Shown: positions 1-64,000 of the stretch, piece by piece
How positions within the stretch are numbered: the stretch's first letter is position 1
Layout: every line of letters begins with the position of its first letter
NCBI RefSeq assembly: GCF_000331305.1
Contig: NZ_KB217478.1
Coordinates: 6,970,317 to 7,034,316, forward strand
DNA length: 64,000 nucleotides
Direction: 5' to 3'
From: Calothrix sp. PCC 7103
GTDB taxonomy: Bacteria; Cyanobacteriota; Cyanobacteriia; Cyanobacteriales; Nostocaceae
The notes under the pieces: generated by a model
Database searches by the model: none
Seen by the model: only the letters and a program-made list of their open reading frames with translations
What the model was told of the DNA's origin: nothing
Translations under genes and position numbers: made by a program

Positions 1-81
1 AGAGACACGTCCGGAATATGATTTGGGTACAAAAAATGGTAGAAAGTATAATTGGCCCCTCTACCACAACTCAATTAAATA

Positions 82-995
82 ATGAATACCTTTGATTATA
101 TACAAAAGTACCCATCGCGCGCCAAGCAAGTGTTAGGGATTAGTTATGAGCAATTTACTGACCTTGTAAACTGTGCGAAGCAGTATCATGAAGAAGAACA
201 GTTTAAACTTGAACAAAGCAAAGTTAGAATACATCGTCCCGGAGGTGGACGCAAAGAAATCTTGTCTATTCCAGAACAAGTATGTTTGTGCGTATTTTAT
301 CTGAGACAAATACCCACATTTGAAGTTTTGGGAATGATATTTAATATATCGAAAACTACAGCGAATGATATTTTTCATTATTGGAGACAAATATTACGTA
401 ATATTTTGCCTTCTAGTTTATTAGAACAGGTTGAAGATAAGGAAGGAGATTTGATGATTGTACAAGAGATATTAACGAATTATAAGTTGCTAGTTGATAG
501 TCTGGAACAGCCGATTGACAGACCATCCGATAACAAAACGCAAAAAAAGTTTTTCTCTGGAAAGAAAAGACAACATACTATGAAAAGTCAAATGGTTTCC
601 TTACCAAAAGGAAAAGATATAATTGATATGAAAGTAGGTTTTCCTGGTCCAACAGCGGATATTAACTTATATAGGGAACAACAGAATAATTTTAGTAACG
701 ACCAAGAATTTGAAGGAGATAAGGCTTATCAAGGTGGTCAAAATATTACCACTCCTCATAAAAGAAAAAGAAACAAGAATTAAATGAAAAACAGAAAGAA
801 GAAAATAAAGTTTTATCTAGCAAACGTATCTTTGTGGAGCATTTGATACGTGTTGTTAAAATTTTTCAAGTTGCGTCACAGAGATTTAGATTAAATGCGA
901 ATGTTTATAACGAAATAGTTTTGTTAGTTTGCGGTTTAGTAAGATTACGAATAGGAGCTTTTGTTTTACCGTACAACATAATTCATATTAATTGA
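82..995 (+). pseudogene. IS5/HARBI1-type DDE transposase, split by a -1 frameshift
   Basis: The first frame (82-783, 233 aa) has an N-terminal helix-turn-helix region (about residues 60-100) and the start of a DDE_Tnp_4-type catalytic core: 'VDSLEQPIDRPSD' near residue 138 carries the first Asp, 'PGPTADINLY' the second. The frame stops at 781-783 in an A-rich stretch. Reading continues in the -1 frame to a TGA at 993-995 with 'KRIFVEHLIRVVKIF', the usual place of the catalytic Glu, and a normal C-terminus. Two frames therefore make one complete transposase. I saw no canonical slippery heptamer, so decay is more likely than programmed frameshifting, but the latter is not excluded. Terminal inverted repeats were not identified. 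It borders the accessory cluster downstream. Confidence 0.75.
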
Positions 996-1139
996 AAATT
1001 GTGTTTGCGTCGGTACTAGATGATTTATTTTTCTGCTCTAAACTATCAGTAACTATATCAAACCCTGATTTCCACGTTGGAACAAAATCTGCAAGGAGTG
1101 GTCTCAAAGCCTTGTAGATAGAGGCTTGCAAGTTTTCGG

Positions 1140-1565
1140 ATGGGTCTAAGGGAAAACGAAATCAGGATTTTTCTACAAAACTGTGTTTATGTCTTTCAAA
1201 TAAACCAATGTTCAATCTGTGATTGGCTACTAACTGCGGAAGTTCACTACCTAAACTCACAAAAACTAGAAACTCAAAAGCGAGAATTACCGATTTGGGT
1301 TTTTTGGTATCGTCCCTCATGCGAGACAATTTCTCAAGCTGAAGAGTATCTTCAAAACTCGACATCTTACCAGTTAGGTTTACTGCTTTATTTGCAAGAA
1401 CCTCCTGTAAACCTAACTCCCGAAAGTTCTTTTCCCTCTCCTAAACATTTGATAGTGAGAAAATTATCAGATTACCAAGTTGGAGGGTTTTTGCCAATAG
1501 TTAATTACCTCGCGCGCATAATTCAAGTATGGATAAGCAATTTTGGAGACAGCTACAACAGCTAG
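1140..1565 (+). CDS. Hypothetical protein, first gene of the helicase/PLD cluster
   Basis: A 141-residue open frame that I do not recognise. It is rich in Leu, Gln and Trp/Tyr and has no clear signal peptide or membrane segment. An in-frame TAG lies only 18 bases upstream of the ATG, so it cannot extend much further. Its last 37 bases overlap the start of the helicase gene (1529) in another frame, which suggests translational coupling. It could instead be the N-terminal part of a once longer protein now frameshifted against the helicase frame. No function can be assigned. Confidence 0.5.
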   Translation: MGLRENEIRIFLQNCVYVFQINQCSICDWLLTAEVHYLNSQKLETQKRELPIWVFWYRPSCETISQAEEYLQNSTSYQLGLLLYLQEPPVNLTPESSFPSPKHLIVRKLSDYQVGGFLPIVNYLARIIQVWISNFGDSYNS

Positions 1566-3097
1566 TTTTCCAGTCGAATTATCAAACCGAAGTTAAACAA
1601 GCTGTTTGGGAAAACCTAGTACAACTAGCAGCTAACCCAACTTTACCATTTCAGCTGATTATCGATACGATTAGTAAAAATGCTGGATATGCTATTAAAC
1701 ACCGTTCCTCACTTAATTTTCCTGCGGTTCAACCAAATATTTCCTTGAGTCGAAAGCAGCAAACCGCTTTGGAGCTAAGTTTATCAAACACTCCAGTAAC
1801 TTTGGTTTCTGGTATACCAGGGAGTGGTAAAACTCGAATTGCCAGAGCTTTAGCTGATGTTGCAAATAAACACCAAAAAAGCACCCTCCTTTTGACACAT
1901 TATCAAGCTTCAACAGCAGCTTTTCGCGACTTAACAAAATATAGCTTTTTCCTTTCCCAACCTCAAGACAACCGTTCGTCTGAGGAACTACAGCAGCAGC
2001 TAGCGGTTTCCTCGATGAGTTATTTACCTTTACATTTACTCCCAGATAAGCAACTTGAACAACTACGCTGTCGAAAAAAATTAGAATCCTGGTATCCGAC
2101 TATAGAAAATGAATCGTATCAGCGACTAGTTGAACTTTTACAGCAAGCGTTTCCTGAGTTGTGCAAAGCCAGAATAGAGGTTTTTGCCTATCGACTCAAG
2201 CAGTTGGCGCCACTGCTGCAGGAAAATTTAAGTTTAAGCCAGCTATACACAAACCTGTCTGGGCAGGGAGTTAACGAACTAGCGTCCATTTTAATCAGCA
2301 CGAGCAAAATACCAGTTATTGGTACGATTACGGAATTTTTCCAACTTCAACAGCATCAAGAGCAAAGTACTTTTGATTTAGTAATTGTCGAAGAAGGGCA
2401 TTATTTAAACTGGTTTGAGTTAATATTTTTAGCTGGTATTACGCAAAAGCTCGTTTTATTCGGAGATATTATCTCTCCTTATCAAATAGATAAAACTATA
2501 TTTCCAAATGGTTCTAGCTTTAACTGGTTCGCAAAAACTCTACTGCCAAATAATCGCTTTCATCTTACAGAACAGTATCGTCTCCATCCAAATATTGCCG
2601 CACCAGTTTACAGCACTATATCTGATGAATGGATTTTAACTAATAGACCGCGCGCCTTACCTTATTTACCCCAACTGCCTAATCGCTTAATTTGGCAGGA
2701 TATATCCAATCTTGATTTTACCGAAACCAGCCAAATTTGGAAATTTTTGCAAACTATTTCCTCTGAAAGAATACCGCAAATAGGCATTATTACCTATGAA
2801 AAGTCTCACAGCCATTTACTTAAACGTCACTGTCCGCAAGAATTTTCACAAATACTAATTGGTACTGTAGCAGAATGGGCAGGGCAAGAGCGAGATATTA
2901 TTATTGTCTGTTTTATGGATAGCAAAAACATTGTAACAGAAGATTTAAATGTTTCATTAACCAGAAGCCGAGATTATTTAATTTTATTTGGTGATTATGA
3001 TTATTGGTGGAAAAATACTTTATTGCGTCCTTTACTGGCTTGTCATGAACTACAACGTATTCGCACGGTAATTCTAAATGAACAAATACAAACTTAA
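1529..3097 (+). CDS. UPF1/DNA2-like superfamily 1 helicase
   Basis: This 522-residue protein carries the full SF1B motif set: Q-motif-like 'LSRKQQTALE' (73-82), Walker A 'GIPGSGKT' (95-102), motif II 'VIVEEGH' (285-291), motif III 'LFGDIISPYQ' (310-319), motif IV 'EQYRLHPNI' (348-356), motif V 'GTVAEWAGQERDI' (445-457) and motif VI 'LNVSLTRSRD' (473-482). Such enzymes translocate on or unwind nucleic acid using ATP. The Walker B Asp is replaced by Glu (VEEGH instead of DEA-), which is unusual. It is compact, about the size of the bare helicase core. The start overlaps the preceding gene by 37 bases and the end overlaps the PLD-type gene by 20 bases, so the genes are probably one transcript. 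The motifs make the helicase call firm; the biological role is inferred from context only. Confidence 0.85.
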   Translation: MDKQFWRQLQQLVFQSNYQTEVKQAVWENLVQLAANPTLPFQLIIDTISKNAGYAIKHRSSLNFPAVQPNISLSRKQQTALELSLSNTPVTLVSGIPGSGKTRIARALADVANKHQKSTLLLTHYQASTAAFRDLTKYSFFLSQPQDNRSSEELQQQLAVSSMSYLPLHLLPDKQLEQLRCRKKLESWYPTIENESYQRLVELLQQAFPELCKARIEVFAYRLKQLAPLLQENLSLSQLYTNLSGQGVNELASILISTSKIPVIGTITEFFQLQQHQEQSTFDLVIVEEGHYLNWFELIFLAGITQKLVLFGDIISPYQIDKTIFPNGSSFNWFAKTLLPNNRFHLTEQYRLHPNIAAPVYSTISDEWILTNRPRALPYLPQLPNRLIWQDISNLDFTETSQIWKFLQTISSERIPQIGIITYEKSHSHLLKRHCPQEFSQILIGTVAEWAGQERDIIIVCFMDSKNIVTEDLNVSLTRSRDYLILFGDYDYWWKNTLLRPLLACHELQRIRTVILNEQIQT

Positions 3098-4799
3098 ATA
3101 TAAATTTTCAGGTACTTTCTATCGTCAATCTCTTAATGATGTACAAACAGCAAAAATATCCTTAAATGATTTGATACAACAAGTACAAGCTGTTGCAATA
3201 AAAAACAATTATCGAACACCCGAACGATTACATAAGTCTTTCGGATTAGATTTTCTTCCACTACCTACTTTAATTGAAGTATTAAGGAAAACTAATAATA
3301 CAGATTTCACAGATTCGTATGAGATAGAGACACAACAAATTTTACAGCAAGCTACCATCTATAATTATCAATTTACTACTACAAATTTCAGCTTAAATTT
3401 AACTCCCGAAGACCCTCAAATTCCTGACATTTGGTCAGACGATAACTTATCACAGCAGGGAACTTATGAAATTTATTTAGATAGCAGTTCTTACGCTGGT
3501 ATACCTGAAAACATAGTCAAGCATATTTGGGAAGAAGCGGGGGAGGTTATATCAACTAAGCAACCAACAGAAATTATTCACCAAGCATTACAAGCCTTAG
3601 ATTACAATAATTTTCGCTGCTTTAAAAACAGATTTTTAGAAATTTGGCTGGAGTTAAAAGATTTATCCCCTGATATTAGAAGCGCGATTACCTTTTTTCG
3701 GCAGCAACAGTTGAATCAGCAACCTGACTTATCGCTTCTCTCAGCTAATACACAATTACTGGTTAACCAGTATATTTCTAAGAACAACTTACCAACAACT
3801 AGTCATGAACAACTTTTACAATTGCAAGCTGATGAAGCTAAACAGGGTAGTTCAGCATTAGCAATCGGTAGAAACAAACGTTCGTATATCGAAGAGATTA
3901 TTACTAATGCTCAAGAATTTTTACTCGTCTCTAGCTATATTATTGAAGACGAAAGCATTACCGAACTACTAAGTCGTAAATCGCAAGAACTTACTAAGGG
4001 AGTTTGGGTATTAACTGACTTACGAGATGAGGTAATTGATTATTTAGATACCCAAGTCGCTGTAAGCCCTAATTTGAACAATGTCTTTCGACGCGCGAAT
4101 GAAAAAAAGCGAGTTTGTTTGCAAAAACTTTTAGATGCTAATATTCCTATCCGTAGCGGTACTTTTCACCTTAAAACTGTAGTATCAGAAAAGTCTGCTT
4201 ATCTAGGTTCTTGCAATTTGACCTGTGGTAGCTTAAACCGAAATTTAGAAGCAGGAATTATATATAATAACCTAACGGTTCGTAATGCTATCATCAACCT
4301 TTTTCAACACTTTTGGCAACACTACAGCCTAGATGATGTTATACCTGCTACTAATTATGATGGATTTTACCTCCGTTCGGTTCAAAGATTTGATTTAGGA
4401 AGTATTAAGCAGTGGAAATCTGACTTTTTACTAACTCCCCAACAGTACTACCGTGATTTAGTAGAAAGTTTGAAAACATTTCATGGCGATGTGCTTATCT
4501 ATAGCCGTAGTTTTCATCCAAGTCAAGAAATTTTAAAATTATTAGATAAACCTTCAATTAAATTAAAAGTTTTTGTAGATTCTCAGTTTCCTCCAAAAAT
4601 ATCACCCCTAGGTTGTAAGCATCAACTTATTGATAATTTTCATGCAAAAGTGACATTACTTGGAAATCAGCTTGCTTATATAGGTGGTGTTAACTTCAAC
4701 TTTAAGCCAAAAGCTTTATTTTTAAAAGATGCCATGTTCAAAACTACAAATCCAGAAATCATTACTCAAATTCGGCAAAAGCTATCAACCTCTAACTAA
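3078..4799 (+). CDS. Double-HKD phospholipase-D-like protein (putative nuclease)
   Basis: This 573-residue protein has two PLD-type active-site motifs: 'HLKTVV...GSCN' (His364, Lys366, Ser378, Asn380) and 'HAKVTL...GGVNFN' (His522, Lys524, Asn539). The family includes phospholipases, nucleases and phosphotransferases that act through paired HxK histidines. The canonical Asp of HxKxxxxD is not evident in either motif. The first 260 residues are unassigned, with a helical stretch around 145-260. There is no signal peptide, so it is probably cytoplasmic. The ATG lies inside the helicase gene (20-base overlap), and the next gene starts 24 bases after the stop. A nuclease partner for the helicase is the simplest reading, as PLD-type nucleases accompany helicases in other defence systems, but this is inference. 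Confidence 0.75.
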   Translation: MNKYKLKYKFSGTFYRQSLNDVQTAKISLNDLIQQVQAVAIKNNYRTPERLHKSFGLDFLPLPTLIEVLRKTNNTDFTDSYEIETQQILQQATIYNYQFTTTNFSLNLTPEDPQIPDIWSDDNLSQQGTYEIYLDSSSYAGIPENIVKHIWEEAGEVISTKQPTEIIHQALQALDYNNFRCFKNRFLEIWLELKDLSPDIRSAITFFRQQQLNQQPDLSLLSANTQLLVNQYISKNNLPTTSHEQLLQLQADEAKQGSSALAIGRNKRSYIEEIITNAQEFLLVSSYIIEDESITELLSRKSQELTKGVWVLTDLRDEVIDYLDTQVAVSPNLNNVFRRANEKKRVCLQKLLDANIPIRSGTFHLKTVVSEKSAYLGSCNLTCGSLNRNLEAGIIYNNLTVRNAIINLFQHFWQHYSLDDVIPATNYDGFYLRSVQRFDLGSIKQWKSDFLLTPQQYYRDLVESLKTFHGDVLIYSRSFHPSQEILKLLDKPSIKLKVFVDSQFPPKISPLGCKHQLIDNFHAKVTLLGNQLAYIGGVNFNFKPKALFLKDAMFKTTNPEIITQIRQKLSTSN

Positions 4800-4823
4800 T
4801 TAAATTTTAAACTATACACAGCT

Positions 4824-7181
4824 ATGACTCAATTATTAAATTTAGAATCTTGTAGCGAATGCTATCAATATACCCTTCTTTTACAACAATCACCTCAAGA
4901 CCTTATCCCTAAAGCGGGTCTGCCAACAGCGTACAAAAATTTTTTGAGAACTTATGCTCATACAGCTTATCTACCTCAACCTGTCACATGCCAAAATTTG
5001 AGTCAGAATCTAATTATAAATAGTAATCTACTCAAAAGCTTAACGATTGGGTGCCAATTAAATGAAGGAAGCGAACGATTATTCATTATTCGCGATACAG
5101 TTGACCTAATGACTTTACTCGCAGGAGGATTTATAAGCAATCAAGAAAAATACCTCTACGCAAGTGCTTATTACTACTGGAATAATCTTTCTCAATTATC
5201 CAAACAAAACATCAAGCATCCTTTGGTTTTTATTAATTTAGATAGTTTTGACAATGAAGGCTTAATTCCTATTTCCTTTGCTCAACATCAAAATTCTCGT
5301 CATCCTGTTCCTATTCTGGATACAAGAAAAGAAAAAATTAGTTTTAAATTCGACTCAGTTAAAACTTATGAAAGTATTCTTGAAGCTATTGCTAAGACAA
5401 TTTTGAATGATAATTTCAGCGTATGCGCCAATGATTATAGTACAATTTATCATCTTGTACAGTATTTACAAAAAACTTTATTGCTTCAACACATTCCAGC
5501 AAATATAGCCCAGAAGCAAATTTTTAATTTCATTATTGAAGTTCTCTATCAAGGCAAGGTTTTTTATAAACAAGCAAATATTAATCTCTACGCTATTCAA
5601 CAAATTATTCTTGACGCTCTCGATATCAGGTGCCTTCAAAGTTTAGCTACTAACAACCCGCAATTTCAATTTATTTTACTAACTCAGTATCCTGTTATTG
5701 CTCATTTGCAAACAAAACTGCCAGATTTTACTGTTTTACCGTCCAGTTTACAAGAATTTAGTCATATTTGGCAGCAAAAACAAATTCATCATTTTCCATT
5801 GTTTGGTTTTTACCTTGATACAATTGAATTTGCAATTAATATTAACGGAAAACCGGAGTGGATTAGAGTTTCTAACTCTGAAGAAAATCTCATATCTTAT
5901 GAAGGTGAAAAAAGAAGTTTTATCGGTGCTATTCCTAGTACGGGGCAAAAAGAGTTTGTGATTAAACAAGGTATCACAAGTGTTTGCTTACCAATTCGAG
6001 TTAATGGAAAAGATTACTGTTTAAACGAAGTTGCTCAAGATTATTATATTGAAGTTGGTAAACGTACTACTTCTCATGATATAAAAGTCAGTATTGAATT
6101 TCACCTGCTCCCAGATTCTGCGCCAACACTTGTAGTGATAGACTTAGAGGATAACTCTAGCCTAAAAACTGAATTAAAACCACATCAAATCATAACTTAT
6201 TCTTATATTCAATCACAACGTATTTCTAACGTTCGCTATAAGCAATCAGAACAACAAATAGGTAGATTACAAGTGAATGTTGACAGTTTACATTCTTCGC
6301 TATCAACAGTTAGTAGAAAAGTCCAAAACTCACAGGTTAATTATACTGTATTATCGGCTGACTTAAAAGCTGCTTACAATCTACTCAACAAAGGAAGTAG
6401 AAACATTGATCCATTATTATTTATTGATAATCAAAGCTCGACATTATCAGTGGTGAAATTACAAGAAATTTTGAAGGAAAATATTATTTTAATATCTGAA
6501 TATCTTTCTAAGTGGATAAATACTTCTTTCTCAAATAGGAGCGCTAAACCAAACGATTTAGAGAAAACAATACAAAATGCAGTTATACTAATAGGTAAAA
6601 CCTATCATCTGACGCCTATTTCAAATGCTAAAATTTTATTTGCACCATTAGTAATACAACAATCGGTTAATTGTGGTTTTTGGGGTGAATATCTCAAAAT
6701 GTTGACAAGAATTGCAATTACAGAAGATTTACAGCGATTATATTTTGACTATTTCTTCCAACAATATAGAAATCAAGCGGCTTATAGGTTAGATAATTAT
6801 TTATGGGGATACTGGCGTATTCTACTTTGGTATGCTGATTTTAAGCAGCTACATCAATGGCTAGATTATAAGCAACACTTTAAGCTGATTCTGGGTTATT
6901 TGGCGCAAACTAATGAAAGTCAATTGAAAGACCCTTATAAAATCAATGCTTTTGCTTGTTTAATTTATCTGATGACATTTCGCGAGTTTGATTCGGAATT
7001 TTGTCAACCGAATTCAGAAGAAATAAAATTAGCGCTACAAGTTATTGAACTGTTTAAAAATGACACGAGTATTAAAATACGCCAAGTTAGTGACACTAAG
7101 TTTTTAAATGTTTACTTTGCTGAACTAGTTGCTGGAATTGCTAGTGAGTCTGACATGGTTAATCTTCTAAGTGCTAGTTGA
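4824..7181 (+). CDS. Large uncharacterised protein of the helicase/PLD cluster
   Basis: A 785-residue protein without a motif I can name. Residues 1-320 look mostly helical. Residues about 325-460 are beta-rich ('LPIRVNGKDYCL', 'VSIEFHLLPDSAPTL'); this part weakly recalls beta-domains of Hsp70-like proteins in bacterial conflict loci, but I would not assign it on that basis. Residues 460-530 may form a coiled coil and the C-terminus is helical and aromatic-rich. No transmembrane segment or signal peptide is obvious. It is the last gene of the run and starts 24 bases after the PLD-type gene. The cluster has very few GGCGCC sites compared with the rest of the window, consistent with horizontal acquisition. 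Confidence 0.65.
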   Translation: MTQLLNLESCSECYQYTLLLQQSPQDLIPKAGLPTAYKNFLRTYAHTAYLPQPVTCQNLSQNLIINSNLLKSLTIGCQLNEGSERLFIIRDTVDLMTLLAGGFISNQEKYLYASAYYYWNNLSQLSKQNIKHPLVFINLDSFDNEGLIPISFAQHQNSRHPVPILDTRKEKISFKFDSVKTYESILEAIAKTILNDNFSVCANDYSTIYHLVQYLQKTLLLQHIPANIAQKQIFNFIIEVLYQGKVFYKQANINLYAIQQIILDALDIRCLQSLATNNPQFQFILLTQYPVIAHLQTKLPDFTVLPSSLQEFSHIWQQKQIHHFPLFGFYLDTIEFAININGKPEWIRVSNSEENLISYEGEKRSFIGAIPSTGQKEFVIKQGITSVCLPIRVNGKDYCLNEVAQDYYIEVGKRTTSHDIKVSIEFHLLPDSAPTLVVIDLEDNSSLKTELKPHQIITYSYIQSQRISNVRYKQSEQQIGRLQVNVDSLHSSLSTVSRKVQNSQVNYTVLSADLKAAYNLLNKGSRNIDPLLFIDNQSSTLSVVKLQEILKENIILISEYLSKWINTSFSNRSAKPNDLEKTIQNAVILIGKTYHLTPISNAKILFAPLVIQQSVNCGFWGEYLKMLTRIAITEDLQRLYFDYFFQQYRNQAAYRLDNYLWGYWRILLWYADFKQLHQWLDYKQHFKLILGYLAQTNESQLKDPYKINAFACLIYLMTFREFDSEFCQPNSEEIKLALQVIELFKNDTSIKIRQVSDTKFLNVYFAELVAGIASESDMVNLLSAS

Positions 7182-7370
7182 TTTTTACTATAAATTACAA
7201 ATGCATTTTAAATGCTTACGGATTCAGGTGAACTATTGCCTCTCAATTTATATAAACAAACGTTCGTATATAAAAGAGATGATTAGTATGCTATTGTTGT
7301 TGGGCTTCGTTCCCCAGCACCAACGACAAAAATCCAAAACCTGGTGGTCTATGTCATAAATTTTGGTGAA

Positions 7371-7400
7371 TGTAGAGACACTCCCTATCGCGTCTCTACA
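7371..7400. repeat. GTAGAGAC-family inverted repeat
   Basis: Arms TGTAGAGA (7371-7378) and TCTCTACA (7393-7400) enclose a short loop. Related copies lie at 11626-11677, 16501-16528, 26250-26277 and 55344-55375. This is an interspersed palindromic family of the kind common in filamentous cyanobacteria. Confidence 0.75.
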
Positions 7401-7471
7401 TTCCCAGAATTTATGAGTCGGCGCCAACTCCTCAAAATTAATGACATGGAGTACTACAGAGTATAAAAAAA

Positions 7472-7529
7472 TGTGAACCAATGGTTCACAAACTCCTGTT
7501 TTACCAAATGGGAACCAATGGTTCCCATT
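7472..7529. repeat. Two matched palindromes with a compensatory difference
   Basis: The palindrome at 7472-7490 has 9-base arms around one base (core GTGAACCA-A-TGGTTCAC). The second at 7507-7529 has 11-base arms around one base (core GGGAACCA-A-TGGTTCCC). They differ by a T-to-G change in the left arm matched by A-to-C in the right, so pairing is kept. They lie between convergent genes and could serve as a bidirectional terminator or a protein-binding site. Confidence 0.7.
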
Positions 7530-7548
7530 CAAAGAAGCGAATGCGATA

Positions 7549-9297
7549 TTAATCTTTTTCAGGAAAGGTTTGTACTTTGCCGTCTGGACTAAATACTGCG
7601 CGGATACGAACTGATTGTCCGTTACGGTTGGGCGATACAAACTGTTCACCTATTAATGGCATTCCTGTGCGGTCAACGAAATCACGCGCTGCTTTGCCTA
7701 ATGGTAAAATTCGCTCGATAGAACCATCAACACCAACTAATAAGCTGTATTCTAAAGTATCCTTTAAACCTTGTGGGGGTTTCCAGCTAGCACGCAATAC
7801 GTTTCTTGCTTCTGATATCTGAGGTGTATCAAAAATTGTATTAGTAGCTGTGGTGGTGCTTCTATTACTAGCTGTGGCAATTCTTCCAGAGCCATCACGA
7901 GCTTCACGTAAACGGTTTAATAGAGAACCATCTGTTCCACCTGGCGCCCGGTTTGCACGTGGGGTAGCAGGACGCGGTTCATTATATGGTGTTTCTAGGG
8001 CATCGAGAGAGGGTAGTCCAGTTGTTGGAGATATTGGTGATATTGAAGATATTGGAGGTATTGTTGAAGGTGGTTTACTGGTGCCGATATTTCCTCTTGC
8101 AGAAGTATTATTTCTGGGTTGATTACTGCTCCGCGCTTGTTGAGTAATATTTGGTTGCAGAGCAATTGAACCTGGTGAGGTTAAAATAGGCGATGTTTTA
8201 CCCGTTGGTGTTGTGGGTAATCTTGGATTTGTTAGCTCAGGAATAGTGAGTGTGTTTCCTGATGGGATGCTGGAGGGAAAACTAAAGTTTGCACCGGGCT
8301 GCGATGTTGTTGGCGCCCCTAAATTTGGACGTTGTGTAGAGTTTGGAATTGGAAGATTACCAGCAATACTACCTGGAGGTAAATTTGTTGTTGGCAGCGT
8401 GCTTGTATTTATATTAGCGCCTGGTGTTGGAATTGCACCTGGTATGGGTAAATTGGTACTGACTGCTCCGGGGGGAGGGGTAGGTAATCCTGCTGCAATT
8501 GGTGGTAAAGTGTCGAGTGGTGTCGCTAGAAGTCCTGGTGTTGCTGCGACTGTTGGCAATGGAGTTTGTAAGGCTTCACTTTGAGTGTTTGCAGCAGTTT
8601 GTTGAGATTGTTGATTTTGACGTGCGCGGTTTGCGTACTGTAATGTAAAGGGTGTTAACCCTAACGCTAGGGCAAATACTGCTGCGATTGGCGCCCAATT
8701 CGGAATTGCAGAAGTACGACGGCGTGTATTGTTAAGGTTAGGTAATGCCAAAACATCGGCTGAATACTCGTCTAAAGCAGATGCTAAATCGAATAATTGT
8801 AAAAGGCTTAATTTAACAAGTCCTCCTGTGGCTGGAGCAAGATTTCCAAGATATAAATTATGTGATAAATAACCGCTGGGTTCTATATATATCTCAGATT
8901 GAGTAAATTGGGTATTATTGGTGTTGTAAGGTTTTCCTAAAGTCGAAAGCCGCGTATCAGTATTATGAATATCTCGTGGTGCCTCAATAGCGTCTAAGAC
9001 TTGGGTCGCATCACCACTATTGTTATAGCTTTCCCAAAATTTATCTGGTTGAGTGTGTAAGAACTGCTGGACATAAGCCGTCACTGCTGCACACAAAGCT
9101 TCCAGTTGGTCGCGATTGCCTCGAATTGCAATCCTCTGGTCTTCTGGTAGTCGCGGGTCATCCAAACGAAGCGAAAAGCTCAGTTGCTTGAGGACTGATT
9201 TACCCATCCACTGTGATAATGGCGAGTTTTGCGCGCTTACTTCAAGAGTGCAAGTCGGTGGTGTATAGCGACGGATGACAGAATTTGATAGAGGCAT
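7549..9297 (-). CDS. DUF4335 domain protein, membrane-anchored, Pro/Thr-rich
   Basis: This 582-residue protein belongs to the cyanobacterial DUF4335 family. Residues 1-190 form the conserved N-terminal domain, beginning 'MPLSNSVIRRYTPPTC'. A single membrane segment follows at about 203-222. A long low-complexity linker rich in Pro, Thr, Asn and Ser covers about 230-470, and a conserved C-terminal region of about 100 residues follows ('LRASWKPPQGLKDTLEYSL'). It starts 42 bases after the DUF3038 gene and is probably cotranscribed with it, a pairing I know from other cyanobacteria. The function is unknown. Long open frames on the other strand here are shadows of the biased linker. Confidence 0.8.
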   Translation of the reverse strand: MPLSNSVIRRYTPPTCTLEVSAQNSPLSQWMGKSVLKQLSFSLRLDDPRLPEDQRIAIRGNRDQLEALCAAVTAYVQQFLHTQPDKFWESYNNSGDATQVLDAIEAPRDIHNTDTRLSTLGKPYNTNNTQFTQSEIYIEPSGYLSHNLYLGNLAPATGGLVKLSLLQLFDLASALDEYSADVLALPNLNNTRRRTSAIPNWAPIAAVFALALGLTPFTLQYANRARQNQQSQQTAANTQSEALQTPLPTVAATPGLLATPLDTLPPIAAGLPTPPPGAVSTNLPIPGAIPTPGANINTSTLPTTNLPPGSIAGNLPIPNSTQRPNLGAPTTSQPGANFSFPSSIPSGNTLTIPELTNPRLPTTPTGKTSPILTSPGSIALQPNITQQARSSNQPRNNTSARGNIGTSKPPSTIPPISSISPISPTTGLPSLDALETPYNEPRPATPRANRAPGGTDGSLLNRLREARDGSGRIATASNRSTTTATNTIFDTPQISEARNVLRASWKPPQGLKDTLEYSLLVGVDGSIERILPLGKAARDFVDRTGMPLIGEQFVSPNRNGQSVRIRAVFSPDGKVQTFPEKD

Positions 9298-9339
9298 GGC
9301 AAAAAATGCAATGGGGACTAAAATCTCGCAATCTAAAAT

Positions 9340-9945
9340 CTAAAATTTTGTTGAACGGTCGATAAGTGTAAGCCAAAGGCGTCGATGTCCACCAGGACCG
9401 CTGTAAAACAGTAAATCAACTAGCAATTTCAGCGCCAAGCGGGTGAGCAAATCCGTAGATATTGCCTCGTCTTCCTCCATCCGCTCTTGATAGGTATTAC
9501 AAAAGGCATCAATGTAATCTCCCAATAGAGCGGAAGTATGCGGTTCACGATTTGTTTCCGCCATTTGTTCGAGTAAGCTAACAGCACGACGAATTAATTC
9601 TTGGTGCTGTTTCGCCAGATGACAAATAATCAAAACTAGCGAACGTGCTTCTTCGACATCAAGTTTTTTCCGTCCTCCCTGACCTTTACGTATCGGGTTT
9701 GACTGACGCAGGCGCCATAATGCCACACGGTCTGGAACTTTTGACTCTAAGCCTAAATCAATGGCAGCAGTGAGCATTGCTTCAGAGCCAATACCAGTTA
9801 ATGTTTCTAGCGCCAACAACACCAAATCCAATTGGGCTTTGATATTGTCCCACTCTAAGGAGTTGGGGGCACCTATTTGGGTTAAGTCCTCCCACTGTGA
9901 AGTCGGGTTTGGGGAATTGGCGGCAGGTTGCATAACTTTTAGCAT
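9340..9945 (-). CDS. DUF3038 domain protein
   Basis: This 201-residue soluble, mostly helical protein matches the cyanobacterial DUF3038 family. A central 'NPIRKGQGGRKKLDVEEARSL' region is flanked by helical bundles, and the C-terminus has 'LLVDLLFYSGPGGHRRLW'. The start may be the ATG at 9945 or the in-frame ATG four codons later, since the first residues are not conserved in character. It is the first gene of a two-gene unit with the DUF4335 protein. No biochemical role is known to me. Confidence 0.8.
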   Translation of the reverse strand: MLKVMQPAANSPNPTSQWEDLTQIGAPNSLEWDNIKAQLDLVLLALETLTGIGSEAMLTAAIDLGLESKVPDRVALWRLRQSNPIRKGQGGRKKLDVEEARSLVLIICHLAKQHQELIRRAVSLLEQMAETNREPHTSALLGDYIDAFCNTYQERMEEDEAISTDLLTRLALKLLVDLLFYSGPGGHRRLWLTLIDRSTKF

Positions 9946-10490
9946 AGGTGATCGGGCTTTATGGAACTATTGCTGTTACCCATTTTGAAACCAGACTCGA
10001 TAGCCGAAGGATTGGTTTCCTCTACTATAATGTGGGCGCCGGGACTTCGAGGACAACAGCGTTTATATGAATGTCTTAACTCTAAGACGAACAAGCGAGT
10101 CTGTAAAAGTAAACGAAGGAAATATTTATCCTGTCTTTACAGAGAGCGGAATAGGTAAGAGCCTATGCTTAGTATAAGCAAATGCCGCCACGCCGGTATC
10201 AAATTACCTACTACTTTAATGCCTGATTCTAATGTGTTAGCAACGAACAGCCAAGATTTTTTTACTGTTTAGATATGGTAGAGACCTGATTAATCCCTTC
10301 GGGAAAACTTCGTTTACACGTCTTTACAACTATGCAAAAAATGTTACTTTTGACAATCCCTTTCGGAAATATTTTTTGTCAGCAAACCATCAAAAGAGTG
10401 CTGAGTAGAGACGCGATGTTCCTCACGTCTGTAAAGAATTAATAGTTGAGATTAGTATTTAAAACTTACCACTCAGCACTTTTTACTCTT
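9946..10490. other. Intergenic space with repeat patches
   Basis: No gene or structured RNA was recognised in this 545-base space between two minus-strand genes. The left half is presumably the promoter and leader of the DUF3038 gene. The right half (10263-10480) is made of repeat pieces: GTAGAGAC half-sites near 10277 and 10405, a 'CCCTTCGGG' hairpin near 10297, and inverted copies of the AGTGCTGAGT repeat at about 10398 and 10469 flanking the patch. A 65-codon plus-strand frame at 9961-10158 has no support. Confidence 0.5.
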
Positions 10491-12914
10491 TTAAACATAG
10501 GCAATAGTTACACCAGTGCCACCATCCGCTTGTGCTGCGGGTTCCATACGTTTAACTCTTGAGTGTTGTTTTAGGTATGCATGAACTCCTTCACGAAGTT
10601 TGCCTGTACCGTGTCCGTGGATAATCCATATTGATCCCGATGCTTCTGAAATTGCTTTATCTAAAATTATTTCAGCATCAGCTACCCGTTTACCACGTAT
10701 GTCAAAGGTATTTTTGGAGGTGCGGATATTTGGAGCTTCTTGGGGTGGGGTGACGTTAGCAGGTGGTGTGTTACGGGTTGTGCGTGCTGGTGGTGGTTCA
10801 ACTTTTTGACCGTCGAGAGACTCGATATCTGTTAGTTTGACGTTCATTTTCATGATGCCAAAGCGGACATTTAATTCGCCGTCCGAGTCGGGTGCTGTTA
10901 TGACTTCGGCTGTTTGTCCTAATTTGGATATGCGAATCCGGTCGCCAACTTTTGGCATAAACCCAACTTTTGGTTTTTGCTGTTGAGGTGTTGTAAATTT
11001 CTCCGCAATTTGATTTAAATTATTTGTAGCAACTTGCGCTTCTTGTGCGGTTGGTGTTCCTTTTTGCAGGCGCCTAATAACGGTCGCAATTTCACCTTTC
11101 GCGCTCGCTATGGCTTGTTGTACTGCGACTTCTTGCTTTTCTTTTAATGATTGTTCACGTTCTTCTAAAGATGTGGCTTTTTCGGATACTTGTTTGTATA
11201 AAACTTCTGCTTGCTGTAATAACTTTTGAGCTTCAGCAGCTTTAGTTTCTTGGTGCCGACGTTGTGCTTCTAACCCAGCAATTACTGAATTTACTTCGTC
11301 GTTCGCACCTCCCATTTCTTGCTTTGCTGCTTCTACAACTTCAGGGTTTAAGCCTAAACGACGCGCAATAGCAAGTGCGTTGGAACGTCCAGGAATTCCC
11401 CATAATAAGCGGTATGTAGGTGACAGTGTGGCATCATCAAATTCTACAGAAGCATTTTCAAAACGTTCATCTTGATACTTTAACGCTTTGAGTTCGCCAA
11501 AGTGTGTGCTTGCCATTGTTAGTAATGCATGGTCGGCAAGATACTTTAGTAATGCTATCGCTAAAGCACTTCCTTCTGCTGGGTCAGTTCCGGCGCCGAC
11601 CTCATCTAAAAGAATTAATGATGATGTAGAGACGTGTAATCCGGAGGATTTCTCACAGGGATTAATCACGTCTCTACCTAATTCGTTTAAAATTCGACTA
11701 ATGCGGCGAATGTGTCCCGAAAATGTTGATAAGCTTTGCTGTAATGACTGCTCGTCACCGATATCAGCTAATATCATGTCGAACCAAGGCAACTCTACAG
11801 GTTCACGTGCAGGTACAAACATTCCAGCTTTTGCCATTAACGCTGCTAGTGCCAGAGTTTTTAAGGTGACTGTTTTTCCACCTGTGTTGGGACCGGTAAT
11901 AGTAACAACGCGAGTTTCTGGTTGTACTAATAAATCTACCGGAATTACAGCATGTCCTTGTTCGTGATGGTGTTGCCATTCTAATAAAGGGTGCCGTAAT
12001 TGTCTGAGAGTTATTTTTTCGTTGGCTTGAGTATCGATAAAGCGAGGTGGGTTTGCTTTGAGCCAATAACCATAACGCGCTTTTGCTGTTGCTAAATCTA
12101 AAGTCGTGACTATTAACAGCAATCTTTCTAAATCTGGACAAATCGCTGCTACTTGCTCGCTTAATTGGCGCCTTATTGCTTCTTCTTCTATTTCTTCCTT
12201 TCGGGTAAGTTGACGCAGTTGATTACCCATTGGTACAACTGAGTTTGGCTCAACGTATAACGTCAAACCACTCGTCGATGTGTCATGTACGATACCTGGT
12301 ATTGCCTCTTTATGGGTAGCTTTAACAGGAATTACAAATCTATCACCACGCTGAGTAATAATATTTTCCTGAAGCGCACTTGATTTGACTTGAAGAATAT
12401 TATGTAACTTTTGAGTAATTTGACTACGTGTTTTCCGCAAATCGGCACGAATATCACCGAGTTTCTGACTCGCACGGTCAGCAATTTGTCCGCGTTCATC
12501 TACACAGCGATGAATCTCTTGCTCGACTTCAGGGTAAGTTCGTAACTCAGATACTAAACTAGTTAGTACAACTAAATCCTCATGGTTATCAATTGCACGT
12601 CGTAAATTACGTGCCCCAGAGAGGGTTGTGGCAATGGCTAGCAACTCATCACCAGCTAAAATACCCTGAAGTTGTGCGCGTTCGAGAGAATTCCCAATAT
12701 CTTGAATACCCTCGAACGATAATCCACTATTCAGACGGCTTTCGAGTTCGTAGACTTCTTTGGTTTGCGCGAGTAGTTCTTCGCTCAGGTTCTTTGAAGT
12801 GGGAATTGTTAAATGTCGCGATGCAACAGCACCCAACTTAGTGGCAGCAAAGGTTGACAAATGCTGACACAGGCGTGACCATTCGAGTAGTTCTAGGGTT
12901 TCAGACTGAATCAA
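10491..12914 (-). CDS. mutS2: MutS2 family ATPase/endonuclease
   Basis: This 807-residue protein is full-length MutS2. It has an N-terminal helical core, the MutS ATPase with Walker A 'GPNTGGKT' (about residue 340), Walker B 'LILLDEVGAGTDP' (about 433), a coiled-coil stretch (about 520-620) and a C-terminal Smr nuclease domain ('DIRGKRVADAE', 'IIHGHGTGKLREGV'). MutS2 acts on branched DNA and, in some bacteria, on stalled ribosomes. An extra stretch of about 17 residues directly before Walker B (about 413-430) is encoded by an interspersed palindromic repeat (11626-11677) inserted in frame. The frame is intact on both sides, so the gene probably remains functional. Confidence 0.92.
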   Translation of the reverse strand: MIQSETLELLEWSRLCQHLSTFAATKLGAVASRHLTIPTSKNLSEELLAQTKEVYELESRLNSGLSFEGIQDIGNSLERAQLQGILAGDELLAIATTLSGARNLRRAIDNHEDLVVLTSLVSELRTYPEVEQEIHRCVDERGQIADRASQKLGDIRADLRKTRSQITQKLHNILQVKSSALQENIITQRGDRFVIPVKATHKEAIPGIVHDTSTSGLTLYVEPNSVVPMGNQLRQLTRKEEIEEEAIRRQLSEQVAAICPDLERLLLIVTTLDLATAKARYGYWLKANPPRFIDTQANEKITLRQLRHPLLEWQHHHEQGHAVIPVDLLVQPETRVVTITGPNTGGKTVTLKTLALAALMAKAGMFVPAREPVELPWFDMILADIGDEQSLQQSLSTFSGHIRRISRILNELGRDVINPCEKSSGLHVSTSSLILLDEVGAGTDPAEGSALAIALLKYLADHALLTMASTHFGELKALKYQDERFENASVEFDDATLSPTYRLLWGIPGRSNALAIARRLGLNPEVVEAAKQEMGGANDEVNSVIAGLEAQRRHQETKAAEAQKLLQQAEVLYKQVSEKATSLEEREQSLKEKQEVAVQQAIASAKGEIATVIRRLQKGTPTAQEAQVATNNLNQIAEKFTTPQQQKPKVGFMPKVGDRIRISKLGQTAEVITAPDSDGELNVRFGIMKMNVKLTDIESLDGQKVEPPPARTTRNTPPANVTPPQEAPNIRTSKNTFDIRGKRVADAEIILDKAISEASGSIWIIHGHGTGKLREGVHAYLKQHSRVKRMEPAAQADGGTGVTIAYV
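11626..11677. repeat. GTAGAGAC-family palindrome inside mutS2
   Basis: The outer arms GTAGAGACGTG (11626-11636) and CACGTCTCTAC (11667-11677) enclose nested arms TAATCC and GGATTA. It adds about 17 codons just upstream of the Walker B motif without breaking the frame. Related copies elsewhere in the window lie mainly between genes. Confidence 0.85.
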
Positions 12915-13084
12915 GGGAATCTATTATGAAAAAAAATTTTAAGTTATGTTAATAATTTTAGCGATTTTACAGCGCTATAGCTCGCGTGTGCCGATTATTT
13001 TATCTAAAGTTGTGAATGAAAGTTAGGTAGAAGTACCCCACAATTTGTTAACCTAGCTTAAACAGAATTGAGAACATAAAAGGC

Positions 13085-14248
13085 GTGGACATTCAAATAG
13101 GGCGGGGGAAAACAGCTCGTAGAGCATATGGCATCGATGAAATTGCTCTAGCCCCAGGCAATCGAACACTCGACCCAAGTTTAGCGGATACCAAGTGGCG
13201 AATTGGTAATATCGAGCGGGAAATTCCCATTATTGCCAGCGCTATGGATGGTGTTGTTGATGTGCGTATGGCTGTTGGTTTATCAAAGTTGGGTGCTTTG
13301 GGGGTTATTAACCTCGAAGGTATTCAAACTCGCTATGAAAACCCAGAGCCAATTCTAGACCGCATCGCGTCTGTTGGTAATTCGGAATTTGTAGGGCTAA
13401 TGCAGGAACTGTATGCTGAACCTATAAAACCTGAATTAATTACGCAAAGAATTAAGGAAATTAAACAGCTTGGTGGTATTGCTGCTATTAGTGCTACTCC
13501 AGCAGGCGCCAGTAAGTTTGGTCAAGTGACTGCAGAAGCTGGTGCCGATTTATTTTTTGTACAAGCAACGGTGGTATCAACCGCTCACTTATCGCCAGAG
13601 TCAATAGTACCACTAGATTTGGCAACTTTTTGCCAAGACATGCCAATGCCTGTTTTACTGGGAAACTGTGTAACTTACGAAGTTACCCTTAACCTGATGA
13701 AAGCTGGCGCTGCAGGTGTACTAGTTGGTATTGGTCCTGGCGCCGCTTGTACCTCGCGAGGTGTTTTGGGTGTTGGTGTGCCTCAAGCTACCGCTATTGC
13801 TGACTGCGCTGCTGCACGTGATGACTTCTTTAAAGAAACTGGTAAATATATACCAGTAATTGCGGATGGGGGCTTAATCACGGGTGGTGACATTTGTAAG
13901 TGTATTGCTTGTGGTGCAGATGGTGTAATGATAGGCTCACCGTTTGCACGGGCTTCTGAGGCACCGGGACGAGGTTATCACTGGGGGATGGCGACACCGA
14001 GTCCTGTTCTACCTCGTGGCACACGTATTAAGGTTGCGACTACTGGTACTTTAGAGCAAATCCTCATTGGTCCGGCTGGACTTGATGATGGAACACATAA
14101 CTTGTTGGGTGCTTTAAAAACTAGTATGGGTACTTTAGGCGCCAAGAATATTAAAGAAATGCAACAAGTTGAAGTTGTAATCGCACCGTCATTGCTTACG
14201 GAAGGAAAAGTTTACCAAAAAGCACAGCAATTAGGTATGGGCAAGTAA
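13085..14248 (+). CDS. guaB3: GuaB3 family IMP dehydrogenase-related protein
   Basis: This 387-residue TIM-barrel protein of the IMPDH/GMP reductase family lacks the CBS pair of classical GuaB, as is typical for GuaB3. The catalytic loop 'GIGPGAACTSRGVLG' carries the active Cys, and 'VIADGGLITGGDICK' plus 'GADGVMIGSPFARASEAPG' form the phosphate-binding end. It converts or senses IMP/XMP in guanine nucleotide synthesis; work on cyanobacterial GuaB3 supports an IMPDH-like activity. GTG is used as start, as the frame begins directly with the conserved 'MDIQIGRGKTARRAYG'. It is divergent from mutS2 with a 170-base shared upstream region, and a strong terminator follows at 14359. Confidence 0.9.
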   Translation: MDIQIGRGKTARRAYGIDEIALAPGNRTLDPSLADTKWRIGNIEREIPIIASAMDGVVDVRMAVGLSKLGALGVINLEGIQTRYENPEPILDRIASVGNSEFVGLMQELYAEPIKPELITQRIKEIKQLGGIAAISATPAGASKFGQVTAEAGADLFFVQATVVSTAHLSPESIVPLDLATFCQDMPMPVLLGNCVTYEVTLNLMKAGAAGVLVGIGPGAACTSRGVLGVGVPQATAIADCAAARDDFFKETGKYIPVIADGGLITGGDICKCIACGADGVMIGSPFARASEAPGRGYHWGMATPSPVLPRGTRIKVATTGTLEQILIGPAGLDDGTHNLLGALKTSMGTLGAKNIKEMQQVEVVIAPSLLTEGKVYQKAQQLGMGK

Positions 14249-14358
14249 GGTTAATAAAATTTTTCTAGCATTTGCAACAATTGCTGGAAAAATCACATAT
14301 CTCGCTTACAATGGAGGAAGCGGAGACGCATGTTTCCGTTCACTCCTCACACCACACT

Positions 14359-14393
14359 CCGCCCGGACTATATGTTCGGGCGGTTCCTTTTTT
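14359..14393 (+). terminator. Rho-independent terminator of guaB3
   Basis: The stem CCGCCCG (14359-14365) pairs with CGGGCGG (14377-14383) over an 11-base loop and is followed by a T-rich tail to 14393. It lies 110 bases after the guaB3 stop and before trxA. Confidence 0.85.
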
Positions 14394-14540
14394 AGGGTAT
14401 TGTTGAAAAAAGGGGCAAATATATAAACAAATTCTTTAATCTGATTGTAAATGTATATTCATGACTCCGAACCGGCACGTGCTTGCTGTGGTAGAATTTT
14501 CACAAAAATGAAAACAATGTAGTAGGCAAAGGTTGAAGGC

Positions 14541-14864
14541 ATGTCAGCAGCCGCACAAGTTACAGACTCTAGTTTTAAACAGGAAGTACTCGACAGCGAA
14601 GTTCCTGTTCTGGTTGATTTTTGGGCACCCTGGTGCGGTCCTTGCCGCATGGTTGGACCAGTTGTGGATGAAATTGCCGCTCAGTACGATGGACAACTCA
14701 AGGTAGTAAAAGTTAATACTGATGAGAATCCAAACGTTGCTAGTCAATATGGCATTCGCAGCATTCCTACTTTAATGATTTTTAAAGGTGGGCAAAAAGT
14801 TGATATGGTTGTCGGCGCCGTTCCGAAAACTACATTAGCTAACACTCTCGAAAAATATCTTTAG
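14541..14864 (+). CDS. trxA: Thioredoxin
   Basis: This 107-residue thioredoxin has the active site 'WAPWCGPC' (Cys at about 32 and 35) and the cis-Pro in '[10 protein letters not shown]'. It reduces protein disulfides in the cytoplasm with electrons from thioredoxin reductase or ferredoxin. The length is standard for bacterial TrxA (m-type in cyanobacteria). It is monocistronic, between the guaB3 terminator and hairpins at 14884 and 14925. The N-terminus '[16 protein letters not shown]' is normal. Confidence 0.95.
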
Positions 14865-14924
14865 ATTTGTAAAATATTTAAGGGAGGTAAAGAAGAGTGA
14901 CTTTGCCTCTCGATAAAATTTTTT

Positions 14925-14951
14925 ACGCCTTTAGTGGCCTTTGGCGTTTTT
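14925..14951 (+). terminator. Probable trxA terminator
   Basis: The stem ACGCC (14925-14929) and GGCGT (14943-14947) is followed directly by a T run. A second hairpin just upstream (14884-14909) also precedes T-rich sequence. Both follow the trxA stop. Confidence 0.65.
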
Positions 14952-15021
14952 CATTTAAATCTCTGTTGATTTTTGAGGTAAATTCAATAATTTGCCCACA
15001 AACTGTGGTTTAAAAATTCTC

Positions 15022-15052
15022 CCACCCCTGCTTATATAGTAGGGGTGGTTTT
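15022..15052. terminator. Hairpin with 8-base arms and short T run
   Basis: Perfect arms CCACCCCT (15022-15029) and AGGGGTGG (15041-15048) are followed by TTTT. It sits between trxA and the LOG-family gene and could be a further terminator or an attenuator-like leader structure. Confidence 0.55.
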
Positions 15053-15174
15053 ACCAATGTCAGAAACGGCGCCTCTTGCAGCAGGTACATTGATTGAGTT
15101 AAGTTTAAGGCTCACAGAACTAAAGCCTACATCTAATTTTACGTAAATATAAAGCTGAAAAGCAGCAGTGGAAC

Positions 15175-16245
15175 ATGACCTCCAAAGCTTCATTTGACAC
15201 ACTAGACACTCTGAAAGCGGATATCGCTCTCATGATTGAGCGTTTACCTACTTTAAAAAATCGGCAATTTATTCAGCAGGCACTAAACACGATTTTAAGT
15301 TTAGCTGATACTGAAATTGAGCGCCTTGACTGGAAAATTTTATCCTCAGCTTTAACTGATATGGAACGAGGATTTCAGTTATTTTACGACTATCGACATG
15401 TGCGTAAAGTTACTATTTTCGGTTCCGCACGCTTGGCGCCTGAAACTCCTGAATATAAGATGGCGAAAGAATTTGCCCAGCGCGTTACAGATTTAAATTT
15501 TATGGTGATGACTGGTGGTGGTGGTGGCATTATGCAAGCCGGCCATGAAGGAGCAGGACGCGAAAATTCATTTGGCTTAAACATCCAACTTCCTTTTGAA
15601 CAGCAAGCAAACCCCTACATCGAAGGAGACCACAAATTAATTCATTTCAAATATTTCTTCACCCGCAAGCTATTCTTACTCAAAGAAAGTGACGCAGTAG
15701 CATTATTTGCTGGTGGTTTTGGCACTCAAGATGAAGCATTTGAGTGCATGACTTTAAGTCAAACGGGCAAATTTGGCCCTGTTCCTTTAGTACTAATAGA
15801 CCATCCAGGTGGTGATTATTGGCGATGCTGGAGCGAGTATGTTGAAAAACACCTTTTACAAACTGGCTTGGTAAGTCCAGATGATTCAAGTTTGTATACC
15901 ATTACTGATAATCTAGATGTAGCCTGTGATGCAATTACTCGGTTTTATCAGGTTTACCATTCAAGTCGTTATGTAAGTAACAGGTTAATAATTCGACTCA
16001 AATCAGATTTATCTGACGAAGCACTTGACCAACTCAATACTAACTATAGCGACATTCTGGTTCAAGGCAAAATCGAAAGAACACAAGCATTGCCTCAAGA
16101 AGGACAAGACGACACCGTAGATTTACCTAGATTGATACTAGATTTTAATCAACGAGACCTAGGAAGACTCTATCAAATGATTGCCGCTATCAATAAAATG
16201 GGTAGACCTTCTGCCGAAGATAAAGCGCATCCAGAGCTTAAATAA
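15175..16245 (+). CDS. LOG family protein (TIGR00730-like Rossmann protein)
   Basis: This 356-residue protein has a LOG-family core at about residues 80-270: 'KVTIFGSARLAPETPEY', the glycine-rich 'TGGGGGIMQAGHEGA' and 'LFAGGFGTQDEAFE', the counterpart of the PGGxGTxxE motif. Relatives are cytokinin-activating nucleotide phosphoribohydrolases that cleave nucleoside monophosphates; many were once labelled lysine decarboxylases. An extra N-terminal helical region (1-75) and a C-terminal extension (about 275-356) make it longer than the usual 180-200 residues. The substrate cannot be judged from sequence. It stands alone in its orientation. Confidence 0.8.
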   Translation: MTSKASFDTLDTLKADIALMIERLPTLKNRQFIQQALNTILSLADTEIERLDWKILSSALTDMERGFQLFYDYRHVRKVTIFGSARLAPETPEYKMAKEFAQRVTDLNFMVMTGGGGGIMQAGHEGAGRENSFGLNIQLPFEQQANPYIEGDHKLIHFKYFFTRKLFLLKESDAVALFAGGFGTQDEAFECMTLSQTGKFGPVPLVLIDHPGGDYWRCWSEYVEKHLLQTGLVSPDDSSLYTITDNLDVACDAITRFYQVYHSSRYVSNRLIIRLKSDLSDEALDQLNTNYSDILVQGKIERTQALPQEGQDDTVDLPRLILDFNQRDLGRLYQMIAAINKMGRPSAEDKAHPELK

Positions 16246-16260
16246 TCTACTGCATAATCA

Positions 16261-16432
16261 CTAATTTTTATAGCTTGTAGCACAGGCATCCCTGCCTTTG
16301 TTACGATTTTCCCACCATTGACGTTTGTTATGCGCGGAGTCGGGAAGAGTATCACCCATTATTTCTTGAACTTCTGCAAAGGTGAGGGTAATTTCAGCAG
16401 TGTTGCTTTTTTCTAGGTATTTCTGAGTGGTT
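16261..16432 (-). pseudogene. Remnant of a small 'LPxSA-WW' domain protein
   Basis: Reading the minus strand up to a TAG at 16261-16263 gives 'EITLTFAEVQEIMGDTLPD' followed by 'SAHNKRQWWENR'. I know this pattern (I-x-x-I-h-G-x-x-LP-x-SA then WWxN) from a small domain common in cyanobacterial and other bacterial proteins. No start codon with a ribosome site is seen, and the C-terminus runs into a repeat near 16280. It looks like a degraded fragment of about 50-60 codons in the intergenic space. There is no evidence of expression. Confidence 0.45.
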
Positions 16433-16500
16433 GATATTTGCTTTCTTCTGTCACGGGCGCCCTTGCATTCCGTTTATTGTTTGTAAAATTGTGTGTTGTG

Positions 16501-16528
16501 GTAGAGACTGTACATGTACAGTCTCTAC
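16501..16528. repeat. Perfect 28-base palindrome of the GTAGAGAC family
   Basis: The left half GTAGAGACTGTACA (16501-16514) is matched base for base by the right half ending at 16528. It lies 15 bases beyond the pepA stop and may also act as its terminator. Confidence 0.8.
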
Positions 16529-16542
16529 ATTATTTTGGGGGT

Positions 16543-18018
16543 TTAGTTTAATACCCAGTTTACTAGGGTGCGGACACCAAAACCTGTGGCGCCACCAGAG
16601 TTATAACCGTTTTCTTTATCTGCCCAAACTGGCCCTGCTATGTCTAAGTGTGCCCAAGAGGGGGTTTCTTTGACAAATTGTTTGAGGAATAAAGCTGCGG
16701 TTATGGAACCACCTGGTCTGGGACCTGTATTTTTCATGTCGGCTATACCAGATTTTAAACCCTCAAAGTACTTTTCTTCCATTGGCATTCGCCATAATTT
16801 TTCACCTGCTGAGGTGGAAGCTTCTTCCAATTGTTTGGCTAAGTTATCATCGGGCGTAAATAACCCTGCTATATCATCACCTAAAGCTATTACACAGGCG
16901 CCTGTTAGTGTTGCTAAGTCAACTATTGCGTCAACTCCAAGCTTATCAGTATAAACTAATGCATCGGCAAGGGTTAAACGTCCTTCCGCGTCGGTATTAT
17001 TGACTTCTATTGTTTTACCATTCGATGCTGTGAGAATATCACCTGGGTGCATCGCGCGTCCACTAATCATGTTTTCGGTGACTGCGGAAATAAAGTGAAC
17101 TTCTACGTCGGGTTTTAGTTGTCCGATAGCTTTTGCGGCGCCTAATGTTGCTGCGGCACCACCCATATCGATTTTCATCGTTTCGATACCGCTACCTGCA
17201 CCTTTAATATTTAAACCACCTGAGTCAAATGTCAAACCTTTACCTATTATCGCGACTTTGCGCTTAGGTGTTCCTTCTGGTTTGTAAGTCAGGTGGATAA
17301 ACTTTGGTGGTATTTCAGATGCTTGTGCCACTCCTAAGAAGGCGCCCATACCAAGCTTTTCACAATCTTCTTGTTCGAGAATTTGTAATTGTAACCCGTA
17401 GTCATTAGCTATTGTCTGGGCTGTTTCTGCCATTGTAATTGGTGTTACTGCATTTGCAGGTGCCGCTACTAGTTGCCGTGCTAAAAACACTCCAGAAGCT
17501 ATATGATTTGCACGTTCTATCGCTGCTTCTTGTCCATTTAACCCTAGTAAATCTACTGTTTCGAGTTGTGGCCCTTTGTCTTCTGGCTCCGACTTGAAAC
17601 GAATATCTTGGTAAAGCGCTAATTGTACACCTTCGGTGATGGCTTGAGCGCTGATAGCTGGGTCACTATCTACAACAGGTAAACTAATACCAAGAGTTTT
17701 ACACTTTTGTTTTTTCGCTAAACGCGCAATAGCTGCAGCTGCACGTCGTAGTGTTTCAGCTTTTAAAGTATCGGGTTTACCTAAACCAACTAGTATAATT
17801 TTACGTACTGGACTACCTGCACCAACGCGCGTGACAGCAGTGCTACCGAGTTTACCCTTAAAATCTTCTTCAGTTATTAGTTCTTTTAATACACCAGCTA
17901 ACTTTTCGTCTAATGCCGCTAAGTCGCCTGCTAATTCTGTAGCTTCTTCAAATAATCCTACAGCTAAACCATCCCCCGTCCACTCCAATAGTGGCGTATT
18001 CGTTGCTCGAACTTCCAT
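16543..18018 (-). CDS. pepA: Leucyl aminopeptidase (M17)
   Basis: This 491-residue M17 peptidase has the signature '[14 protein letters not shown]' (about residues 343-356), the metal-binding '[15 protein letters not shown]' (about 260) and 'MKIDMGGAA'. It is a cytoplasmic two-metal exopeptidase that removes N-terminal residues; in cyanobacteria it is linked to peptide turnover. The length and both halves (N-terminal domain to about 170, catalytic domain after) are normal. The ATG at 18018 gives '[13 protein letters not shown]', a plausible N-terminus. It is monocistronic. Confidence 0.95.
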
Positions 18019-18128
18019 TTTTAGGACTCAACTTAAACTTTCATGTACCAGTATTGCTCAAAATTTCGGTTTTATGCTTGTACCTGGGGAGGTTATAACG
18101 TTTTTTTCTTTGTGGAATGAGCTTTTAT

Positions 18129-18157
18129 CTTGTGGAATGAGCATCCTTGCCCGTTCC
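18129..18157. repeat. Interspersed repeat 'TGTGGxATGxGCATCCTTGCC'
   Basis: This is one of five related short inverted repeats (others near 16280, 28204, 52388 and 63713) built on GCATCC with a complementary right arm. It lies in the pepA upstream region, with a partial copy at about 18110. Confidence 0.6.
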
Positions 18158-18203
18158 AATAGTTGAACAGGGTAAGCAACTCTTTGTTATTGTGCCACAG
18201 TGA

Positions 18204-20243
18204 TTAGGTTTTTACTAATTCGGATACTGCGTTGACGATATCATCTGGCGCCACTGGTTTGGGTAGATGGGTTTGGAAACCTGCGGCAAGAGCTGCTTTT
18301 TTGTCTCCGTCTCCTGCGTATGCTGTTAATGCTATTGCTGGAACGGCGCCTCCTTTTTCATATGGCAGTTCGCGTATTTGACGCATTAGACTATAACCAT
18401 CTTGGTCTGGCATTCCAATGTCGCTAACTAATACCATTGGATTGAATGTTGGTAATATATTTAGTGCCTCTGTTGCTGATGATGCTGATGCTATTTCGGC
18501 GCCTGATGCTTCTAGTGCAAATGCTAAAAAGTCACGCGAGTCTGTATCATCATCTACTACTAATACACGTATTCCTGATAGAGCTAGGTTTTGATTGCTG
18601 AGTGCTGAGTTCTGAGTGCTGAATATGTCCTGTACTTCTTTCAACTCAGAACTCAGCACTTTCGACTCAGCACTCAAAACCATTGGTATACGTACTATAA
18701 AGGTGGCGCCTTTTCCTTCTCCGGGACTTTGTGCAGAAACATCACCACCGTGGAGTTCGACGAGGTGACGTACAATAGCTAGTCCTAAACCTAAACCACC
18801 AAATCTTCGTGTTGACGAACCGTCAGCTTGTCGAAATGAGTCAAACACATAAGGTATAAAGTCACTGCGAATACCCATACCCGTATCTTTTACAGTGATT
18901 TGGGCAAAATTTGCCAAAACTTTTGTATCTGTTGTGTTGGTTCGTTCAACTCGTTCGAGTATGATTTCAACTCGTCCTGTGTTGGGAGTAAATTTAATCG
19001 CATTTGATAATAAATTCCAAATGATTTGCTGTAAACGGTTGGGGTCTCCAAGTACTTCAAATTTTGGATTTTCACCACTTAACCCATTCATGTGCGAAGC
19101 AAAATCCAAAATCGAAAATCTAAAATCGATCGATTTTGCTTGTGCTGCGAGACGCATCGTATCTATTGCGGCTTCTATAGCTGGTACTAAGTTGGTTTTA
19201 TGAGCTTTTAAGCTTAATTTTCCTCGAATGATGCGTGAGACATCAAGCAAGTCTTCGATTAGTTGGGTTTGTAATTTGGCGTTGCGTTCAATAGTTTCTA
19301 ACGCGCGCTCTAATGTTGCTTTGTCTACTTTGCGTCCACGTAATATTTTTGACCATCCTAAAATAGCGTTGAGGGGGCTTCGCAGTTCGTGAGAAAGTAC
19401 TGCTAAAAATTCATCTTTGATGCGGTTGAGTTCTTCTAGCTCTGCTTTTTGTTCGCGTAGTTTTATTTCTGCACGCTTAATTACAGTAATATCACGAGCA
19501 ACACTTAGTATAGTTTCGATTGAGCCATCCGTTCCATACTCAGGTACCATTCGCACATCGAGGTACCGTGTACCACTTTTTGAAGGATACTCTAATTCAA
19601 AAAACCTTCCTTGTGAAGAGTCAACGACGCTTTGAATTTCTTCGACCCATTGCTTATAAACTTGTTCAGGAAGATTATGTTCTTCGGGTATTTTATTGAG
19701 AAAATTCTCTGGAGGTAAATTTGTAATTTGGGTGATTGCAGGGCTGATATATAAAGTGCAAAAATTTTTATCGAAGCGAGCAATGATATCTGGGGAATTT
19801 TCTACTAATGCGCGAAATTCTTGTTCACGACGGTGTAATTCTGCCTCGGCTTTTTGACGTGCTTTTACTTCTTCTGCTTCGCGTAAGGCACGTATTATCG
19901 ATGGTACTAACCTGTCGAGACGCTGTTTAAGTACATAATCTGTGGCGCCGCTTTTTAGCGTTTCGATAGCAACTTCTTCACCCATTGTAGCCGTTACAAA
20001 AATAAACGGCACTTCTGGACATTGCTGCCGTGCTATTTCTAAAGCGGCGAAACCATCAAACCCAGGAATTGTGTAGTCAGAAAGTATTAAGTCATAACAG
20101 GACGAATTCAGTTTAGCTTGAAACTCCTCGCCTGTTTGCACTTGAATGAGTTCACAGGTAATGCCTCCCTCGGCGAGTGTCGCTTGGATCAATTCTGCAT
20201 CCAGTAAGCTATCTTCAAGCAAGAGAAACACTAGCTGTGACAT
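18204..20243 (-). CDS. Hybrid sensor kinase (REC-PAS-HisKA-HATPase-REC)
   Basis: This 679-residue protein has a receiver domain (1-125, phospho-Asp in 'LILSDYTIPG'), PAS domain (about 140-255, ending 'VARDITVIKRAE'), coiled coil, HisKA with 'LSHELRSPLNAILGW' (about 285), HATPase with 'GLGLGLAIVRHLVELHG', and a C-terminal receiver (about 560-679, 'VLVSDIGMPDQDG'). It has no membrane segment, so it is a cytoplasmic phosphorelay protein. It is the last gene of a three-gene operon, 13 bases after the single-domain regulator. Two linker stretches (about residues 371-386 and 521-549) are encoded by interspersed repeats, the second lying between HATPase and the final receiver, where extra residues are tolerable. 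Confidence 0.92.
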   Translation of the reverse strand: MSQLVFLLLEDSLLDAELIQATLAEGGITCELIQVQTGEEFQAKLNSSCYDLILSDYTIPGFDGFAALEIARQQCPEVPFIFVTATMGEEVAIETLKSGATDYVLKQRLDRLVPSIIRALREAEEVKARQKAEAELHRREQEFRALVENSPDIIARFDKNFCTLYISPAITQITNLPPENFLNKIPEEHNLPEQVYKQWVEEIQSVVDSSQGRFFELEYPSKSGTRYLDVRMVPEYGTDGSIETILSVARDITVIKRAEIKLREQKAELEELNRIKDEFLAVLSHELRSPLNAILGWSKILRGRKVDKATLERALETIERNAKLQTQLIEDLLDVSRIIRGKLSLKAHKTNLVPAIEAAIDTMRLAAQAKSIDFRFSILDFASHMNGLSGENPKFEVLGDPNRLQQIIWNLLSNAIKFTPNTGRVEIILERVERTNTTDTKVLANFAQITVKDTGMGIRSDFIPYVFDSFRQADGSSTRRFGGLGLGLAIVRHLVELHGGDVSAQSPGEGKGATFIVRIPMVLSAESKVLSSELKEVQDIFSTQNSALSNQNLALSGIRVLVVDDDTDSRDFLAFALEASGAEIASASSATEALNILPTFNPMVLVSDIGMPDQDGYSLMRQIRELPYEKGGAVPAIALTAYAGDGDKKAALAAGFQTHLPKPVAPDDIVNAVSELVKT
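18596..18675. repeat. AGTGCTGAGT repeat cluster inside the hybrid kinase gene
   Basis: Direct and inverted copies of AGTGCTGAGT lie within the coding frame and encode the Ser/Leu/Gln-rich linker before the last receiver domain. The same repeat is intergenic at 37075-37220 and 51994-52050, and is again within a gene at 21020-21140. Confidence 0.8.
19085..19131. repeat. AAAATC-type short tandem repeat inside the hybrid kinase gene
   Basis: Near-identical heptamers of the form AAAATCN run in tandem here in frame, encoding 'FRFSILDF' before the N-box of the HATPase domain. A similar array is intergenic at about 9319-9345. Confidence 0.65.
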
Positions 20244-20256
20244 ATCATTTTAACTC

Positions 20257-20730
20257 CTATTTAATTCCTTGAGCATTGCTACGTGCGGGAGGTATTGAAC
20301 CTGGTGGTGGTTCATTTATTATTGCCCAAAATAATCCTAGCCCTTTTATGACATCCACAAATTCGTGAAAATCTATGGGCTTAACGACATAGGCATTTGT
20401 TCCCAACTCATAGCACCGCGCTAAGTCATGTTCCTCACGCGAACTAGTCAAAACTACTACCGGAACAGTCCGTAGCGAGTTGTTAGCTTTTAGTTCTGAC
20501 AATACCTCGATTCCATCTACTTTAGGTAACTTTAAGTCGAGTAGAACGACTACCGGGTTGCCCTCACGGCGCAAGCGGTACATACCTCTACGGTATAAAT
20601 AATCTAAGGCTTCCTCACCATCTCGGACGACGACAACTTCGTTACCAAGATGATTTTCAGCCAGCGAAGTCAGGATTAACTCTACATCATTAATGCTGTC
20701 TTCGACCAGGAGTATACGCTTCAGTTCCAT
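20257..20730 (-). CDS. Single-domain response regulator (Rcp1-like)
   Basis: This receiver protein of about 157 residues has phospho-Asp in 'VVLLDLKLPKVDG', acidic pair 'VEDS', Thr/Ser switch 'VVVLTSSREEHD' and Lys in 'YVVKPIDFHEF'. It is the Rcp1 type that accepts phosphate from phytochrome-class kinases. I prefer the ATG at 20730, preceded by GAAAGG, over a GTG seven codons upstream. It starts 10 bases after the giant kinase gene, so it is almost surely cotranscribed and likely its cognate regulator. No output domain is present, so signalling passes through protein contact or on to the hybrid kinase downstream. Confidence 0.92.
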   Translation of the reverse strand: MELKRILLVEDSINDVELILTSLAENHLGNEVVVVRDGEEALDYLYRRGMYRLRREGNPVVVLLDLKLPKVDGIEVLSELKANNSLRTVPVVVLTSSREEHDLARCYELGTNAYVVKPIDFHEFVDVIKGLGLFWAIINEPPPGSIPPARSNAQGIK

Positions 20731-20740
20731 TGACCTTTCT

Positions 20741-23700
20741 TTAATCTCCACTCCTGACCCCTTCTAATGGTTGCAACACTTCACTGTTCTTAGGTAATGA
20801 AAAGTAAAATGTTGCACCAATGTCAACTTCGCCAATAGCCCATACACGTCCACCATGACGGTGAATAATGCGTTGAACGTTTGCTAGCCCAACTCCTGTA
20901 CCTTCAAACCGAGGGTCTGTGTGCAGGCGTTGAAATACACCAAATAATTTATGTATGTAACGCATGTCAAAACCTATGCCATTATCTTTGACGTAGAATA
21001 CTATTTCTTGAGTACTCTCTGCTAAGTGCTGAGTGCTAAGTAATGAGTGCTGAGTTGTAAGTAGAGAGTTTGGGGTTGGAGAAGTATTTTGTTTTTTTAC
21101 TTCTTCTTTAGTTTCCAACTGTTTACTCAGCACTAAGCACGACTCGCTTTCGACTTCTTTAAGGATACCAATTGTAACGGATGCCACTTCACGAGTTTTG
21201 CTGTATTTCAAAGCGTTTTCTACCAAATTCCGCAAAACTAGGCGCAGCATAGAAGGGTCGCCTTGTACCTGGGGAAGAGTTTCTATATGCCATATAACTT
21301 GGCGATTTTTAATTACATCGTGGCAGTCTCCCTTGACTTCTTCCACGAGTAGATTCATATCTAATGTTGTGTATCGCATTTCGGCGCGTCCCATGCGTGA
21401 AAATGCTAATAAGTCATCAATTAATTTACCTGCTTGGGTTGTTGCGTCAACTATGGTATTTATGTATCGTTTGTTTGTTTCGTCTATTTCTTGTTTTTCT
21501 AGCCTTTTTTTTAATAAGTCTACAAACCCAGCTATGTGACGTAAAGGCGCCCGTAAGTCATGAGATACTGAATATGAGAATGATTCTAATTCTTTATTAG
21601 CAGCTTCAAGTTGAGCGGTGCGCTGTTTCACCCGTTCTTCGAGCGTTTCATTGAGGCGCCGCACTTCAGCATCAGCACGTTTTCTGTCAGTAATATCTAA
21701 TATAAATGCTACTGATTGAGTGCGGTCTTCACCGTAAAGTATATAACCGATTAATACATCAACGCGCGTTCCATCTTTACGAATGTATTGTTTTTCATAA
21801 GGTGTACAGCTTCCGCGCGTTTTTGCTTCTGCAATACCTGCATCATCTAAAGGTAAATATTCAGGTGGAGTAATATCAACCCAGCTAATGCGAAAAGCTT
21901 CTAAATCATCGCGCGTGTAACCAATAATATCTAAGAAGGCATCGTTTGCTTGGAAGACACCACCTATCGTATCACCGTATAACATGCCAATAACATTAGA
22001 TTCGGCGAATAAGCGTAGCCTTTCTTCGCTTTGCCGTAAAGCTTCTTCTGTTTTTTTACGCTCGGTCAAATCATGTGCAACTGCATACATTAAGCCAGTT
22101 TCAATATCAGGAACCGCGTTCCACGTTAACCACCGATACTCAGCGTTCTTACAGCGATAGCGGTTCTCGAATTTGAGTGTAGTGGCGCCATTTTTTAGCT
22201 TTTCAAATTCGCTAAGAGTTGCAGCAACATCGTCAAGGTGGACAAAATTAATAAACTGTGTTGAAAGTATCTCTACTTCGCTGTAACCAAGGATTTTATA
22301 GAAGGCAGGATTAATGCGTTTAAAGTAACCATCAAAACCAGCGATACCAAGCAAATCTATCGAAACATTGAAGAATTTGTCGCGTTCAGCTTCCGCGCGC
22401 TTTCTTTCAGAATTATCTAATACAAATGCTACAGCACCTTGTTCTTCGACTAATCTAAAACCAATAATTACAGCAATACGCGAACCGTCTTTGCGAATAT
22501 ACTCTTTTTCATACGGCGTACATACTCCTTTTGTAATTGCTTCGACAATACCCTCTTCATCTACAGGCAAATATTCTTTTGGTGTTAAATGGCACCAGTT
22601 GAGTGTTTTATTTTCAATATCTTCTTTTGTATACCCTATCATCTTTAAAAAGGCATTATTTGCTTCGTAAATTTCGCCTTGAAAATTCGCATAAATAATA
22701 CCAATTATATCGGAATCTACAAATAAACGTAGCCGCTGCTCGCTTCGACGTAAAGCTTCTTCTGCTTTTACTTTGTCGTCAATATCAGTACAAGTACTTA
22801 GCCACTTTGTAATATTATTTGCAGTATCGTGCATTGGTACTGCGCGGGCAAGAAAATAACGGAATGTACCATCATGGCGCCGTAAACGGTATTGCACATC
22901 GCGCATTGGTGTACCAGTACTAATGGCAGTTGCCCATTTTTCCATCGCTTGCGGTAAGTCGTCGGGATGAACTATTTGGCGCCAGTCCCAACGTGCATAT
23001 AAATTTAACTCTAATCCTGTATAGTTAACCCAGCGTTGGTTAAAGTATGTAATACTACCATCTGAATCTGATACCCAAACTAGTTGAGGTACGTTTTCGG
23101 CAAGTTGACGATAACGGTTTTCACTTTCTTCTAACTTATGCTGATATACTTTAGCATCATGAACGTCTGTATTTGTACCCATCCACTCAATGATTTTTCC
23201 AGCACTATTATGCACAGGAAGCGCGCGTGCTAAGTGCCAACGATACTCTCCATCCGCACGTCGCAAGCGAAATTCCACTTCATATATATCACCTGTTTCT
23301 TGAGCTTCTGCCCATTTTAAGTCACAGCGTTTTAAATCTTCGGGTGGTACTAGCGATACCCACTTTCTAGCTACAGCCTCTTCATAACTCACACCACAAT
23401 ACTCAAGCCATTTTTTATTAGCATAGAGTATTTCGTTTTCGGCACTTACTTGCCAAACTAGGTGAGGTATTGACTCTGCTAAAAACCGGAAACGTCTGTC
23501 GCTTTCAGCCAATGCGGTTTCCATATTCTTACGGTCGGTGATATCTGTGGAAATGCCTATTATTCCAATGATATTACCAGTTTCATCGCGGTAAGGTGAT
23601 TTCGTCGCTATATAAGTTCTTGAACCTTCGTTAAATAATATCGTTTCCTCGAATATACGAGTTTCGCCAGTTGTAATAACAATACGGTCATTCGCTACTG

Positions 23701-26700
23701 CTACTGCTGCATCATTACCATTTCTCAAGACATCAAAGTTAGTGTGTCCAATAACCTCGTCTTCTGACTTTCCGAGTGCGCGAAGTGTCGCTGAGTTAGC
23801 TGCTACAAACTTTCCTTGTAAGTCTTTGACAAAAATTAGTGTTCCTGTGGCGTTATTTATGGCATTAAGTATAACTAAACTTTGCCGTAATGTGTGTTCA
23901 GCTTCATGACGCGCGAGTTCTGCTATTTTACGCTCGTGAATGTCTAGCATGGCGCCTGTTATACGTGAAGCTTTGCCATTATCATCATATTTAACTTGAC
24001 CACGTAGCATCATCCATCGATATGGCGCCGACTCAATAGTTGTATCATGAGTGACTAACTTTACACGGTGTTCAACTTCAAATACTGTACCTGTAGAAAT
24101 TCCATAATCAAAAGCTGCTCTTACAGATTCTAAGTCATCAGGGTGGACAGACTCTAAAGCTTGCTCGAATGGCATTATTAAGGGGAACAGTGGGTCAACT
24201 ATCGTATTGACAAAAGTAATTTTGTCGTTGCTTAAATTACGTTCCCATAAGTAAGTATTTGTAACTTCTAATGCACGTTGCAGAAGATTTTGGCTTTCGC
24301 GCAAAGCTATTTCTGTAAGTTTTAGTTCATGAATATCTGTAGCAGTACCTACCCATTTAATGATATTGCCTTGGGCATCTTTAAGGGGTACAGAGCGCGC
24401 GAGATACCATCGATATGTACCATCGCTCCTTAGCGCGCGGTATTCAAATTCGTAGTTTGAACCAGTACTAAGTTGTTCTTGCCATCCTGATACTATACGA
24501 AAAAAATCATCTGGATGAATAAGTTTATCCCAATCATTATATTTAATATCTTCTGCTTGGTACCCTGTATATTGGCGCCAGTGGGAATTAGCATATTCCA
24601 TAGAACCATTGGAGTCAACTAACCAAACGAACTGTGATGAAGCTTCAGCTAAAGTTCGATATAAATTTTCACTTTCGGCAAGCTTCGCTTCTATTTGTTT
24701 ACGTTCGCTAATGTCAACTGAAACCCCTATTACCCCAATAATATTACCGCCATCATCATAATAAGGTGACTTTGAAGAAATATATGTACAAGTTCCTTTT
24801 GGAAATTGTAATGTTTCTTCAAGTACCTGAATCTGACCATTTTCCATTACTGAACGGTCATTTTCCATTACCGCTGATGCTTCATCACGGTTAGCAATAA
24901 AGTCAATATCAGATTTACCAATAATTTCTGCTTCAGACTTGCCAACAACACTAATAGTGGCAGGGTTTGCCATTAACACTTTACTGTCACGGTCTTTAAC
25001 ATAAATCAATGTTGGTGTAGTTTGGTTAATAGCATTGAGAATTGCTAAACTTTGCCGCAACTCGTTTTCCATTGCTTTACGCGCGGTTATATCTGTTGAA
25101 ACACCAATTAACCCAATAATATTACCGTTATCATCATAATAAGGTGACTTGGCAGATTGAAAGACGCGCTTTCCTTGTCGTGTTTCTGCTTCCTCTTCAA
25201 ATATATGTAATTGACTAGTTTCAATCACCAAACGGTCGTTCTCTAAAACTGCCATTGCTTGCTCATGTCCCGGATGATATTCAGCAACCTCAGTATTGAA
25301 AACTTCGTCTTTGGGTTTACCAATAACTTCAAGAGTAGCAGGATTTGCGATTACCAAACGGCCTTGAATGTCTTTGATGTAAATGAGAGTTGGTGTACTT
25401 TGACTGATAGTATTTAAAATTGCTAAACTCTGCCGCAATTGGTTTTCCATCTCTTTGCGGTCAGTTATGTCAACAGAGATACCTATTACTCCAATAATAT
25501 TATTATCTGAATCGTAATAAGGTGACTTTGTACTTAAAAAAGTCCGGGTTCCTTGGGCAACTTCTACTGTATTTTCAAATATCTTAGTTTCACCACTTTC
25601 CATTACCAAGCGGTCATGTAGTAAAACTTCTGAAGCTTGTTTGGATGAAAGAAAACTAGTTTCGTTGTTACCTAAAACTTCTGCTTCTTCTTTACCTATT
25701 ATAGAAAGCGTAGCAGAATTTACCATTAAGAAGTTGCTATTGTGGTCTTTAACATAAATTAAGTTGGGGGTATTTTGATTAATCGCGTTAAGAATAGCTA
25801 AATTTTGTCTTAACTCATTTTCCATTGCTTTGCGGTCAGTTTTATTTAGATAAATACTATTTCGCCAAATAGTAAATAAATATATCACGATTAACGAAAC
25901 AGTCATCAACGACGTACCAAAAGCAAAATCATAATAATTTGCTTTTTCGCCTTGAAGAACTGCCCAACCTAAAATTATAGGCAGAAATATAGCTGTTGGT
26001 ATTAATCGTCGCGCAGTTACACCACCATTAAGTTCAGTAGTAACGGTTGCCATAAGTCCGCGATATGGATTATTAAATAGTATTCCTAAACACAAAACTA
26101 GGAAAGTGAGCGCGGTATGCACCGTCATATAAGTATAATAAGTGCGAAAAAAGTAGAAAACCCTCACACCATAGATATAGCCTATTATTGCCTGAAAAGA
26201 AATGAGAAGGACTATAAATGTACAAACCTGATATATAAAGACGTGACTTGTAGAGACCTGACATGTCGCGTCTCTACATTTATTATTTGTGGCTTTATTC
26301 CCTTTTTCTAACCACAGTGCTGCACTAATGAATAACCAATTGATAGCAGTATTTACACCCATTCTACCTGGGTGTGATGTAGCTGATGACAACGGAAAGT
26401 CACGAAATAATAATTCATCAATTCCAAAATCCCACCCAAAGAGGTATTGACTCAGCGTTACTAAAGCAATGATAAAAATTGTTATTGTGCAAAATTGTGA
26501 GATTAGATGAACTTTATAATTTACCCTTACTGTTTTCAACCACAACGTCACCCCTGCCAACACAAAGCAAATAGCTGTGTTTGCTTTCATTGTAGCGGTG
26601 CCGGGAATTAAGCTTTTAAGAATATCAATATTAACTGCCCAACTTAACAAAGCTATGCAGCCTATACAAATTACAACTGCACTTGCTAGTTTGGTAAAAG

Positions 26701-26725
26701 GTTGCATTGGCTTCAAGTTACGCAT
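20741..26725 (-). CDS. Giant membrane histidine kinase with about 11 PAS domains
   Basis: This 1994-residue protein begins with about eight membrane segments (1-300). I count eleven PAS/PAC repeats, each ending near 'ITDRK'; several are near copies ('KSPYYDDNGNIIG'), suggesting recent internal duplication. A coiled coil leads to a phytochrome-type HisKA ('SVSHDLRAPLRHIAGF', about 1715) and a HATPase ('NGIGFDMRYIHKLFGVF', 'GTGVGLANVQRIIHRHGG'). Two repeat-derived insertions are visible: about residues 150-159 between membrane segments, and about 1862-1902 inside the HATPase domain. It heads an operon with an Rcp1-like regulator and a hybrid kinase. The signal is unknown; some PAS domains may bind small molecules or cofactors. 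Confidence 0.9.
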   Translation of the reverse strand: MRNLKPMQPFTKLASAVVICIGCIALLSWAVNIDILKSLIPGTATMKANTAICFVLAGVTLWLKTVRVNYKVHLISQFCTITIFIIALVTLSQYLFGWDFGIDELLFRDFPLSSATSHPGRMGVNTAINWLFISAALWLEKGNKATNNKCRDATCQVSTSHVFIYQVCTFIVLLISFQAIIGYIYGVRVFYFFRTYYTYMTVHTALTFLVLCLGILFNNPYRGLMATVTTELNGGVTARRLIPTAIFLPIILGWAVLQGEKANYYDFAFGTSLMTVSLIVIYLFTIWRNSIYLNKTDRKAMENELRQNLAILNAINQNTPNLIYVKDHNSNFLMVNSATLSIIGKEEAEVLGNNETSFLSSKQASEVLLHDRLVMESGETKIFENTVEVAQGTRTFLSTKSPYYDSDNNIIGVIGISVDITDRKEMENQLRQSLAILNTISQSTPTLIYIKDIQGRLVIANPATLEVIGKPKDEVFNTEVAEYHPGHEQAMAVLENDRLVIETSQLHIFEEEAETRQGKRVFQSAKSPYYDDNGNIIGLIGVSTDITARKAMENELRQSLAILNAINQTTPTLIYVKDRDSKVLMANPATISVVGKSEAEIIGKSDIDFIANRDEASAVMENDRSVMENGQIQVLEETLQFPKGTCTYISSKSPYYDDGGNIIGVIGVSVDISERKQIEAKLAESENLYRTLAEASSQFVWLVDSNGSMEYANSHWRQYTGYQAEDIKYNDWDKLIHPDDFFRIVSGWQEQLSTGSNYEFEYRALRSDGTYRWYLARSVPLKDAQGNIIKWVGTATDIHELKLTEIALRESQNLLQRALEVTNTYLWERNLSNDKITFVNTIVDPLFPLIMPFEQALESVHPDDLESVRAAFDYGISTGTVFEVEHRVKLVTHDTTIESAPYRWMMLRGQVKYDDNGKASRITGAMLDIHERKIAELARHEAEHTLRQSLVILNAINNATGTLIFVKDLQGKFVAANSATLRALGKSEDEVIGHTNFDVLRNGNDAAVAVANDRIVITTGETRIFEETILFNEGSRTYIATKSPYRDETGNIIGIIGISTDITDRKNMETALAESDRRFRFLAESIPHLVWQVSAENEILYANKKWLEYCGVSYEEAVARKWVSLVPPEDLKRCDLKWAEAQETGDIYEVEFRLRRADGEYRWHLARALPVHNSAGKIIEWMGTNTDVHDAKVYQHKLEESENRYRQLAENVPQLVWVSDSDGSITYFNQRWVNYTGLELNLYARWDWRQIVHPDDLPQAMEKWATAISTGTPMRDVQYRLRRHDGTFRYFLARAVPMHDTANNITKWLSTCTDIDDKVKAEEALRRSEQRLRLFVDSDIIGIIYANFQGEIYEANNAFLKMIGYTKEDIENKTLNWCHLTPKEYLPVDEEGIVEAITKGVCTPYEKEYIRKDGSRIAVIIGFRLVEEQGAVAFVLDNSERKRAEAERDKFFNVSIDLLGIAGFDGYFKRINPAFYKILGYSEVEILSTQFINFVHLDDVAATLSEFEKLKNGATTLKFENRYRCKNAEYRWLTWNAVPDIETGLMYAVAHDLTERKKTEEALRQSEERLRLFAESNVIGMLYGDTIGGVFQANDAFLDIIGYTRDDLEAFRISWVDITPPEYLPLDDAGIAEAKTRGSCTPYEKQYIRKDGTRVDVLIGYILYGEDRTQSVAFILDITDRKRADAEVRRLNETLEERVKQRTAQLEAANKELESFSYSVSHDLRAPLRHIAGFVDLLKKRLEKQEIDETNKRYINTIVDATTQAGKLIDDLLAFSRMGRAEMRYTTLDMNLLVEEVKGDCHDVIKNRQVIWHIETLPQVQGDPSMLRLVLRNLVENALKYSKTREVASVTIGILKEVESESCLVLSKQLETKEEVKKQNTSPTPNSLLTTQHSLLSTQHLAESTQEIVFYVKDNGIGFDMRYIHKLFGVFQRLHTDPRFEGTGVGLANVQRIIHRHGGRVWAIGEVDIGATFYFSLPKNSEVLQPLEGVRSGD
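21020..21140. repeat. AGTGCTGAGT repeat cluster inside the giant kinase HATPase domain
   Basis: Several direct copies (21020-21055) and inverted copies (21123-21139) of the AGTGCTGAGT/ACTCAGCACT repeat flank a T-rich centre. They add about 40 Ser/Thr/Gln-rich residues between beta-strands of the ATP-binding domain without a frame break. Confidence 0.8.
26250..26277. repeat. GTAGAGAC-family palindrome inside the giant kinase gene
   Basis: The arms GTAGAGAC (26250-26257) and GTCTCTAC (26270-26277) enclose a short loop. It encodes a Cys/Thr/Ser-containing loop between two membrane segments (about residues 150-159). The adjoining sequence has a further small hairpin. Confidence 0.8.
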
Positions 26726-26989
26726 CGTTATATATATATTGCATTTGGATTGATTCGGGCACCGTATAGTATCAAATTTTTAACCAACTTACTATATAAA
26801 TTAATACAATCCTTATTTACGTGCAACTCCATAGAGGTATATCAGAACTAGCTTAAAGCTTTGGAGCAGTTTATAGATGTACCTTTGGATAGAGGCTAAT
26901 TAATACTTTTTATATATATCTTTGTACGGTTGACAAAATTATATTAAGAGAATCTCTCCGAACAAGAACGCGAATTCAGGGGATTAAAA

Positions 26990-28075
26990 TCATAATATAA
27001 TTCCTTCACTCAGCAGTTGGAATTTAGATTGGATGGCACCTATAATTTTTTGTTCTTCGGGTGAAATATTACCGTTGATTTGGGCGATACGTTGACATTG
27101 TGCTAATAATGTAATTGCGTAATCACGGTCGAGTTGGTTAAGTAGTTCTTCTATTGGTTGCGGAGAATGGATGCTTTTACCTATTTCTTCGAGTGATTGT
27201 GTACCGATGTTGATGGCTTTTAGTTCTGGTAATATTTCTTCCCAGGTTTTATTTGGATGACTACTAAGTATCATGTGAACGAGGATTCTATCCATAATAG
27301 CTTGTTGAGAAACAGCTTTTTCTAGATATTCTTCGCTTTCTTGTTTTAGTTTATCTATTGTTGCTTCTGAGTTTAAGTCTGTAGCATCATCTAATTTTGC
27401 TTCGTAAAATCTACATGCAGCGTATCCCAATGAGTAAATCATTGTGGCATTGGAACTGGCGCCAATTACAGCACCTGCGAAGGGGACGTTACGTAATAAA
27501 CTTAAACCAGCAGCTTTGAGTAAGCGACCACCACCTAAAGCTAGTCCAAAAATAGCTACAACTTCACCTTTTCGTGCAGGGTCTTTTAAGTCTAAACCAT
27601 ATAAAGCGGCAATTTGATATACCATTTCTGATTGCAGTTCGGTTGTAGCAGCAAGGTCTATAGCAAGTAATGCTGCTGCGACTCCTGGTATAACGCTTGT
27701 GGCTAAACCTATTCCACCTGCTTTTGTTGCTTTTTCCACCATGATGCGGTGGGCAAGTTGTTGAGGTGTTTCATTCGGATAACTTTGCTTAAGTTTTTTT
27801 ACTGACTCTGCGGCTTTATCTAGATTAACGTTATCTGAGGCGCCGACAAGCCAGCTAAGATTTAAGACACCAGCGAGTTTACGAATAAACCAGTTGTTAC
27901 CAAGAGCGTCAGCAACTTGTCCGGTAAACTGCGTTGAAACTTCAAATAATTTACGCGCTTGACTTGCCGCTGCTTGTCCTGCATCACTAACTTGCTGTGC
28001 GAATGATTGAATTAGTGATTTATCAAATTTATTGAGTGATTTCTTATTTTGACTAGCTGCTGATTGCTCTGACAT
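26990..28075 (-). CDS. EcsC-family-like membrane-associated protein
   Basis: This 361-residue protein has a central glycine/alanine-rich region (about 115-215) with 'GIGLATSVIPGVAAALLAID' and 'GLALGGGRLLKAAG', resembling the EcsC family. The N-terminus is charged and helical. The C-terminus ('EEQKIIGAIQSKF') recalls TerB-type helical modules. No signal peptide is seen; the hydrophobic stretches may be amphipathic. EcsC was named from a Bacillus ABC-transporter operon and its biochemical role is unclear. The gene is isolated and minus-strand, with repeat-containing space on both sides. Confidence 0.65.
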   Translation of the reverse strand: MSEQSAASQNKKSLNKFDKSLIQSFAQQVSDAGQAAASQARKLFEVSTQFTGQVADALGNNWFIRKLAGVLNLSWLVGASDNVNLDKAAESVKKLKQSYPNETPQQLAHRIMVEKATKAGGIGLATSVIPGVAAALLAIDLAATTELQSEMVYQIAALYGLDLKDPARKGEVVAIFGLALGGGRLLKAAGLSLLRNVPFAGAVIGASSNATMIYSLGYAACRFYEAKLDDATDLNSEATIDKLKQESEEYLEKAVSQQAIMDRILVHMILSSHPNKTWEEILPELKAINIGTQSLEEIGKSIHSPQPIEELLNQLDRDYAITLLAQCQRIAQINGNISPEEQKIIGAIQSKFQLLSEGIIL

Positions 28076-28203
28076 GGCTGGATAATATTTAGTTTATAGT
28101 TATAGTTTTAAAGTAAATTATTTAGTAAAAGCCTATAATATGCATCTTCCTGCAAGAAGATTGTGTCTTGTCTTAAGGATTAATATTACTGCTTGCATCA
28201 ACA

Positions 28204-28222
28204 AACAGGCAGGATGCCTGTT
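28204..28222. repeat. AACAGGC/GCCTGTT inverted repeat
   Basis: Seven-base arms flank AGGAT. This belongs to the family with copies near 16280, 18129, 52388 and 63713. It is located between two minus-strand genes. Confidence 0.65.
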
Positions 28223-28256
28223 CCACAAGAGTCTGACACAAGAAGAATGATAACAA

Positions 28257-29075
28257 TTATGTTTTTAAGGGCATGGGTATGGTTAAGTCACCTAGAAAGT
28301 TATTTGTTTTGAGAATTTCATAAAGATTGATATCGGCTTCTAGTAGACAGGCGTGTCCGCTGTAAGGTAATGTTACCATTTTGGAGTTAGGTAAAATATT
28401 AGCTAATCGGCGCCCTTCTTCTGATGATGGTAAAAGTCGGTCGTCGCTACTTGCTATTATTAATGTTGGTTGTGTAAGTTGCGCGAGTTTATTATTGTCT
28501 ATTTCAAATTCGCGTAATAAAGAAACTCGCCAACGAATGGTTTGTGACGGGACTGACTGAACAGTTTCGAGAAGTTCGCTGCGGTCGCGTTCGGTGATAC
28601 GAGATAATGATGCCAGAAATGGTAGTAAACCAATGGCACCTACATCAAACACCCATTCGGGTACGTAGTTCATGAGTGGAGATGCCCAAACATACCAAGG
28701 ACGTAGTTTAAAACTCGAAGCTGGGTTAATTAATATAATACGTTTGAATAAAGAAGGCGCCGAAATTGCGACTTTTTGCGCTAAACAGCCTCCAAAGGAC
28801 TCCCCACACAGATAAACTGAGCGCTCTGAGTTTCGGTCGAGTTCAACTTTAATTAAACTAAGTACACTGTTGGTTATATCTTCCCAATTTGTCATGTCAC
28901 TACGCGGTATAGCTAAACACCGCACGTCAAAAGCTGCCTCAAGTCCCGCAGTTTGCGACCGCAGTAATTGACCTGTGCCATCCATCCCTGGTAAGTAAAT
29001 AAATAGAGGGCATTGAGGTTGTAGCCTTTTAGGGGTTAGGAAACAAGGTTTTGATTCTACTTTTGGGATAGTCAT
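28257..29075 (-). CDS. Alpha/beta hydrolase, phytyl-ester-synthase-like half
   Basis: This 272-residue alpha/beta hydrolase has an oxyanion region 'YLPGMDGTGQLL' (about 27), nucleophile elbow 'LCGESFGG' (Ser about 95), acid in 'IIASSDDRLLPS' and His in 'LPYSGHACLLEAD'. The pattern matches the hydrolase half of plant phytyl ester synthases and of cyanobacterial Slr2103-type proteins, which join a hydrolase to an acyltransferase. Here the acyltransferase is a separate gene just upstream on the same strand. A role in making phytol or other lipid esters is therefore possible, but this is inferred from likeness and neighbourhood. Confidence 0.7.
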   Translation of the reverse strand: MTIPKVESKPCFLTPKRLQPQCPLFIYLPGMDGTGQLLRSQTAGLEAAFDVRCLAIPRSDMTNWEDITNSVLSLIKVELDRNSERSVYLCGESFGGCLAQKVAISAPSLFKRIILINPASSFKLRPWYVWASPLMNYVPEWVFDVGAIGLLPFLASLSRITERDRSELLETVQSVPSQTIRWRVSLLREFEIDNNKLAQLTQPTLIIASSDDRLLPSSEEGRRLANILPNSKMVTLPYSGHACLLEADINLYEILKTNNFLGDLTIPMPLKT

Positions 29076-29230
29076 TAGCCATGCTTTATTATGATGAATT
29101 CTTTGATTGATATACGCGCTTATTTTTTCTGATTCTATGAGGGTATTAACCCCTCAGCCAATAGCCCTAAATAACCATATTAAAAAAGATTTCAATTTTA
29201 AAGTATTGAGAATAAGCTAAAAACACACAC

Positions 29231-29273
29231 TTTTAACTCATAACTCCTAACTCCTAACTGATAACTCTTAACT
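29231..29273. repeat. TAACTCxTAACTC tandem repeat
   Basis: Near-perfect tandem octamers of TAACTCCT/TAACTCAT type lie between the acyltransferase and hydrolase genes. Related arrays are at 34151-34196 and 38390-38420. Confidence 0.75.
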
Positions 29274-29999
29274 TTAATAAATTCCCTCCTTGAGTAGACC
29301 TGTAATTTCAGAGCGACAGTATTTGCTAATTTCTGCGACAACAGTCCTAGCTTTTTTGCCTTGATACATTTCCCTGTGCTGTGACTTTACCCAGTAGGGA
29401 CGCCCGATAAGCACTGCAACCCGACGGTATACTACTAAAGGATGCCAACCTGGTTGGTTAAATAACGGTTCGCTTGGGTCGAACAGAGTCAGAAATTTCA
29501 ATGGTATTGCTGATGTGTTGACTTCTTCAATAGATGCTATCGCAATTGGCAAAATCGCTAAGTTATCAACTTTACAGCGCAACGCTAAATGCGCGAAACC
29601 TCGCTGAAACTCTGCTACTTGGTTGGGTTGAGTAAAGTTTACCATTGGTTTGGTGCCTTCGGGAAACAGCCCTACCATCTGCCTTGATTTTAGTAAAATT
29701 TCTGATTGCTCAAGTAAACTAGAATACCTTTGATTTTCTGCTTCTAATGGAAAGCATCCGAGTGCGTGGGTGACAAACTCGCGCATGACTGGCACTTGTC
29801 CCATGTAGTGATGGCAAGCGAATCGAATTGGATGTGACAATGCTGCCATTAATAGTGGTGCGTCCATGAAACTGCGATGATTACTCGTGACTATTATGCT
29901 GGCATCTTGGGGTATACGATTTTCGTAGTAGCGAAACATAGTTGTTGATAACGCCATCAACAACGCGCGAGAAATCTCTAAGGGGCTATTCATATTCAT
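29274..29999 (-). CDS. PlsC-type lysophospholipid/glycerolipid acyltransferase
   Basis: This 241-residue acyltransferase has block I 'SNHRSFMDAP' (the HX4D motif, relaxed to HRSFMD) at about residue 41, block III 'GLFPEGTK' at about 114 and a final conserved 'LPIAIAS'. It transfers acyl groups from acyl-ACP or CoA to a lipid alcohol, probably at the membrane. The likeness to the acyltransferase half of phytyl-ester-synthase-type proteins, and the hydrolase gene 198 bases downstream, suggest a two-subunit or split version of that enzyme. It could also be an ordinary lysophosphatidate acyltransferase. Confidence 0.75.
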   Translation of the reverse strand: MNMNSPLEISRALLMALSTTMFRYYENRIPQDASIIVTSNHRSFMDAPLLMAALSHPIRFACHHYMGQVPVMREFVTHALGCFPLEAENQRYSSLLEQSEILLKSRQMVGLFPEGTKPMVNFTQPNQVAEFQRGFAHLALRCKVDNLAILPIAIASIEEVNTSAIPLKFLTLFDPSEPLFNQPGWHPLVVYRRVAVLIGRPYWVKSQHREMYQGKKARTVVAEISKYCRSEITGLLKEGIY

Positions 30000-30407
30000 G
30001 CTCTTAGGTGCTAATGTTATGCGTCAAAACTAAAATCAACAGGAGTTGCTGTCTAATTCTTGGATTTTTACATTTCTTCACTCAATATTAGATAGCCTTA
30101 AGGTAGAAACCTGCTTTCTCAAAGAAGAAACCAGGTTTCTTTGTTGATATCTTGTAATAAACACAAAAATTTCCTATAGAAACCTGGTTTCTTGTATCTT
30201 CAGTAACAATAAACCGTTAAATAAGCTATAAAGCGAAATTTTTACGTAAATTCCAAATATAAACTCGTTGCTTAATCAATTTAGAGGCGACTCTAAAGTT
30301 TGCTAATATAAAGCTTATAGTTGTAAATCCGTAATAAATGTTTTATAATTACGTGGTTTTAGCTACATACACAAGATAAAAACTGTTATAATTCTCTTTA
30401 ATATTCC
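30000..30407. other. Divergent intergenic space with AGAAACC repeats
   Basis: No gene was recognised between the divergent acyltransferase and metG. Three copies of the palindromic AGAAACC-N-GGTTTCT repeat lie at 30105-30119 (imperfect), 30126-30140 and 30178-30192. The AT-rich 30240-30400 stretch presumably holds the metG promoter. Confidence 0.6.
30105..30192. repeat. Three AGAAACC-N-GGTTTCT palindromes
   Basis: Fifteen-base palindromes lie at 30105, 30126 and 30178. The same family occurs at 35806, 35855, 35914, 55946, 55997, 58178 and 59047. Confidence 0.85.
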
Positions 30408-32003
30408 ATGAATCGAGACGAGACAACAAATACATTTGCGCTGACAACACCGTTATATTATGTGAATGATTTACCACATATAGGCAGCGCTTATACAACT
30501 ATGGCTGCTGATACGATAGCAAGATTTGAAAAATTGTTATCAAAATCTGTGTTGTTAGTTACCGGAACTGACGAACATGGACAAAAAATTGAGCGCAGCG
30601 CTCAAGCAAAAGAGATGAAACCGCAACAGTTCTGCGATGAGATTGTACCTAACTTTATCTCATTATGGAAATTGTTAAACATACAATACGACCGTTTTAG
30701 CAGAACTACGGCGCCTAAACATGCTTCGATAGTTCAAGAGTTCTTTAAGCGCGTTTGGGATAATGGCGATATATATTTAGGTCAGCAAAAAGGCTGGTAT
30801 TGCGTATCGTGCGAAGAATTCAAAGAAGAACGCGAACTGTTAGAGAAACATCGGTGCCCAATCCACCCAACCAAAGAAGTTGAGTGGCGTGACGAAGAAA
30901 ACTATTTTTTCCGCTTATCGAAATATCAAGAAAAATTATTGGCGTATTTTGACTCGAAACCTGATTTTATTCAGCCAGAAAGTCGTCGTAATGAAGTATT
31001 AAACTTTGTAAACCAAGGATTACAAGATTTTTCGATTTCCCGCGTCAACTTAGAATGGGGTTTTCCAGTTCCCGAAAATCCAAAACATACACTTTATGTT
31101 TGGTTCGATGCACTATTGGGCTATATAACTGCATTACTAGAACCGGATGATGAGCCAACACTTGAAAATGCTTTAAAAAATTGGTACCCATTCGATTTAC
31201 ATCTAATTGGAAAAGATATTTTAAGATTTCATGCTGTGTATTGGCCTGCAATGTTAATGTCGGCAGGGTTGCCATTACCAGGAAAAGTCTTTGGACATGG
31301 ATTTTTAACCAAAGACGGTAGAAAGATGGGGAAAACTCTTGGTAATACAATTGACCCTATTGAGTTGATTGATAAATATGGCGCCGATGCAGTTCGTTAT
31401 TACTTCCTTAAGGAAATCGAATTTGGTAAAGATGGCGATTTTAATGAAGTAAGGTTCATTGATGTTGTAAATGCAGATTTGGCGAATGATTTAGGTAATT
31501 TACTAAATCGAATTTTAGGCATGGTGAAAAAATACTGTGGCGGCAAAATTCCAGTAGTTACAGCAGAACATGTAGATAATGATAACCCTTTAAAGGGACT
31601 AGGTTTACATCTAGGGGAACAAGTCAAAACAGCCTATGAAGCGCTAGCCTTCAGTCAAGCTTGTAATTTAGTTCTGTCGCTTGTACAGGGTAGTAACAAG
31701 TTTATCGATGACCAAGCGCCTTGGAGCTTGTATAAACAAACTCGGCAGCAAGAAGTGGAATGCGTATTGTATACTGTGCTGGAATCTGTGAGGTTAGCAG
31801 TTTATCTATTATCCCCAGTAATTCCCAATATCAGTACTGCCGCATATCAACAACTAGGTTTTGAAGTCAATTTTAATGACCCAACCAGTATTGAAAAGGC
31901 GCCATTCGATATTCATTCTAAATGGGGATTGCTGAGTAGTACACAAAACTTAGGCACACCCCAACCCATTTTTAAACGAATTGATTTGTCTAAAAACGAT
32001 TAG
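30408..32003 (+). CDS. metG: Methionyl-tRNA synthetase
   Basis: This 531-residue class I synthetase has the HIGH-type motif 'LPHIGSAYTT' (about 22), a zinc-knob-like segment with 'YCVSCEEF' and 'HRCPIHP' (about 128-150), and the second signature 'DGRKMGKTLGN' (about 303), where KMGKT stands for KMSKS. The anticodon-binding helical domain follows from about 360. There is no C-terminal tRNA-binding (Trbp111) domain, consistent with the short form. It charges initiator and elongator tRNA-Met. It is monocistronic or loosely linked to the NYN gene 163 bases downstream. Confidence 0.95.
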   Translation: MNRDETTNTFALTTPLYYVNDLPHIGSAYTTMAADTIARFEKLLSKSVLLVTGTDEHGQKIERSAQAKEMKPQQFCDEIVPNFISLWKLLNIQYDRFSRTTAPKHASIVQEFFKRVWDNGDIYLGQQKGWYCVSCEEFKEERELLEKHRCPIHPTKEVEWRDEENYFFRLSKYQEKLLAYFDSKPDFIQPESRRNEVLNFVNQGLQDFSISRVNLEWGFPVPENPKHTLYVWFDALLGYITALLEPDDEPTLENALKNWYPFDLHLIGKDILRFHAVYWPAMLMSAGLPLPGKVFGHGFLTKDGRKMGKTLGNTIDPIELIDKYGADAVRYYFLKEIEFGKDGDFNEVRFIDVVNADLANDLGNLLNRILGMVKKYCGGKIPVVTAEHVDNDNPLKGLGLHLGEQVKTAYEALAFSQACNLVLSLVQGSNKFIDDQAPWSLYKQTRQQEVECVLYTVLESVRLAVYLLSPVIPNISTAAYQQLGFEVNFNDPTSIEKAPFDIHSKWGLLSSTQNLGTPQPIFKRIDLSKND

Positions 32004-32166
32004 TTTTTTAATCTCTGTTAAACGTAAATTCACCAGTGGCTATATTTTACTAGCTAAATATAATAGCCCTGGATGAATATAATCTAGCCGTAACTATCAT
32101 AAAACGTTCAATAACAGTGTTTCAGCAATTTTTAGTATCCTTTATTACATTGATAACAAACGAGGT

Positions 32167-32805
32167 ATGACAACAATGTTAAGTAATTTAGAAGCCGACT
32201 CGATATTTACGCCTGAGCAGGTTTTAGAAAATCGAGGTAGAGTAGCTATATTTATAGATGGCTCAAATTTATTTTATGCAGCTTTGCAATTAGGTATAGA
32301 AATTGACTACACAAAGTTGCTATGTAGATTAACAGGTGGTTCGCGACTATTACGTGCTTTTTTTTACACAGGTGTAGATAGGACGAACGAGAAGCAGCAG
32401 GGTTTTCTGTTGTGGATGCGACGCAATGGTTATCGTGTCATTGCTAAAGATTTAGTGCAGTTACCAGATGGTTCTAAAAAGGCGAATTTGGATGTGGAAA
32501 TTGCAGTAGATATGATGGCTTTGGTCGATTCGTATGATACTGCGGTATTAGTGAGTGGAGATGGAGATTTGGCTTATGCAGTAAATTCTGTATCTTACCG
32601 AGGTGTGCGCGTTGAGGTAGTGAGTTTACGGTCTATGACTAGCGATAGTTTAATTAACGTTAGTGACCGCTATATTGATTTAGAGGCGGTTAAAGAAGAC
32701 ATTCAAAAGACCCCACGTCAAAGTTATCCCTACCGACCCCTATCTGGTGTTGGTTTTTTGGAACAACCTGACATGAATGGTCATCTGGAATTACCGGAAC
32801 CATAA
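32167..32805 (+). CDS. NYN domain protein (LabA/DUF88 family)
   Basis: This 212-residue protein has a PIN-like NYN nuclease fold. 'VAIFIDGSNLFYA' (about 27) carries the first acidic residue, 'KKANLDVEIAVDMMAL' (about 108) the second, and 'VLVSGDGDLAYAV' (about 135) the third. Members include LabA, which tunes circadian output in Synechococcus, and other predicted RNases. The acidic triad is intact, so it may be a ribonuclease. It lies 18 bases upstream of the lptC-like gene, suggesting cotranscription, although a functional link is not obvious. Confidence 0.85.
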   Translation: MTTMLSNLEADSIFTPEQVLENRGRVAIFIDGSNLFYAALQLGIEIDYTKLLCRLTGGSRLLRAFFYTGVDRTNEKQQGFLLWMRRNGYRVIAKDLVQLPDGSKKANLDVEIAVDMMALVDSYDTAVLVSGDGDLAYAVNSVSYRGVRVEVVSLRSMTSDSLINVSDRYIDLEAVKEDIQKTPRQSYPYRPLSGVGFLEQPDMNGHLELPEP

Positions 32806-32823
32806 AACGAGGCTTATAGCGGA

Positions 32824-33981
32824 ATGAAAAATGCGGGCGCCGGAACGGTTTTGTTTCGTCTGTCTATGACAATTGTATTAGTGGTAGGACTATTTGCTTG
32901 CAGTAGTCCTCCTCCAAAATCACAAGCGAATAAAGATAAACCAACAAACCAGCCAAACGATAGTCAGTTAACTTTATTTGAAGGTTCTCTAGATGCAACT
33001 GACGAGTCAGGAAGATTAATTTGGCGAGTTAATGCTAAAAAAGGCAGATATACAAAAGAGAAAGAAATAGGGCAACTTGAAAGTCCTTACGGTGAATTAT
33101 TTCAAGATGGTAAGGCTGTTTATCAAGTAACTGCCGAAAAAGCCGACATTCAGCAAAACGGAAAACAGCTATTGCTTAAAGGTAAAATAGTCGCAACAGA
33201 CCCCAAAAATGGTGTTGTATTGCGTGGGAATGAATTAGAATGGCGCCCACAAGAAGACTTATTAATCGTTCGTAACCAATTAAATGGAACTCACAAGCAA
33301 CTTGTTGCAGTTGCACAAGAAGCGCGTGCGAAAACTCGTGAGCAAAAAGTAGATTTTTTTGGGGGTGTAGTTGCAACTTCTGTAGACCCACCATTACGAG
33401 TGCGAACCGAGCATTTAACTTGGAATTTAAAGCAGCAAAAATTAATTGGTAACAAACCATTACAATTTGAAAGGTTTAAAAATAATCAAATCACCGATAG
33501 AGGAAGAGGTGACGCGGCAGAAGTTGATTTAAATACTAAAATTGTCACCATTACTAAAAATGCCCAAGCAGAGCTAGCACAACCTGCAATACAAATCACT
33601 AGTAGTTCAATGGCATGGAACCTTAATAAAGAAATTGTTACAACTAAAACACCAGTACGTGTACTTCATCGTACAGATAATATCATAGTCACGGCAAATC
33701 AAGGCGAACTTAGAATACCTCAAGAGACCGTATATTTACAGGGTAACGTTAATGCTATTGGACAAAGGCGCCAAAATATAAAATCAGATAAATTAACTTG
33801 GTTTTTAAAGAATCAGCAAGTAGAAGCCGAAGGGAACGTATTTTATCAGCAACTTGAGCCAGCATTAAGTTTCACAGGTGATACTGCATCTGGTAACATC
33901 CAGCAGCAAAATATTATAGTTAGAAGTAGTAATAACAATAATAGAGTAATTACCAATATCATTCCCCAAGAACCACAGTAG
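32824..33981 (+). CDS. lptC: LptC-like lipopolysaccharide export protein, lipoprotein
   Basis: This 385-residue protein has an N-terminal hydrophobic segment ending in a lipobox 'GLFACSS' (Cys about 28). LptC/OstA-like beta-jellyroll repeats follow, with 'GKIVATDPKNGVVLRGNELEW' type strands through the protein. LptC receives lipopolysaccharide from the LptBFG transporter in the inner membrane and passes it to LptA. At 385 residues it is about twice enterobacterial LptC, as is usual in cyanobacteria, where LptC and LptA-like modules appear extended. It is cotranscribed with the NYN gene. Frame and ends look intact. Confidence 0.85.
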   Translation: MKNAGAGTVLFRLSMTIVLVVGLFACSSPPPKSQANKDKPTNQPNDSQLTLFEGSLDATDESGRLIWRVNAKKGRYTKEKEIGQLESPYGELFQDGKAVYQVTAEKADIQQNGKQLLLKGKIVATDPKNGVVLRGNELEWRPQEDLLIVRNQLNGTHKQLVAVAQEARAKTREQKVDFFGGVVATSVDPPLRVRTEHLTWNLKQQKLIGNKPLQFERFKNNQITDRGRGDAAEVDLNTKIVTITKNAQAELAQPAIQITSSSMAWNLNKEIVTTKTPVRVLHRTDNIIVTANQGELRIPQETVYLQGNVNAIGQRRQNIKSDKLTWFLKNQQVEAEGNVFYQQLEPALSFTGDTASGNIQQQNIIVRSSNNNNRVITNIIPQEPQ

Positions 33982-34150
33982 AGCGCAAGCATTGTTACAA
34001 TTATTGGTATTACCCCAACGGGGCGAGCTACTTGCAAGCGTTTAGACATAAAAGCACGTCGTCTTTGGATAAAAGGTGGTTGGTATCCACCTTTAGAAGA
34101 CCCACGACAAGAAAGTTAAAGCAGCGCGTGGTTGAATAACGTTGTTGTTA

Positions 34151-34196
34151 AAGAGTTAAGAGTTATAACTCTTAACTCTTAACTACTAACTCTTAT
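34151..34196. repeat. TAACTCTTAACTC tandem/inverted repeat
   Basis: AGAGTTA and TAACTCT units are arranged as tandem and inverted copies. The patch runs into the last codons of dacB, supplying its final Lys-Ser-stop. Confidence 0.75.
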
Positions 34197-35508
34197 AAAC
34201 TACTTCGTTTCTTTGGGCATCACCAAGCTGTGGCAAAGCTTTGTTTTCTGCATGGGGGGCAATAGCAAGTGGAACAGATTCGGGAACTTGAAGTTGTTTG
34301 ACTAGGTTTTGTAAGAGTTTATCTTGCTCAGTACGAAAGGCGCCAACGAAAGGTCCTCTATTAATAATGGCAAACCAAACTAAACCACGGTCACGTGTTG
34401 GAACTACACCAGCTAATGCACTCACATCACGTAATGTCCCTGTTTTCATGACTGTAGCGTTGGGTAAATGACGCGCCTGTACTGTGCCACGATGGTCAAA
34501 ACCTGATGTAGGGAATAAATCCGCAAGTGTCATATTGTTCGCGACTGCTTCACGTTGCAGTATCATCAACATCGCACAAACGGCACGGGGAGAAATCCGA
34601 TTTTCTACTCCTAGTCCGGAACCGTTGATTAATTGAATTTCTGATTCTGGAACTCGCGCTAGTTTGGCTGCTTTTGACTGAACTACCGTTGCTCCTCCTA
34701 CTGCTTCTGCTAGCATTTCAGCCATTTCATTGTTGCTGAATACGTTCATCTCATTGATGAGTTGCGCCAGGGGTAATGAATAATGTCTGATTAGTAGATT
34801 ACTTTCAGGAACGGTTTGAGTTGCTAGTTCGACTTTGCCAGTAATTCTCAATTGGGGTTTTGGTGTACCCTTGGGCATGGTTGAGTAATACAGCTTAATA
34901 TCACGCGACCAGGTGGCAGAATCGAGTGTTTGTTTGAGAAATTGTCCAGCTAGTGTTGGGTTTCGCTGGAAGTTCATTGCAAAATTGCCAGTAATGATTA
35001 AATTACCCTTGACTTGCTTAATACCCATTTGGTTAAGCATATTGCCAAGCGTTACTGCTTCTTGAATTACAAATAATGGGTCTCCACCACCTGTTATGAC
35101 TAAATTTCCTTCTAACACCCCATTTTTAATTGGCCCTGTTGCGCTAACCAATGTCTGAAATTTATGGTCGGCGCCCAAGGTTGTCAAAGAGACAAGCGAA
35201 GTTGCAATTTTTGTCAGCGAGGCGGCTGGTATTGGTGTTGTGCCTTCATGGTTCGCCATTAAAATTGGACCTGACTGTATCCAAATTCCCTGGCTCTGCA
35301 TCATGTTTCCAGCGACTAATTTAGCTGTCACCAGGTCTTTGAAATATTTTTCAACCGTGGTAGTACCTGCTGGATTAGGGTCAGGGGCTAAAACCAGACC
35401 TGGGCTACTTTGCCATGCCAATGCTTCTAAAGCATCTAAAGGCTTGACTTGTAACCCTGCTATTTCCAGCCACAGCGTAAACAAGCCTGAGCCAATTAAT
35501 TCCAGCAT
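34186..35508 (-). CDS. dacB: D-alanyl-D-alanine carboxypeptidase, S13/PBP4 family
   Basis: This 440-residue penicillin-binding protein has SxxK in 'PAASLTKIATSL' (about 97), SxN in 'VFSNNEMAEML' (about 258) and KTG in 'VMKTGTLRDVSAL' (about 352). It trims or cuts peptidoglycan peptides in the periplasm. The N-terminus has a moderately hydrophobic segment ('LIGSGLFTLWLEIAG') that may be a signal or anchor. The insertion between SxxK and SxN is typical of class C PBPs. The last residues come from a TAACTC repeat array. It is convergent with lptC. Confidence 0.92.
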   Translation of the reverse strand: MLELIGSGLFTLWLEIAGLQVKPLDALEALAWQSSPGLVLAPDPNPAGTTTVEKYFKDLVTAKLVAGNMMQSQGIWIQSGPILMANHEGTTPIPAASLTKIATSLVSLTTLGADHKFQTLVSATGPIKNGVLEGNLVITGGGDPLFVIQEAVTLGNMLNQMGIKQVKGNLIITGNFAMNFQRNPTLAGQFLKQTLDSATWSRDIKLYYSTMPKGTPKPQLRITGKVELATQTVPESNLLIRHYSLPLAQLINEMNVFSNNEMAEMLAEAVGGATVVQSKAAKLARVPESEIQLINGSGLGVENRISPRAVCAMLMILQREAVANNMTLADLFPTSGFDHRGTVQARHLPNATVMKTGTLRDVSALAGVVPTRDRGLVWFAIINRGPFVGAFRTEQDKLLQNLVKQLQVPESVPLAIAPHAENKALPQLGDAQRNEVVYKS

Positions 35509-36048
35509 GTTTAATCCTCAATAGGGAGTTGGAGTTTTTAACTTTATGTGATATTATGCTGTTTCTACGATTTTGAGAATCGAGTAACTATACTAACCAA
35601 TGATTTTTAATTACGGTAGTGCGTCTGAACACATTTGATTTAAGCTTTAAGCTAACTTTTCATTCTTTAGCAGTATTTTTGAGGCGCGAGCGAAAAATAT
35701 CATTATATATACGCTTAACATAATAAGTTTTTAGGCTTAATCAGTGAATTTTCTACCTTTTTCAAAAGCTGGGCGCCTGAATCTGGAAAATTTACCTTAT
35801 CTTTAAGAAACCTGGTTTCTTAATCAAAATTGTAATTAAAAGAACATTTTACGTAGAAACCCGGTTTCTTGGGTTTCTTTATGCAAATTGTAGTGACGAA
35901 GAACATTTTGCGTAGAAACCTGGTTTCTCCCCTTGTTTGAATTGTCAATAATTGTTAACGTAGTTACAAAAGATTTGAAAGAAAGATGCTTGCTCGTTTG
36001 GGTTAAGGCATCTGGTAAAATTTGTAAGGTTTCTAGAAGCTTTAAGCA
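35509..36048. other. Divergent intergenic space with AGAAACC repeats
   Basis: No gene was found in this 540-base space upstream of plsX and dacB. It holds three copies of the AGAAACC-N-GGTTTCT palindrome. The last two (35855, 35914) extend into a longer repeated unit of about 30 bases starting AAGAACATTTT. Promoters for both flanking genes should lie here. Confidence 0.6.
35806..35928. repeat. Three AGAAACC-N-GGTTTCT palindromes
   Basis: Copies lie at 35806-35820, 35855-35869 and 35914-35928. The last two share a further 15 bases upstream, suggesting local duplication. Confidence 0.85.
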
Positions 36049-37074
36049 ATGGGATCGACTTGCGTGAGGATCGCAATTGACGCAATGGGAGGGGATCGCG
36101 CACCTGGTGAAATCGTGACTGGCGCACTGCGGGCACGAGAAGAACTAGGTGTAGAAATATTATTGGTGGGAGATCCCCAACAAATTGAAGCTGCGCTGCC
36201 ACCTAAAACTAATACGGCACAGCTTGAGATTGTCCCTTCTGAGGGAGCAATTGAAATGGAGGAGGAGCCTTTAAGCGCTATCCGGCGCAAACCGAAGTCC
36301 TCTATCAATGTGGCAATGGATTTGGTCAAGCAAAAACGCGCGGATGCGGTTATTTCTGCTGGTCACTCTGGAGCAGCGATGGCATCGGCTTTGCTGCGTT
36401 TGGGAAGGCTAAAGGGAATTGACCGTCCAGCGATTGGAGCTGTATTTCCAACAATGGTAGCCAGTAAGCAAGTACTCATACTTGACGTTGGCGCCAATGT
36501 AGACTGCCGTCCGAAATTTCTTGAACAGTTCGCTATTATGGGGTCAGTTTATAGTCAGTATGTGCTGGGTATAAATGAACCAAAGGTAGGTTTATTAAAT
36601 ATCGGCGAAGAAGACTGCAAGGGCAATGACGCAGCAGTACGTGCAAATCAGATGTTACGTGAAAACCCAAACATCGATTTTATCGGCAATGCTGAAGGGC
36701 GTGATGTTCTATCTGGTGACTTTGATGTAATTGTCTGCGACGGTTTTGTGGGTAATGTGTTGCTTAAATTCGCCGAGGCCGTTGGCGAAGTGATGCTGCA
36801 AATTATCCGCGAAGAACTACCACAAGGTATACGCGGTCAAGTTGGTACTGCAATCTTGAAACCTAACTTAAGGCGAATTAAACAGCGCATGGACCACGCC
36901 GAACACGGTGGTGCATTACTTTTAGGTGTAGACGGAATTTGTATAATCAGTCACGGTAGCTCACAGGCGCCTTCTATTTTTAACGCCGTGCGAATGGCAA
37001 AAGAAGCTGTGGACAACCAAGTGTTAGATAGAATTCAATCTCAATATCAAAGCCTACAGCGCGAAAGCAGTTAA
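36049..37074 (+). CDS. plsX: Phosphate acyltransferase PlsX
   Basis: This 341-residue PlsX has the N-terminal signature 'IAIDAMGGDRAPGEIV', 'GHSGAAMASALLRLGR' and 'LNIGEEDCKGND'. It turns acyl-ACP and phosphate into acyl-phosphate, the substrate of PlsY in phospholipid synthesis. It is the first gene of the classical plsX-fabH-fabD cluster. The ATG at 36049 gives a short 'MGST' lead before the conserved strand. A repeat cluster follows the stop immediately. Confidence 0.95.
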   Translation: MGSTCVRIAIDAMGGDRAPGEIVTGALRAREELGVEILLVGDPQQIEAALPPKTNTAQLEIVPSEGAIEMEEEPLSAIRRKPKSSINVAMDLVKQKRADAVISAGHSGAAMASALLRLGRLKGIDRPAIGAVFPTMVASKQVLILDVGANVDCRPKFLEQFAIMGSVYSQYVLGINEPKVGLLNIGEEDCKGNDAAVRANQMLRENPNIDFIGNAEGRDVLSGDFDVIVCDGFVGNVLLKFAEAVGEVMLQIIREELPQGIRGQVGTAILKPNLRRIKQRMDHAEHGGALLLGVDGICIISHGSSQAPSIFNAVRMAKEAVDNQVLDRIQSQYQSLQRESS

Positions 37075-37220
37075 AGAGTGTTAAGTGCTGAATGCTGAGT
37101 GCTGAGTGAAGAGTTAGGAGGCGCGGAGTTATGAGGCGTGGAGTTATGAGGCGCGGAATTATGAATATTACTCAGCATTCAGCACTTTCTACTCAGCACT
37201 CAGCACTTCTAACTCGGCAC
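37075..37220. repeat. AGTGCTGAGT repeat cluster with short tandem units
   Basis: Direct copies at 37085-37106 and inverted copies at 37171-37210 flank three tandem units of about 16 bases of GAGGCGCGGAGTTAT type (about 37119-37164). It fills the plsX-fabH gap. Confidence 0.8.
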
Positions 37221-37246
37221 TATTTTTAAAGCGTGGGAGAGTAGGA

Positions 37247-38239
37247 GTGCAAAACACAGGAATTATAATTACTGGAAGTGGGTCAGCAGTGCCAGCAGCT
37301 TGCCTTGAAAATAGTGCAATGACTTCGCTTGTTGATACTTCTGACGAGTGGATAACAACGCGAACTGGTATTAAAAAGCGACGAATCGCATCAGAAAAAG
37401 AGTCTTTGAGTGGTCTTGCTGCTGTAGCAAGTCTTCAAGCCATCGCAATGGCTGGAATTACCGCACAAGATATAGATTTAATATTACTTGCAACTTCCAC
37501 ACCCGACGATTTGTATGGTAGTGCTTGTAAAGTTCAAGCTGCTTTAGGCGCCAACCGAGCTGTCGCGTTTGATTTAACTGCTGCTTGCTCTGGTTTCATT
37601 TTTGGTATGGTGACAGCGGCTCAGTATGTAAATACAGGTGTGTTTAAAAACGTACTTGTGATTGGCGCCGACATACACTCACGTTGGGTAAATTGGCAAG
37701 ACCGCACCACTTGTGTACTATTTGGCGATGGTGCAGGTGCAGTAGTTATGCAAGCTAGTTCGAGTAATAATTTACTAGGATTTGAATTAAGAAGTGATGG
37801 TAGTCAGAATCATTATCTTAATCTTGCTTACACTGCTCAGAGTCAAGAACTAACCAAAGACATTACCGTTGGCAAAGGAAATTACCAACATGTGACTATG
37901 AACGGTAAAGAAGTTTATCGCTTTGCCGCTCAAAAAGTTCCAGAAGTAATAGACAAAGCTTTATTTCGCGCCAATATAAGTGTTGAAAACGTTGATTGGT
38001 TGCTTTTACATCAAGCTAATCAACGAATCCTTGATGCTGTTGCCCAGCGTTTAGGAATACCAGACCATAAAGTTATCAGCAATCTTGCCAACTATGGTAA
38101 TACCTCTGCCGCTTCTATCCCCCTAGCACTTGATGAAGCTGTGCGTGCAGGCAAAATTAAAAATAATCACATTATTGCTGCCTCCGGATTTGGCGCCGGC
38201 TTAACATGGGGAGCAGCTATTTTTAAATGGGGAAAATAA
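37247..38239 (+). CDS. fabH: 3-oxoacyl-ACP synthase III
   Basis: This 330-residue KAS III has the catalytic triad Cys in 'DLTAACSGFIFG' (about 113), His in 'LLHQANQRI' (about 254) and Asn in 'NYGNTSAAS' (about 285). It starts fatty-acid chains by condensing acetyl-CoA with malonyl-ACP. GTG is the start; 'MQNTGIIITGSGSAVP' is the expected N-terminus and an AGGAG lies just upstream. It is the second gene of the plsX-fabH-fabD run. Confidence 0.95.
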   Translation: MQNTGIIITGSGSAVPAACLENSAMTSLVDTSDEWITTRTGIKKRRIASEKESLSGLAAVASLQAIAMAGITAQDIDLILLATSTPDDLYGSACKVQAALGANRAVAFDLTAACSGFIFGMVTAAQYVNTGVFKNVLVIGADIHSRWVNWQDRTTCVLFGDGAGAVVMQASSSNNLLGFELRSDGSQNHYLNLAYTAQSQELTKDITVGKGNYQHVTMNGKEVYRFAAQKVPEVIDKALFRANISVENVDWLLLHQANQRILDAVAQRLGIPDHKVISNLANYGNTSAASIPLALDEAVRAGKIKNNHIIAASGFGAGLTWGAAIFKWGK

Positions 38240-38432
38240 TTAAGGTAGGGTGCGTGACGCTATAACAATTGTGAAACAAAACGAGTAATCTACTAGCGTC
38301 ACGCACAGAAGCGAGTTAGGGGTTAGGAGTTAAGAGTTTTTGGAAACTTTTAATTCAAAACTTTAAATCCTTAATTTGAATGATTATTTAGTAACTCATA
38401 ATTCACAACTCATAACTCATAATTTTTGATCA

Positions 38433-39308
38433 ATGACTAAAACTGCGTGGGTGTTTCCAGGACAAGGTTCTCAAGCTGTAGGAATGGGAATCGATATTCT
38501 TGACTTGCCTAATTCTAAGGAAAAATTTGCTCAAGCCGAAGAAATTTTGGGCTGGTCAGTAATTGATATTTGTCAAGATGAAGAAAAGCTAGCTAGTACT
38601 ATTTACACTCAACCGTGTTTGTATGTAGTAGAGAGTATTTTATGTGACTTTTTAAGCGAAAAGCAAAAACCTGATTTAGTGGCAGGACATAGTTTGGGCG
38701 AGTATATAGCTTTGTATGCAGCGGGTGTGTTTGAATGGTCAAATGGATTGCGTTTGGTTAAGCGACGCGCGGAACTAATGCAAAATGCATCTGGTGGCAT
38801 GATGGCAGCATTAATGAACTTTGACCGTGAACAGCTTTCTCAAGTAATTTCTGAAACTCCCAATGTTGTGCTAGCAAACGATAATAGTCCAGCACAAGTT
38901 GTTATTTCTGGTACACCTGATGCTGTCCAAACAGTAATTTCACAGGTAAAAGCAAAACGAGCAATACCTCTAAATGTTTCCGGCGCCTTTCATTCTCCGT
39001 TAATGGAAGCAGCCGATAATGAATATAGAGAAGTTTTGGAGGCAGTAGAATTTCAAAACGCTCATATTCCAGTACTTTCTAACGTCGAACCAACACCATC
39101 AACCGATGCAAGCTCGTTAAAACAGCGCTTACTCAAACAGATGACAGGTAGTGTTCGCTGGCGAGAAATTTCGCTTGCACTTCCAGAATTAGGTATCGAA
39201 AAGGTTATCGAGATAGGCCCCGGTAATGTGCTTACTGGTTTAATTAAGCGCACTTGCTCAAATTTAACTTTACAAAATATTCGCTCTTGCTCTGAATTAC
39301 CAAATTAG
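38433..39308 (+). CDS. fabD: Malonyl-CoA:ACP transacylase
   Basis: This 291-residue acyltransferase has 'FPGQGSQAVGMG' at the N-terminus, nucleophile 'VAGHSLGEY' (Ser about 86) and catalytic His in 'GAFHSPLM' (about 190). It loads malonyl groups onto acyl carrier protein. The length is standard. The 193-base gap from fabH holds TAACTC-type repeats (about 38313-38425), so it may use its own promoter. Confidence 0.95.
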   Translation: MTKTAWVFPGQGSQAVGMGIDILDLPNSKEKFAQAEEILGWSVIDICQDEEKLASTIYTQPCLYVVESILCDFLSEKQKPDLVAGHSLGEYIALYAAGVFEWSNGLRLVKRRAELMQNASGGMMAALMNFDREQLSQVISETPNVVLANDNSPAQVVISGTPDAVQTVISQVKAKRAIPLNVSGAFHSPLMEAADNEYREVLEAVEFQNAHIPVLSNVEPTPSTDASSLKQRLLKQMTGSVRWREISLALPELGIEKVIEIGPGNVLTGLIKRTCSNLTLQNIRSCSELPN

Positions 39309-39320
39309 TTAGGTATAAAT

Positions 39321-39373
39321 TGTCATTCTGAGCGTAGCGCTCCGGCGGAGCATTTGCCGCAGGCTAGAATCTT
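39321..39373. repeat. GAGCGTAGCG-type interspersed repeat
   Basis: The sequence from 'CATTCTGAGCGTAGCG' to 'GGCTAGAATCTT' resembles a palindromic repeat widespread in cyanobacterial genomes. It sits between convergent fabD and menC and could end both transcripts. Confidence 0.6.
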
Positions 39374-39450
39374 TAAAAAACTCGAATGTTATTAAGATGC
39401 TACCCTACGGGAAAACTGCGTTAACGTTCACGACTCATGACATTTATAAC

Positions 39451-40395
39451 TTACTCAAACCAGTGGTTGATGCCGAAACCAACTGCTCGGTTATGATGTG
39501 ACAGTTCATTTGCTAGCTGTAGTGCTGCATTTCTACCAATATCTGTCTCAAAAACTGATGAAAATACTACGTCGATTTGATTTTGCTGACAAAATTGACG
39601 TAGTTTACTCGGTGAACCAATAATTAAGGGTTTTATTACAAAAATCTGGCGCCATCCTTCTAAATAACAAGTTTCAAGATTTTGCAGTGTGGCAACTGAC
39701 TCATCAAGAGCAAGAAGAGTATTATAGCTAGCGCTCAGTTCCAACATTTGCTCAAACTGAGATGTTGGTAATGGTTGTTCGATAAATTCAATGTTTACGC
39801 CGTTTGTCATGAATTTATCACAAGTCTCTAACCAAAGTTTTGACTCATCTAAGCTTAGTCCTGTATTCGCGTCTAACCGAATGGCGCCGTTGGGTAGATT
39901 TTGTACTATTTTTTGTACAAGTAAATCAAATATCGCGAGTTCTTCATCAATTGGATTAACGGCTATTTTCCATTTAAAGGTATGATACCCAGATTCCCAT
40001 AACGGTTGGCAAGCGTTAATTGCACTTTTTCCGGCAGGTAGTAAGGCACTAAATTGTAAAGAATGGGGAATAGAAGTAATGGGGGGAAATAACGCTGTTT
40101 CAAATCCAAACTGACATGCAGGTAGTGTATTGGGAATAGAACAAATTATTTCACTACTAATATATGTGGGTAAAGATGAGCAAAATTCTAAAGCTTGCTC
40201 AAGGGTTTCGGAGCCAAACCAGGGAATAGGGGCTATTTCACCCTGCCCAACTTTACCGTTTTCGTGTTCGAGTTCAATAATAATGCCTTCACGAATTTCC
40301 CATAGACCGTACTTAGTTTGAACAGGACGAACAAATCGCCTCTCATAGGGACGAAAATTAAATTTATATATTTCATGTTTCAACCCCTCTCCCAT
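39451..40395 (-). CDS. menC: o-Succinylbenzoate synthase
   Basis: A protein of about 314 residues in the enolase superfamily. It has 'FKWKI' with the catalytic Lys, 'IRLDANTGLS' for the first metal ligand, 'EFIEQPLP' and 'LLALDESVA'. It dehydrates SHCHC to o-succinylbenzoate in phylloquinone synthesis. The open frame extends upstream into menA, but I choose the ATG at 40395, preceded by AAGGGGAAAGGGGA and 14 bases after the menA stop; the earlier Met would overlap menA. It is cotranscribed with menA. Confidence 0.88.
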   Translation of the reverse strand: MGEGLKHEIYKFNFRPYERRFVRPVQTKYGLWEIREGIIIELEHENGKVGQGEIAPIPWFGSETLEQALEFCSSLPTYISSEIICSIPNTLPACQFGFETALFPPITSIPHSLQFSALLPAGKSAINACQPLWESGYHTFKWKIAVNPIDEELAIFDLLVQKIVQNLPNGAIRLDANTGLSLDESKLWLETCDKFMTNGVNIEFIEQPLPTSQFEQMLELSASYNTLLALDESVATLQNLETCYLEGWRQIFVIKPLIIGSPSKLRQFCQQNQIDVVFSSVFETDIGRNAALQLANELSHHNRAVGFGINHWFE

Positions 40396-40408
40396 TCCCC
40401 TTTCCCCT

Positions 40409-41308
40409 TTACCCAAGTAAAAATCCCAATCCAAACAACGTACAGCACCAAAAATGTACGGCAACTGCGATAAATTTACAGTTGCTGACTAACTCTGGTT
40501 TGTCGTGATTAAGATTAACGTGACGACAAAGTTTGACGGCAAATGGTAAACTAACCCAACTTAGTAAAGTCCAAATTGGGAAAAAACCCAAAACTACAAA
40601 TATTGCTGTTAGTGCGTATATACTTGTAGTACAAACAGTCAAAACTTGGGCGCCTCGAAGTGTACCGAGTCTAACGATGGGTGAAAGTTTTCCTGCTGCG
40701 AGGTCATCTTTGACTTGATGGAAGTGTGAGCAAAATAAAATTAAGCTTGTGGCAACTCCAACTACAATTGAGGCGACTAAGCTAGAAATCGAGGCAGTTT
40801 GAGTTTGACTGTAGTATGCTGCTGAACATGCCAATGGACCAAACGCAAAAAAGCATAAAATTTCGCCTAACCCTTTGTATCCAAGGCGAAAGGGGGGACC
40901 CTGGTAAATGTAACCCAAGCCACAACATAGTAAAATAATTCCAATTACCGTTGGGTCTTGTTGCCACCAGCTAATTGTAAATATTCCTAACAATCCGAAT
41001 ATCAAACACAAGTTTCCTAACCAAAATACTAATGGCTTGTTTCCCGTTAAGTTTACTAACGAGTGATGCTTGTTTATATCAATTCCTGTTTCGGAATCAT
41101 AGACATCGTTGCTGAGATTTTCCCAAGCTAATATTAATATTGCGGCGCCTAAAAAAGTAGAGAAAATTATGGTGTCAAGATGTTGTGTTTGTGCATAAGC
41201 AACGGCGGTTCCTACCCAAATTGGCATAATCGCAACGCTGTACATGGGTGGCTTAATTGCTGCCATCCACAATTTGTTATTAGGATATAAAATCAGCTTT
41301 GTAGTCAT
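40409..41308 (-). CDS. menA: 1,4-Dihydroxy-2-naphthoate prenyltransferase (phytyltransferase)
   Basis: This 299-residue UbiA-family membrane enzyme has about eight or nine hydrophobic segments. The prenyl-diphosphate-binding motif 'NLSNDVYDSETGID' (about 85) supplies the Asp cluster, and a second acidic motif lies near 'FHQVKDDLAAGK' (about 200). In cyanobacteria MenA attaches the phytyl chain in vitamin K1 synthesis for photosystem I. It is first in the menA-menC unit and divergent from menF, a usual cyanobacterial arrangement. Confidence 0.93.
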   Translation of the reverse strand: MTTKLILYPNNKLWMAAIKPPMYSVAIMPIWVGTAVAYAQTQHLDTIIFSTFLGAAILILAWENLSNDVYDSETGIDINKHHSLVNLTGNKPLVFWLGNLCLIFGLLGIFTISWWQQDPTVIGIILLCCGLGYIYQGPPFRLGYKGLGEILCFFAFGPLACSAAYYSQTQTASISSLVASIVVGVATSLILFCSHFHQVKDDLAAGKLSPIVRLGTLRGAQVLTVCTTSIYALTAIFVVLGFFPIWTLLSWVSLPFAVKLCRHVNLNHDKPELVSNCKFIAVAVHFWCCTLFGLGFLLG

Positions 41309-41617
41309 TTTTTAAGATTACTAAACTGCCAGCAAAGTTTTTGAAGTTGGAATTACCAACCTTGATAACATAACCATCGTCACCCCCCAGCATTGCTTTG
41401 ACGCTTCCAGGAGGACATTGTACCGCTTATTTTTAGTACAAATAAACCATTTTTAACAAACGAAGCATGTATCCCCATATGAATCATCTTATCGGTCGTT
41501 TTGGGAGCCATTAAGTCTAGCCTGAAGGCGACGCTTTATGTTACCTGTAGAAATACGACCACGATTCATGACTCTTTAGGAAGATAACTTCAAAAAAATT
41601 TACTTTTCTTCAATACC
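41309..41617. other. Divergent men promoter region
   Basis: This 309-base space between divergent menA and menF shows no gene, repeat family member or convincing hairpin. It must hold both promoters, but no clear -10/-35 pair stands out by eye. Confidence 0.5.
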
Positions 41618-43060
41618 ATGACAGTTTCTCCATGTCGCTCTGACTTTCTTGTATATAATAAAGAAATATACCAATTTCTCTTGACTGTTCGGTCGCAATG
41701 TGCCCGAAGTAACAAGAATAAAATTGCAAGTATTTCGTTTGAGATTAATTTGGTTGACCCTTTAGTTGTTCTGGCAAAATTAGCACGACCTTCACAGGTA
41801 ACTTTTTATTGGGAAAATCAAGCTAGTGGAGAATCAATTGTTGCAATTGATGCAGTCGCAAAGCTAGAAATTACAGGTGAAGCAAGATTTAGTTCTTCAG
41901 AAGAATTTATTCAAGATAGTTTAAGCAATCTTGTATGTTTTGAACAAGATAAACCGAATAATACAGACATTAAAAACATCCAGCCGCGTTTTTTTTGTAG
42001 CTTTAGTTTTTTTGACGATAACGATGAGTCAGATTACCCTTTTTCGTCTGGAACTGTTTTTTTACCTTGCTGGCAAATTTCTGTGAAAAACAATCGCTGT
42101 CAGGCAATGGTAAATCTGGCAATTGATGCGAGTACTAATATTGATACTATTTTACATGTTGTGTGGACAAAAATTGAAATTATTCAATCTTTAGCATATT
42201 ATTCGCCTAATTTAAACAATTTACCTGCTAAATATAGTCAAAGATTGGTAGCAAACCCAGAAAAATTCAAAGCTTCTGTGACTTCTGCACTCAAGGCTAT
42301 TGGCGCCGGAGATTTTAGTAAAATTGTTTTAGCCTCAGCACTTGATATATATTCAAGGACGGCATTTAATATATTCAAGTCATTAAGCAACTTACGACAA
42401 CAGCATCCTAACTGTTACATATTTTCTACAAGTAACGGTAAGGGACAAAGTTTTATCGGCGCCAGTCCGGAACGGTTAATTAATGTAAATAACCATTTTC
42501 TTGTGACTGATGCACTAGCAGGAAGCGCACCGCGTGGTAAAACACCCGAAGAAGATGCCGCAAATGCCAATCGTTTACTACTAAGTGAGAAAGAACGACA
42601 CGAGCATTCCTTGGTTATTGACTTTATCACACAACAATTATTAAAACTGGGCTTACGACCACAATTTGTGAAATATCACCTTTGTCCGCGTTTACGCCAG
42701 TTATCAAATATTCAACATTTATGGACACCTATAACAGCAGTTGTTCCAAATAATGTGCATCCGTTGCAGATTATAGCCCATTTGCATCCCACACCAGCAG
42801 TTGCGGGTGAATCACGGGATATCGCAATGCAGCAAATTCGACGTTATGAAAATTTTGAACGAGGTTTGTATGCGGCGCCTCTTGGTTGGGTAGATATTAG
42901 TGGCAACTGCGAATTTATTGTTGGCATTCGTTCGGCATTAATTGATGGCAACCGCGCACGGTTGTATGCAGGCGCCGGTATTGTTGCTGGTTCTGACCCT
43001 ATGAAGGAACTAGCAGAAATTCAACTCAAATTTCAAGCCCTACTAAAAGCTTTGGTTTAA
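41618..43060 (+). CDS. menF: Isochorismate synthase
   Basis: This 480-residue chorismate-binding enzyme has a variable N-terminal half and a catalytic C-terminal half with 'FIGASPERLI', 'GSAPRGKTPEED', 'HLWTPITAVV', 'LHPTPAVAGES' and 'AGAGIVAGSDPMKELAE'. It converts chorismate to isochorismate, the first step of phylloquinone synthesis. The overall pattern fits MenF/EntC rather than anthranilate synthase. It pairs with menA and menC on the opposite strand. Confidence 0.93.
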   Translation: MTVSPCRSDFLVYNKEIYQFLLTVRSQCARSNKNKIASISFEINLVDPLVVLAKLARPSQVTFYWENQASGESIVAIDAVAKLEITGEARFSSSEEFIQDSLSNLVCFEQDKPNNTDIKNIQPRFFCSFSFFDDNDESDYPFSSGTVFLPCWQISVKNNRCQAMVNLAIDASTNIDTILHVVWTKIEIIQSLAYYSPNLNNLPAKYSQRLVANPEKFKASVTSALKAIGAGDFSKIVLASALDIYSRTAFNIFKSLSNLRQQHPNCYIFSTSNGKGQSFIGASPERLINVNNHFLVTDALAGSAPRGKTPEEDAANANRLLLSEKERHEHSLVIDFITQQLLKLGLRPQFVKYHLCPRLRQLSNIQHLWTPITAVVPNNVHPLQIIAHLHPTPAVAGESRDIAMQQIRRYENFERGLYAAPLGWVDISGNCEFIVGIRSALIDGNRARLYAGAGIVAGSDPMKELAEIQLKFQALLKALV

Positions 43061-43112
43061 ATCACAAATGGAAAAATATAAGTAAAAAACATCACTAATT
43101 AATCGTGAATAC

Positions 43113-43289
43113 TTAATCATCAGCTGACTGCGCGACTGGCTCGACGACAATATCAATTGGTGCAGGTTGGTCAATTGGACTTGCCGCCATAATCGAGTCG
43201 AGTACCCAATCGTATGGGTCGCTGCTATCGTCTCCTGGGTAAGCTTCCCAGACAGTATTCATGTTTTCTTCGTCGTTTAAAATAATCAC
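43113..43289 (-). CDS. Small acidic hypothetical protein (58 aa)
   Basis: An open frame of 58 residues starts at GTG 43289, with AAGGGAAA about 7 bases upstream, and ends at TAA 43113. The product is strongly acidic, with Asp-rich 'YPGDDSSDPYDWVLDS' in the middle and a Pro/Ile/Val tail. An internal ATG (codon 10) is an alternative start. I do not recognise it. The ribosome site and biased composition suggest a real gene. It is convergent with menF. Confidence 0.5.
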   Translation of the reverse strand: MIILNDEENMNTVWEAYPGDDSSDPYDWVLDSIMAASPIDQPAPIDIVVEPVAQSADD

Positions 43290-43855
43290 AACTTAGTTTC
43301 CCTTCGTTTTTTATACTTAAATTTCTACGGATGTTTATTATAAAATATCGTAATTTTTAATACATGTAATACTTTACAGCTAACTAAAGCTTCCGTAATA
43401 TTGACTAGATTGATTTTGAACACTAATCTGGGAATATAGCTCAAACCTTGTTTAATATTCCCATAATCTACCTTTACATTCGGAGTTAGAGCGTTTAGAT
43501 GTGGCGCCTGCTTCATACGCACACACTTCGCTCTAAACCTTGTAAATGCAGAAATCCTGATAACCCTTCAGAATGGAAGATGGCACTAATTACTACCTGT
43601 AACTCTTTTTCTCCCCTAAAGGAATGCAAAAAAGATTATTTGAAGTTTTGTTATGCAGATACTAACTTTTTATACAGCTAATAAGCAAGCATTAATTGTC
43701 AACCTTAAAACAAACGTCACAAATTTCACGTGTTTTTTAAATTGCTTCAAAGTTCAATCTTGCCAATTTGGCAGCTTAAGTAATTTTATTTATTTTATAA
43801 TGGTAGAAAATTTAAATTAGAAATAAATCCCCCCTAGCCCCTTAATAAGGGGGGA
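43290..43855. other. Intergenic space of 566 bases
   Basis: Nothing was recognised except a GGCGCC site near 43503 and the long inverted repeat at its right end. A 60-codon plus-strand frame (43499-43681) has no supporting features. The left edge is the upstream region of the small acidic gene. Confidence 0.45.
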
Positions 43856-43857
43856 TT
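43826..43857 (-). terminator. AATCCCCCC/GGGGGGATT inverted repeat at the kinase stop
   Basis: Nine-base arms (43826-43834 and 43849-43857) touch the stop codon of the minus-strand kinase gene and are followed on that strand by T/A-rich sequence. The C-tract hairpin type is a common cyanobacterial repeat. It probably ends this transcript. Confidence 0.55.
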
Positions 43858-46237
43858 AAATCTTGATAAACTCAATTTCGCCAGTGACAGGGTTACGACG
43901 AATTTTTACCATATAAACGCTTTGTTGCTTGCGGTTGCCGTTTGGAGTGAAGCTAATTTCTCCAGTCGCGCCGATTAAGCTAAAGTTAGGGTTTGCTATA
44001 TAGTTAGATATATTACTGCGTACATAGCTAGTGTTGAAATTTTGTTTATCCAAAGCTGTAATTAATGCTTTGGTTGCATCGTAAGTAAGAGCGGTATGCC
44101 AACTTATACGTTTTTTCCAAAGCTGGTTAGCTTCTGTACCAAAATCAGACGGTATTATTCCAGGATACCAAGGTAATGCAATGGCGCTACCCATTTTATT
44201 TTGAGCAAGTTTTCTGATAATTTTGGAACTATCAAGGCTATCTCCACCTACAACTAAATAATTGTACTGGTTCGCATATTCAATAACTTGGACTGCTGCA
44301 TCTGACGTTAAACCATCGGTGGTAGGGAAAAGAACTATTGCGTCGGCGCCAAATTGTTTAACTTGATTGATATTAGATTCAAGATTATCGGATAAAGAAA
44401 TTTCTGCGGCAATTTTACCACCTAGTTTGCTAAAATGATTGCGTAACTGTTTAAGTAACGATTCACTGTATTTACTGCTAGGATTATAGAATACTGCTGC
44501 ACGGCGTTTATTGGCGCCAATGAGGTAATTTGCCAAAATGTCACCTGTGACAGTGTTACTAGACACAACTCGAAAAAAGCATTTCTGATAGGTTACTTGG
44601 CATTTGTTTGCGAGGTCATCAAAAGTAGCAGTTGGAGAAATTAGTAAAAGTTGGGCCTTTTGGTAAGCTGGAAGTGCTTCTAAAGTCGTCTCGCTACGAA
44701 AATGACCGATAACTGCGACAACATCGTTTTGTTTTCCTAATGCTTGGGCAATTTTAAGAGCATATGAAGGCTTATTATTATCGCTGGCAATTAATACATG
44801 TAAGCCAATTTTTTGACTTTGATGTTTTTGATTAAATTCGTTTTGTGCCTGTGCAACTCCTTGTAAAATTTCTTGACTCGAATTTATCGTGTCATTATTA
44901 CTATCACTGATGGGAGCAACAACGGCGATAGTTAAAGTTTTATAATTTTGGGCTTTGAGACGTGCGTTATTTAAATAAATTAAAGTTTCTGGGTCTCGAC
45001 GTTGTTGAAAAGATTGTTCTAATAGTTTAACAGAGTCAGCATATTTACCTGCTGCAAAGGCGTTTACTCCATCTTGTTTAATTTTATCTATAGAGTTAAC
45101 CATCATAATTTCTTCGCCGCAACTCATTTTATCATTTGAGTTAAAGCGCCGTATCCAAATTTTTTCGCAACCGTTTACGCCAGTAGCATACCAGTAACTA
45201 CCAGTGAATCCTACTAAGCAAATAGCAGCAGCGTAGATAATTTTTTTATAAATGTGAGGAACTGGGGTTTTACGATTTAAAGCAGCAATAATAGCACGTG
45301 TGTTTTGTGGTCTATTTTCCCAGTCGTGTTCCATCATGTTATCTAGCAAATCACACACCAATTTAGTGCGAAACTTAGAGATAACACCCATTCTTGAATT
45401 ATTTGCAGGTAAATTTTGGCGCCAGTTGAAATGACTAGATTTTTGTATATCAGAAATATCACACGGATGTGTACCAGTTAATAAATGTACGAAAGTGCGT
45501 CCTAAAGCAAAAAAATCTGACTGTCGAACAGCAAAACCGTGTAAATATTGTTCCGGTGGTGCATATCCTACAGAACCGATACAGGTACCGTGTGCTAACG
45601 TTTCTTCTTCTTGTAAAAATGTCTCTGCTAAGTCGCGAACGGCGCCGAAGTCAATTAACACTAACTGCCCATTATGTCGTAGCATAATATTCGCAGGTTT
45701 AATATCACGATGGAAAAAACCATGTGCGTGAACTTGCTCTAAAATTAGAGTTATCTGCTTTAACCACTCGCGCGCTAATTCAAAATCAATTGGTTTATTA
45801 TTTCTCTCATTAAGCCACTGCTGTAAATTTACACCGTCAATCTTTTCCATTATCAGACAATGTAATGGCTCACTACCATTTTTGAATTCAACTTGAAAGT
45901 AACCTTCATCTACCTTTGGAATACCCGGATGATTTAAACGACTTAAAACTTCAGCTTCGCGTTTGAATAATTTAATAATTTTATCTTTTTTATCGCGTTC
46001 TTTTTCATTACGACTATCAAAACGCGATAAATTCAGAACTTTAACAATTTTAATACTTTTGGTTTCATCTTGTGATTCAAGCTCAAATGTCTTCGCAAAC
46101 CCACCTGCTCCAATGAGTCTTATAACCCTATATTGCTTTTGCAGTAACAAATTTTCACCACAGTGAATGCAAATTATGCCGTATTTATTAATTGGGTCGG
46201 TAGGGTTCGGGCACTTGGGATTGAGACATTGACTCAT
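43856..46237 (-). CDS. Ser/Thr kinase fused to a periplasmic ligand-binding domain
   Basis: This 793-residue receptor-like protein starts with a Cys4 zinc-ribbon ('CLNPKCPNP', 'ICIHCGENL'). A Hanks-type kinase follows, with a glycine loop 'IGAGGFAKTF', catalytic 'HRDIKPANIML' (about 173), 'DFGAVRDL' and an APE-like 'YAPPEQY'. A membrane segment at about 330-350 and a short repeat-like helical region (about 385-420) lead to a LivJ/type-1 periplasmic binding domain (about 425-790, starting 'LTIAVVAPISDSNND'). The topology is kinase inside, binding domain outside. The ligand is probably a small molecule such as an amino acid, by family likeness. All key kinase residues are present. Confidence 0.85.
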   Translation of the reverse strand: MSQCLNPKCPNPTDPINKYGIICIHCGENLLLQKQYRVIRLIGAGGFAKTFELESQDETKSIKIVKVLNLSRFDSRNEKERDKKDKIIKLFKREAEVLSRLNHPGIPKVDEGYFQVEFKNGSEPLHCLIMEKIDGVNLQQWLNERNNKPIDFELAREWLKQITLILEQVHAHGFFHRDIKPANIMLRHNGQLVLIDFGAVRDLAETFLQEEETLAHGTCIGSVGYAPPEQYLHGFAVRQSDFFALGRTFVHLLTGTHPCDISDIQKSSHFNWRQNLPANNSRMGVISKFRTKLVCDLLDNMMEHDWENRPQNTRAIIAALNRKTPVPHIYKKIIYAAAICLVGFTGSYWYATGVNGCEKIWIRRFNSNDKMSCGEEIMMVNSIDKIKQDGVNAFAAGKYADSVKLLEQSFQQRRDPETLIYLNNARLKAQNYKTLTIAVVAPISDSNNDTINSSQEILQGVAQAQNEFNQKHQSQKIGLHVLIASDNNKPSYALKIAQALGKQNDVVAVIGHFRSETTLEALPAYQKAQLLLISPTATFDDLANKCQVTYQKCFFRVVSSNTVTGDILANYLIGANKRRAAVFYNPSSKYSESLLKQLRNHFSKLGGKIAAEISLSDNLESNINQVKQFGADAIVLFPTTDGLTSDAAVQVIEYANQYNYLVVGGDSLDSSKIIRKLAQNKMGSAIALPWYPGIIPSDFGTEANQLWKKRISWHTALTYDATKALITALDKQNFNTSYVRSNISNYIANPNFSLIGATGEISFTPNGNRKQQSVYMVKIRRNPVTGEIEFIKI

Positions 46238-46522
46238 ATAAAATTATGTTATGAAATTCTATAAAATTTAAATTGTTCAAGTCAGCATACACTTACAAAA
46301 GTTATCATTTCTTGATTTCAGAATATTTATGTATTCTAATTATATATTTTAGTTAGATATTTTAAGGTATAATATATCAGCTAATATTTTTGGTCGGCTT
46401 TACAACTGTTCTGTTTCATTTAAACCCTGACTAAATCTATATTAAACAAGTTTCTGAGGCGACTACGCTAAAAAACAAAGTTCTAGTTGATGAAAGTTCC
46501 CTGAAGTTCCCTGAAGTTACAT

Positions 46523-46783
46523 ATGTCAAATTCTTTTGTCTCAATAACCGTCAAGCTATTTGCTGCATATCAAGAAGCGTATGGGGTTCCAGAGCTAAAG
46601 CTGGAGTTTCCACAAGGAACCCCAGTTAAAGCAGTATGTAAGCATATTATTGATGAACGTCCTGAACTCGCGAAGTGGCAGGACGTTACACGCTATGGTG
46701 TAAATTTACTCTTTGTTGAACCAGATACTCCCCTCAAAAATGGCGATGAGGTTGTGTTAGTACCCCCCGTTAGTGGTGGATGA
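46523..46783 (+). CDS. MoaD/ThiS-family sulfur carrier
   Basis: This 86-residue beta-grasp protein ends in 'VPPVSGG', the C-terminal Gly-Gly that is adenylated and thiocarboxylated in sulfur carriers. 'LKNGDEVVLVPP' is the standard end of MoaD. It may serve molybdopterin synthase or another sulfur-transfer route. It is alone in its orientation, with no moa genes nearby. It is one of two such proteins in the window (see 52075). Confidence 0.82.
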   Translation: MSNSFVSITVKLFAAYQEAYGVPELKLEFPQGTPVKAVCKHIIDERPELAKWQDVTRYGVNLLFVEPDTPLKNGDEVVLVPPVSGG

Positions 46784-46876
46784 TGCTTGGCAACGGATGT
46801 AACGGATAGTTGATTCGTTTATACGAAAGTTTCTTTTTTTAATCAATTTATCCGTTACATCCGCTGTTATCCGTTG

Positions 46877-48949
46877 CTAACGTTCTATTTGTAAATCGTC
46901 TTTTTGAGATTCGAGAATAATTTCAACTCCTCTGGTATCGAAGAATAAAACTTCAACGCGACGGTTGAATGCGTGTTCTACTTTGTTTCTACCTGGAGTT
47001 TTGAGTTGACGTTCGCCAAAAGAACGAATGGTCATACGTTCGGGTGCAGTACCTTTTTTGATTAAGTGATTTCTGGCATTTGTCGCGCGTCTTTTTGCGA
47101 GGTCTTTGTTGTATGCATCGGATGCACGTGCGTCGGTGTGACCTTGTAGTTCGATGACTATTGTGGGGTATTGCTGCATTACCACGGCTATTTTATCGAG
47201 AACTTCGCCACTCGCAGAACTAATAAAGTCTTTATCTAATGCGTAATGAATATTATTTGGAACTTTTAGACGAATGGGTGCAGGTGGTGCAGGTAGTTCG
47301 GGTGGTGCAGGTGGGGGAGTCGGTGGAGTAGGGGGAGCAGGGGGAGTTGTGCAGTTGGGAATTTCACCTTGATGTTGAGTTAGTTTTTCTTGGTTTAATT
47401 CTTTTATTTGAGGCGCCTGTTGTGAAGGGGAAAGAATTACAGTACTGTATGCAGGTTCGGAGGTGCCGTTTGAATCTGTGGCAATAGCACTAAGACGAGT
47501 GAGTGGTTGTAGATTTGGTAATGTTGTTTCAAAGCGTCCTTTGGCATTGGTTTTAATGGTAGTTATGGCTTGACTTAAGGCACCATCTGGACTAACACGA
47601 TAAATTTGAATTTCTGAATCTGGGTCGGCAGTTCCAGCGATGGTAACTATATTATTGATAAGCAAAAATTCTTTGGATACAAACTCTGGAGCGTTGATAG
47701 CAGCGTTTCCTGTATCTAAACGACGATTTGAAGATGTTCTAACTGGGTTCTTGCCGTCTCCTTGTTGAAAATCTGATACATCAGCACTAGCTCGGTTATT
47801 TAAATCAATGCTGAGTCCTTCTAAGTCAGTAAAACGGTTATTTTGAATTACATTGCGAACTGCGGCGCCATTAAGGAACGAACCACCGTTTGGAAAAGCA
47901 GTGACAACTACACCTGGGCCAGCTTGGTTGGTAATTTCGTTATTGATAACTTTATTATCGCTTCCCATCAAGTACACTGCTGCACGTCGTAAACGGCGCC
48001 CGTTATACTTGATTTGGTTATTGGTAATTTCTACGCTTCCTAGGGGTTTGAATAAAAATGCTCCACTGCCATCGTTAGCGCATATCAAGTTTTCTTTTAT
48101 TTGCGAACCGTCGATGGAACCTTCTAAGCGTATAGCATCGGGCATTCCCGCCAAACCGTTACCAACAATGATATTTTGTTTTATTTGTGTTGAAGCAGCG
48201 GTTGCTCCTGTAATTATGGCGCTACCTTCATGGTACGAAATGCGGTTGCGCTGAATTGTGGCGCCGACGGCATTAAATACCGACACACCAAACGCCGAAG
48301 GTGTCTCTGGCATTTTTTCGTCGGGTGTTATACCCAACCAGTTATTTTCAATGACTACATTTTTAGCTTGATCTGAAATAAAAATATCTGCTGGAGGAAT
48401 ACTAGCAGTGCGTTCATGCTCGCTCGTAAATCCGTATATACTTAAACCGCGTATTGTAATTCTATTAGACAATACCGTAAATCCACGTATAATATTACGT
48501 GTTGCTTCAGGTTGAATAGAAATAATGGGCACTGGTATATGAATTTCTGCAGTTGCCGACTTTTTAGCCTCATAACCTGGTTGAGTGGCGCCATCAATAA
48601 CCAAATTAGGCGCCGTTAATGGTGGCAAAATATCTTGCAAAACAATAGTCGTTTGCTGTGAAGACAGATTGAAATCAATTCTAGGTGTATTACTGGGTGA
48701 GACTTGTGCTTTTTCGGATGCAGAGAGCTTTTCTTGTGGTAACTTGCCGTTCACAATTTGAATAGCTTCGCGTAGCGTCACCACATCATCTGGTTGTATG
48801 GCGCCGTCTTTGTTACTATTGACTACTACTCGTAATGATGTTGACCTTGACTGAGCAACAGTAACGTTTGATACTGCTATAAAAATCAGACAAAAAGATA
48901 AGCCAATATTAGAAAAAGAAAGAAAATATTGTATAAATTTATTATGCAT
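46877..48949 (-). CDS. Secreted beta-helix protein with OmpA C-terminal domain
   Basis: This 690-residue protein has a signal peptide (1-32, 'FCLIFIAVSNVTVAQ'). A right-handed beta-helix with repeating 'NNxI', 'NVIQNNRF' type turns covers about 60-400 (CSLREAI-like 'VVTLREAIQIVNG' start). An Ig-like domain lies at about 420-500, a Pro-rich hinge at about 545-570, and an OmpA peptidoglycan-binding domain at about 575-680 ('IELQGHTDARASDAYNKDLA'). It is probably anchored to peptidoglycan in the periplasm or outer membrane. It starts 4 bases after the upstream Ser/Thr kinase gene, so the two are cotranscribed. Confidence 0.85.
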   Translation of the reverse strand: MHNKFIQYFLSFSNIGLSFCLIFIAVSNVTVAQSRSTSLRVVVNSNKDGAIQPDDVVTLREAIQIVNGKLPQEKLSASEKAQVSPSNTPRIDFNLSSQQTTIVLQDILPPLTAPNLVIDGATQPGYEAKKSATAEIHIPVPIISIQPEATRNIIRGFTVLSNRITIRGLSIYGFTSEHERTASIPPADIFISDQAKNVVIENNWLGITPDEKMPETPSAFGVSVFNAVGATIQRNRISYHEGSAIITGATAASTQIKQNIIVGNGLAGMPDAIRLEGSIDGSQIKENLICANDGSGAFLFKPLGSVEITNNQIKYNGRRLRRAAVYLMGSDNKVINNEITNQAGPGVVVTAFPNGGSFLNGAAVRNVIQNNRFTDLEGLSIDLNNRASADVSDFQQGDGKNPVRTSSNRRLDTGNAAINAPEFVSKEFLLINNIVTIAGTADPDSEIQIYRVSPDGALSQAITTIKTNAKGRFETTLPNLQPLTRLSAIATDSNGTSEPAYSTVILSPSQQAPQIKELNQEKLTQHQGEIPNCTTPPAPPTPPTPPPAPPELPAPPAPIRLKVPNNIHYALDKDFISSASGEVLDKIAVVMQQYPTIVIELQGHTDARASDAYNKDLAKRRATNARNHLIKKGTAPERMTIRSFGERQLKTPGRNKVEHAFNRRVEVLFFDTRGVEIILESQKDDLQIER

Positions 48950-48953
48950 TGTT

Positions 48954-50462
48954 TTAAGATTTAACAGAATTACAGTTATTTTTAGTGCGATTTTTCCAAA
49001 TCCAACCCTGCTCAGGAGAGCTAATTTCTATCCAACCACCATTTTCTTTTCCAGTAGCAGTAACTTTAGTTCCTGCTTTAATTACTTTGCCAGTTCTTGA
49101 ACGTCCAGGTGTAGAGCGTATATTTGATGAACTGACAACTACAATACAATTATTTGGTTGTTGTGTTATGTTCTCTTTTGCTTGATTTGGTTTATTTTGT
49201 TCAATATTATTAATATTAGTTTGGGCTTGGATTTGATTTTTGTTGGCAGTTAAAGTTGCACTTTGCTGCGGTTGACGGTTGGCAGCAAGTAAACTACCAC
49301 AAATTAAAATGAGCGCGCTGCTTGGCGCAATAAAGAGTGGTGATTTATAGGGAATTTTAATAGTTAAAGTTGGGCTAGGTTCGTTGCTCAGTGGTGAATT
49401 CAAACGATTAACAGGAGCAATTGTAACTGTATTTTGTGCAGGAGAAGTATTTTCAAATTTAGGCAAAGTCATTGTAGGAATAGATGCATCTGGATTTACT
49501 TTATTTGTGGGTATATAAATTGTTTTGGCTTTTTCTTGCAGCGATTGCAATACCGAGATTGTATGTACATAAACTTGTTTGATATAGTGATGTCCTTTCA
49601 GTTGCAAAGCATTGGCTAAAGCTTTTGGTGTTCCAGGATTAGTAAATGTAGATAGTGCTGATAATGCATCACTTGCAGTTTGGTACCGATATTTAAAGTA
49701 GTGCCGCACCATTTTGGTTAAAACGGATGTTAGCTGTTCACTGCTTTGGGTATATTGGCGCCACAATATTTCTCCAGTTTGCGGGTCTTCTGGTAATTGA
49801 CTTGGGTTGAGTCCAGTTAAAGCTTGAATAGCAATTATTCCAAGAGCATAAATATCACTGCTTGGTCTTGGTTTACCTTGTCCTTGCTCACTTGGCATAT
49901 ACCCTGGAGTCCCAATAGCGACAGTTTCATTTTGAAACGCTTCTTGAGTTATAAGTGAATGCATCTTCACTTGCTTGACGGCACCAAAGTCTACCAAAAC
50001 CAATTTGTTATCACTACTGCGACGAATTAAGTTATCTGGTTTAATGTCTCGATGAATAACTCCATTGCTGTGAACAAATTCCAAAATTGATAAAACTTCA
50101 ACGAGTATCTGAATCACGATTGAATCACTAAGTCGATTTCCGAGATTCAGTTCTTTTGACAGTGGATGTCCAGCAATAAATTCTTGTACCAGAAAGAACT
50201 CTTCGTCTTGCTCAAAGTAAGCAAGTAGCTGCGGTATCTGGTCGTGCTTGCCTAGTTTTTCCAGCGTTTCCGCTTCACTATTGAATAGGCGCCTAGCAGT
50301 TAACAAGAAATCTGAATCGCTAGTTGCCGGCTTGAGTTGCTTTACTACACAGCTAGGATTTCCTGGACGACGAGTGTCAAGGGCTATATAAGTATGCCCA
50401 AATCCCCCTTGACCAAGGACTTCTACCACTCGATAACGCTGGTCTAATAATCTGCCAATCAT
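48954..50462 (-). CDS. Ser/Thr kinase with C-terminal SH3-like domain
   Basis: This 502-residue Hanks-type kinase has 'LGQGGFGHTYIALD' (glycine loop), 'VVKQLKP' (Lys), 'HRDIKPDNLIR' (about 138), 'DFGAVKQV' and 'GTPGYMPSEQ'. The kinase covers about 8-275. A membrane segment at about 375-395 is followed by a periplasmic SH3b-type domain with 'SSNIRSTPGRSRTGKVIKAG'. An extracellular SH3b suggests wall or peptide sensing. It is directly upstream of the OmpA/beta-helix gene and so may act with it at the cell envelope. Confidence 0.88.
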   Translation of the reverse strand: MIGRLLDQRYRVVEVLGQGGFGHTYIALDTRRPGNPSCVVKQLKPATSDSDFLLTARRLFNSEAETLEKLGKHDQIPQLLAYFEQDEEFFLVQEFIAGHPLSKELNLGNRLSDSIVIQILVEVLSILEFVHSNGVIHRDIKPDNLIRRSSDNKLVLVDFGAVKQVKMHSLITQEAFQNETVAIGTPGYMPSEQGQGKPRPSSDIYALGIIAIQALTGLNPSQLPEDPQTGEILWRQYTQSSEQLTSVLTKMVRHYFKYRYQTASDALSALSTFTNPGTPKALANALQLKGHHYIKQVYVHTISVLQSLQEKAKTIYIPTNKVNPDASIPTMTLPKFENTSPAQNTVTIAPVNRLNSPLSNEPSPTLTIKIPYKSPLFIAPSSALILICGSLLAANRQPQQSATLTANKNQIQAQTNINNIEQNKPNQAKENITQQPNNCIVVVSSSNIRSTPGRSRTGKVIKAGTKVTATGKENGGWIEISSPEQGWIWKNRTKNNCNSVKS

Positions 50463-50591
50463 ATTTATGCTTTCACATAATTAGTCTTTAACACTACTTA
50501 ACTTTTTCGTTGATATTTTTTTTACTCCGGATAGAGCAATTTAAATACGTAATTACACTAGTCTTTTTTTATCAGCATTCTCAAAATAGCT

Positions 50592-50616
50592 ATACCCGAC
50601 AAATTTTATCGGGTAT
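50592..50616 (+). promoter_or_regulatory. Hairpin 1 in the thrC leader
   Basis: The arms ATACCCGA (50592-50599) and TCGGGTAT (50609-50616) enclose a 9-base loop and are followed by G-TTT. It lies 68 bases before the thrC start and next to a second hairpin. It may be a leader structure or a terminator of an upstream transcript. Confidence 0.5.
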
Positions 50617-50621
50617 GTTTG

Positions 50622-50639
50622 ACGAGTATTTTTACTCGT
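50622..50639 (+). promoter_or_regulatory. Hairpin 2 in the thrC leader
   Basis: A perfect hairpin has arms ACGAGTA and TACTCGT around TTTT, 45 bases before the thrC start and 5 bases after hairpin 1. Two adjacent hairpins suggest attenuation or processing, but no leader peptide was recognised. Confidence 0.5.
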
Positions 50640-50683
50640 GATACCATCGAACGAAATCGACGCAAGAACTAGGGAGAAGCAGA

Positions 50684-51985
50684 ATGACACAGGTATCTAC
50701 AGCACAGGCAGCATCCACAGCAACTTTTAAAGCTTTAAAGTGTAAAGAGTGTGGCGCTGAGTATGAATTGAAAGCGCAGCACGTATGCGAATTGTGTTTT
50801 GGACCTTTGGAAGTCAAATATGACTTTAGTAGTTTGCGCTTCTCTGTAACTCGCGAAAGTATTCAAGCTGGCCCAAATTCAATTTGGCGTTATCGTCAGT
50901 TCTTGCCTGTTGCAACAGATAACTATATCGATGTTGGTACAGGAATGACCCCGCTAGTTCGTTCACAACGTTTAGCGCGGCGCCTTGGTTTAAAGAAACT
51001 TTATATTAAAAATGACGCTGTAAATATGCCCACCCTCAGCTTCAAAGACAGGGTGGTATCGGTAGCATTATCACGCGCACGTGAATTAGGCTTTACAACA
51101 GTATCTTGTGCAAGCACTGGAAATTTAGCAAACTCTACAGCAGCTATTGCCGCACACGCAGGTTTAGATTGTTGTGTATTTATTCCTTCTGATTTGGAAG
51201 CAGGTAAAGTTCTGGGTAGCTTAATATATAGTCCGACTTTAATGGCTGTTAATGGTAACTACGACCAAGTTAACCGTTTGTGTTCAGAAGTTGCTAATAC
51301 ACATGGTTGGGGTTTTGTCAATATAAATTTACGTCCTTATTATTCAGAAGGTTCTAAGACACTTGGTTATGAAGTTGCTGAACAATTAGGATGGGAATTA
51401 CCCGACCATATTGTGGCACCGCTTGCAAGTGGTTCGTTGTTTACTAAAATATATAAAGGATTTAAAGAATTTGTCGAAGTCGGTTTGGTAGAAGATAAGA
51501 ACGTTCGTTTTAGTGGCGCCCAAGCAGAAGGATGTTCACCAATAGCAGAAGCTTTCAGAGAAAAACGCGACTTTATTAAACCAGTCAAACCAAACACTAT
51601 TGCAAAATCAATAGCTATTGGCAACCCTGCGGATGGTGTATACGCAGTTGATATTGCGAACAAAACAAATGGTAATATTGAATCTGTTAACGACGCAGAA
51701 ATTATCGAAGGTATCAAGTTATTAGCTGAAACCGAAGGTATATTTACCGAAACTGCTGGTGGTACAACCGTTGCTGTGCTGAAGAAATTAGTTGAAGCAG
51801 GCAAAATTGACCCGGATGAAACTACAGTTGTTTACATCACAGGTAATGGTTTGAAGACCCAAGAAGCAGTTCAAGGTTATATCGGCGAACCCTTCACAAT
51901 CGAAGCGAAACTTGATAGCTTTGAACAAGCACTCGAACGCTCACGTACTTTAGACCGTCTTGAATGGCAACAAGTACTTGTTTAG
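50684..51985 (+). CDS. thrC: Threonine synthase
   Basis: This 433-residue PLP enzyme has its N-terminal region starting with a Cys4 zinc-ribbon-like segment ('CKECGAEYEL', 'HVCELCFGPLEVKYD'). The PLP Lys is in 'TLSFKDRVVS' (about 123) and the phosphate loop is 'SCASTGNLANSTAA'. It converts O-phosphohomoserine to threonine. GGGAGAAGCAGA precedes the ATG. A MoaD-like gene follows after a repeat-filled gap of 89 bases, an association I recall from other cyanobacteria. Confidence 0.94.
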   Translation: MTQVSTAQAASTATFKALKCKECGAEYELKAQHVCELCFGPLEVKYDFSSLRFSVTRESIQAGPNSIWRYRQFLPVATDNYIDVGTGMTPLVRSQRLARRLGLKKLYIKNDAVNMPTLSFKDRVVSVALSRARELGFTTVSCASTGNLANSTAAIAAHAGLDCCVFIPSDLEAGKVLGSLIYSPTLMAVNGNYDQVNRLCSEVANTHGWGFVNINLRPYYSEGSKTLGYEVAEQLGWELPDHIVAPLASGSLFTKIYKGFKEFVEVGLVEDKNVRFSGAQAEGCSPIAEAFREKRDFIKPVKPNTIAKSIAIGNPADGVYAVDIANKTNGNIESVNDAEIIEGIKLLAETEGIFTETAGGTTVAVLKKLVEAGKIDPDETTVVYITGNGLKTQEAVQGYIGEPFTIEAKLDSFEQALERSRTLDRLEWQQVLV

Positions 51986-51993
51986 TTAAAAGT

Positions 51994-52050
51994 AATGAGT
52001 GCTGAGTGAGAAGTTACTACTCAGCACTCACCACTCAAGACTCAGCACTC
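51994..52050. repeat. AGTGCTGAGT repeat patch
   Basis: Direct copy 51994-52009 and inverted copies at 52019-52050 form a possible long hairpin between thrC and the MoaD-like gene. Confidence 0.75.
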
Positions 52051-52074
52051 CTTATTTTTTAGATTTTGATTTGT

Positions 52075-52350
52075 ATGACAGTAAAAGTATTAGTTCCTAC
52101 CCCACTTCAGAAATTTACCAATAACCAAGCAGTTCTGGAGTGTGGAGGTAACAGTGTTGGCGAACTTTTGGAATCACTCGAACAAGCTTGTCCTGGTATA
52201 AAAGAACGTTTGTGTGATGAAAAAGGACAACCTCGTAGATTCTTAAATTTCTACGTCAATAGCGAAGATATTCGCTTTTTAGATGGTGTTTCAACTCCAT
52301 TAAAAGATGGTGATGAAGTCAGTATTGTACCTGCGGTTGCTGGTGGTTGA
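52075..52350 (+). CDS. MoaD/ThiS-family sulfur carrier downstream of thrC
   Basis: A 91-residue beta-grasp protein from the ATG at 52075 (an upstream TTG in frame is less likely). It ends '[10 protein letters not shown]' with the functional Gly-Gly. The shape resembles CysO-type carriers that deliver sulfur to cysteine synthase-like PLP enzymes. Its position after thrC, a PLP enzyme, invites the idea of sulfur delivery in amino-acid synthesis, but ThrC itself needs no sulfur. It differs clearly from the other MoaD-like protein at 46523. Confidence 0.82.
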
Positions 52351-52387
52351 ATATTAAAAAACATTCATTTTGATTATTTTATCTTGT

Positions 52388-52411
52388 GGGATGGGCATCC
52401 TTGCCCGTCCC
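52388..52411. repeat. GGGATGGGCATCC-type inverted repeat
   Basis: GGGATGGGC (52388-52396) pairs with GCCCGTCCC (52403-52411). It is a family member, 37 bases after the MoaD-like stop and at the left edge of the accessory patch. Confidence 0.65.
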
Positions 52412-52478
52412 ATTTAAGTAAACCTGAGTTCAGCGTAAGAAAAAGTCCCAGGACTCTAAAAATTCCATCACTGATCTG

Positions 52479-52913
52479 CTAAATACTAACAACTTCACCG
52501 TTTTTCGGGCAAATCTCAAAAGCCAACTCGTGTCGATAGAAACACACGTTGAATTCTGCAAAGAAGTTCATATGTCCAAGAATTACAGGTGTATCTCTCA
52601 TTTCAGTCCAAGCAAATCCAAGTAAAACCGGAGGGAACTGTGCGATCTTACCCGCTACAACCAAACCGCGCGAATCACTCCGAGCCAAATTTCCACTCAG
52701 TGGAATCGAAACCGTTTGATTCTGCCAGACTGCACCTAGCTGTAGACCGATCTCATAGGGCAGAACGTTGACACTCGCACCCGTATCCAGCAACGCTGTC
52801 ACTTGTAGAGAGAGATCGCCCAGTGTAAGGGTTAAAGGGATATACGGCATGATCACCGATCTCCCAAGATTATCGATTCGTTCAGTGAATGAATAGCGCT
52901 GCCCATCAAGCAT
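52479..52913 (-). CDS. Retropepsin-like aspartic protease
   Basis: A 144-residue protein with the single-domain aspartic protease motif 'ALLDTGASVNVLP' (about 40-52), a flap-like region, and a later 'PVILGHMNFF' hydrophobic-Gly motif, as in bacterial retropepsin-like proteins. The open frame is longer, but the ATG at 52913 overlaps the upstream small gene's stop by 8 bases and starts just before the conserved domain. It probably works as a dimer. The substrate is unknown. Codon and base use here (fewer GGCGCC) differ from the neighbours. Confidence 0.72.
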   Translation of the reverse strand: MLDGQRYSFTERIDNLGRSVIMPYIPLTLTLGDLSLQVTALLDTGASVNVLPYEIGLQLGAVWQNQTVSIPLSGNLARSDSRGLVVAGKIAQFPPVLLGFAWTEMRDTPVILGHMNFFAEFNVCFYRHELAFEICPKNGEVVSI

Positions 52914-53166
52914 TGGATGCTTCCTTTGCTGCAACAAGCAGATCTGACAACGCTTGAACAGATGCGCTATCAGCTTGAGGCGACCAGACCACTGCTTCAG
53001 TGGATGCAAGTTGTTGAAGCAACTCATTTGTTGGATCAACCTCTCCAAGTGGTTCTAAATCGCATCCTTCTTCTTTGGCAACCGACAGGAGGAGAAAGTG
53101 AATTAGTCGAAGTTTATCTTGATGAGATAACTGACTAACAGTAGGCAACAGTTCGCTGAGGGGCAT
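52906..53166 (-). CDS. Small partner protein of the retropepsin
   Basis: An 86-residue protein, mostly helical at the N-terminus ('LSHQDKLRLIHFLLLSVAKEE'), acidic overall, ending 'VAAKEASNA'. I know such small proteins next to retropepsin-like genes in cyanobacteria, but no function is established. The stop overlaps the protease ATG by 8 bases in another frame, so translation is likely coupled. It may be a regulator, substrate or antitoxin-like partner. Confidence 0.6.
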   Translation of the reverse strand: MPLSELLPTVSQLSHQDKLRLIHFLLLSVAKEEGCDLEPLGEVDPTNELLQQLASTEAVVWSPQADSASVQALSDLLVAAKEASNA

Positions 53167-53388
53167 ATTGATTGCTCCAGAGAATACGCCTCTCCATTAT
53201 AAACTTGAACTTATTGTCAGGTTCTGAACCTTTATCGGGTAGAAGATTTGCTAGCATTCATGGCTGTTTCTTGGGTTATTATACGTTTTTATTTAAATGC
53301 ATTTACCCTGAATACAAGTATACCCCATTTCAGTTGTAGGTAAGCAATAATATAAAAACAGGTATTTAATCGCTGTTACATACAACTA

Positions 53389-53552
53389 ATGGATACTTTA
53401 GTCAAATGGACGGTTAAGGACTACCACATGATGATTGAGGCGGGTATATTAAAAGACCGTCATGTATAACTTTTAGCAGGGGAAATTCATGAGATGGCGC
53501 CGGAAACACCACACGCAGTTTATTCCCATTTTACTGCTTGTGGAGATTATGG
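53389..53552 (+). pseudogene. N-terminal fragment of a Uma2 (DUF820) gene
   Basis: Translation from ATG 53389 gives 'KWTVKDYHMMIEAGIL', a TAA, then 'LLAGEIHEMAPETPHAV' and 'GDYG', which is the N-terminal signature of Uma2-family predicted nucleases. The frame contains a stop after about 26 codons and ends abruptly where the oppositely oriented acetyltransferase gene begins. The C-terminal part of a Uma2 gene resumes at about 54300. Confidence 0.72.
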
Positions 53553-54128
53553 ATTAAACAGTTCAATCACAGGCTTCAGATCGAAGTACATCGTGCGGTA
53601 GGGCATTTCTGGGGGAAGGCTTTCATGAGGGTCTGCAAAATCAAATCCCAGCTTGGTATAAAATCCTGACGCATCATAAGCTGGTTCAACATCTTGATCG
53701 TATAACGCATCTACTGTCACAAAGCGCACCCCAACAACTGGAACAATCTCAGACACCACATATTCAATCGCCCACTCCACTAGGTGACGACCTGCTCCTT
53801 TTGCACGTCGATCAACAGCTAGTAAACCAATTTTGATGGCAGGAAAAGTTTGATATTTTACGCCTTCTTCTACCAGAATTGGATTTTCAACTTGTAACTT
53901 GTCGGCTAGAAGAGTGATGTAGCCAGCGAGGGAATCCCCACTGCGAATCGCCCAGCAGTGGCAAATATGAGCATCCGCTTCTCGCTTAATTCTGCCTTGT
54001 TTCCAGTAGGTGACAAATTCTCCTCGAAGACAACGAAACCCCTGTCCTAAGTTGAGGATGTCAGGGGTAAGGCGTTCGACTGGAATTTGGGAAAAGTCGA
54101 TCCCTTCAAATTTACTTTGACTGGGCAT
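53547..54128 (-). CDS. GNAT-family acetyltransferase
   Basis: This 193-residue protein has a GNAT fold, with the acetyl-CoA region 'IGLLAVDRRAKGAGRHLVEW' (Q/RxxGxG/A motif as RAKGAG) at about 100-120 and a C-terminal 'ASGFYTKLGFDF'. A short ORF overlaps its start by 17 bases upstream, an arrangement like GNAT toxin-antitoxin pairs, in which the toxin acetylates charged tRNA. The sequence alone cannot prove toxicity. It lies between two halves of a broken Uma2 gene, so it seems to have been inserted. Confidence 0.75.
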   Translation of the reverse strand: MPSQSKFEGIDFSQIPVERLTPDILNLGQGFRCLRGEFVTYWKQGRIKREADAHICHCWAIRSGDSLAGYITLLADKLQVENPILVEEGVKYQTFPAIKIGLLAVDRRAKGAGRHLVEWAIEYVVSEIVPVVGVRFVTVDALYDQDVEPAYDASGFYTKLGFDFADPHESLPPEMPYRTMYFDLKPVIELFNP

Positions 54129-54282
54129 TGGCTTGAGCTTGGTTACGACGATCTGCGATACGTTTGGCTAATGCAAGGGCGCGCTCGTTGGTAACGGCTT
54201 GACCTGCTTCGATTGCTTCGATCAGCTTTTTAGCTTCTTCCCCAACAACTGGCTTCGATTCGGTATGAAAAGGGTACTTCAT
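54112..54282 (-). CDS. Small helical protein upstream of GNAT, candidate antitoxin
   Basis: The minus strand from ATG 54282 encodes 56 residues: 'MKYPFHTESKPVVGEEAKKL', then a Glu/Ala-rich helix, then a basic helix with 'ALAKRIADRRNQ'. The frame ends at 54112 inside the acetyltransferase gene, overlapping its start by 17 bases. It has no recognisable ribbon-helix-helix domain. Small size, position first in the pair and tight overlap suggest an antitoxin or regulator, but this is inference. Confidence 0.55.
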   Translation of the reverse strand: MKYPFHTESKPVVGEEAKKLIEAIEAGQAVTNERALALAKRIADRRNQAQANAQSK

Positions 54283-54291
54283 GTTAATGAT

Positions 54292-54603
54292 TCACCTAGA
54301 TACATTCCAAGTATAGCAAGCCTTCATATCTTCTGGGTGGCAAAGCGGATCAATGAAGCCGCCGCTACTAATCTTTTGTCCCCAACTAAAGCAAAGGATT
54401 TAGAAACAAAGAAAGCTGTCTACGCAGCAGCAGGTATTCCAGAGTACTGGGTAGTCGATTTAGTCAACTCACTCTTAATAGTATTTCGCAATCCTCAAGC
54501 TAATAATTATCTTTCCCAACAAGAACTCAACAGTGGGGATATATCACCTTTAATGTTCCTGGATATCAAAATTTCTATAACCGAACTGTTTAACGCTGCT
54601 TAA
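54292..54603 (+). pseudogene. C-terminal fragment of a Uma2 (DUF820) gene
   Basis: The plus strand reads 'AKDLETKKAVYAAAGIPEYW' and 'LVNSLLIVFRNPQANNYL', then 'ISPLMFLDIKISITELF', which is the C-terminal half of Uma2 proteins with the conserved 'YAAAGIPEYW'. The upstream catalytic region is missing or scrambled. Together with 53389-53552 it represents one gene broken by about 740 bases carrying the GNAT pair. Confidence 0.72.
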
Positions 54604-54762
54604 TTCCATCGATAGATTTAAATCAATCTCCTTGTCGATTGTAATCAATCGGTTTCGCTGTGCTATGTCAAAATAAGGATGATGACTTCAAGGTGAGCTA
54701 GCTCTTGTCTTCGTAAGAGAATTGCTCGAATCTTCTATATATATAAGGATTAACTGCGAGCT

Positions 54763-55341
54763 ATGGCAGAAGAAAATAATCAAAACCAACCAGAGGACAA
54801 GGTTCCCGGTACTGACTCACCCGAAACGACTAATATCCCTACAGCGAATGCTCCCGACCCTGAAGCTGTAAGTGGAGATAACCCAAACGCAGCTAAACCT
54901 CCTGCTGCTAAAAAAGCTGCTGAAGCTCCAACGGGAGAGAAAAAACCTGCTGCTAAAAAAGAAAAAGCTCCAGCAGTTGAAGATAAGCCATTTTTGGAAT
55001 TTATGGAACAAGATTATGTTCCTGCGTTACAAAAAGCTATTGCAACTGAGGGAGTACGTGATTTATCGCTCAAATTTGCCAAGCAACCAATTCCACTCAA
55101 GGGTATACAGTTAGGTGAGTGCTGGCAAGTTGCAGGTAGCTGGCAAAATGGTTATCGTCAGTTCAATTTATATTTTCCTGAAGAAAATATTCAAGGTAAA
55201 AAGGCTTTTTCTTGTAACGAAGGTAAGGCGCCAAGTACACTTGAATCATTTTTAATCGATGAGCGTAAAGTTACTCTTGATATGTTGGTATCAAGATTGG
55301 TTTACCGTTTAAATGGGCAAAAATGGTTAGGTAGAAATTAG
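54763..55341 (+). CDS. DUF2996 domain protein
   Basis: A 192-residue protein with a Pro/Ala/Lys-rich disordered N-terminus (1-75) and a compact C-terminal domain ('PFLEFMEQDYVPALQKAI', 'QLGECWQVAGSW') belonging to cyanobacterial DUF2996. It is probably soluble, with unknown function. The low-complexity lead has lysine-rich AAKK units. The gene ends just before a perfect 32-base palindrome that likely ends both it and the convergent TM2 gene. Confidence 0.78.
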   Translation: MAEENNQNQPEDKVPGTDSPETTNIPTANAPDPEAVSGDNPNAAKPPAAKKAAEAPTGEKKPAAKKEKAPAVEDKPFLEFMEQDYVPALQKAIATEGVRDLSLKFAKQPIPLKGIQLGECWQVAGSWQNGYRQFNLYFPEENIQGKKAFSCNEGKAPSTLESFLIDERKVTLDMLVSRLVYRLNGQKWLGRN

Positions 55342-55343
55342 AA

Positions 55344-55375
55344 ATGTAGAGACGCGATATATCGCGTCTCTACAT
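55344..55375. terminator. Perfect 32-base palindrome between convergent genes
   Basis: The half ATGTAGAGACGCGATA (55344-55359) is matched by its complement to 55375. It is a member of the GTAGAGAC family placed 2 bases after one stop and 10 before the convergent one, so it could serve as a bidirectional terminator. Confidence 0.7.
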
Positions 55376-55385
55376 GATTGATTTT

Positions 55386-55895
55386 TTAGGCGATTTCATG
55401 AAAATGGTAGGTAACGGCGCCTGTATAATGGTCGTTATCAACTCTTACGTAGCCAGATTTGAGCATTTCTTTTAACACTGCTTCAATTTCTGCAAATCCT
55501 AACCCGGTAGCTTTTACTGCTTGGGTAACCGTGATTTTACCTTCATTCTTCTCTGCTGCATCAATAAGTTTTACCATTAGTTGTTGTTGAGGTGCTTGGT
55601 AAACTTGGGATGCTACAACCGACTGATTCATTGGTACTCCATAAGGTGATAAACCTGCTTTGAGACGCATTTGCATTTCACGCTCTGCTACCATATCTGG
55701 CATTAAGAACAAATCAACTACTTGCCCTACTCCAAATAAACCCCCAGTAATTAACCACAAAATACCACTACCTATTTTGCCGTTATAGAGTCGGTGTAGT
55801 CCACCAAAACCTAGTAGCATTCCTGCGGCAAAAACGTAGGACAATAATAAGCGGTCTTTGGATTTCTCCTGTATAGTTTCTGCATTCATATTCAT
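55386..55895 (-). CDS. TM2 domain membrane protein
   Basis: A 169-residue protein with two membrane helices at about 17-60 forming a TM2 domain ('[19 protein letters not shown]', '[15 protein letters not shown]'), followed by a linker and a C-terminal winged-helix-like segment ('[19 protein letters not shown]') of about 60 residues. The function is unknown; TM2 proteins are found across bacteria and animals. The C-terminal part may bind nucleic acid or protein. It is convergent with the DUF2996 gene. Confidence 0.8.
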
Positions 55896-56279
55896 TTACC
55901 TATATGGTTACGATTTAATTTTTTAATGGTTAAAAATATACATAAAGAAACCCGGTTTCTCGCGCACAATCTTCGTGTTATTACAAGTTCTCGATAAGAA
56001 ACCCGGTTTATAGAAGGCGCCTCTTTATATAATGATGAGTTGAAATAACATAGGTTACTTCACCCAAGCGACTCACCCGACCGGGTGATTTTTGAGAATA
56101 AACGCACGATTTTTAAAGTTAAAAAAAGTTTTGTTGCAACTCTTAACGTTTTGATCCTGCTGGTTTGCACCCAAGGCTTGGTAGACTTAGTTTTATACTT
56201 GTTATTCGCGATTTTGGCGTGCTTTTGGCGTTGCCAGGAAGCTTAAAAGATACCACTAAAGGCAAGAGCAATTTTAAAC
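55896..56279. other. Upstream region of acsF with repeats
   Basis: It holds AGAAACC repeats at 55946-55960 and 55997-56011 and a TCACCCG/CGGGTGA hairpin at 56073-56088 followed by T-rich sequence (perhaps an upstream terminator). The last 190 bases presumably carry the acsF promoter and leader. No gene was recognised. Confidence 0.55.
55946..56011. repeat. Two AGAAACC-N-GGTTTCT palindromes
   Basis: The copy at 55946-55960 is perfect; the copy at 55997-56011 has a mismatched last arm. This is the same family as at 30105, 35806 and 59047. Confidence 0.8.
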
Positions 56280-57356
56280 ATGGTAGATTCCCTCAAAAAA
56301 CCAGGTATTGAAGAAATGCGTGCGGGGACTAAGGTTCCAGCGAAGGAAACTCTGCTGACTCCCCGATTTTATACCACCGACTTTGATGAAATGGCTCGTA
56401 TGGATCTTTCGGTCAACGAAGATGAGCTACGAGCTATTGTGCAAGAGTTTCGCGTTGATTATAACCGCCATCACTTTGTTCGGGATGCCCAATTTGAACA
56501 ATCCTGGGACCACATTGATGGAGAAACTCGTAAGTTGTTCGTTGAATTTTTAGAGCGTTCTTGTACCGCTGAGTTTTCTGGCTTTTTGCTTTACAAAGAA
56601 CTCGGTCGTCGCTTAAAAGATAAAAGTCCTTTACTCGCTGAAGGATTTAATTTGATGTCGCGCGATGAAGCACGTCACGCGGGCTTTTTGAATAAAGCGC
56701 TGTCTGACTTCAACTTGTCGCTCGATTTGGGTTTCCTGACAAAAAGCCGCAGTTATACATTCTTTAAACCCAAATTTATCTTCTACGCTACTTATCTATC
56801 AGAAAAGATAGGCTACTGGCGCTACATCACAATTTACCGTAACCTCGAAGCGAATCCAAACCATCAGATTTATCCAATTTTCCGCTGGTTTGAAAACTGG
56901 TGCCAAGACGAAAACCGTCATGGTGACTTTTTTGATGCGGTAATGCGCGCACAACCCCAAACCCTCAATGACTGGAGAGCGCGTTTATGGTGTCGCTTCT
57001 TCTTACTGTCGGTATTTGCGACGATGTATCTTAATGATATTCAGCGCAGTGGTTTTTACGAATCACTCGGTTTAAACACTCGTGAGTTTGAGTACGAGGT
57101 CATCGACAAAACCAACAAAACCGCAGGACGTGTATTCCCCGTAATGTTGAATACAGACCATCCTGACTTTTACAAGCGGTTAGAAGTTTGCGTCAAAAAC
57201 AATGAAAAACTGGGAGAAATCGCTAATTCCAGCACTCCTAAGCCATTGCAATTCATCCAAAAATTGCCTTACTACGTTTCCAGTGCTTGGCAAATTCTCA
57301 GATTGTATCTAATTAAACCAATAGACGCTGCATCAAATCATGGTGTAGTCCGCTAG
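56280..57356 (+). CDS. acsF: Mg-protoporphyrin IX monomethyl ester cyclase (aerobic)
   Basis: This 358-residue di-iron enzyme has two ExxH iron-binding motifs, '[12 protein letters not shown]' (about 126) and '[12 protein letters not shown]' (about 213). It forms the fifth ring of chlorophyll using oxygen. The N-terminal '[26 protein letters not shown]' region and overall length match cyanobacterial AcsF/ChlA. It acts at the membrane with partner proteins. A clear terminator follows at 57383. Confidence 0.96.
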
Positions 57357-57382
57357 AACATCCTCAATTTGCTATAAGTTAG

Positions 57383-57413
57383 AGTGGCGCCGCGTTTGCG
57401 ATGCCACTTTTTT
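57383..57413 (+). terminator. Rho-independent terminator of acsF
   Basis: The stem AGTGGC (57383-57388) and GCCACT (57403-57408) is followed by a T run. It contains a GGCGCC site in the 5' arm. Confidence 0.85.
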
Positions 57414-57442
57414 ATGTATATTTTTTTGTATATAAATAGACA

Positions 57443-58120
57443 ATGAATAAGTATGTAACTGTGTTAGTTTTTTTATGCTTATATATAACTGGAAAACCTG
57501 TCTTAGCTCAAACACCTTCAACAAATGCCCAAGATTTAGATTTAAGTCCAGAAATTATCAAAGATAGTCCAGTTTTACAAAGATGGCGCCGTCAAGTACC
57601 AAACGTATTAGAAGGAATTAGAAACGACCCCAGTTTTCGTCCACGATTACGTTTCGGATATTTTCCAACGAACGGGGGAGGAATAAAAATAGGCGCCTCC
57701 GATATCGTCATAGACAAAAGCAGATTTACAATTAGCGGCGAATACTATACGACATTTAACGGTAAACACACCAACTATGGTGGAGAAATAAACTACTACC
57801 TACGTCCATTAGGCAATTATATAAACGTGGCGCCAGTTTTAGGTTATCGTCACATATCTGGAGAAAACTATTCGACTAACGGCGTTTCAGTCGGCGCCAA
57901 ACTATTACTAGTACTATCACGCTCCGGTGGTGGAGACATTTCTTTAACACAAAGTTGGGTAGCTCCCACATCAAACGAAGAAATAGGATTAACAAAATTA
58001 TCAGTAGGTTACGCAATCACACGCAAACTGAGAATATCCACAGATATCGAACAACAAAACGGGCGCCGAAACAAAGACAGTCGCATCGGCATCATCTTAG
58101 AATACATGTTGGGACAGTAG
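57443..58120 (+). CDS. Secreted outer-membrane-like hypothetical protein
   Basis: A 225-residue protein with a signal peptide (cut near 'VLAQTPS', residue 23). The mature part is rich in alternating aromatic and Gly residues and ends 'GIILEYMLGQ', a typical beta-barrel-like C-terminus. It may be a small outer-membrane barrel. No family was recognised. It starts 87 bases after acsF, beyond its terminator. Confidence 0.65.
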   Translation: MNKYVTVLVFLCLYITGKPVLAQTPSTNAQDLDLSPEIIKDSPVLQRWRRQVPNVLEGIRNDPSFRPRLRFGYFPTNGGGIKIGASDIVIDKSRFTISGEYYTTFNGKHTNYGGEINYYLRPLGNYINVAPVLGYRHISGENYSTNGVSVGAKLLLVLSRSGGGDISLTQSWVAPTSNEEIGLTKLSVGYAITRKLRISTDIEQQNGRRNKDSRIGIILEYMLGQ

Positions 58121-58163
58121 GTTGGCTGGAGGAATGGTACCCAACATCTTTGCCTAATTCAGC

Positions 58164-58964
58164 CTATATTTCGATAAATAAACCCGGTTTCTGGATTGCT
58201 AAAAAGTTGGTAATTTTAAAAATCTCTAAACCATAGTTATAATCTTTTATTTTGTAAACTCCATTTCTTAATACACGATAAAATTCATATTTATCACCTA
58301 ATAACTCAAAAAAGTCAAGCATGAATATTCTTGTAGACAAACATGTTTGACCAAATTCAAATTGTATGCATTTGACGGCGCCAGCAGCAAGCATTCTCTC
58401 GCTACCCAAAAGCACATCTATTTCATGTCCCTCTACGTCAATTTTTAATAAATCTATTTCTAAAATACCTTTATCCGCGCAGAATGAATCAAGCGTTTTA
58501 ATTGTAATTTCATTCTGACGAACATTACCTGCATTTTTAATCAAAATATTCGGTGTTAAAGATGCAATTGCTTCACCTTCACTCGAAAAATATATACTAC
58601 CAGTCGTATTTTCTTTACTTAAAGCAAAATTGAAAATTGAAACATTATTTTGACGTGAAAATTCATTAGTTAAAATATCATAACATTTACTTTGCGGCTC
58701 AAAGCAATATATTTGGCTCTTATCACCAAGTATTTTAATGACATCGTTTGTAAATTGTCCCTCATTGGCGCCAACGTCAAACACGCAATAACTATCTTTA
58801 ATATTGACTTTTGTAAAATACCAGTCTAGAGCCTGCTTTTCACCACTATTTTTGATTGCATACCCACCTCCAACATTCATACCAGCATGGCAAAGCTTTA
58901 ATGTTTTTTCCCAAAAAGGTTGCAGCCAAGGTCTAGATATAACCCATCTTAAAGTTTGTTCCAT
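58164..58964 (-). CDS. FkbM-family methyltransferase
   Basis: This 266-residue SAM-dependent methyltransferase has motif I 'VFDVGANEGQF' (about 59) and the FkbM-type 'IDLLKIDVEGHEIDVLLGS' (about 175). Such enzymes O-methylate sugars or other small compounds, often in surface polysaccharide paths. The last residues ('AIQKPGLFIEI') are encoded by an AGAAACC-type repeat copy at 58178-58192, so the natural C-terminus was probably shorter or different. Confidence 0.85.
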   Translation of the reverse strand: MEQTLRWVISRPWLQPFWEKTLKLCHAGMNVGGGYAIKNSGEKQALDWYFTKVNIKDSYCVFDVGANEGQFTNDVIKILGDKSQIYCFEPQSKCYDILTNEFSRQNNVSIFNFALSKENTTGSIYFSSEGEAIASLTPNILIKNAGNVRQNEITIKTLDSFCADKGILEIDLLKIDVEGHEIDVLLGSERMLAAGAVKCIQFEFGQTCLSTRIFMLDFFELLGDKYEFYRVLRNGVYKIKDYNYGLEIFKITNFLAIQKPGLFIEI

Positions 58965-59046
58965 ATTTAGATTTTATTAATATATTCTATGAAGTTTATA
59001 TGTTTGAGTATATTAAACCACTAACTAAAGGAATAAATAAAATTCT

Positions 59047-59061
59047 AGAAACCCGGTTTCT
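59047..59061. repeat. AGAAACCCGGTTTCT palindrome
   Basis: A perfect copy of the interspersed palindrome in the divergent space between the FkbM and CHASE2-kinase genes. Confidence 0.8.
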
Positions 59062-59165
59062 ATTCCAATACAGCACATAAATTGCTACATTAAATATCTA
59101 GGGCTATGTAACAGCAACTGCCCAGTCTGCAACATCTACCACTTTTAGGAACGTATTGCAACGCC

Positions 59166-61388
59166 GTGATGAATGGACTTTTTAGAAAAATCCGTGCAAC
59201 GCTTGTTAAAGATAAGCATAGTGCTATTACGGCTGACTCGAAGCCGAAAAATTTAGCAGCGCAGGGCAGCAACACCATCAGTAAATTAGTGGTGGTAATT
59301 GCTACAAGTGTAGGAGTTACAGCTTTAATAACAGGTGCCCGTCATTTAACTTGGTTGCAACCGTTAGAAATATCGGCATATGACCAAATGCTGCGCTCAC
59401 GTCCTATGAATGATATTGATAATCGTTTGCTAGTAGTAACAGTAGACGAACCTGATAAACAAAAATTTGGACATCCTTTACCAGTTACAACGCTTAACAA
59501 GCTGTTTACTATCTTAGAGTCTTATCAAGCGCGTGTAATTGGTTTAAATATTTATCGTTCTAATGACAAAGGTATAGGCGCCGGACTTAAAGATAAAAAT
59601 AAACTAATAGTTGCCTGTAAGTTAAGTAGTCATAAAAATTCTGAGATTGCCCCACCATTAGATTTTTCCATAGACAATATCGGTTTTAATGACCTGATAC
59701 CCGACCAAAACGACCGTACAGTTCGTCGCGCTTTGCTATTTGTAAATGCACGCGATCTTAAGTGTAAAGCTGACTATTCATTTGCAGCATCAGTCTCCGA
59801 CGCTTATTTAAAGAAACAAGGTATTCGCTCTGGTTTCAACAAAGATGGCAATTGGGTTGTAGGTAACAAGATTATACCCAGCTTAAAAGGTAAACCCGGT
59901 GGTTACGAAGATGTGGATTTAGGCGGTTATCAAATCTTGCTTAACTATCGTCACCCTGATTATTTGGCGCGACAAGTAACCCTGACACAAGTTCTTAACA
60001 ATAAAGTTAATCCAGATTTAGTAAAAGATAAGTTAGTTATTATTGGTAACATTGCCCCCAGTATTGATAGAGGAGTTTCAACACCATACGGCGCCTTATC
60101 AAAACAGCCACTTGGTACACAAACTGTGTTTATTCAAGCACAGACAGTAAGCAATATTCTTGGTACAGTACTCGATAATAAACCGTTGATTTGGTACTTT
60201 ACAGATTTTGCGGAAATTGGCTGGGTGTGGCTTTGGGCACTTGTAGGAGGGGCAGTAGGCTGGCGTTTCCGTAACCCGTTAATGTTTTTAGTCGTAGGTG
60301 GGACTAGTTTAGGCGCCTTGTTAGGGATATGCTATTTCTTATTTTTACAAGCAGGATGGGTACCAGTAGTACCACCCGCAATTGCATTACTAATGACAGG
60401 TATTGGTACAGTGGCATATTTAGCTTATCGTACCGAAATAGAAACAAGAATAATTATCATTCAAGTTGAAAAACAACAAGAAGCAATAGCTCAACTGAGT
60501 GCATTACTCAAAGAACCAACTCGTCTTCCAGATACACAACTGCGTAGGGATGTTGTAGACGCTCCACCTCAACGCAACACAGGTGATTATCTATTAAGTG
60601 GAAGATATCAAATTACGCGCGTGCTTGGGTCTGGAGGTTTTGGTTCTACTTATGTAGCTAAAGATACTCAGCGTCCAGGTGAGCCAAGTTGTGTAGTTAA
60701 ACAATTAATGCCTGCACGTCGCGATGCTCGTTTTATGGAAGTCGCACGTCGGTTGTTTGATGCAGAAGCAGAGATTTTATTGATATTGGGTAAACATCTA
60801 CAAATTCCTGACTTACTCGCATATTTTGAAGAAAACAACGAATTTTACTTAGTAGAAGAGTATGTAAGAGGGCAAACGCTGAGTAAAGAATTATCAGCAC
60901 ACGATACTCAAGACGAAGAATATGTAACCGAAATGCTCAAAAGCGTCTTACAAGTTCTGAAATTTGTTCACGAACACCGAGTTATTCACCGTGATATTAA
61001 ACCCGACAATATTATTCGCAACTCTCAAGATAATAACTTAGTGCTAATAGACTTTGGCGCTGTTAAGAAAATGCAGCCACCTAGTAACGAAACTGAGTTA
61101 GCAACTGTAGCAATTGGCACTCGTGGATATGCGGCGCCAGAGCAACTAGCAGGACATCCCCGTTTGAGCAGCGATATTTACGCTTTGGGAATGATTGGTA
61201 TTCAAGCTTTAACAGGTGTAGCACCACAAGCTTTGGATATTAACCCCGATACTGGAAATGTAGAATGGCGCCATCTTGTTACAGTCAGCGACAAGTTAGG
61301 CAATATATTAGATAAAATGGTGTGCTATCACTTCAACGAACGATATCAAACAGCAGCAGAAGTACTAGAAGATTTAAGTAAACTGTAG
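59166..61388 (+). CDS. CHASE2 sensor Ser/Thr kinase
   Basis: A 740-residue receptor with a first membrane segment near 35-55, an extracellular CHASE2 domain (about 60-330, 'WLQPLEISAYDQMLRSRP' start), three membrane segments (about 345-430) and a cytoplasmic Hanks kinase (about 475-738) with 'LGSGGFGSTYVAKD', 'HRDIKPDNIIR' and 'DFGAVKKM'. It is the cyanobacterial CHASE2-kinase architecture. The kinase part closely resembles that of the SH3-domain kinase at 48954, suggesting paralogues. A start at 59169 is also possible (second Met). Confidence 0.9.
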   Translation: MMNGLFRKIRATLVKDKHSAITADSKPKNLAAQGSNTISKLVVVIATSVGVTALITGARHLTWLQPLEISAYDQMLRSRPMNDIDNRLLVVTVDEPDKQKFGHPLPVTTLNKLFTILESYQARVIGLNIYRSNDKGIGAGLKDKNKLIVACKLSSHKNSEIAPPLDFSIDNIGFNDLIPDQNDRTVRRALLFVNARDLKCKADYSFAASVSDAYLKKQGIRSGFNKDGNWVVGNKIIPSLKGKPGGYEDVDLGGYQILLNYRHPDYLARQVTLTQVLNNKVNPDLVKDKLVIIGNIAPSIDRGVSTPYGALSKQPLGTQTVFIQAQTVSNILGTVLDNKPLIWYFTDFAEIGWVWLWALVGGAVGWRFRNPLMFLVVGGTSLGALLGICYFLFLQAGWVPVVPPAIALLMTGIGTVAYLAYRTEIETRIIIIQVEKQQEAIAQLSALLKEPTRLPDTQLRRDVVDAPPQRNTGDYLLSGRYQITRVLGSGGFGSTYVAKDTQRPGEPSCVVKQLMPARRDARFMEVARRLFDAEAEILLILGKHLQIPDLLAYFEENNEFYLVEEYVRGQTLSKELSAHDTQDEEYVTEMLKSVLQVLKFVHEHRVIHRDIKPDNIIRNSQDNNLVLIDFGAVKKMQPPSNETELATVAIGTRGYAAPEQLAGHPRLSSDIYALGMIGIQALTGVAPQALDINPDTGNVEWRHLVTVSDKLGNILDKMVCYHFNERYQTAAEVLEDLSKL

Positions 61389-61472
61389 GTTGGGTGTCGC
61401 TTTATGCGGAACCCAACATTTCTCTTCAATATATAAGTGACAGTGTTTGTATCTAATAAATAAACCACACCT

Positions 61473-61764
61473 TTACCTTCCTTCCACTGCCTCATCAAAC
61501 ATTTTAATTTGTTCTGGTGTTAAATCGTTTAATGTACCTGAAACTGTTTCTACTGTGAGTATCTTTGTAATTCGACGTGTTAAATCATGTTCAGAAATTG
61601 CTCTCATTTCTTCTGGGGTACACTTACCAAAAAGTTCTACTAGCATATCTATCATTGCTCGCTTATTCAATCGAACTGTGTATACAACTACTCTTAAATA
61701 ATTTCTCAACAATTGGTGAAATGGTATTATAAAGTTCTTGAGTATCGCTGGAAACTTCTTGCAT
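61473..61764 (-). pseudogene. Small gene interrupted by a frameshift
   Basis: A strong ribosome site (AAGGAG, 7 bases before ATG 61764) begins a frame 'MQEVSSDTQELYNTISPIVE' which stops after 33 residues. A second frame overlaps it and carries a well-formed C-terminal sequence ('MIDMLVELFGKCTPEEM', 'LNDLTPEQIKMFDEAVEGR') up to 61473. The second frame alone is 79 codons long. Together they look like one protein of about 95 residues split by a frameshift near 61690. Programmed shifting, real mutation or sequencing error cannot be told apart here. Confidence 0.6.
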
Positions 61765-61817
61765 AACTAACTCCTTATCGTTGACATAGTAAACATTTAT
61801 TTATATTAGCGTTTTTA

Positions 61818-62693
61818 TTAACTATAGGCGCCTTTAGGTAAAAATCCCAAAAGTCGCTTTAATCTTTCTGAAGCTCCTTCGTAACAATGGCTAGGCATTT
61901 GATAATTCATGCCTGATTCGTATTTGTGCCCAACTAGTCGCTTTGCATATGTAACCTGTGTAATGTAGCGAGATACGTTAGAAGAATTTCTAGAACCACG
62001 ATGCCATACTTGATTATTGAAACAAACTGCTGTACCCATTGCTCCTAAACAGCTATGAACTTGGTTTTCGTACTCTGAAATATCACCATCACAGAATTTA
62101 CCAAATAAATGTGAACCAGGAATTACTTGTGTTGGCCCATTTTCTTTTGAGAGTACGTCAGTCAAGTAATAATTGACAGTAAATGCAAGTACGTTAAGAC
62201 GAATATTAGTTAAAGGTTTACCATCAAGTGACAAAACGTGAGGTGTATCATCTTGATGCCATTTATTTTTAGCTAACCCGTCTGTATCTGGAGGGACTAT
62301 AAATGAGTTATTATGGATAACGTGAACAGTATTAGCGTTCGGAAGTCCATCGTCCATAGAATAACCTGCTCCATTGGCGCCACCAATTAAATGCTCTGCA
62401 AAAGTCACAATTGGTTCGAGCGCAAACAGATTTAAGTTATGTTGCGAATGCTCAAACATCCGCTTTTTCATCATTCCTCTTGATGGATTGTATTTTTCCC
62501 CTTCGGTAATTTTAAGAATTTCATCTAAATCGTTTCTTAGATGTTGGCATAGTTCAGGCGCTAACACGTTATGAATAACTAAAAATCCATTTGCGTGAAA
62601 AGACTCTACCCATTGATTTAATTGTTCTGTAGTTGTTTCTTTTCCAGCTAAGTATTCGGACATGACTTTTATTACAAAGGTATTTAAATTCAT
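61818..62693 (-). CDS. Phytanoyl-CoA dioxygenase (PhyH)-family protein
   Basis: This 291-residue Fe(II)/2-oxoglutarate oxygenase has the metal motif 'KWHQDDTPHV' (HxD, about 143) and a distal His near 'WHRGSRNSS' (about 236), with Arg in 'RYITQVTYAKR' for 2-oxoglutarate. PhyH enzymes hydroxylate or halogenate varied small molecules. The substrate is unknown and there are no secondary-metabolite genes nearby. ATG 62693 or the next Met ten codons in ('MSEYLAGKETTTEQL') may be the start. Confidence 0.8.
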   Translation of the reverse strand: MNLNTFVIKVMSEYLAGKETTTEQLNQWVESFHANGFLVIHNVLAPELCQHLRNDLDEILKITEGEKYNPSRGMMKKRMFEHSQHNLNLFALEPIVTFAEHLIGGANGAGYSMDDGLPNANTVHVIHNNSFIVPPDTDGLAKNKWHQDDTPHVLSLDGKPLTNIRLNVLAFTVNYYLTDVLSKENGPTQVIPGSHLFGKFCDGDISEYENQVHSCLGAMGTAVCFNNQVWHRGSRNSSNVSRYITQVTYAKRLVGHKYESGMNYQMPSHCYEGASERLKRLLGFLPKGAYS

Positions 62694-62773
62694 TATAGGC
62701 GCCGAAGCTTTGTATTATCTGGGCGCCAATTATGATTACTACACACCGCGATGGTTTCAAACTTTTCGTATTA

Positions 62774-62872
62774 TCAGCTTTCGCTTAACCCTAATCTACG
62801 GCGCATCTCAGTACTAGAAATACCACCTTCTTTTTGGCGACGCGCTCTTGAACGCTTAATCATCTCTATCAT
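62774..62872 (-). CDS. Very small basic ORF after the methyltransferase fragment
   Basis: A 32-codon frame with AGGA eight bases before its ATG encodes a basic peptide ('MIEMIKRSRARRQKEGG', then 'SSTEMRRRLGL'). It lies 30 bases after the methyltransferase fragment on the same strand. It may be a remnant of a restriction-modification gene or chance. I do not recognise it. Confidence 0.25.
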   Translation of the reverse strand: MIEMIKRSRARRQKEGGISSTEMRRRLGLSES

Positions 62873-62902
62873 AAACTCTATCCTGCATTACAAACTTTCT
62901 AA

Positions 62903-63502
62903 CTATTTTCGCGATTTTTCCGGATTATAGTAAGGCGATGACTCTACTTTGTTGGCTTTCATAATGGCATCTTTAATATCACTTTTGATATCATCATTAG
63001 CTAACGAATATGCAGCTTCTAATGATTTAATTGCAACAATTCGTGTAGCTTGTATATTTCGAGCATTGTGATAGATTTTTCCTTGTTTTTTAAAGTGTAA
63101 AATATCTTCTTTTATAACTTGTCCATAACGATTTTTAAATTTTCTTTCTTGGCGTGTATGTAAATCCATGCCAAATACTTGATAAGCTATTTCTGTAACT
63201 ATCTCACCATTATAAAAAGCTGTTCCTCTCACGTTGGATTCTCTGCCAACAATAAATATTATCCTGCTATCAGCGCTACATATACGCAAAAGTTCTTGTA
63301 AAGTAGCAGCCATGTCTAAGCAGTATTGAATTACTGTTAAAAATCTATTGGCTCGATGCTTACGATTTGAGCCAAATTCAGATTTAGCTACCTCTAAAAG
63401 GTTCCATCCTAATGCTTCAGTGGAAGCTCGATATTGTTGATGATAGTTGAATACGTTTATATAAGGAGGAGATGTAATAACAAGATTTACTTTGCCAATC
63501 AA
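62903..63502 (-). pseudogene. DNA methyltransferase fragment (SPPY motif), N-terminus missing
   Basis: A 199-codon frame with the catalytic amino-methyltransferase motif 'VITSPPYINVFNYH' near its start and a normal-looking C-terminus. It can start only at TTG 63502, since an in-frame TAA lies 9 bases upstream, and no SAM-binding FxGxG motif is present. In families with motif order I then IV, the SAM-binding half should precede SPPY, so the N-terminal half appears lost. The product would be an N4-cytosine or N6-adenine methylase by family. Confidence 0.6.
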
Positions 63503-63778
63503 AGGACTTTATTGATTGCGCGTTGCGAAATTTTTAGCTGATGCTTATCCCTCTTCTGTCACTCTTCGGTTTTTCCTATTATTAATATTTTCCGAACAGA
63601 AGGTATATTAGGGAATGAGCGCATTTGCTCATCTAATTTTTGACATCAATATTAAAAGCCTTTGATAAAGATTGTTATCGTTATTAATACGTAATTTTTT
63701 GGTTTAAAAAAAGGGACAGGCAAGGATGCCTATCCCACAAGAGGTATATTTAGTACACGTACACGAATATTGGAAAAA
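63503..63778. other. Intergenic space with repeat
   Basis: It contains the GGGACAGGC/GCCTATCCC-type inverted repeat at 63713-63736, near the end of the transketolase gene. No further feature was recognised. Confidence 0.5.
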
Positions 63779-64000
63779 TTAGCCTAGTACTTTTTTGGCT
63801 GTTGCTAGTACGTTGTCAACGGTGAAGCCGAATTTTTCCATACACACTGGACCAGGCGCCGATGCACCGAATGTGTCGATGCTAACGGTGGCGCCTTCGG
63901 TACCGACATATTTGTGCCAACCGAAGCTTACACCTGCTTCTACAGATACACGCTTGGTAACAGCTTTAGGAAGAACAGATTCTTTGTAAGCTGCGTCTTG
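63779..64000 (-). CDS. tkt: Transketolase, C-terminal end (partial)
   Basis: The last 73 codons of a minus-strand gene running out of the window. The C-terminal sequence '[16 protein letters not shown]', '[20 protein letters not shown]' and '[13 protein letters not shown]' is the signature C-terminal domain of transketolase. It serves the Calvin cycle and pentose phosphate path using thiamine diphosphate. Two GGCGCC sites lie in this short piece. Confidence 0.92.

Follow-up and report, generated by a model that had tools for sequence, protein, structure and literature searches.

The cluster of genes at the beginning of the stretch of DNA analysed here (64,000 nucleotides of Calothrix sp. PCC 7103, hereafter the window) very likely represents cnuH-cnuE-cnuD, the three downstream genes of a Type III-C CoCoNuT, which is a Type IV restriction system derived from McrBC. 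The window copy is a damaged remnant of this five-gene antiviral system of cyanobacteria, which has already been described. In the passages that PMC11090510 (Bell et al. 2024, eLife) devotes to them, Type III-C systems are found primarily in Cyanobacteriota and include a coiled-coil McrB GTPase with an NxD motif (CnuB), a DUF2357 protein with an inactive nuclease (CnuC), a UPF1-like helicase (CnuH), a protein with two PLD domains (CnuE), and an Hsp70-like protein encoded by its own separate gene (CnuD). The relatives of the window cluster share this gene set, in the order CnuB-CnuC-CnuH-CnuE-CnuD, with the double PLD domain of CnuE and the Hsp70-like CnuD, and they also share the NxD motif of the GTPase and the cyanobacterial distribution. 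The window copy differs from them in that a deletion and the insertion of an insertion sequence (IS) have removed the GTPase of CnuB and the greater part of CnuC. Since the defining GTPase is missing, the filing of the window copy as Type III-C rests on its relatives, and we class it as a broken remnant and not as a working member. The assignment was made from gene content, gene order, the NxD motif and predicted folds, which, like the lesions, were observed directly in the loci or in the predicted models. We found no functional study of any Type III-C CoCoNuT in the open-licence literature searched.

The earlier note had presented these genes as an undescribed set. This did not hold: the set and the two missing genes together are the published Type III-C CoCoNuT, hence they match a named system, which is the finding that the note itself had set against its proposal. 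An apparently new system is thereby replaced by a named one. The broader suggestion that the cluster is probably a defence operon, containing a UPF1-like helicase together with a PLD protein, stands, by kinship, as far as the sequences can tell.

We identified CnuD matches in 17 of 388 genomes sampled from the class and in 20 of 217 genomes of the family (the window genome is in both sets). The 25 named genome loci were all cyanobacterial by title, the four plasmid records were all from Synechocystis, including pSYSX of PCC 6803, and two scans of viral contigs revealed no CnuD relative. Within the searches that were run, CnuD relatives are thus found in cyanobacteria only. The closest ones are about 40% identical to the window protein, and there was no match in the six genomes of the same genus that were listed. 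The proposed check for co-occurrence of the neighbours showed that a five-gene operon recurs around the CnuD homologues: the order B-C-H-E-D, with all five open reading frames (ORFs) full-length, was found in 18 of the 40 distinct loci. In these 18 loci the AAA_5 protein has 691 to 1025 residues and the DUF2357 protein 505 to 548. Pfam profiles matched AAA_5 in CnuB and DUF2357 in CnuC in all three cases scanned (L036, L021, and the nearly intact L020), and the three scanned CnuB also scored 140-150 bits against PDC-M26A, a candidate defence family of PADLOC. The coiled coils of CnuB gave weak profile matches only. CnuB was aligned for 14 of the 18 loci with intact operons, and all 14 sequences read MNED followed by E, i.e., the NxD motif. 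The gene-content naming and two independent tests, the NxD motif and the Hsp70 fold of CnuD (see below), agree. Type III-A CoCoNuTs resemble these loci in having an Hsp70-like CnuD module, a CnuH helicase and a DUF2357 protein. However, they fuse CnuC to CnuD and use HEPN effectors (in the passages of PMC11090510 on this type), whereas in the window and its relatives CnuD has a gene of its own and a PLD protein takes the place of the effector, with the exception of a CnuC-CnuD fusion in L091.

The window cluster consists of four ORFs on the plus strand (1140-1565, 1529-3097, 3078-4799, and 4824-7181, encoding 141, 522, 573, and 785 amino acids), which overlap by 37 and then 20 bases before a gap of 24 bases. 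The four plus-strand genes of the earlier note are therefore there as ORFs, but the first is not a separate gene and the cluster runs on upstream of the window, where we found remnants of CnuB and CnuC. The 141-residue protein, taken for a gene of its own, is the severed C-terminal quarter of CnuC, the DUF2357/McrC homologue, from about residue 388 (positions 1140-1565, plus strand; tblastn and alignment). It is 37-47% identical to five intact CnuC proteins in tblastn, and its ATG lies inside the end of the IS, in a stretch common to other copies of that element. Neither this protein nor the 785-residue one matched any family of Pfam, NCBIfam or PADLOC at E ≤ 1.

The IS that interrupts cnuC (positions about 1-1149, plus strand; transposase PF13359/PF13613 in Pfam) is about 1.15 kb long, and its left end lies about at the edge of the window. 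Matching copies occur elsewhere in the genome: one on contig C1 (1153-base match, 99.65% identical) and a third over 1150 bases at 83.8%. Because of the 99.65% identical copy the insertion is probably recent, as judged from sequence. A transposase relic had been noted ahead of the cluster, and the frame is indeed interrupted (ORF 82-783, positions 1-99 of the 158 of the Pfam profile), but it belongs to a probably recent element with a nearly identical twin. Upstream to downstream, the order is the CnuB remnant, the CnuC remnant, the IS, and the CnuC tail. In L019, the locus of the window copy, where coordinates equal those of the window plus 15000, residues 7-111 of CnuB match at 14055-14378 and run into residues 173-380 of CnuC at 14347-14973, in a different frame. 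CnuB beyond residue 111, GTPase included, and residues 1-172 of CnuC have thus been lost. Pfam detects DUF2357 in the CnuC fragment just upstream of the window. Nothing else in the whole genome matches CnuB or CnuC at E ≤ 0.001, so that residues 7-111 are the only part of CnuB to match and the NxD GTPase part is absent. With this GTPase gone, and CnuC shortened and split, the full CoCoNuT pathway is very probably dead in this genome. The three full-length genes H-E-D are a residue, perhaps still expressed.

The cnuH gene (positions 1529-3097, plus strand) encodes a full-length UPF1-like SF1 helicase of 522 residues. The earlier description of this protein, including its VEEGH motif II, was correct: it matches Pfam AAA_12 (E=6e-12) and an IGHMBP2-family profile, aligns with its relatives, which occupy the same place in the operon, and has the Walker A motif GIPGSGKT. 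We no longer regard VEEGH as the mark of a special helicase, since the alignment shows motif II to be variable within the family. The helicase also matched NCBIfam NF040671, which suggested a PLuB lead, and no relevant paper was found among the matches listed.

The cnuE gene (positions 3078-4799, plus strand) encodes a full-length protein of 573 residues, with an N-terminal domain followed by two PLD domains (PLDc_2, E=3e-16 in Pfam; alignment; predicted model). The description as a double-HKD PLD protein is right for the two domains and their HxK pairs, as H364/K366 and H522/K524 are invariant in 18 aligned sequences (the window and 17 relatives), but the Asp of both HKD motifs is replaced: across the same 18 sequences the first copy invariably has Glu there, and the second invariably Gly. 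The predicted model (pLDDT 78.4, pTM 0.61) matched PLD-superfamily structures in Foldseek, including the PLD3/PLD4 nucleases. According to the passages of PMC11090510 on CnuE, the protein carries a distorted, elongated wHTH at its N-terminus. The N-terminal domain is present in the window protein; no wHTH was found among the Foldseek matches listed, in a part of the model that has low confidence (block pLDDT 41-63 for residues 21-90). Of the five proteins, CnuE is the only one in which a likely nuclease was recognised. In the C-terminal alignment of CnuC no (D/E)xK was found by eye.

The cnuD gene (positions 4824-7181, plus strand) encodes 785 residues with a divergent Hsp70-like region, followed by a stretch of long helices and by a C-terminal part that is largely helical (AlphaFold2, Foldseek). 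It had been described as an unknown protein, which fits the lack of family profile matches, but its predicted fold is Hsp70-like. The AlphaFold2 model (23 sequences, pLDDT 82.5, pTM 0.61) had 35 matches at E ≤ 0.001 in the PDB by Foldseek, all 35 of them Hsp70/Hsp110 entries or complexes including them (best E=3.2e-9). Among the matches listed the TM-scores by query length were 0.15-0.28, identity was 6-10%, and several had a large rmsd. Given these low TM-scores and identities, CnuD has a strongly diverged Hsp70-like fold. Residues 600-785 are mostly helical in the model; the separate Hsp70-like CnuD has HEAT-like helices in the description given in PMC11090510. A sequence search of solved structures returned a single match at E=0.92, i.e., no convincing relative.

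We assessed the state of the operon in 40 distinct loci (39 fetched loci and the window, after merging duplicates of the same contig). We separated lesions from contig ends by hand and found 18 intact loci, 17 with internal lesions (the window included) and five cut by contig ends. Since this tally was built via CnuD, loci that have wholly lost CnuD fall outside it. It excludes the weak family-search matches G552, G554, and G558 (E 3.7e-5 to 1.1e-4); L096, the one of these that was fetched, had no operon gene. Some of the frameshifts could be errors of the draft genomes, which is less likely for deletions and insertions such as those of the window, L025, L035, L059, L091, L094, and L095. The tally suggests that Type III-C operons are often broken (17 of the 35 judgeable loci, draft-assembly errors included). 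Frequent breakage would be in keeping with a defence that is costly or soon out of date. Homologues of the 785-residue protein lacking the helicase and PLD genes, which would have counted against the proposed association, were mostly not seen: the full-length ones lie at contig ends, to which L091 must be added.

Three individual loci deserve a description. In L091 (G401:C1:6508000-6527999), residues 1-489 of CnuC and 204-788 of CnuD form one open frame of 1066 amino acids (10614-13814), CnuH and CnuE are absent, and CnuB is full-length; the fusion echoes the CnuC-CnuD fusion of Type III-A. In L094 (G459:C4:980000-996000) a Mokosh type I system lies between an N-terminal remnant of CnuB and a C-terminal remnant of CnuD (3130-9478), with 674 bits for MkoA, whose called ORF misses profile positions 1-85, and 233 bits for MkoB. 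In this locus the interior of the CoCoNuT seems to have given way to a second helicase-PLD defence system. In L025, an insert of some 1.5 kb interrupts cnuE at about 10733-12317, and the ORFs that it carries run opposite to the operon.

The persistence of H-E-D in the window could mean that these genes act here as an autonomous three-gene system that has shed McrBC, a reading that we regard as unlikely. CnuH, CnuE and CnuD are full-length where CnuB is broken in three of the 40 loci, i.e., the window, L047 and L059, and PMC11090510 states, where it deals with CnuH-like helicases outside CoCoNuTs, that they typically pair with CnuE-type effectors. However, the IS with its 99.65% identical twin looks recent, so that intact H-E-D frames need no selection. 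Moreover, CnuB remnants were kept in all three loci, and contig ends excepted there was no H-E-D operon free of CnuB and CnuC among the 39 fetched loci. CnuC is broken too in the window and in L059, where (4813-12388) CnuB is down to N-terminal scraps, CnuC is damaged, and the other three genes are full-length. Stand-alone action of H-E-D in the window genome is possible but unsupported. A more general version, in which Type III-C systems are modular, with a sheddable McrBC half, a self-sufficient H-E-D module for RNA surveillance and defence, and loci that are repeatedly remodelled (as in the L091 fusion and the replacement by Mokosh in L094), is in our view slightly less probable still.

Two known systems that combine a helicase with a PLD protein were rejected on family-profile scores, and the Type III-C remnant remains our reading of the cluster. 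Mokosh type I likewise has a UPF1-family helicase with a PLD protein downstream of it, and PADLOC gave matches to MkoA (54.8 bits) and MkoB (17.5 bits), yet the Mokosh of L094 reaches 674 and 233 bits, the window helicase has 522 residues against profiles of 1112-1607, no kinase family was found among the Pfam matches listed, and the partners in the window operon are of McrBC type. Mokosh type I in contrast has a kinase-helicase fusion, as found in L094, and the two Mokosh genes of L094 have no McrBC or Hsp70-like partner, which makes this identity highly improbable. A DISARM-like system (drmC and a helicase) is just as hard to credit: CnuE shares a PLD-type fold with DrmC and is matched by DrmC profiles (best E=1.4e-11), but its equivalog score of 36.6 bits is far below the cut-off of 133, DrmA, DrmB and a methylase are absent among the operon proteins scanned, and no DUF1998 was listed for any protein scanned, so that the earlier note was right to set DISARM aside.

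The surroundings of the window copy showed no evident defence island, which had been suggested as a possible setting. The ten proteins flanking it on both sides had no defence family in Pfam: nine matched housekeeping families or families of unknown kind, among them DnaJ, type II secretion, ferredoxin, DUF4335, DUF3038 and IMP dehydrogenase, and the tenth matched none. TerY-P families, a triad that Type III-C systems lack, were not found among these ten neighbours, a small and non-systematic sample.

The intact operon suggests a mechanism, in which RNA targeting, complex formation, nuclease activity and defence itself are inferences based on knowledge of the domains and on Bell et al. 2024. 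CnuB, a McrB-type NxD GTPase with a coiled-coil-like N-terminal part, would form a regulated motor or sensor platform with CnuC, a partner apparently devoid of a working nuclease. The Hsp70-like CnuD, or else CnuB-CnuC, might sense aberrant or viral RNA, its translation, or ribosome-bound material. CnuH would then remodel the nucleic acid and pass it to CnuE, which, judging from its fold and its conserved HxK pairs, may cut RNA. RNA-directed defence is also the general proposal made in the corresponding passages of PMC11090510. The word Synechocystis is absent from the main text of that paper, and a term search of the RNA-binding proteomics paper PMC12475003 for data on the pSYSX genes yielded a methods passage only. 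Plasmid pSYSX of Synechocystis PCC 6803 carries an intact CoCoNuT with five full-length ORFs (L036, NC_005232.1, 11348-20500), which would open this class of predicted RNA-targeting immunity to direct tests in a genetically tractable laboratory strain.
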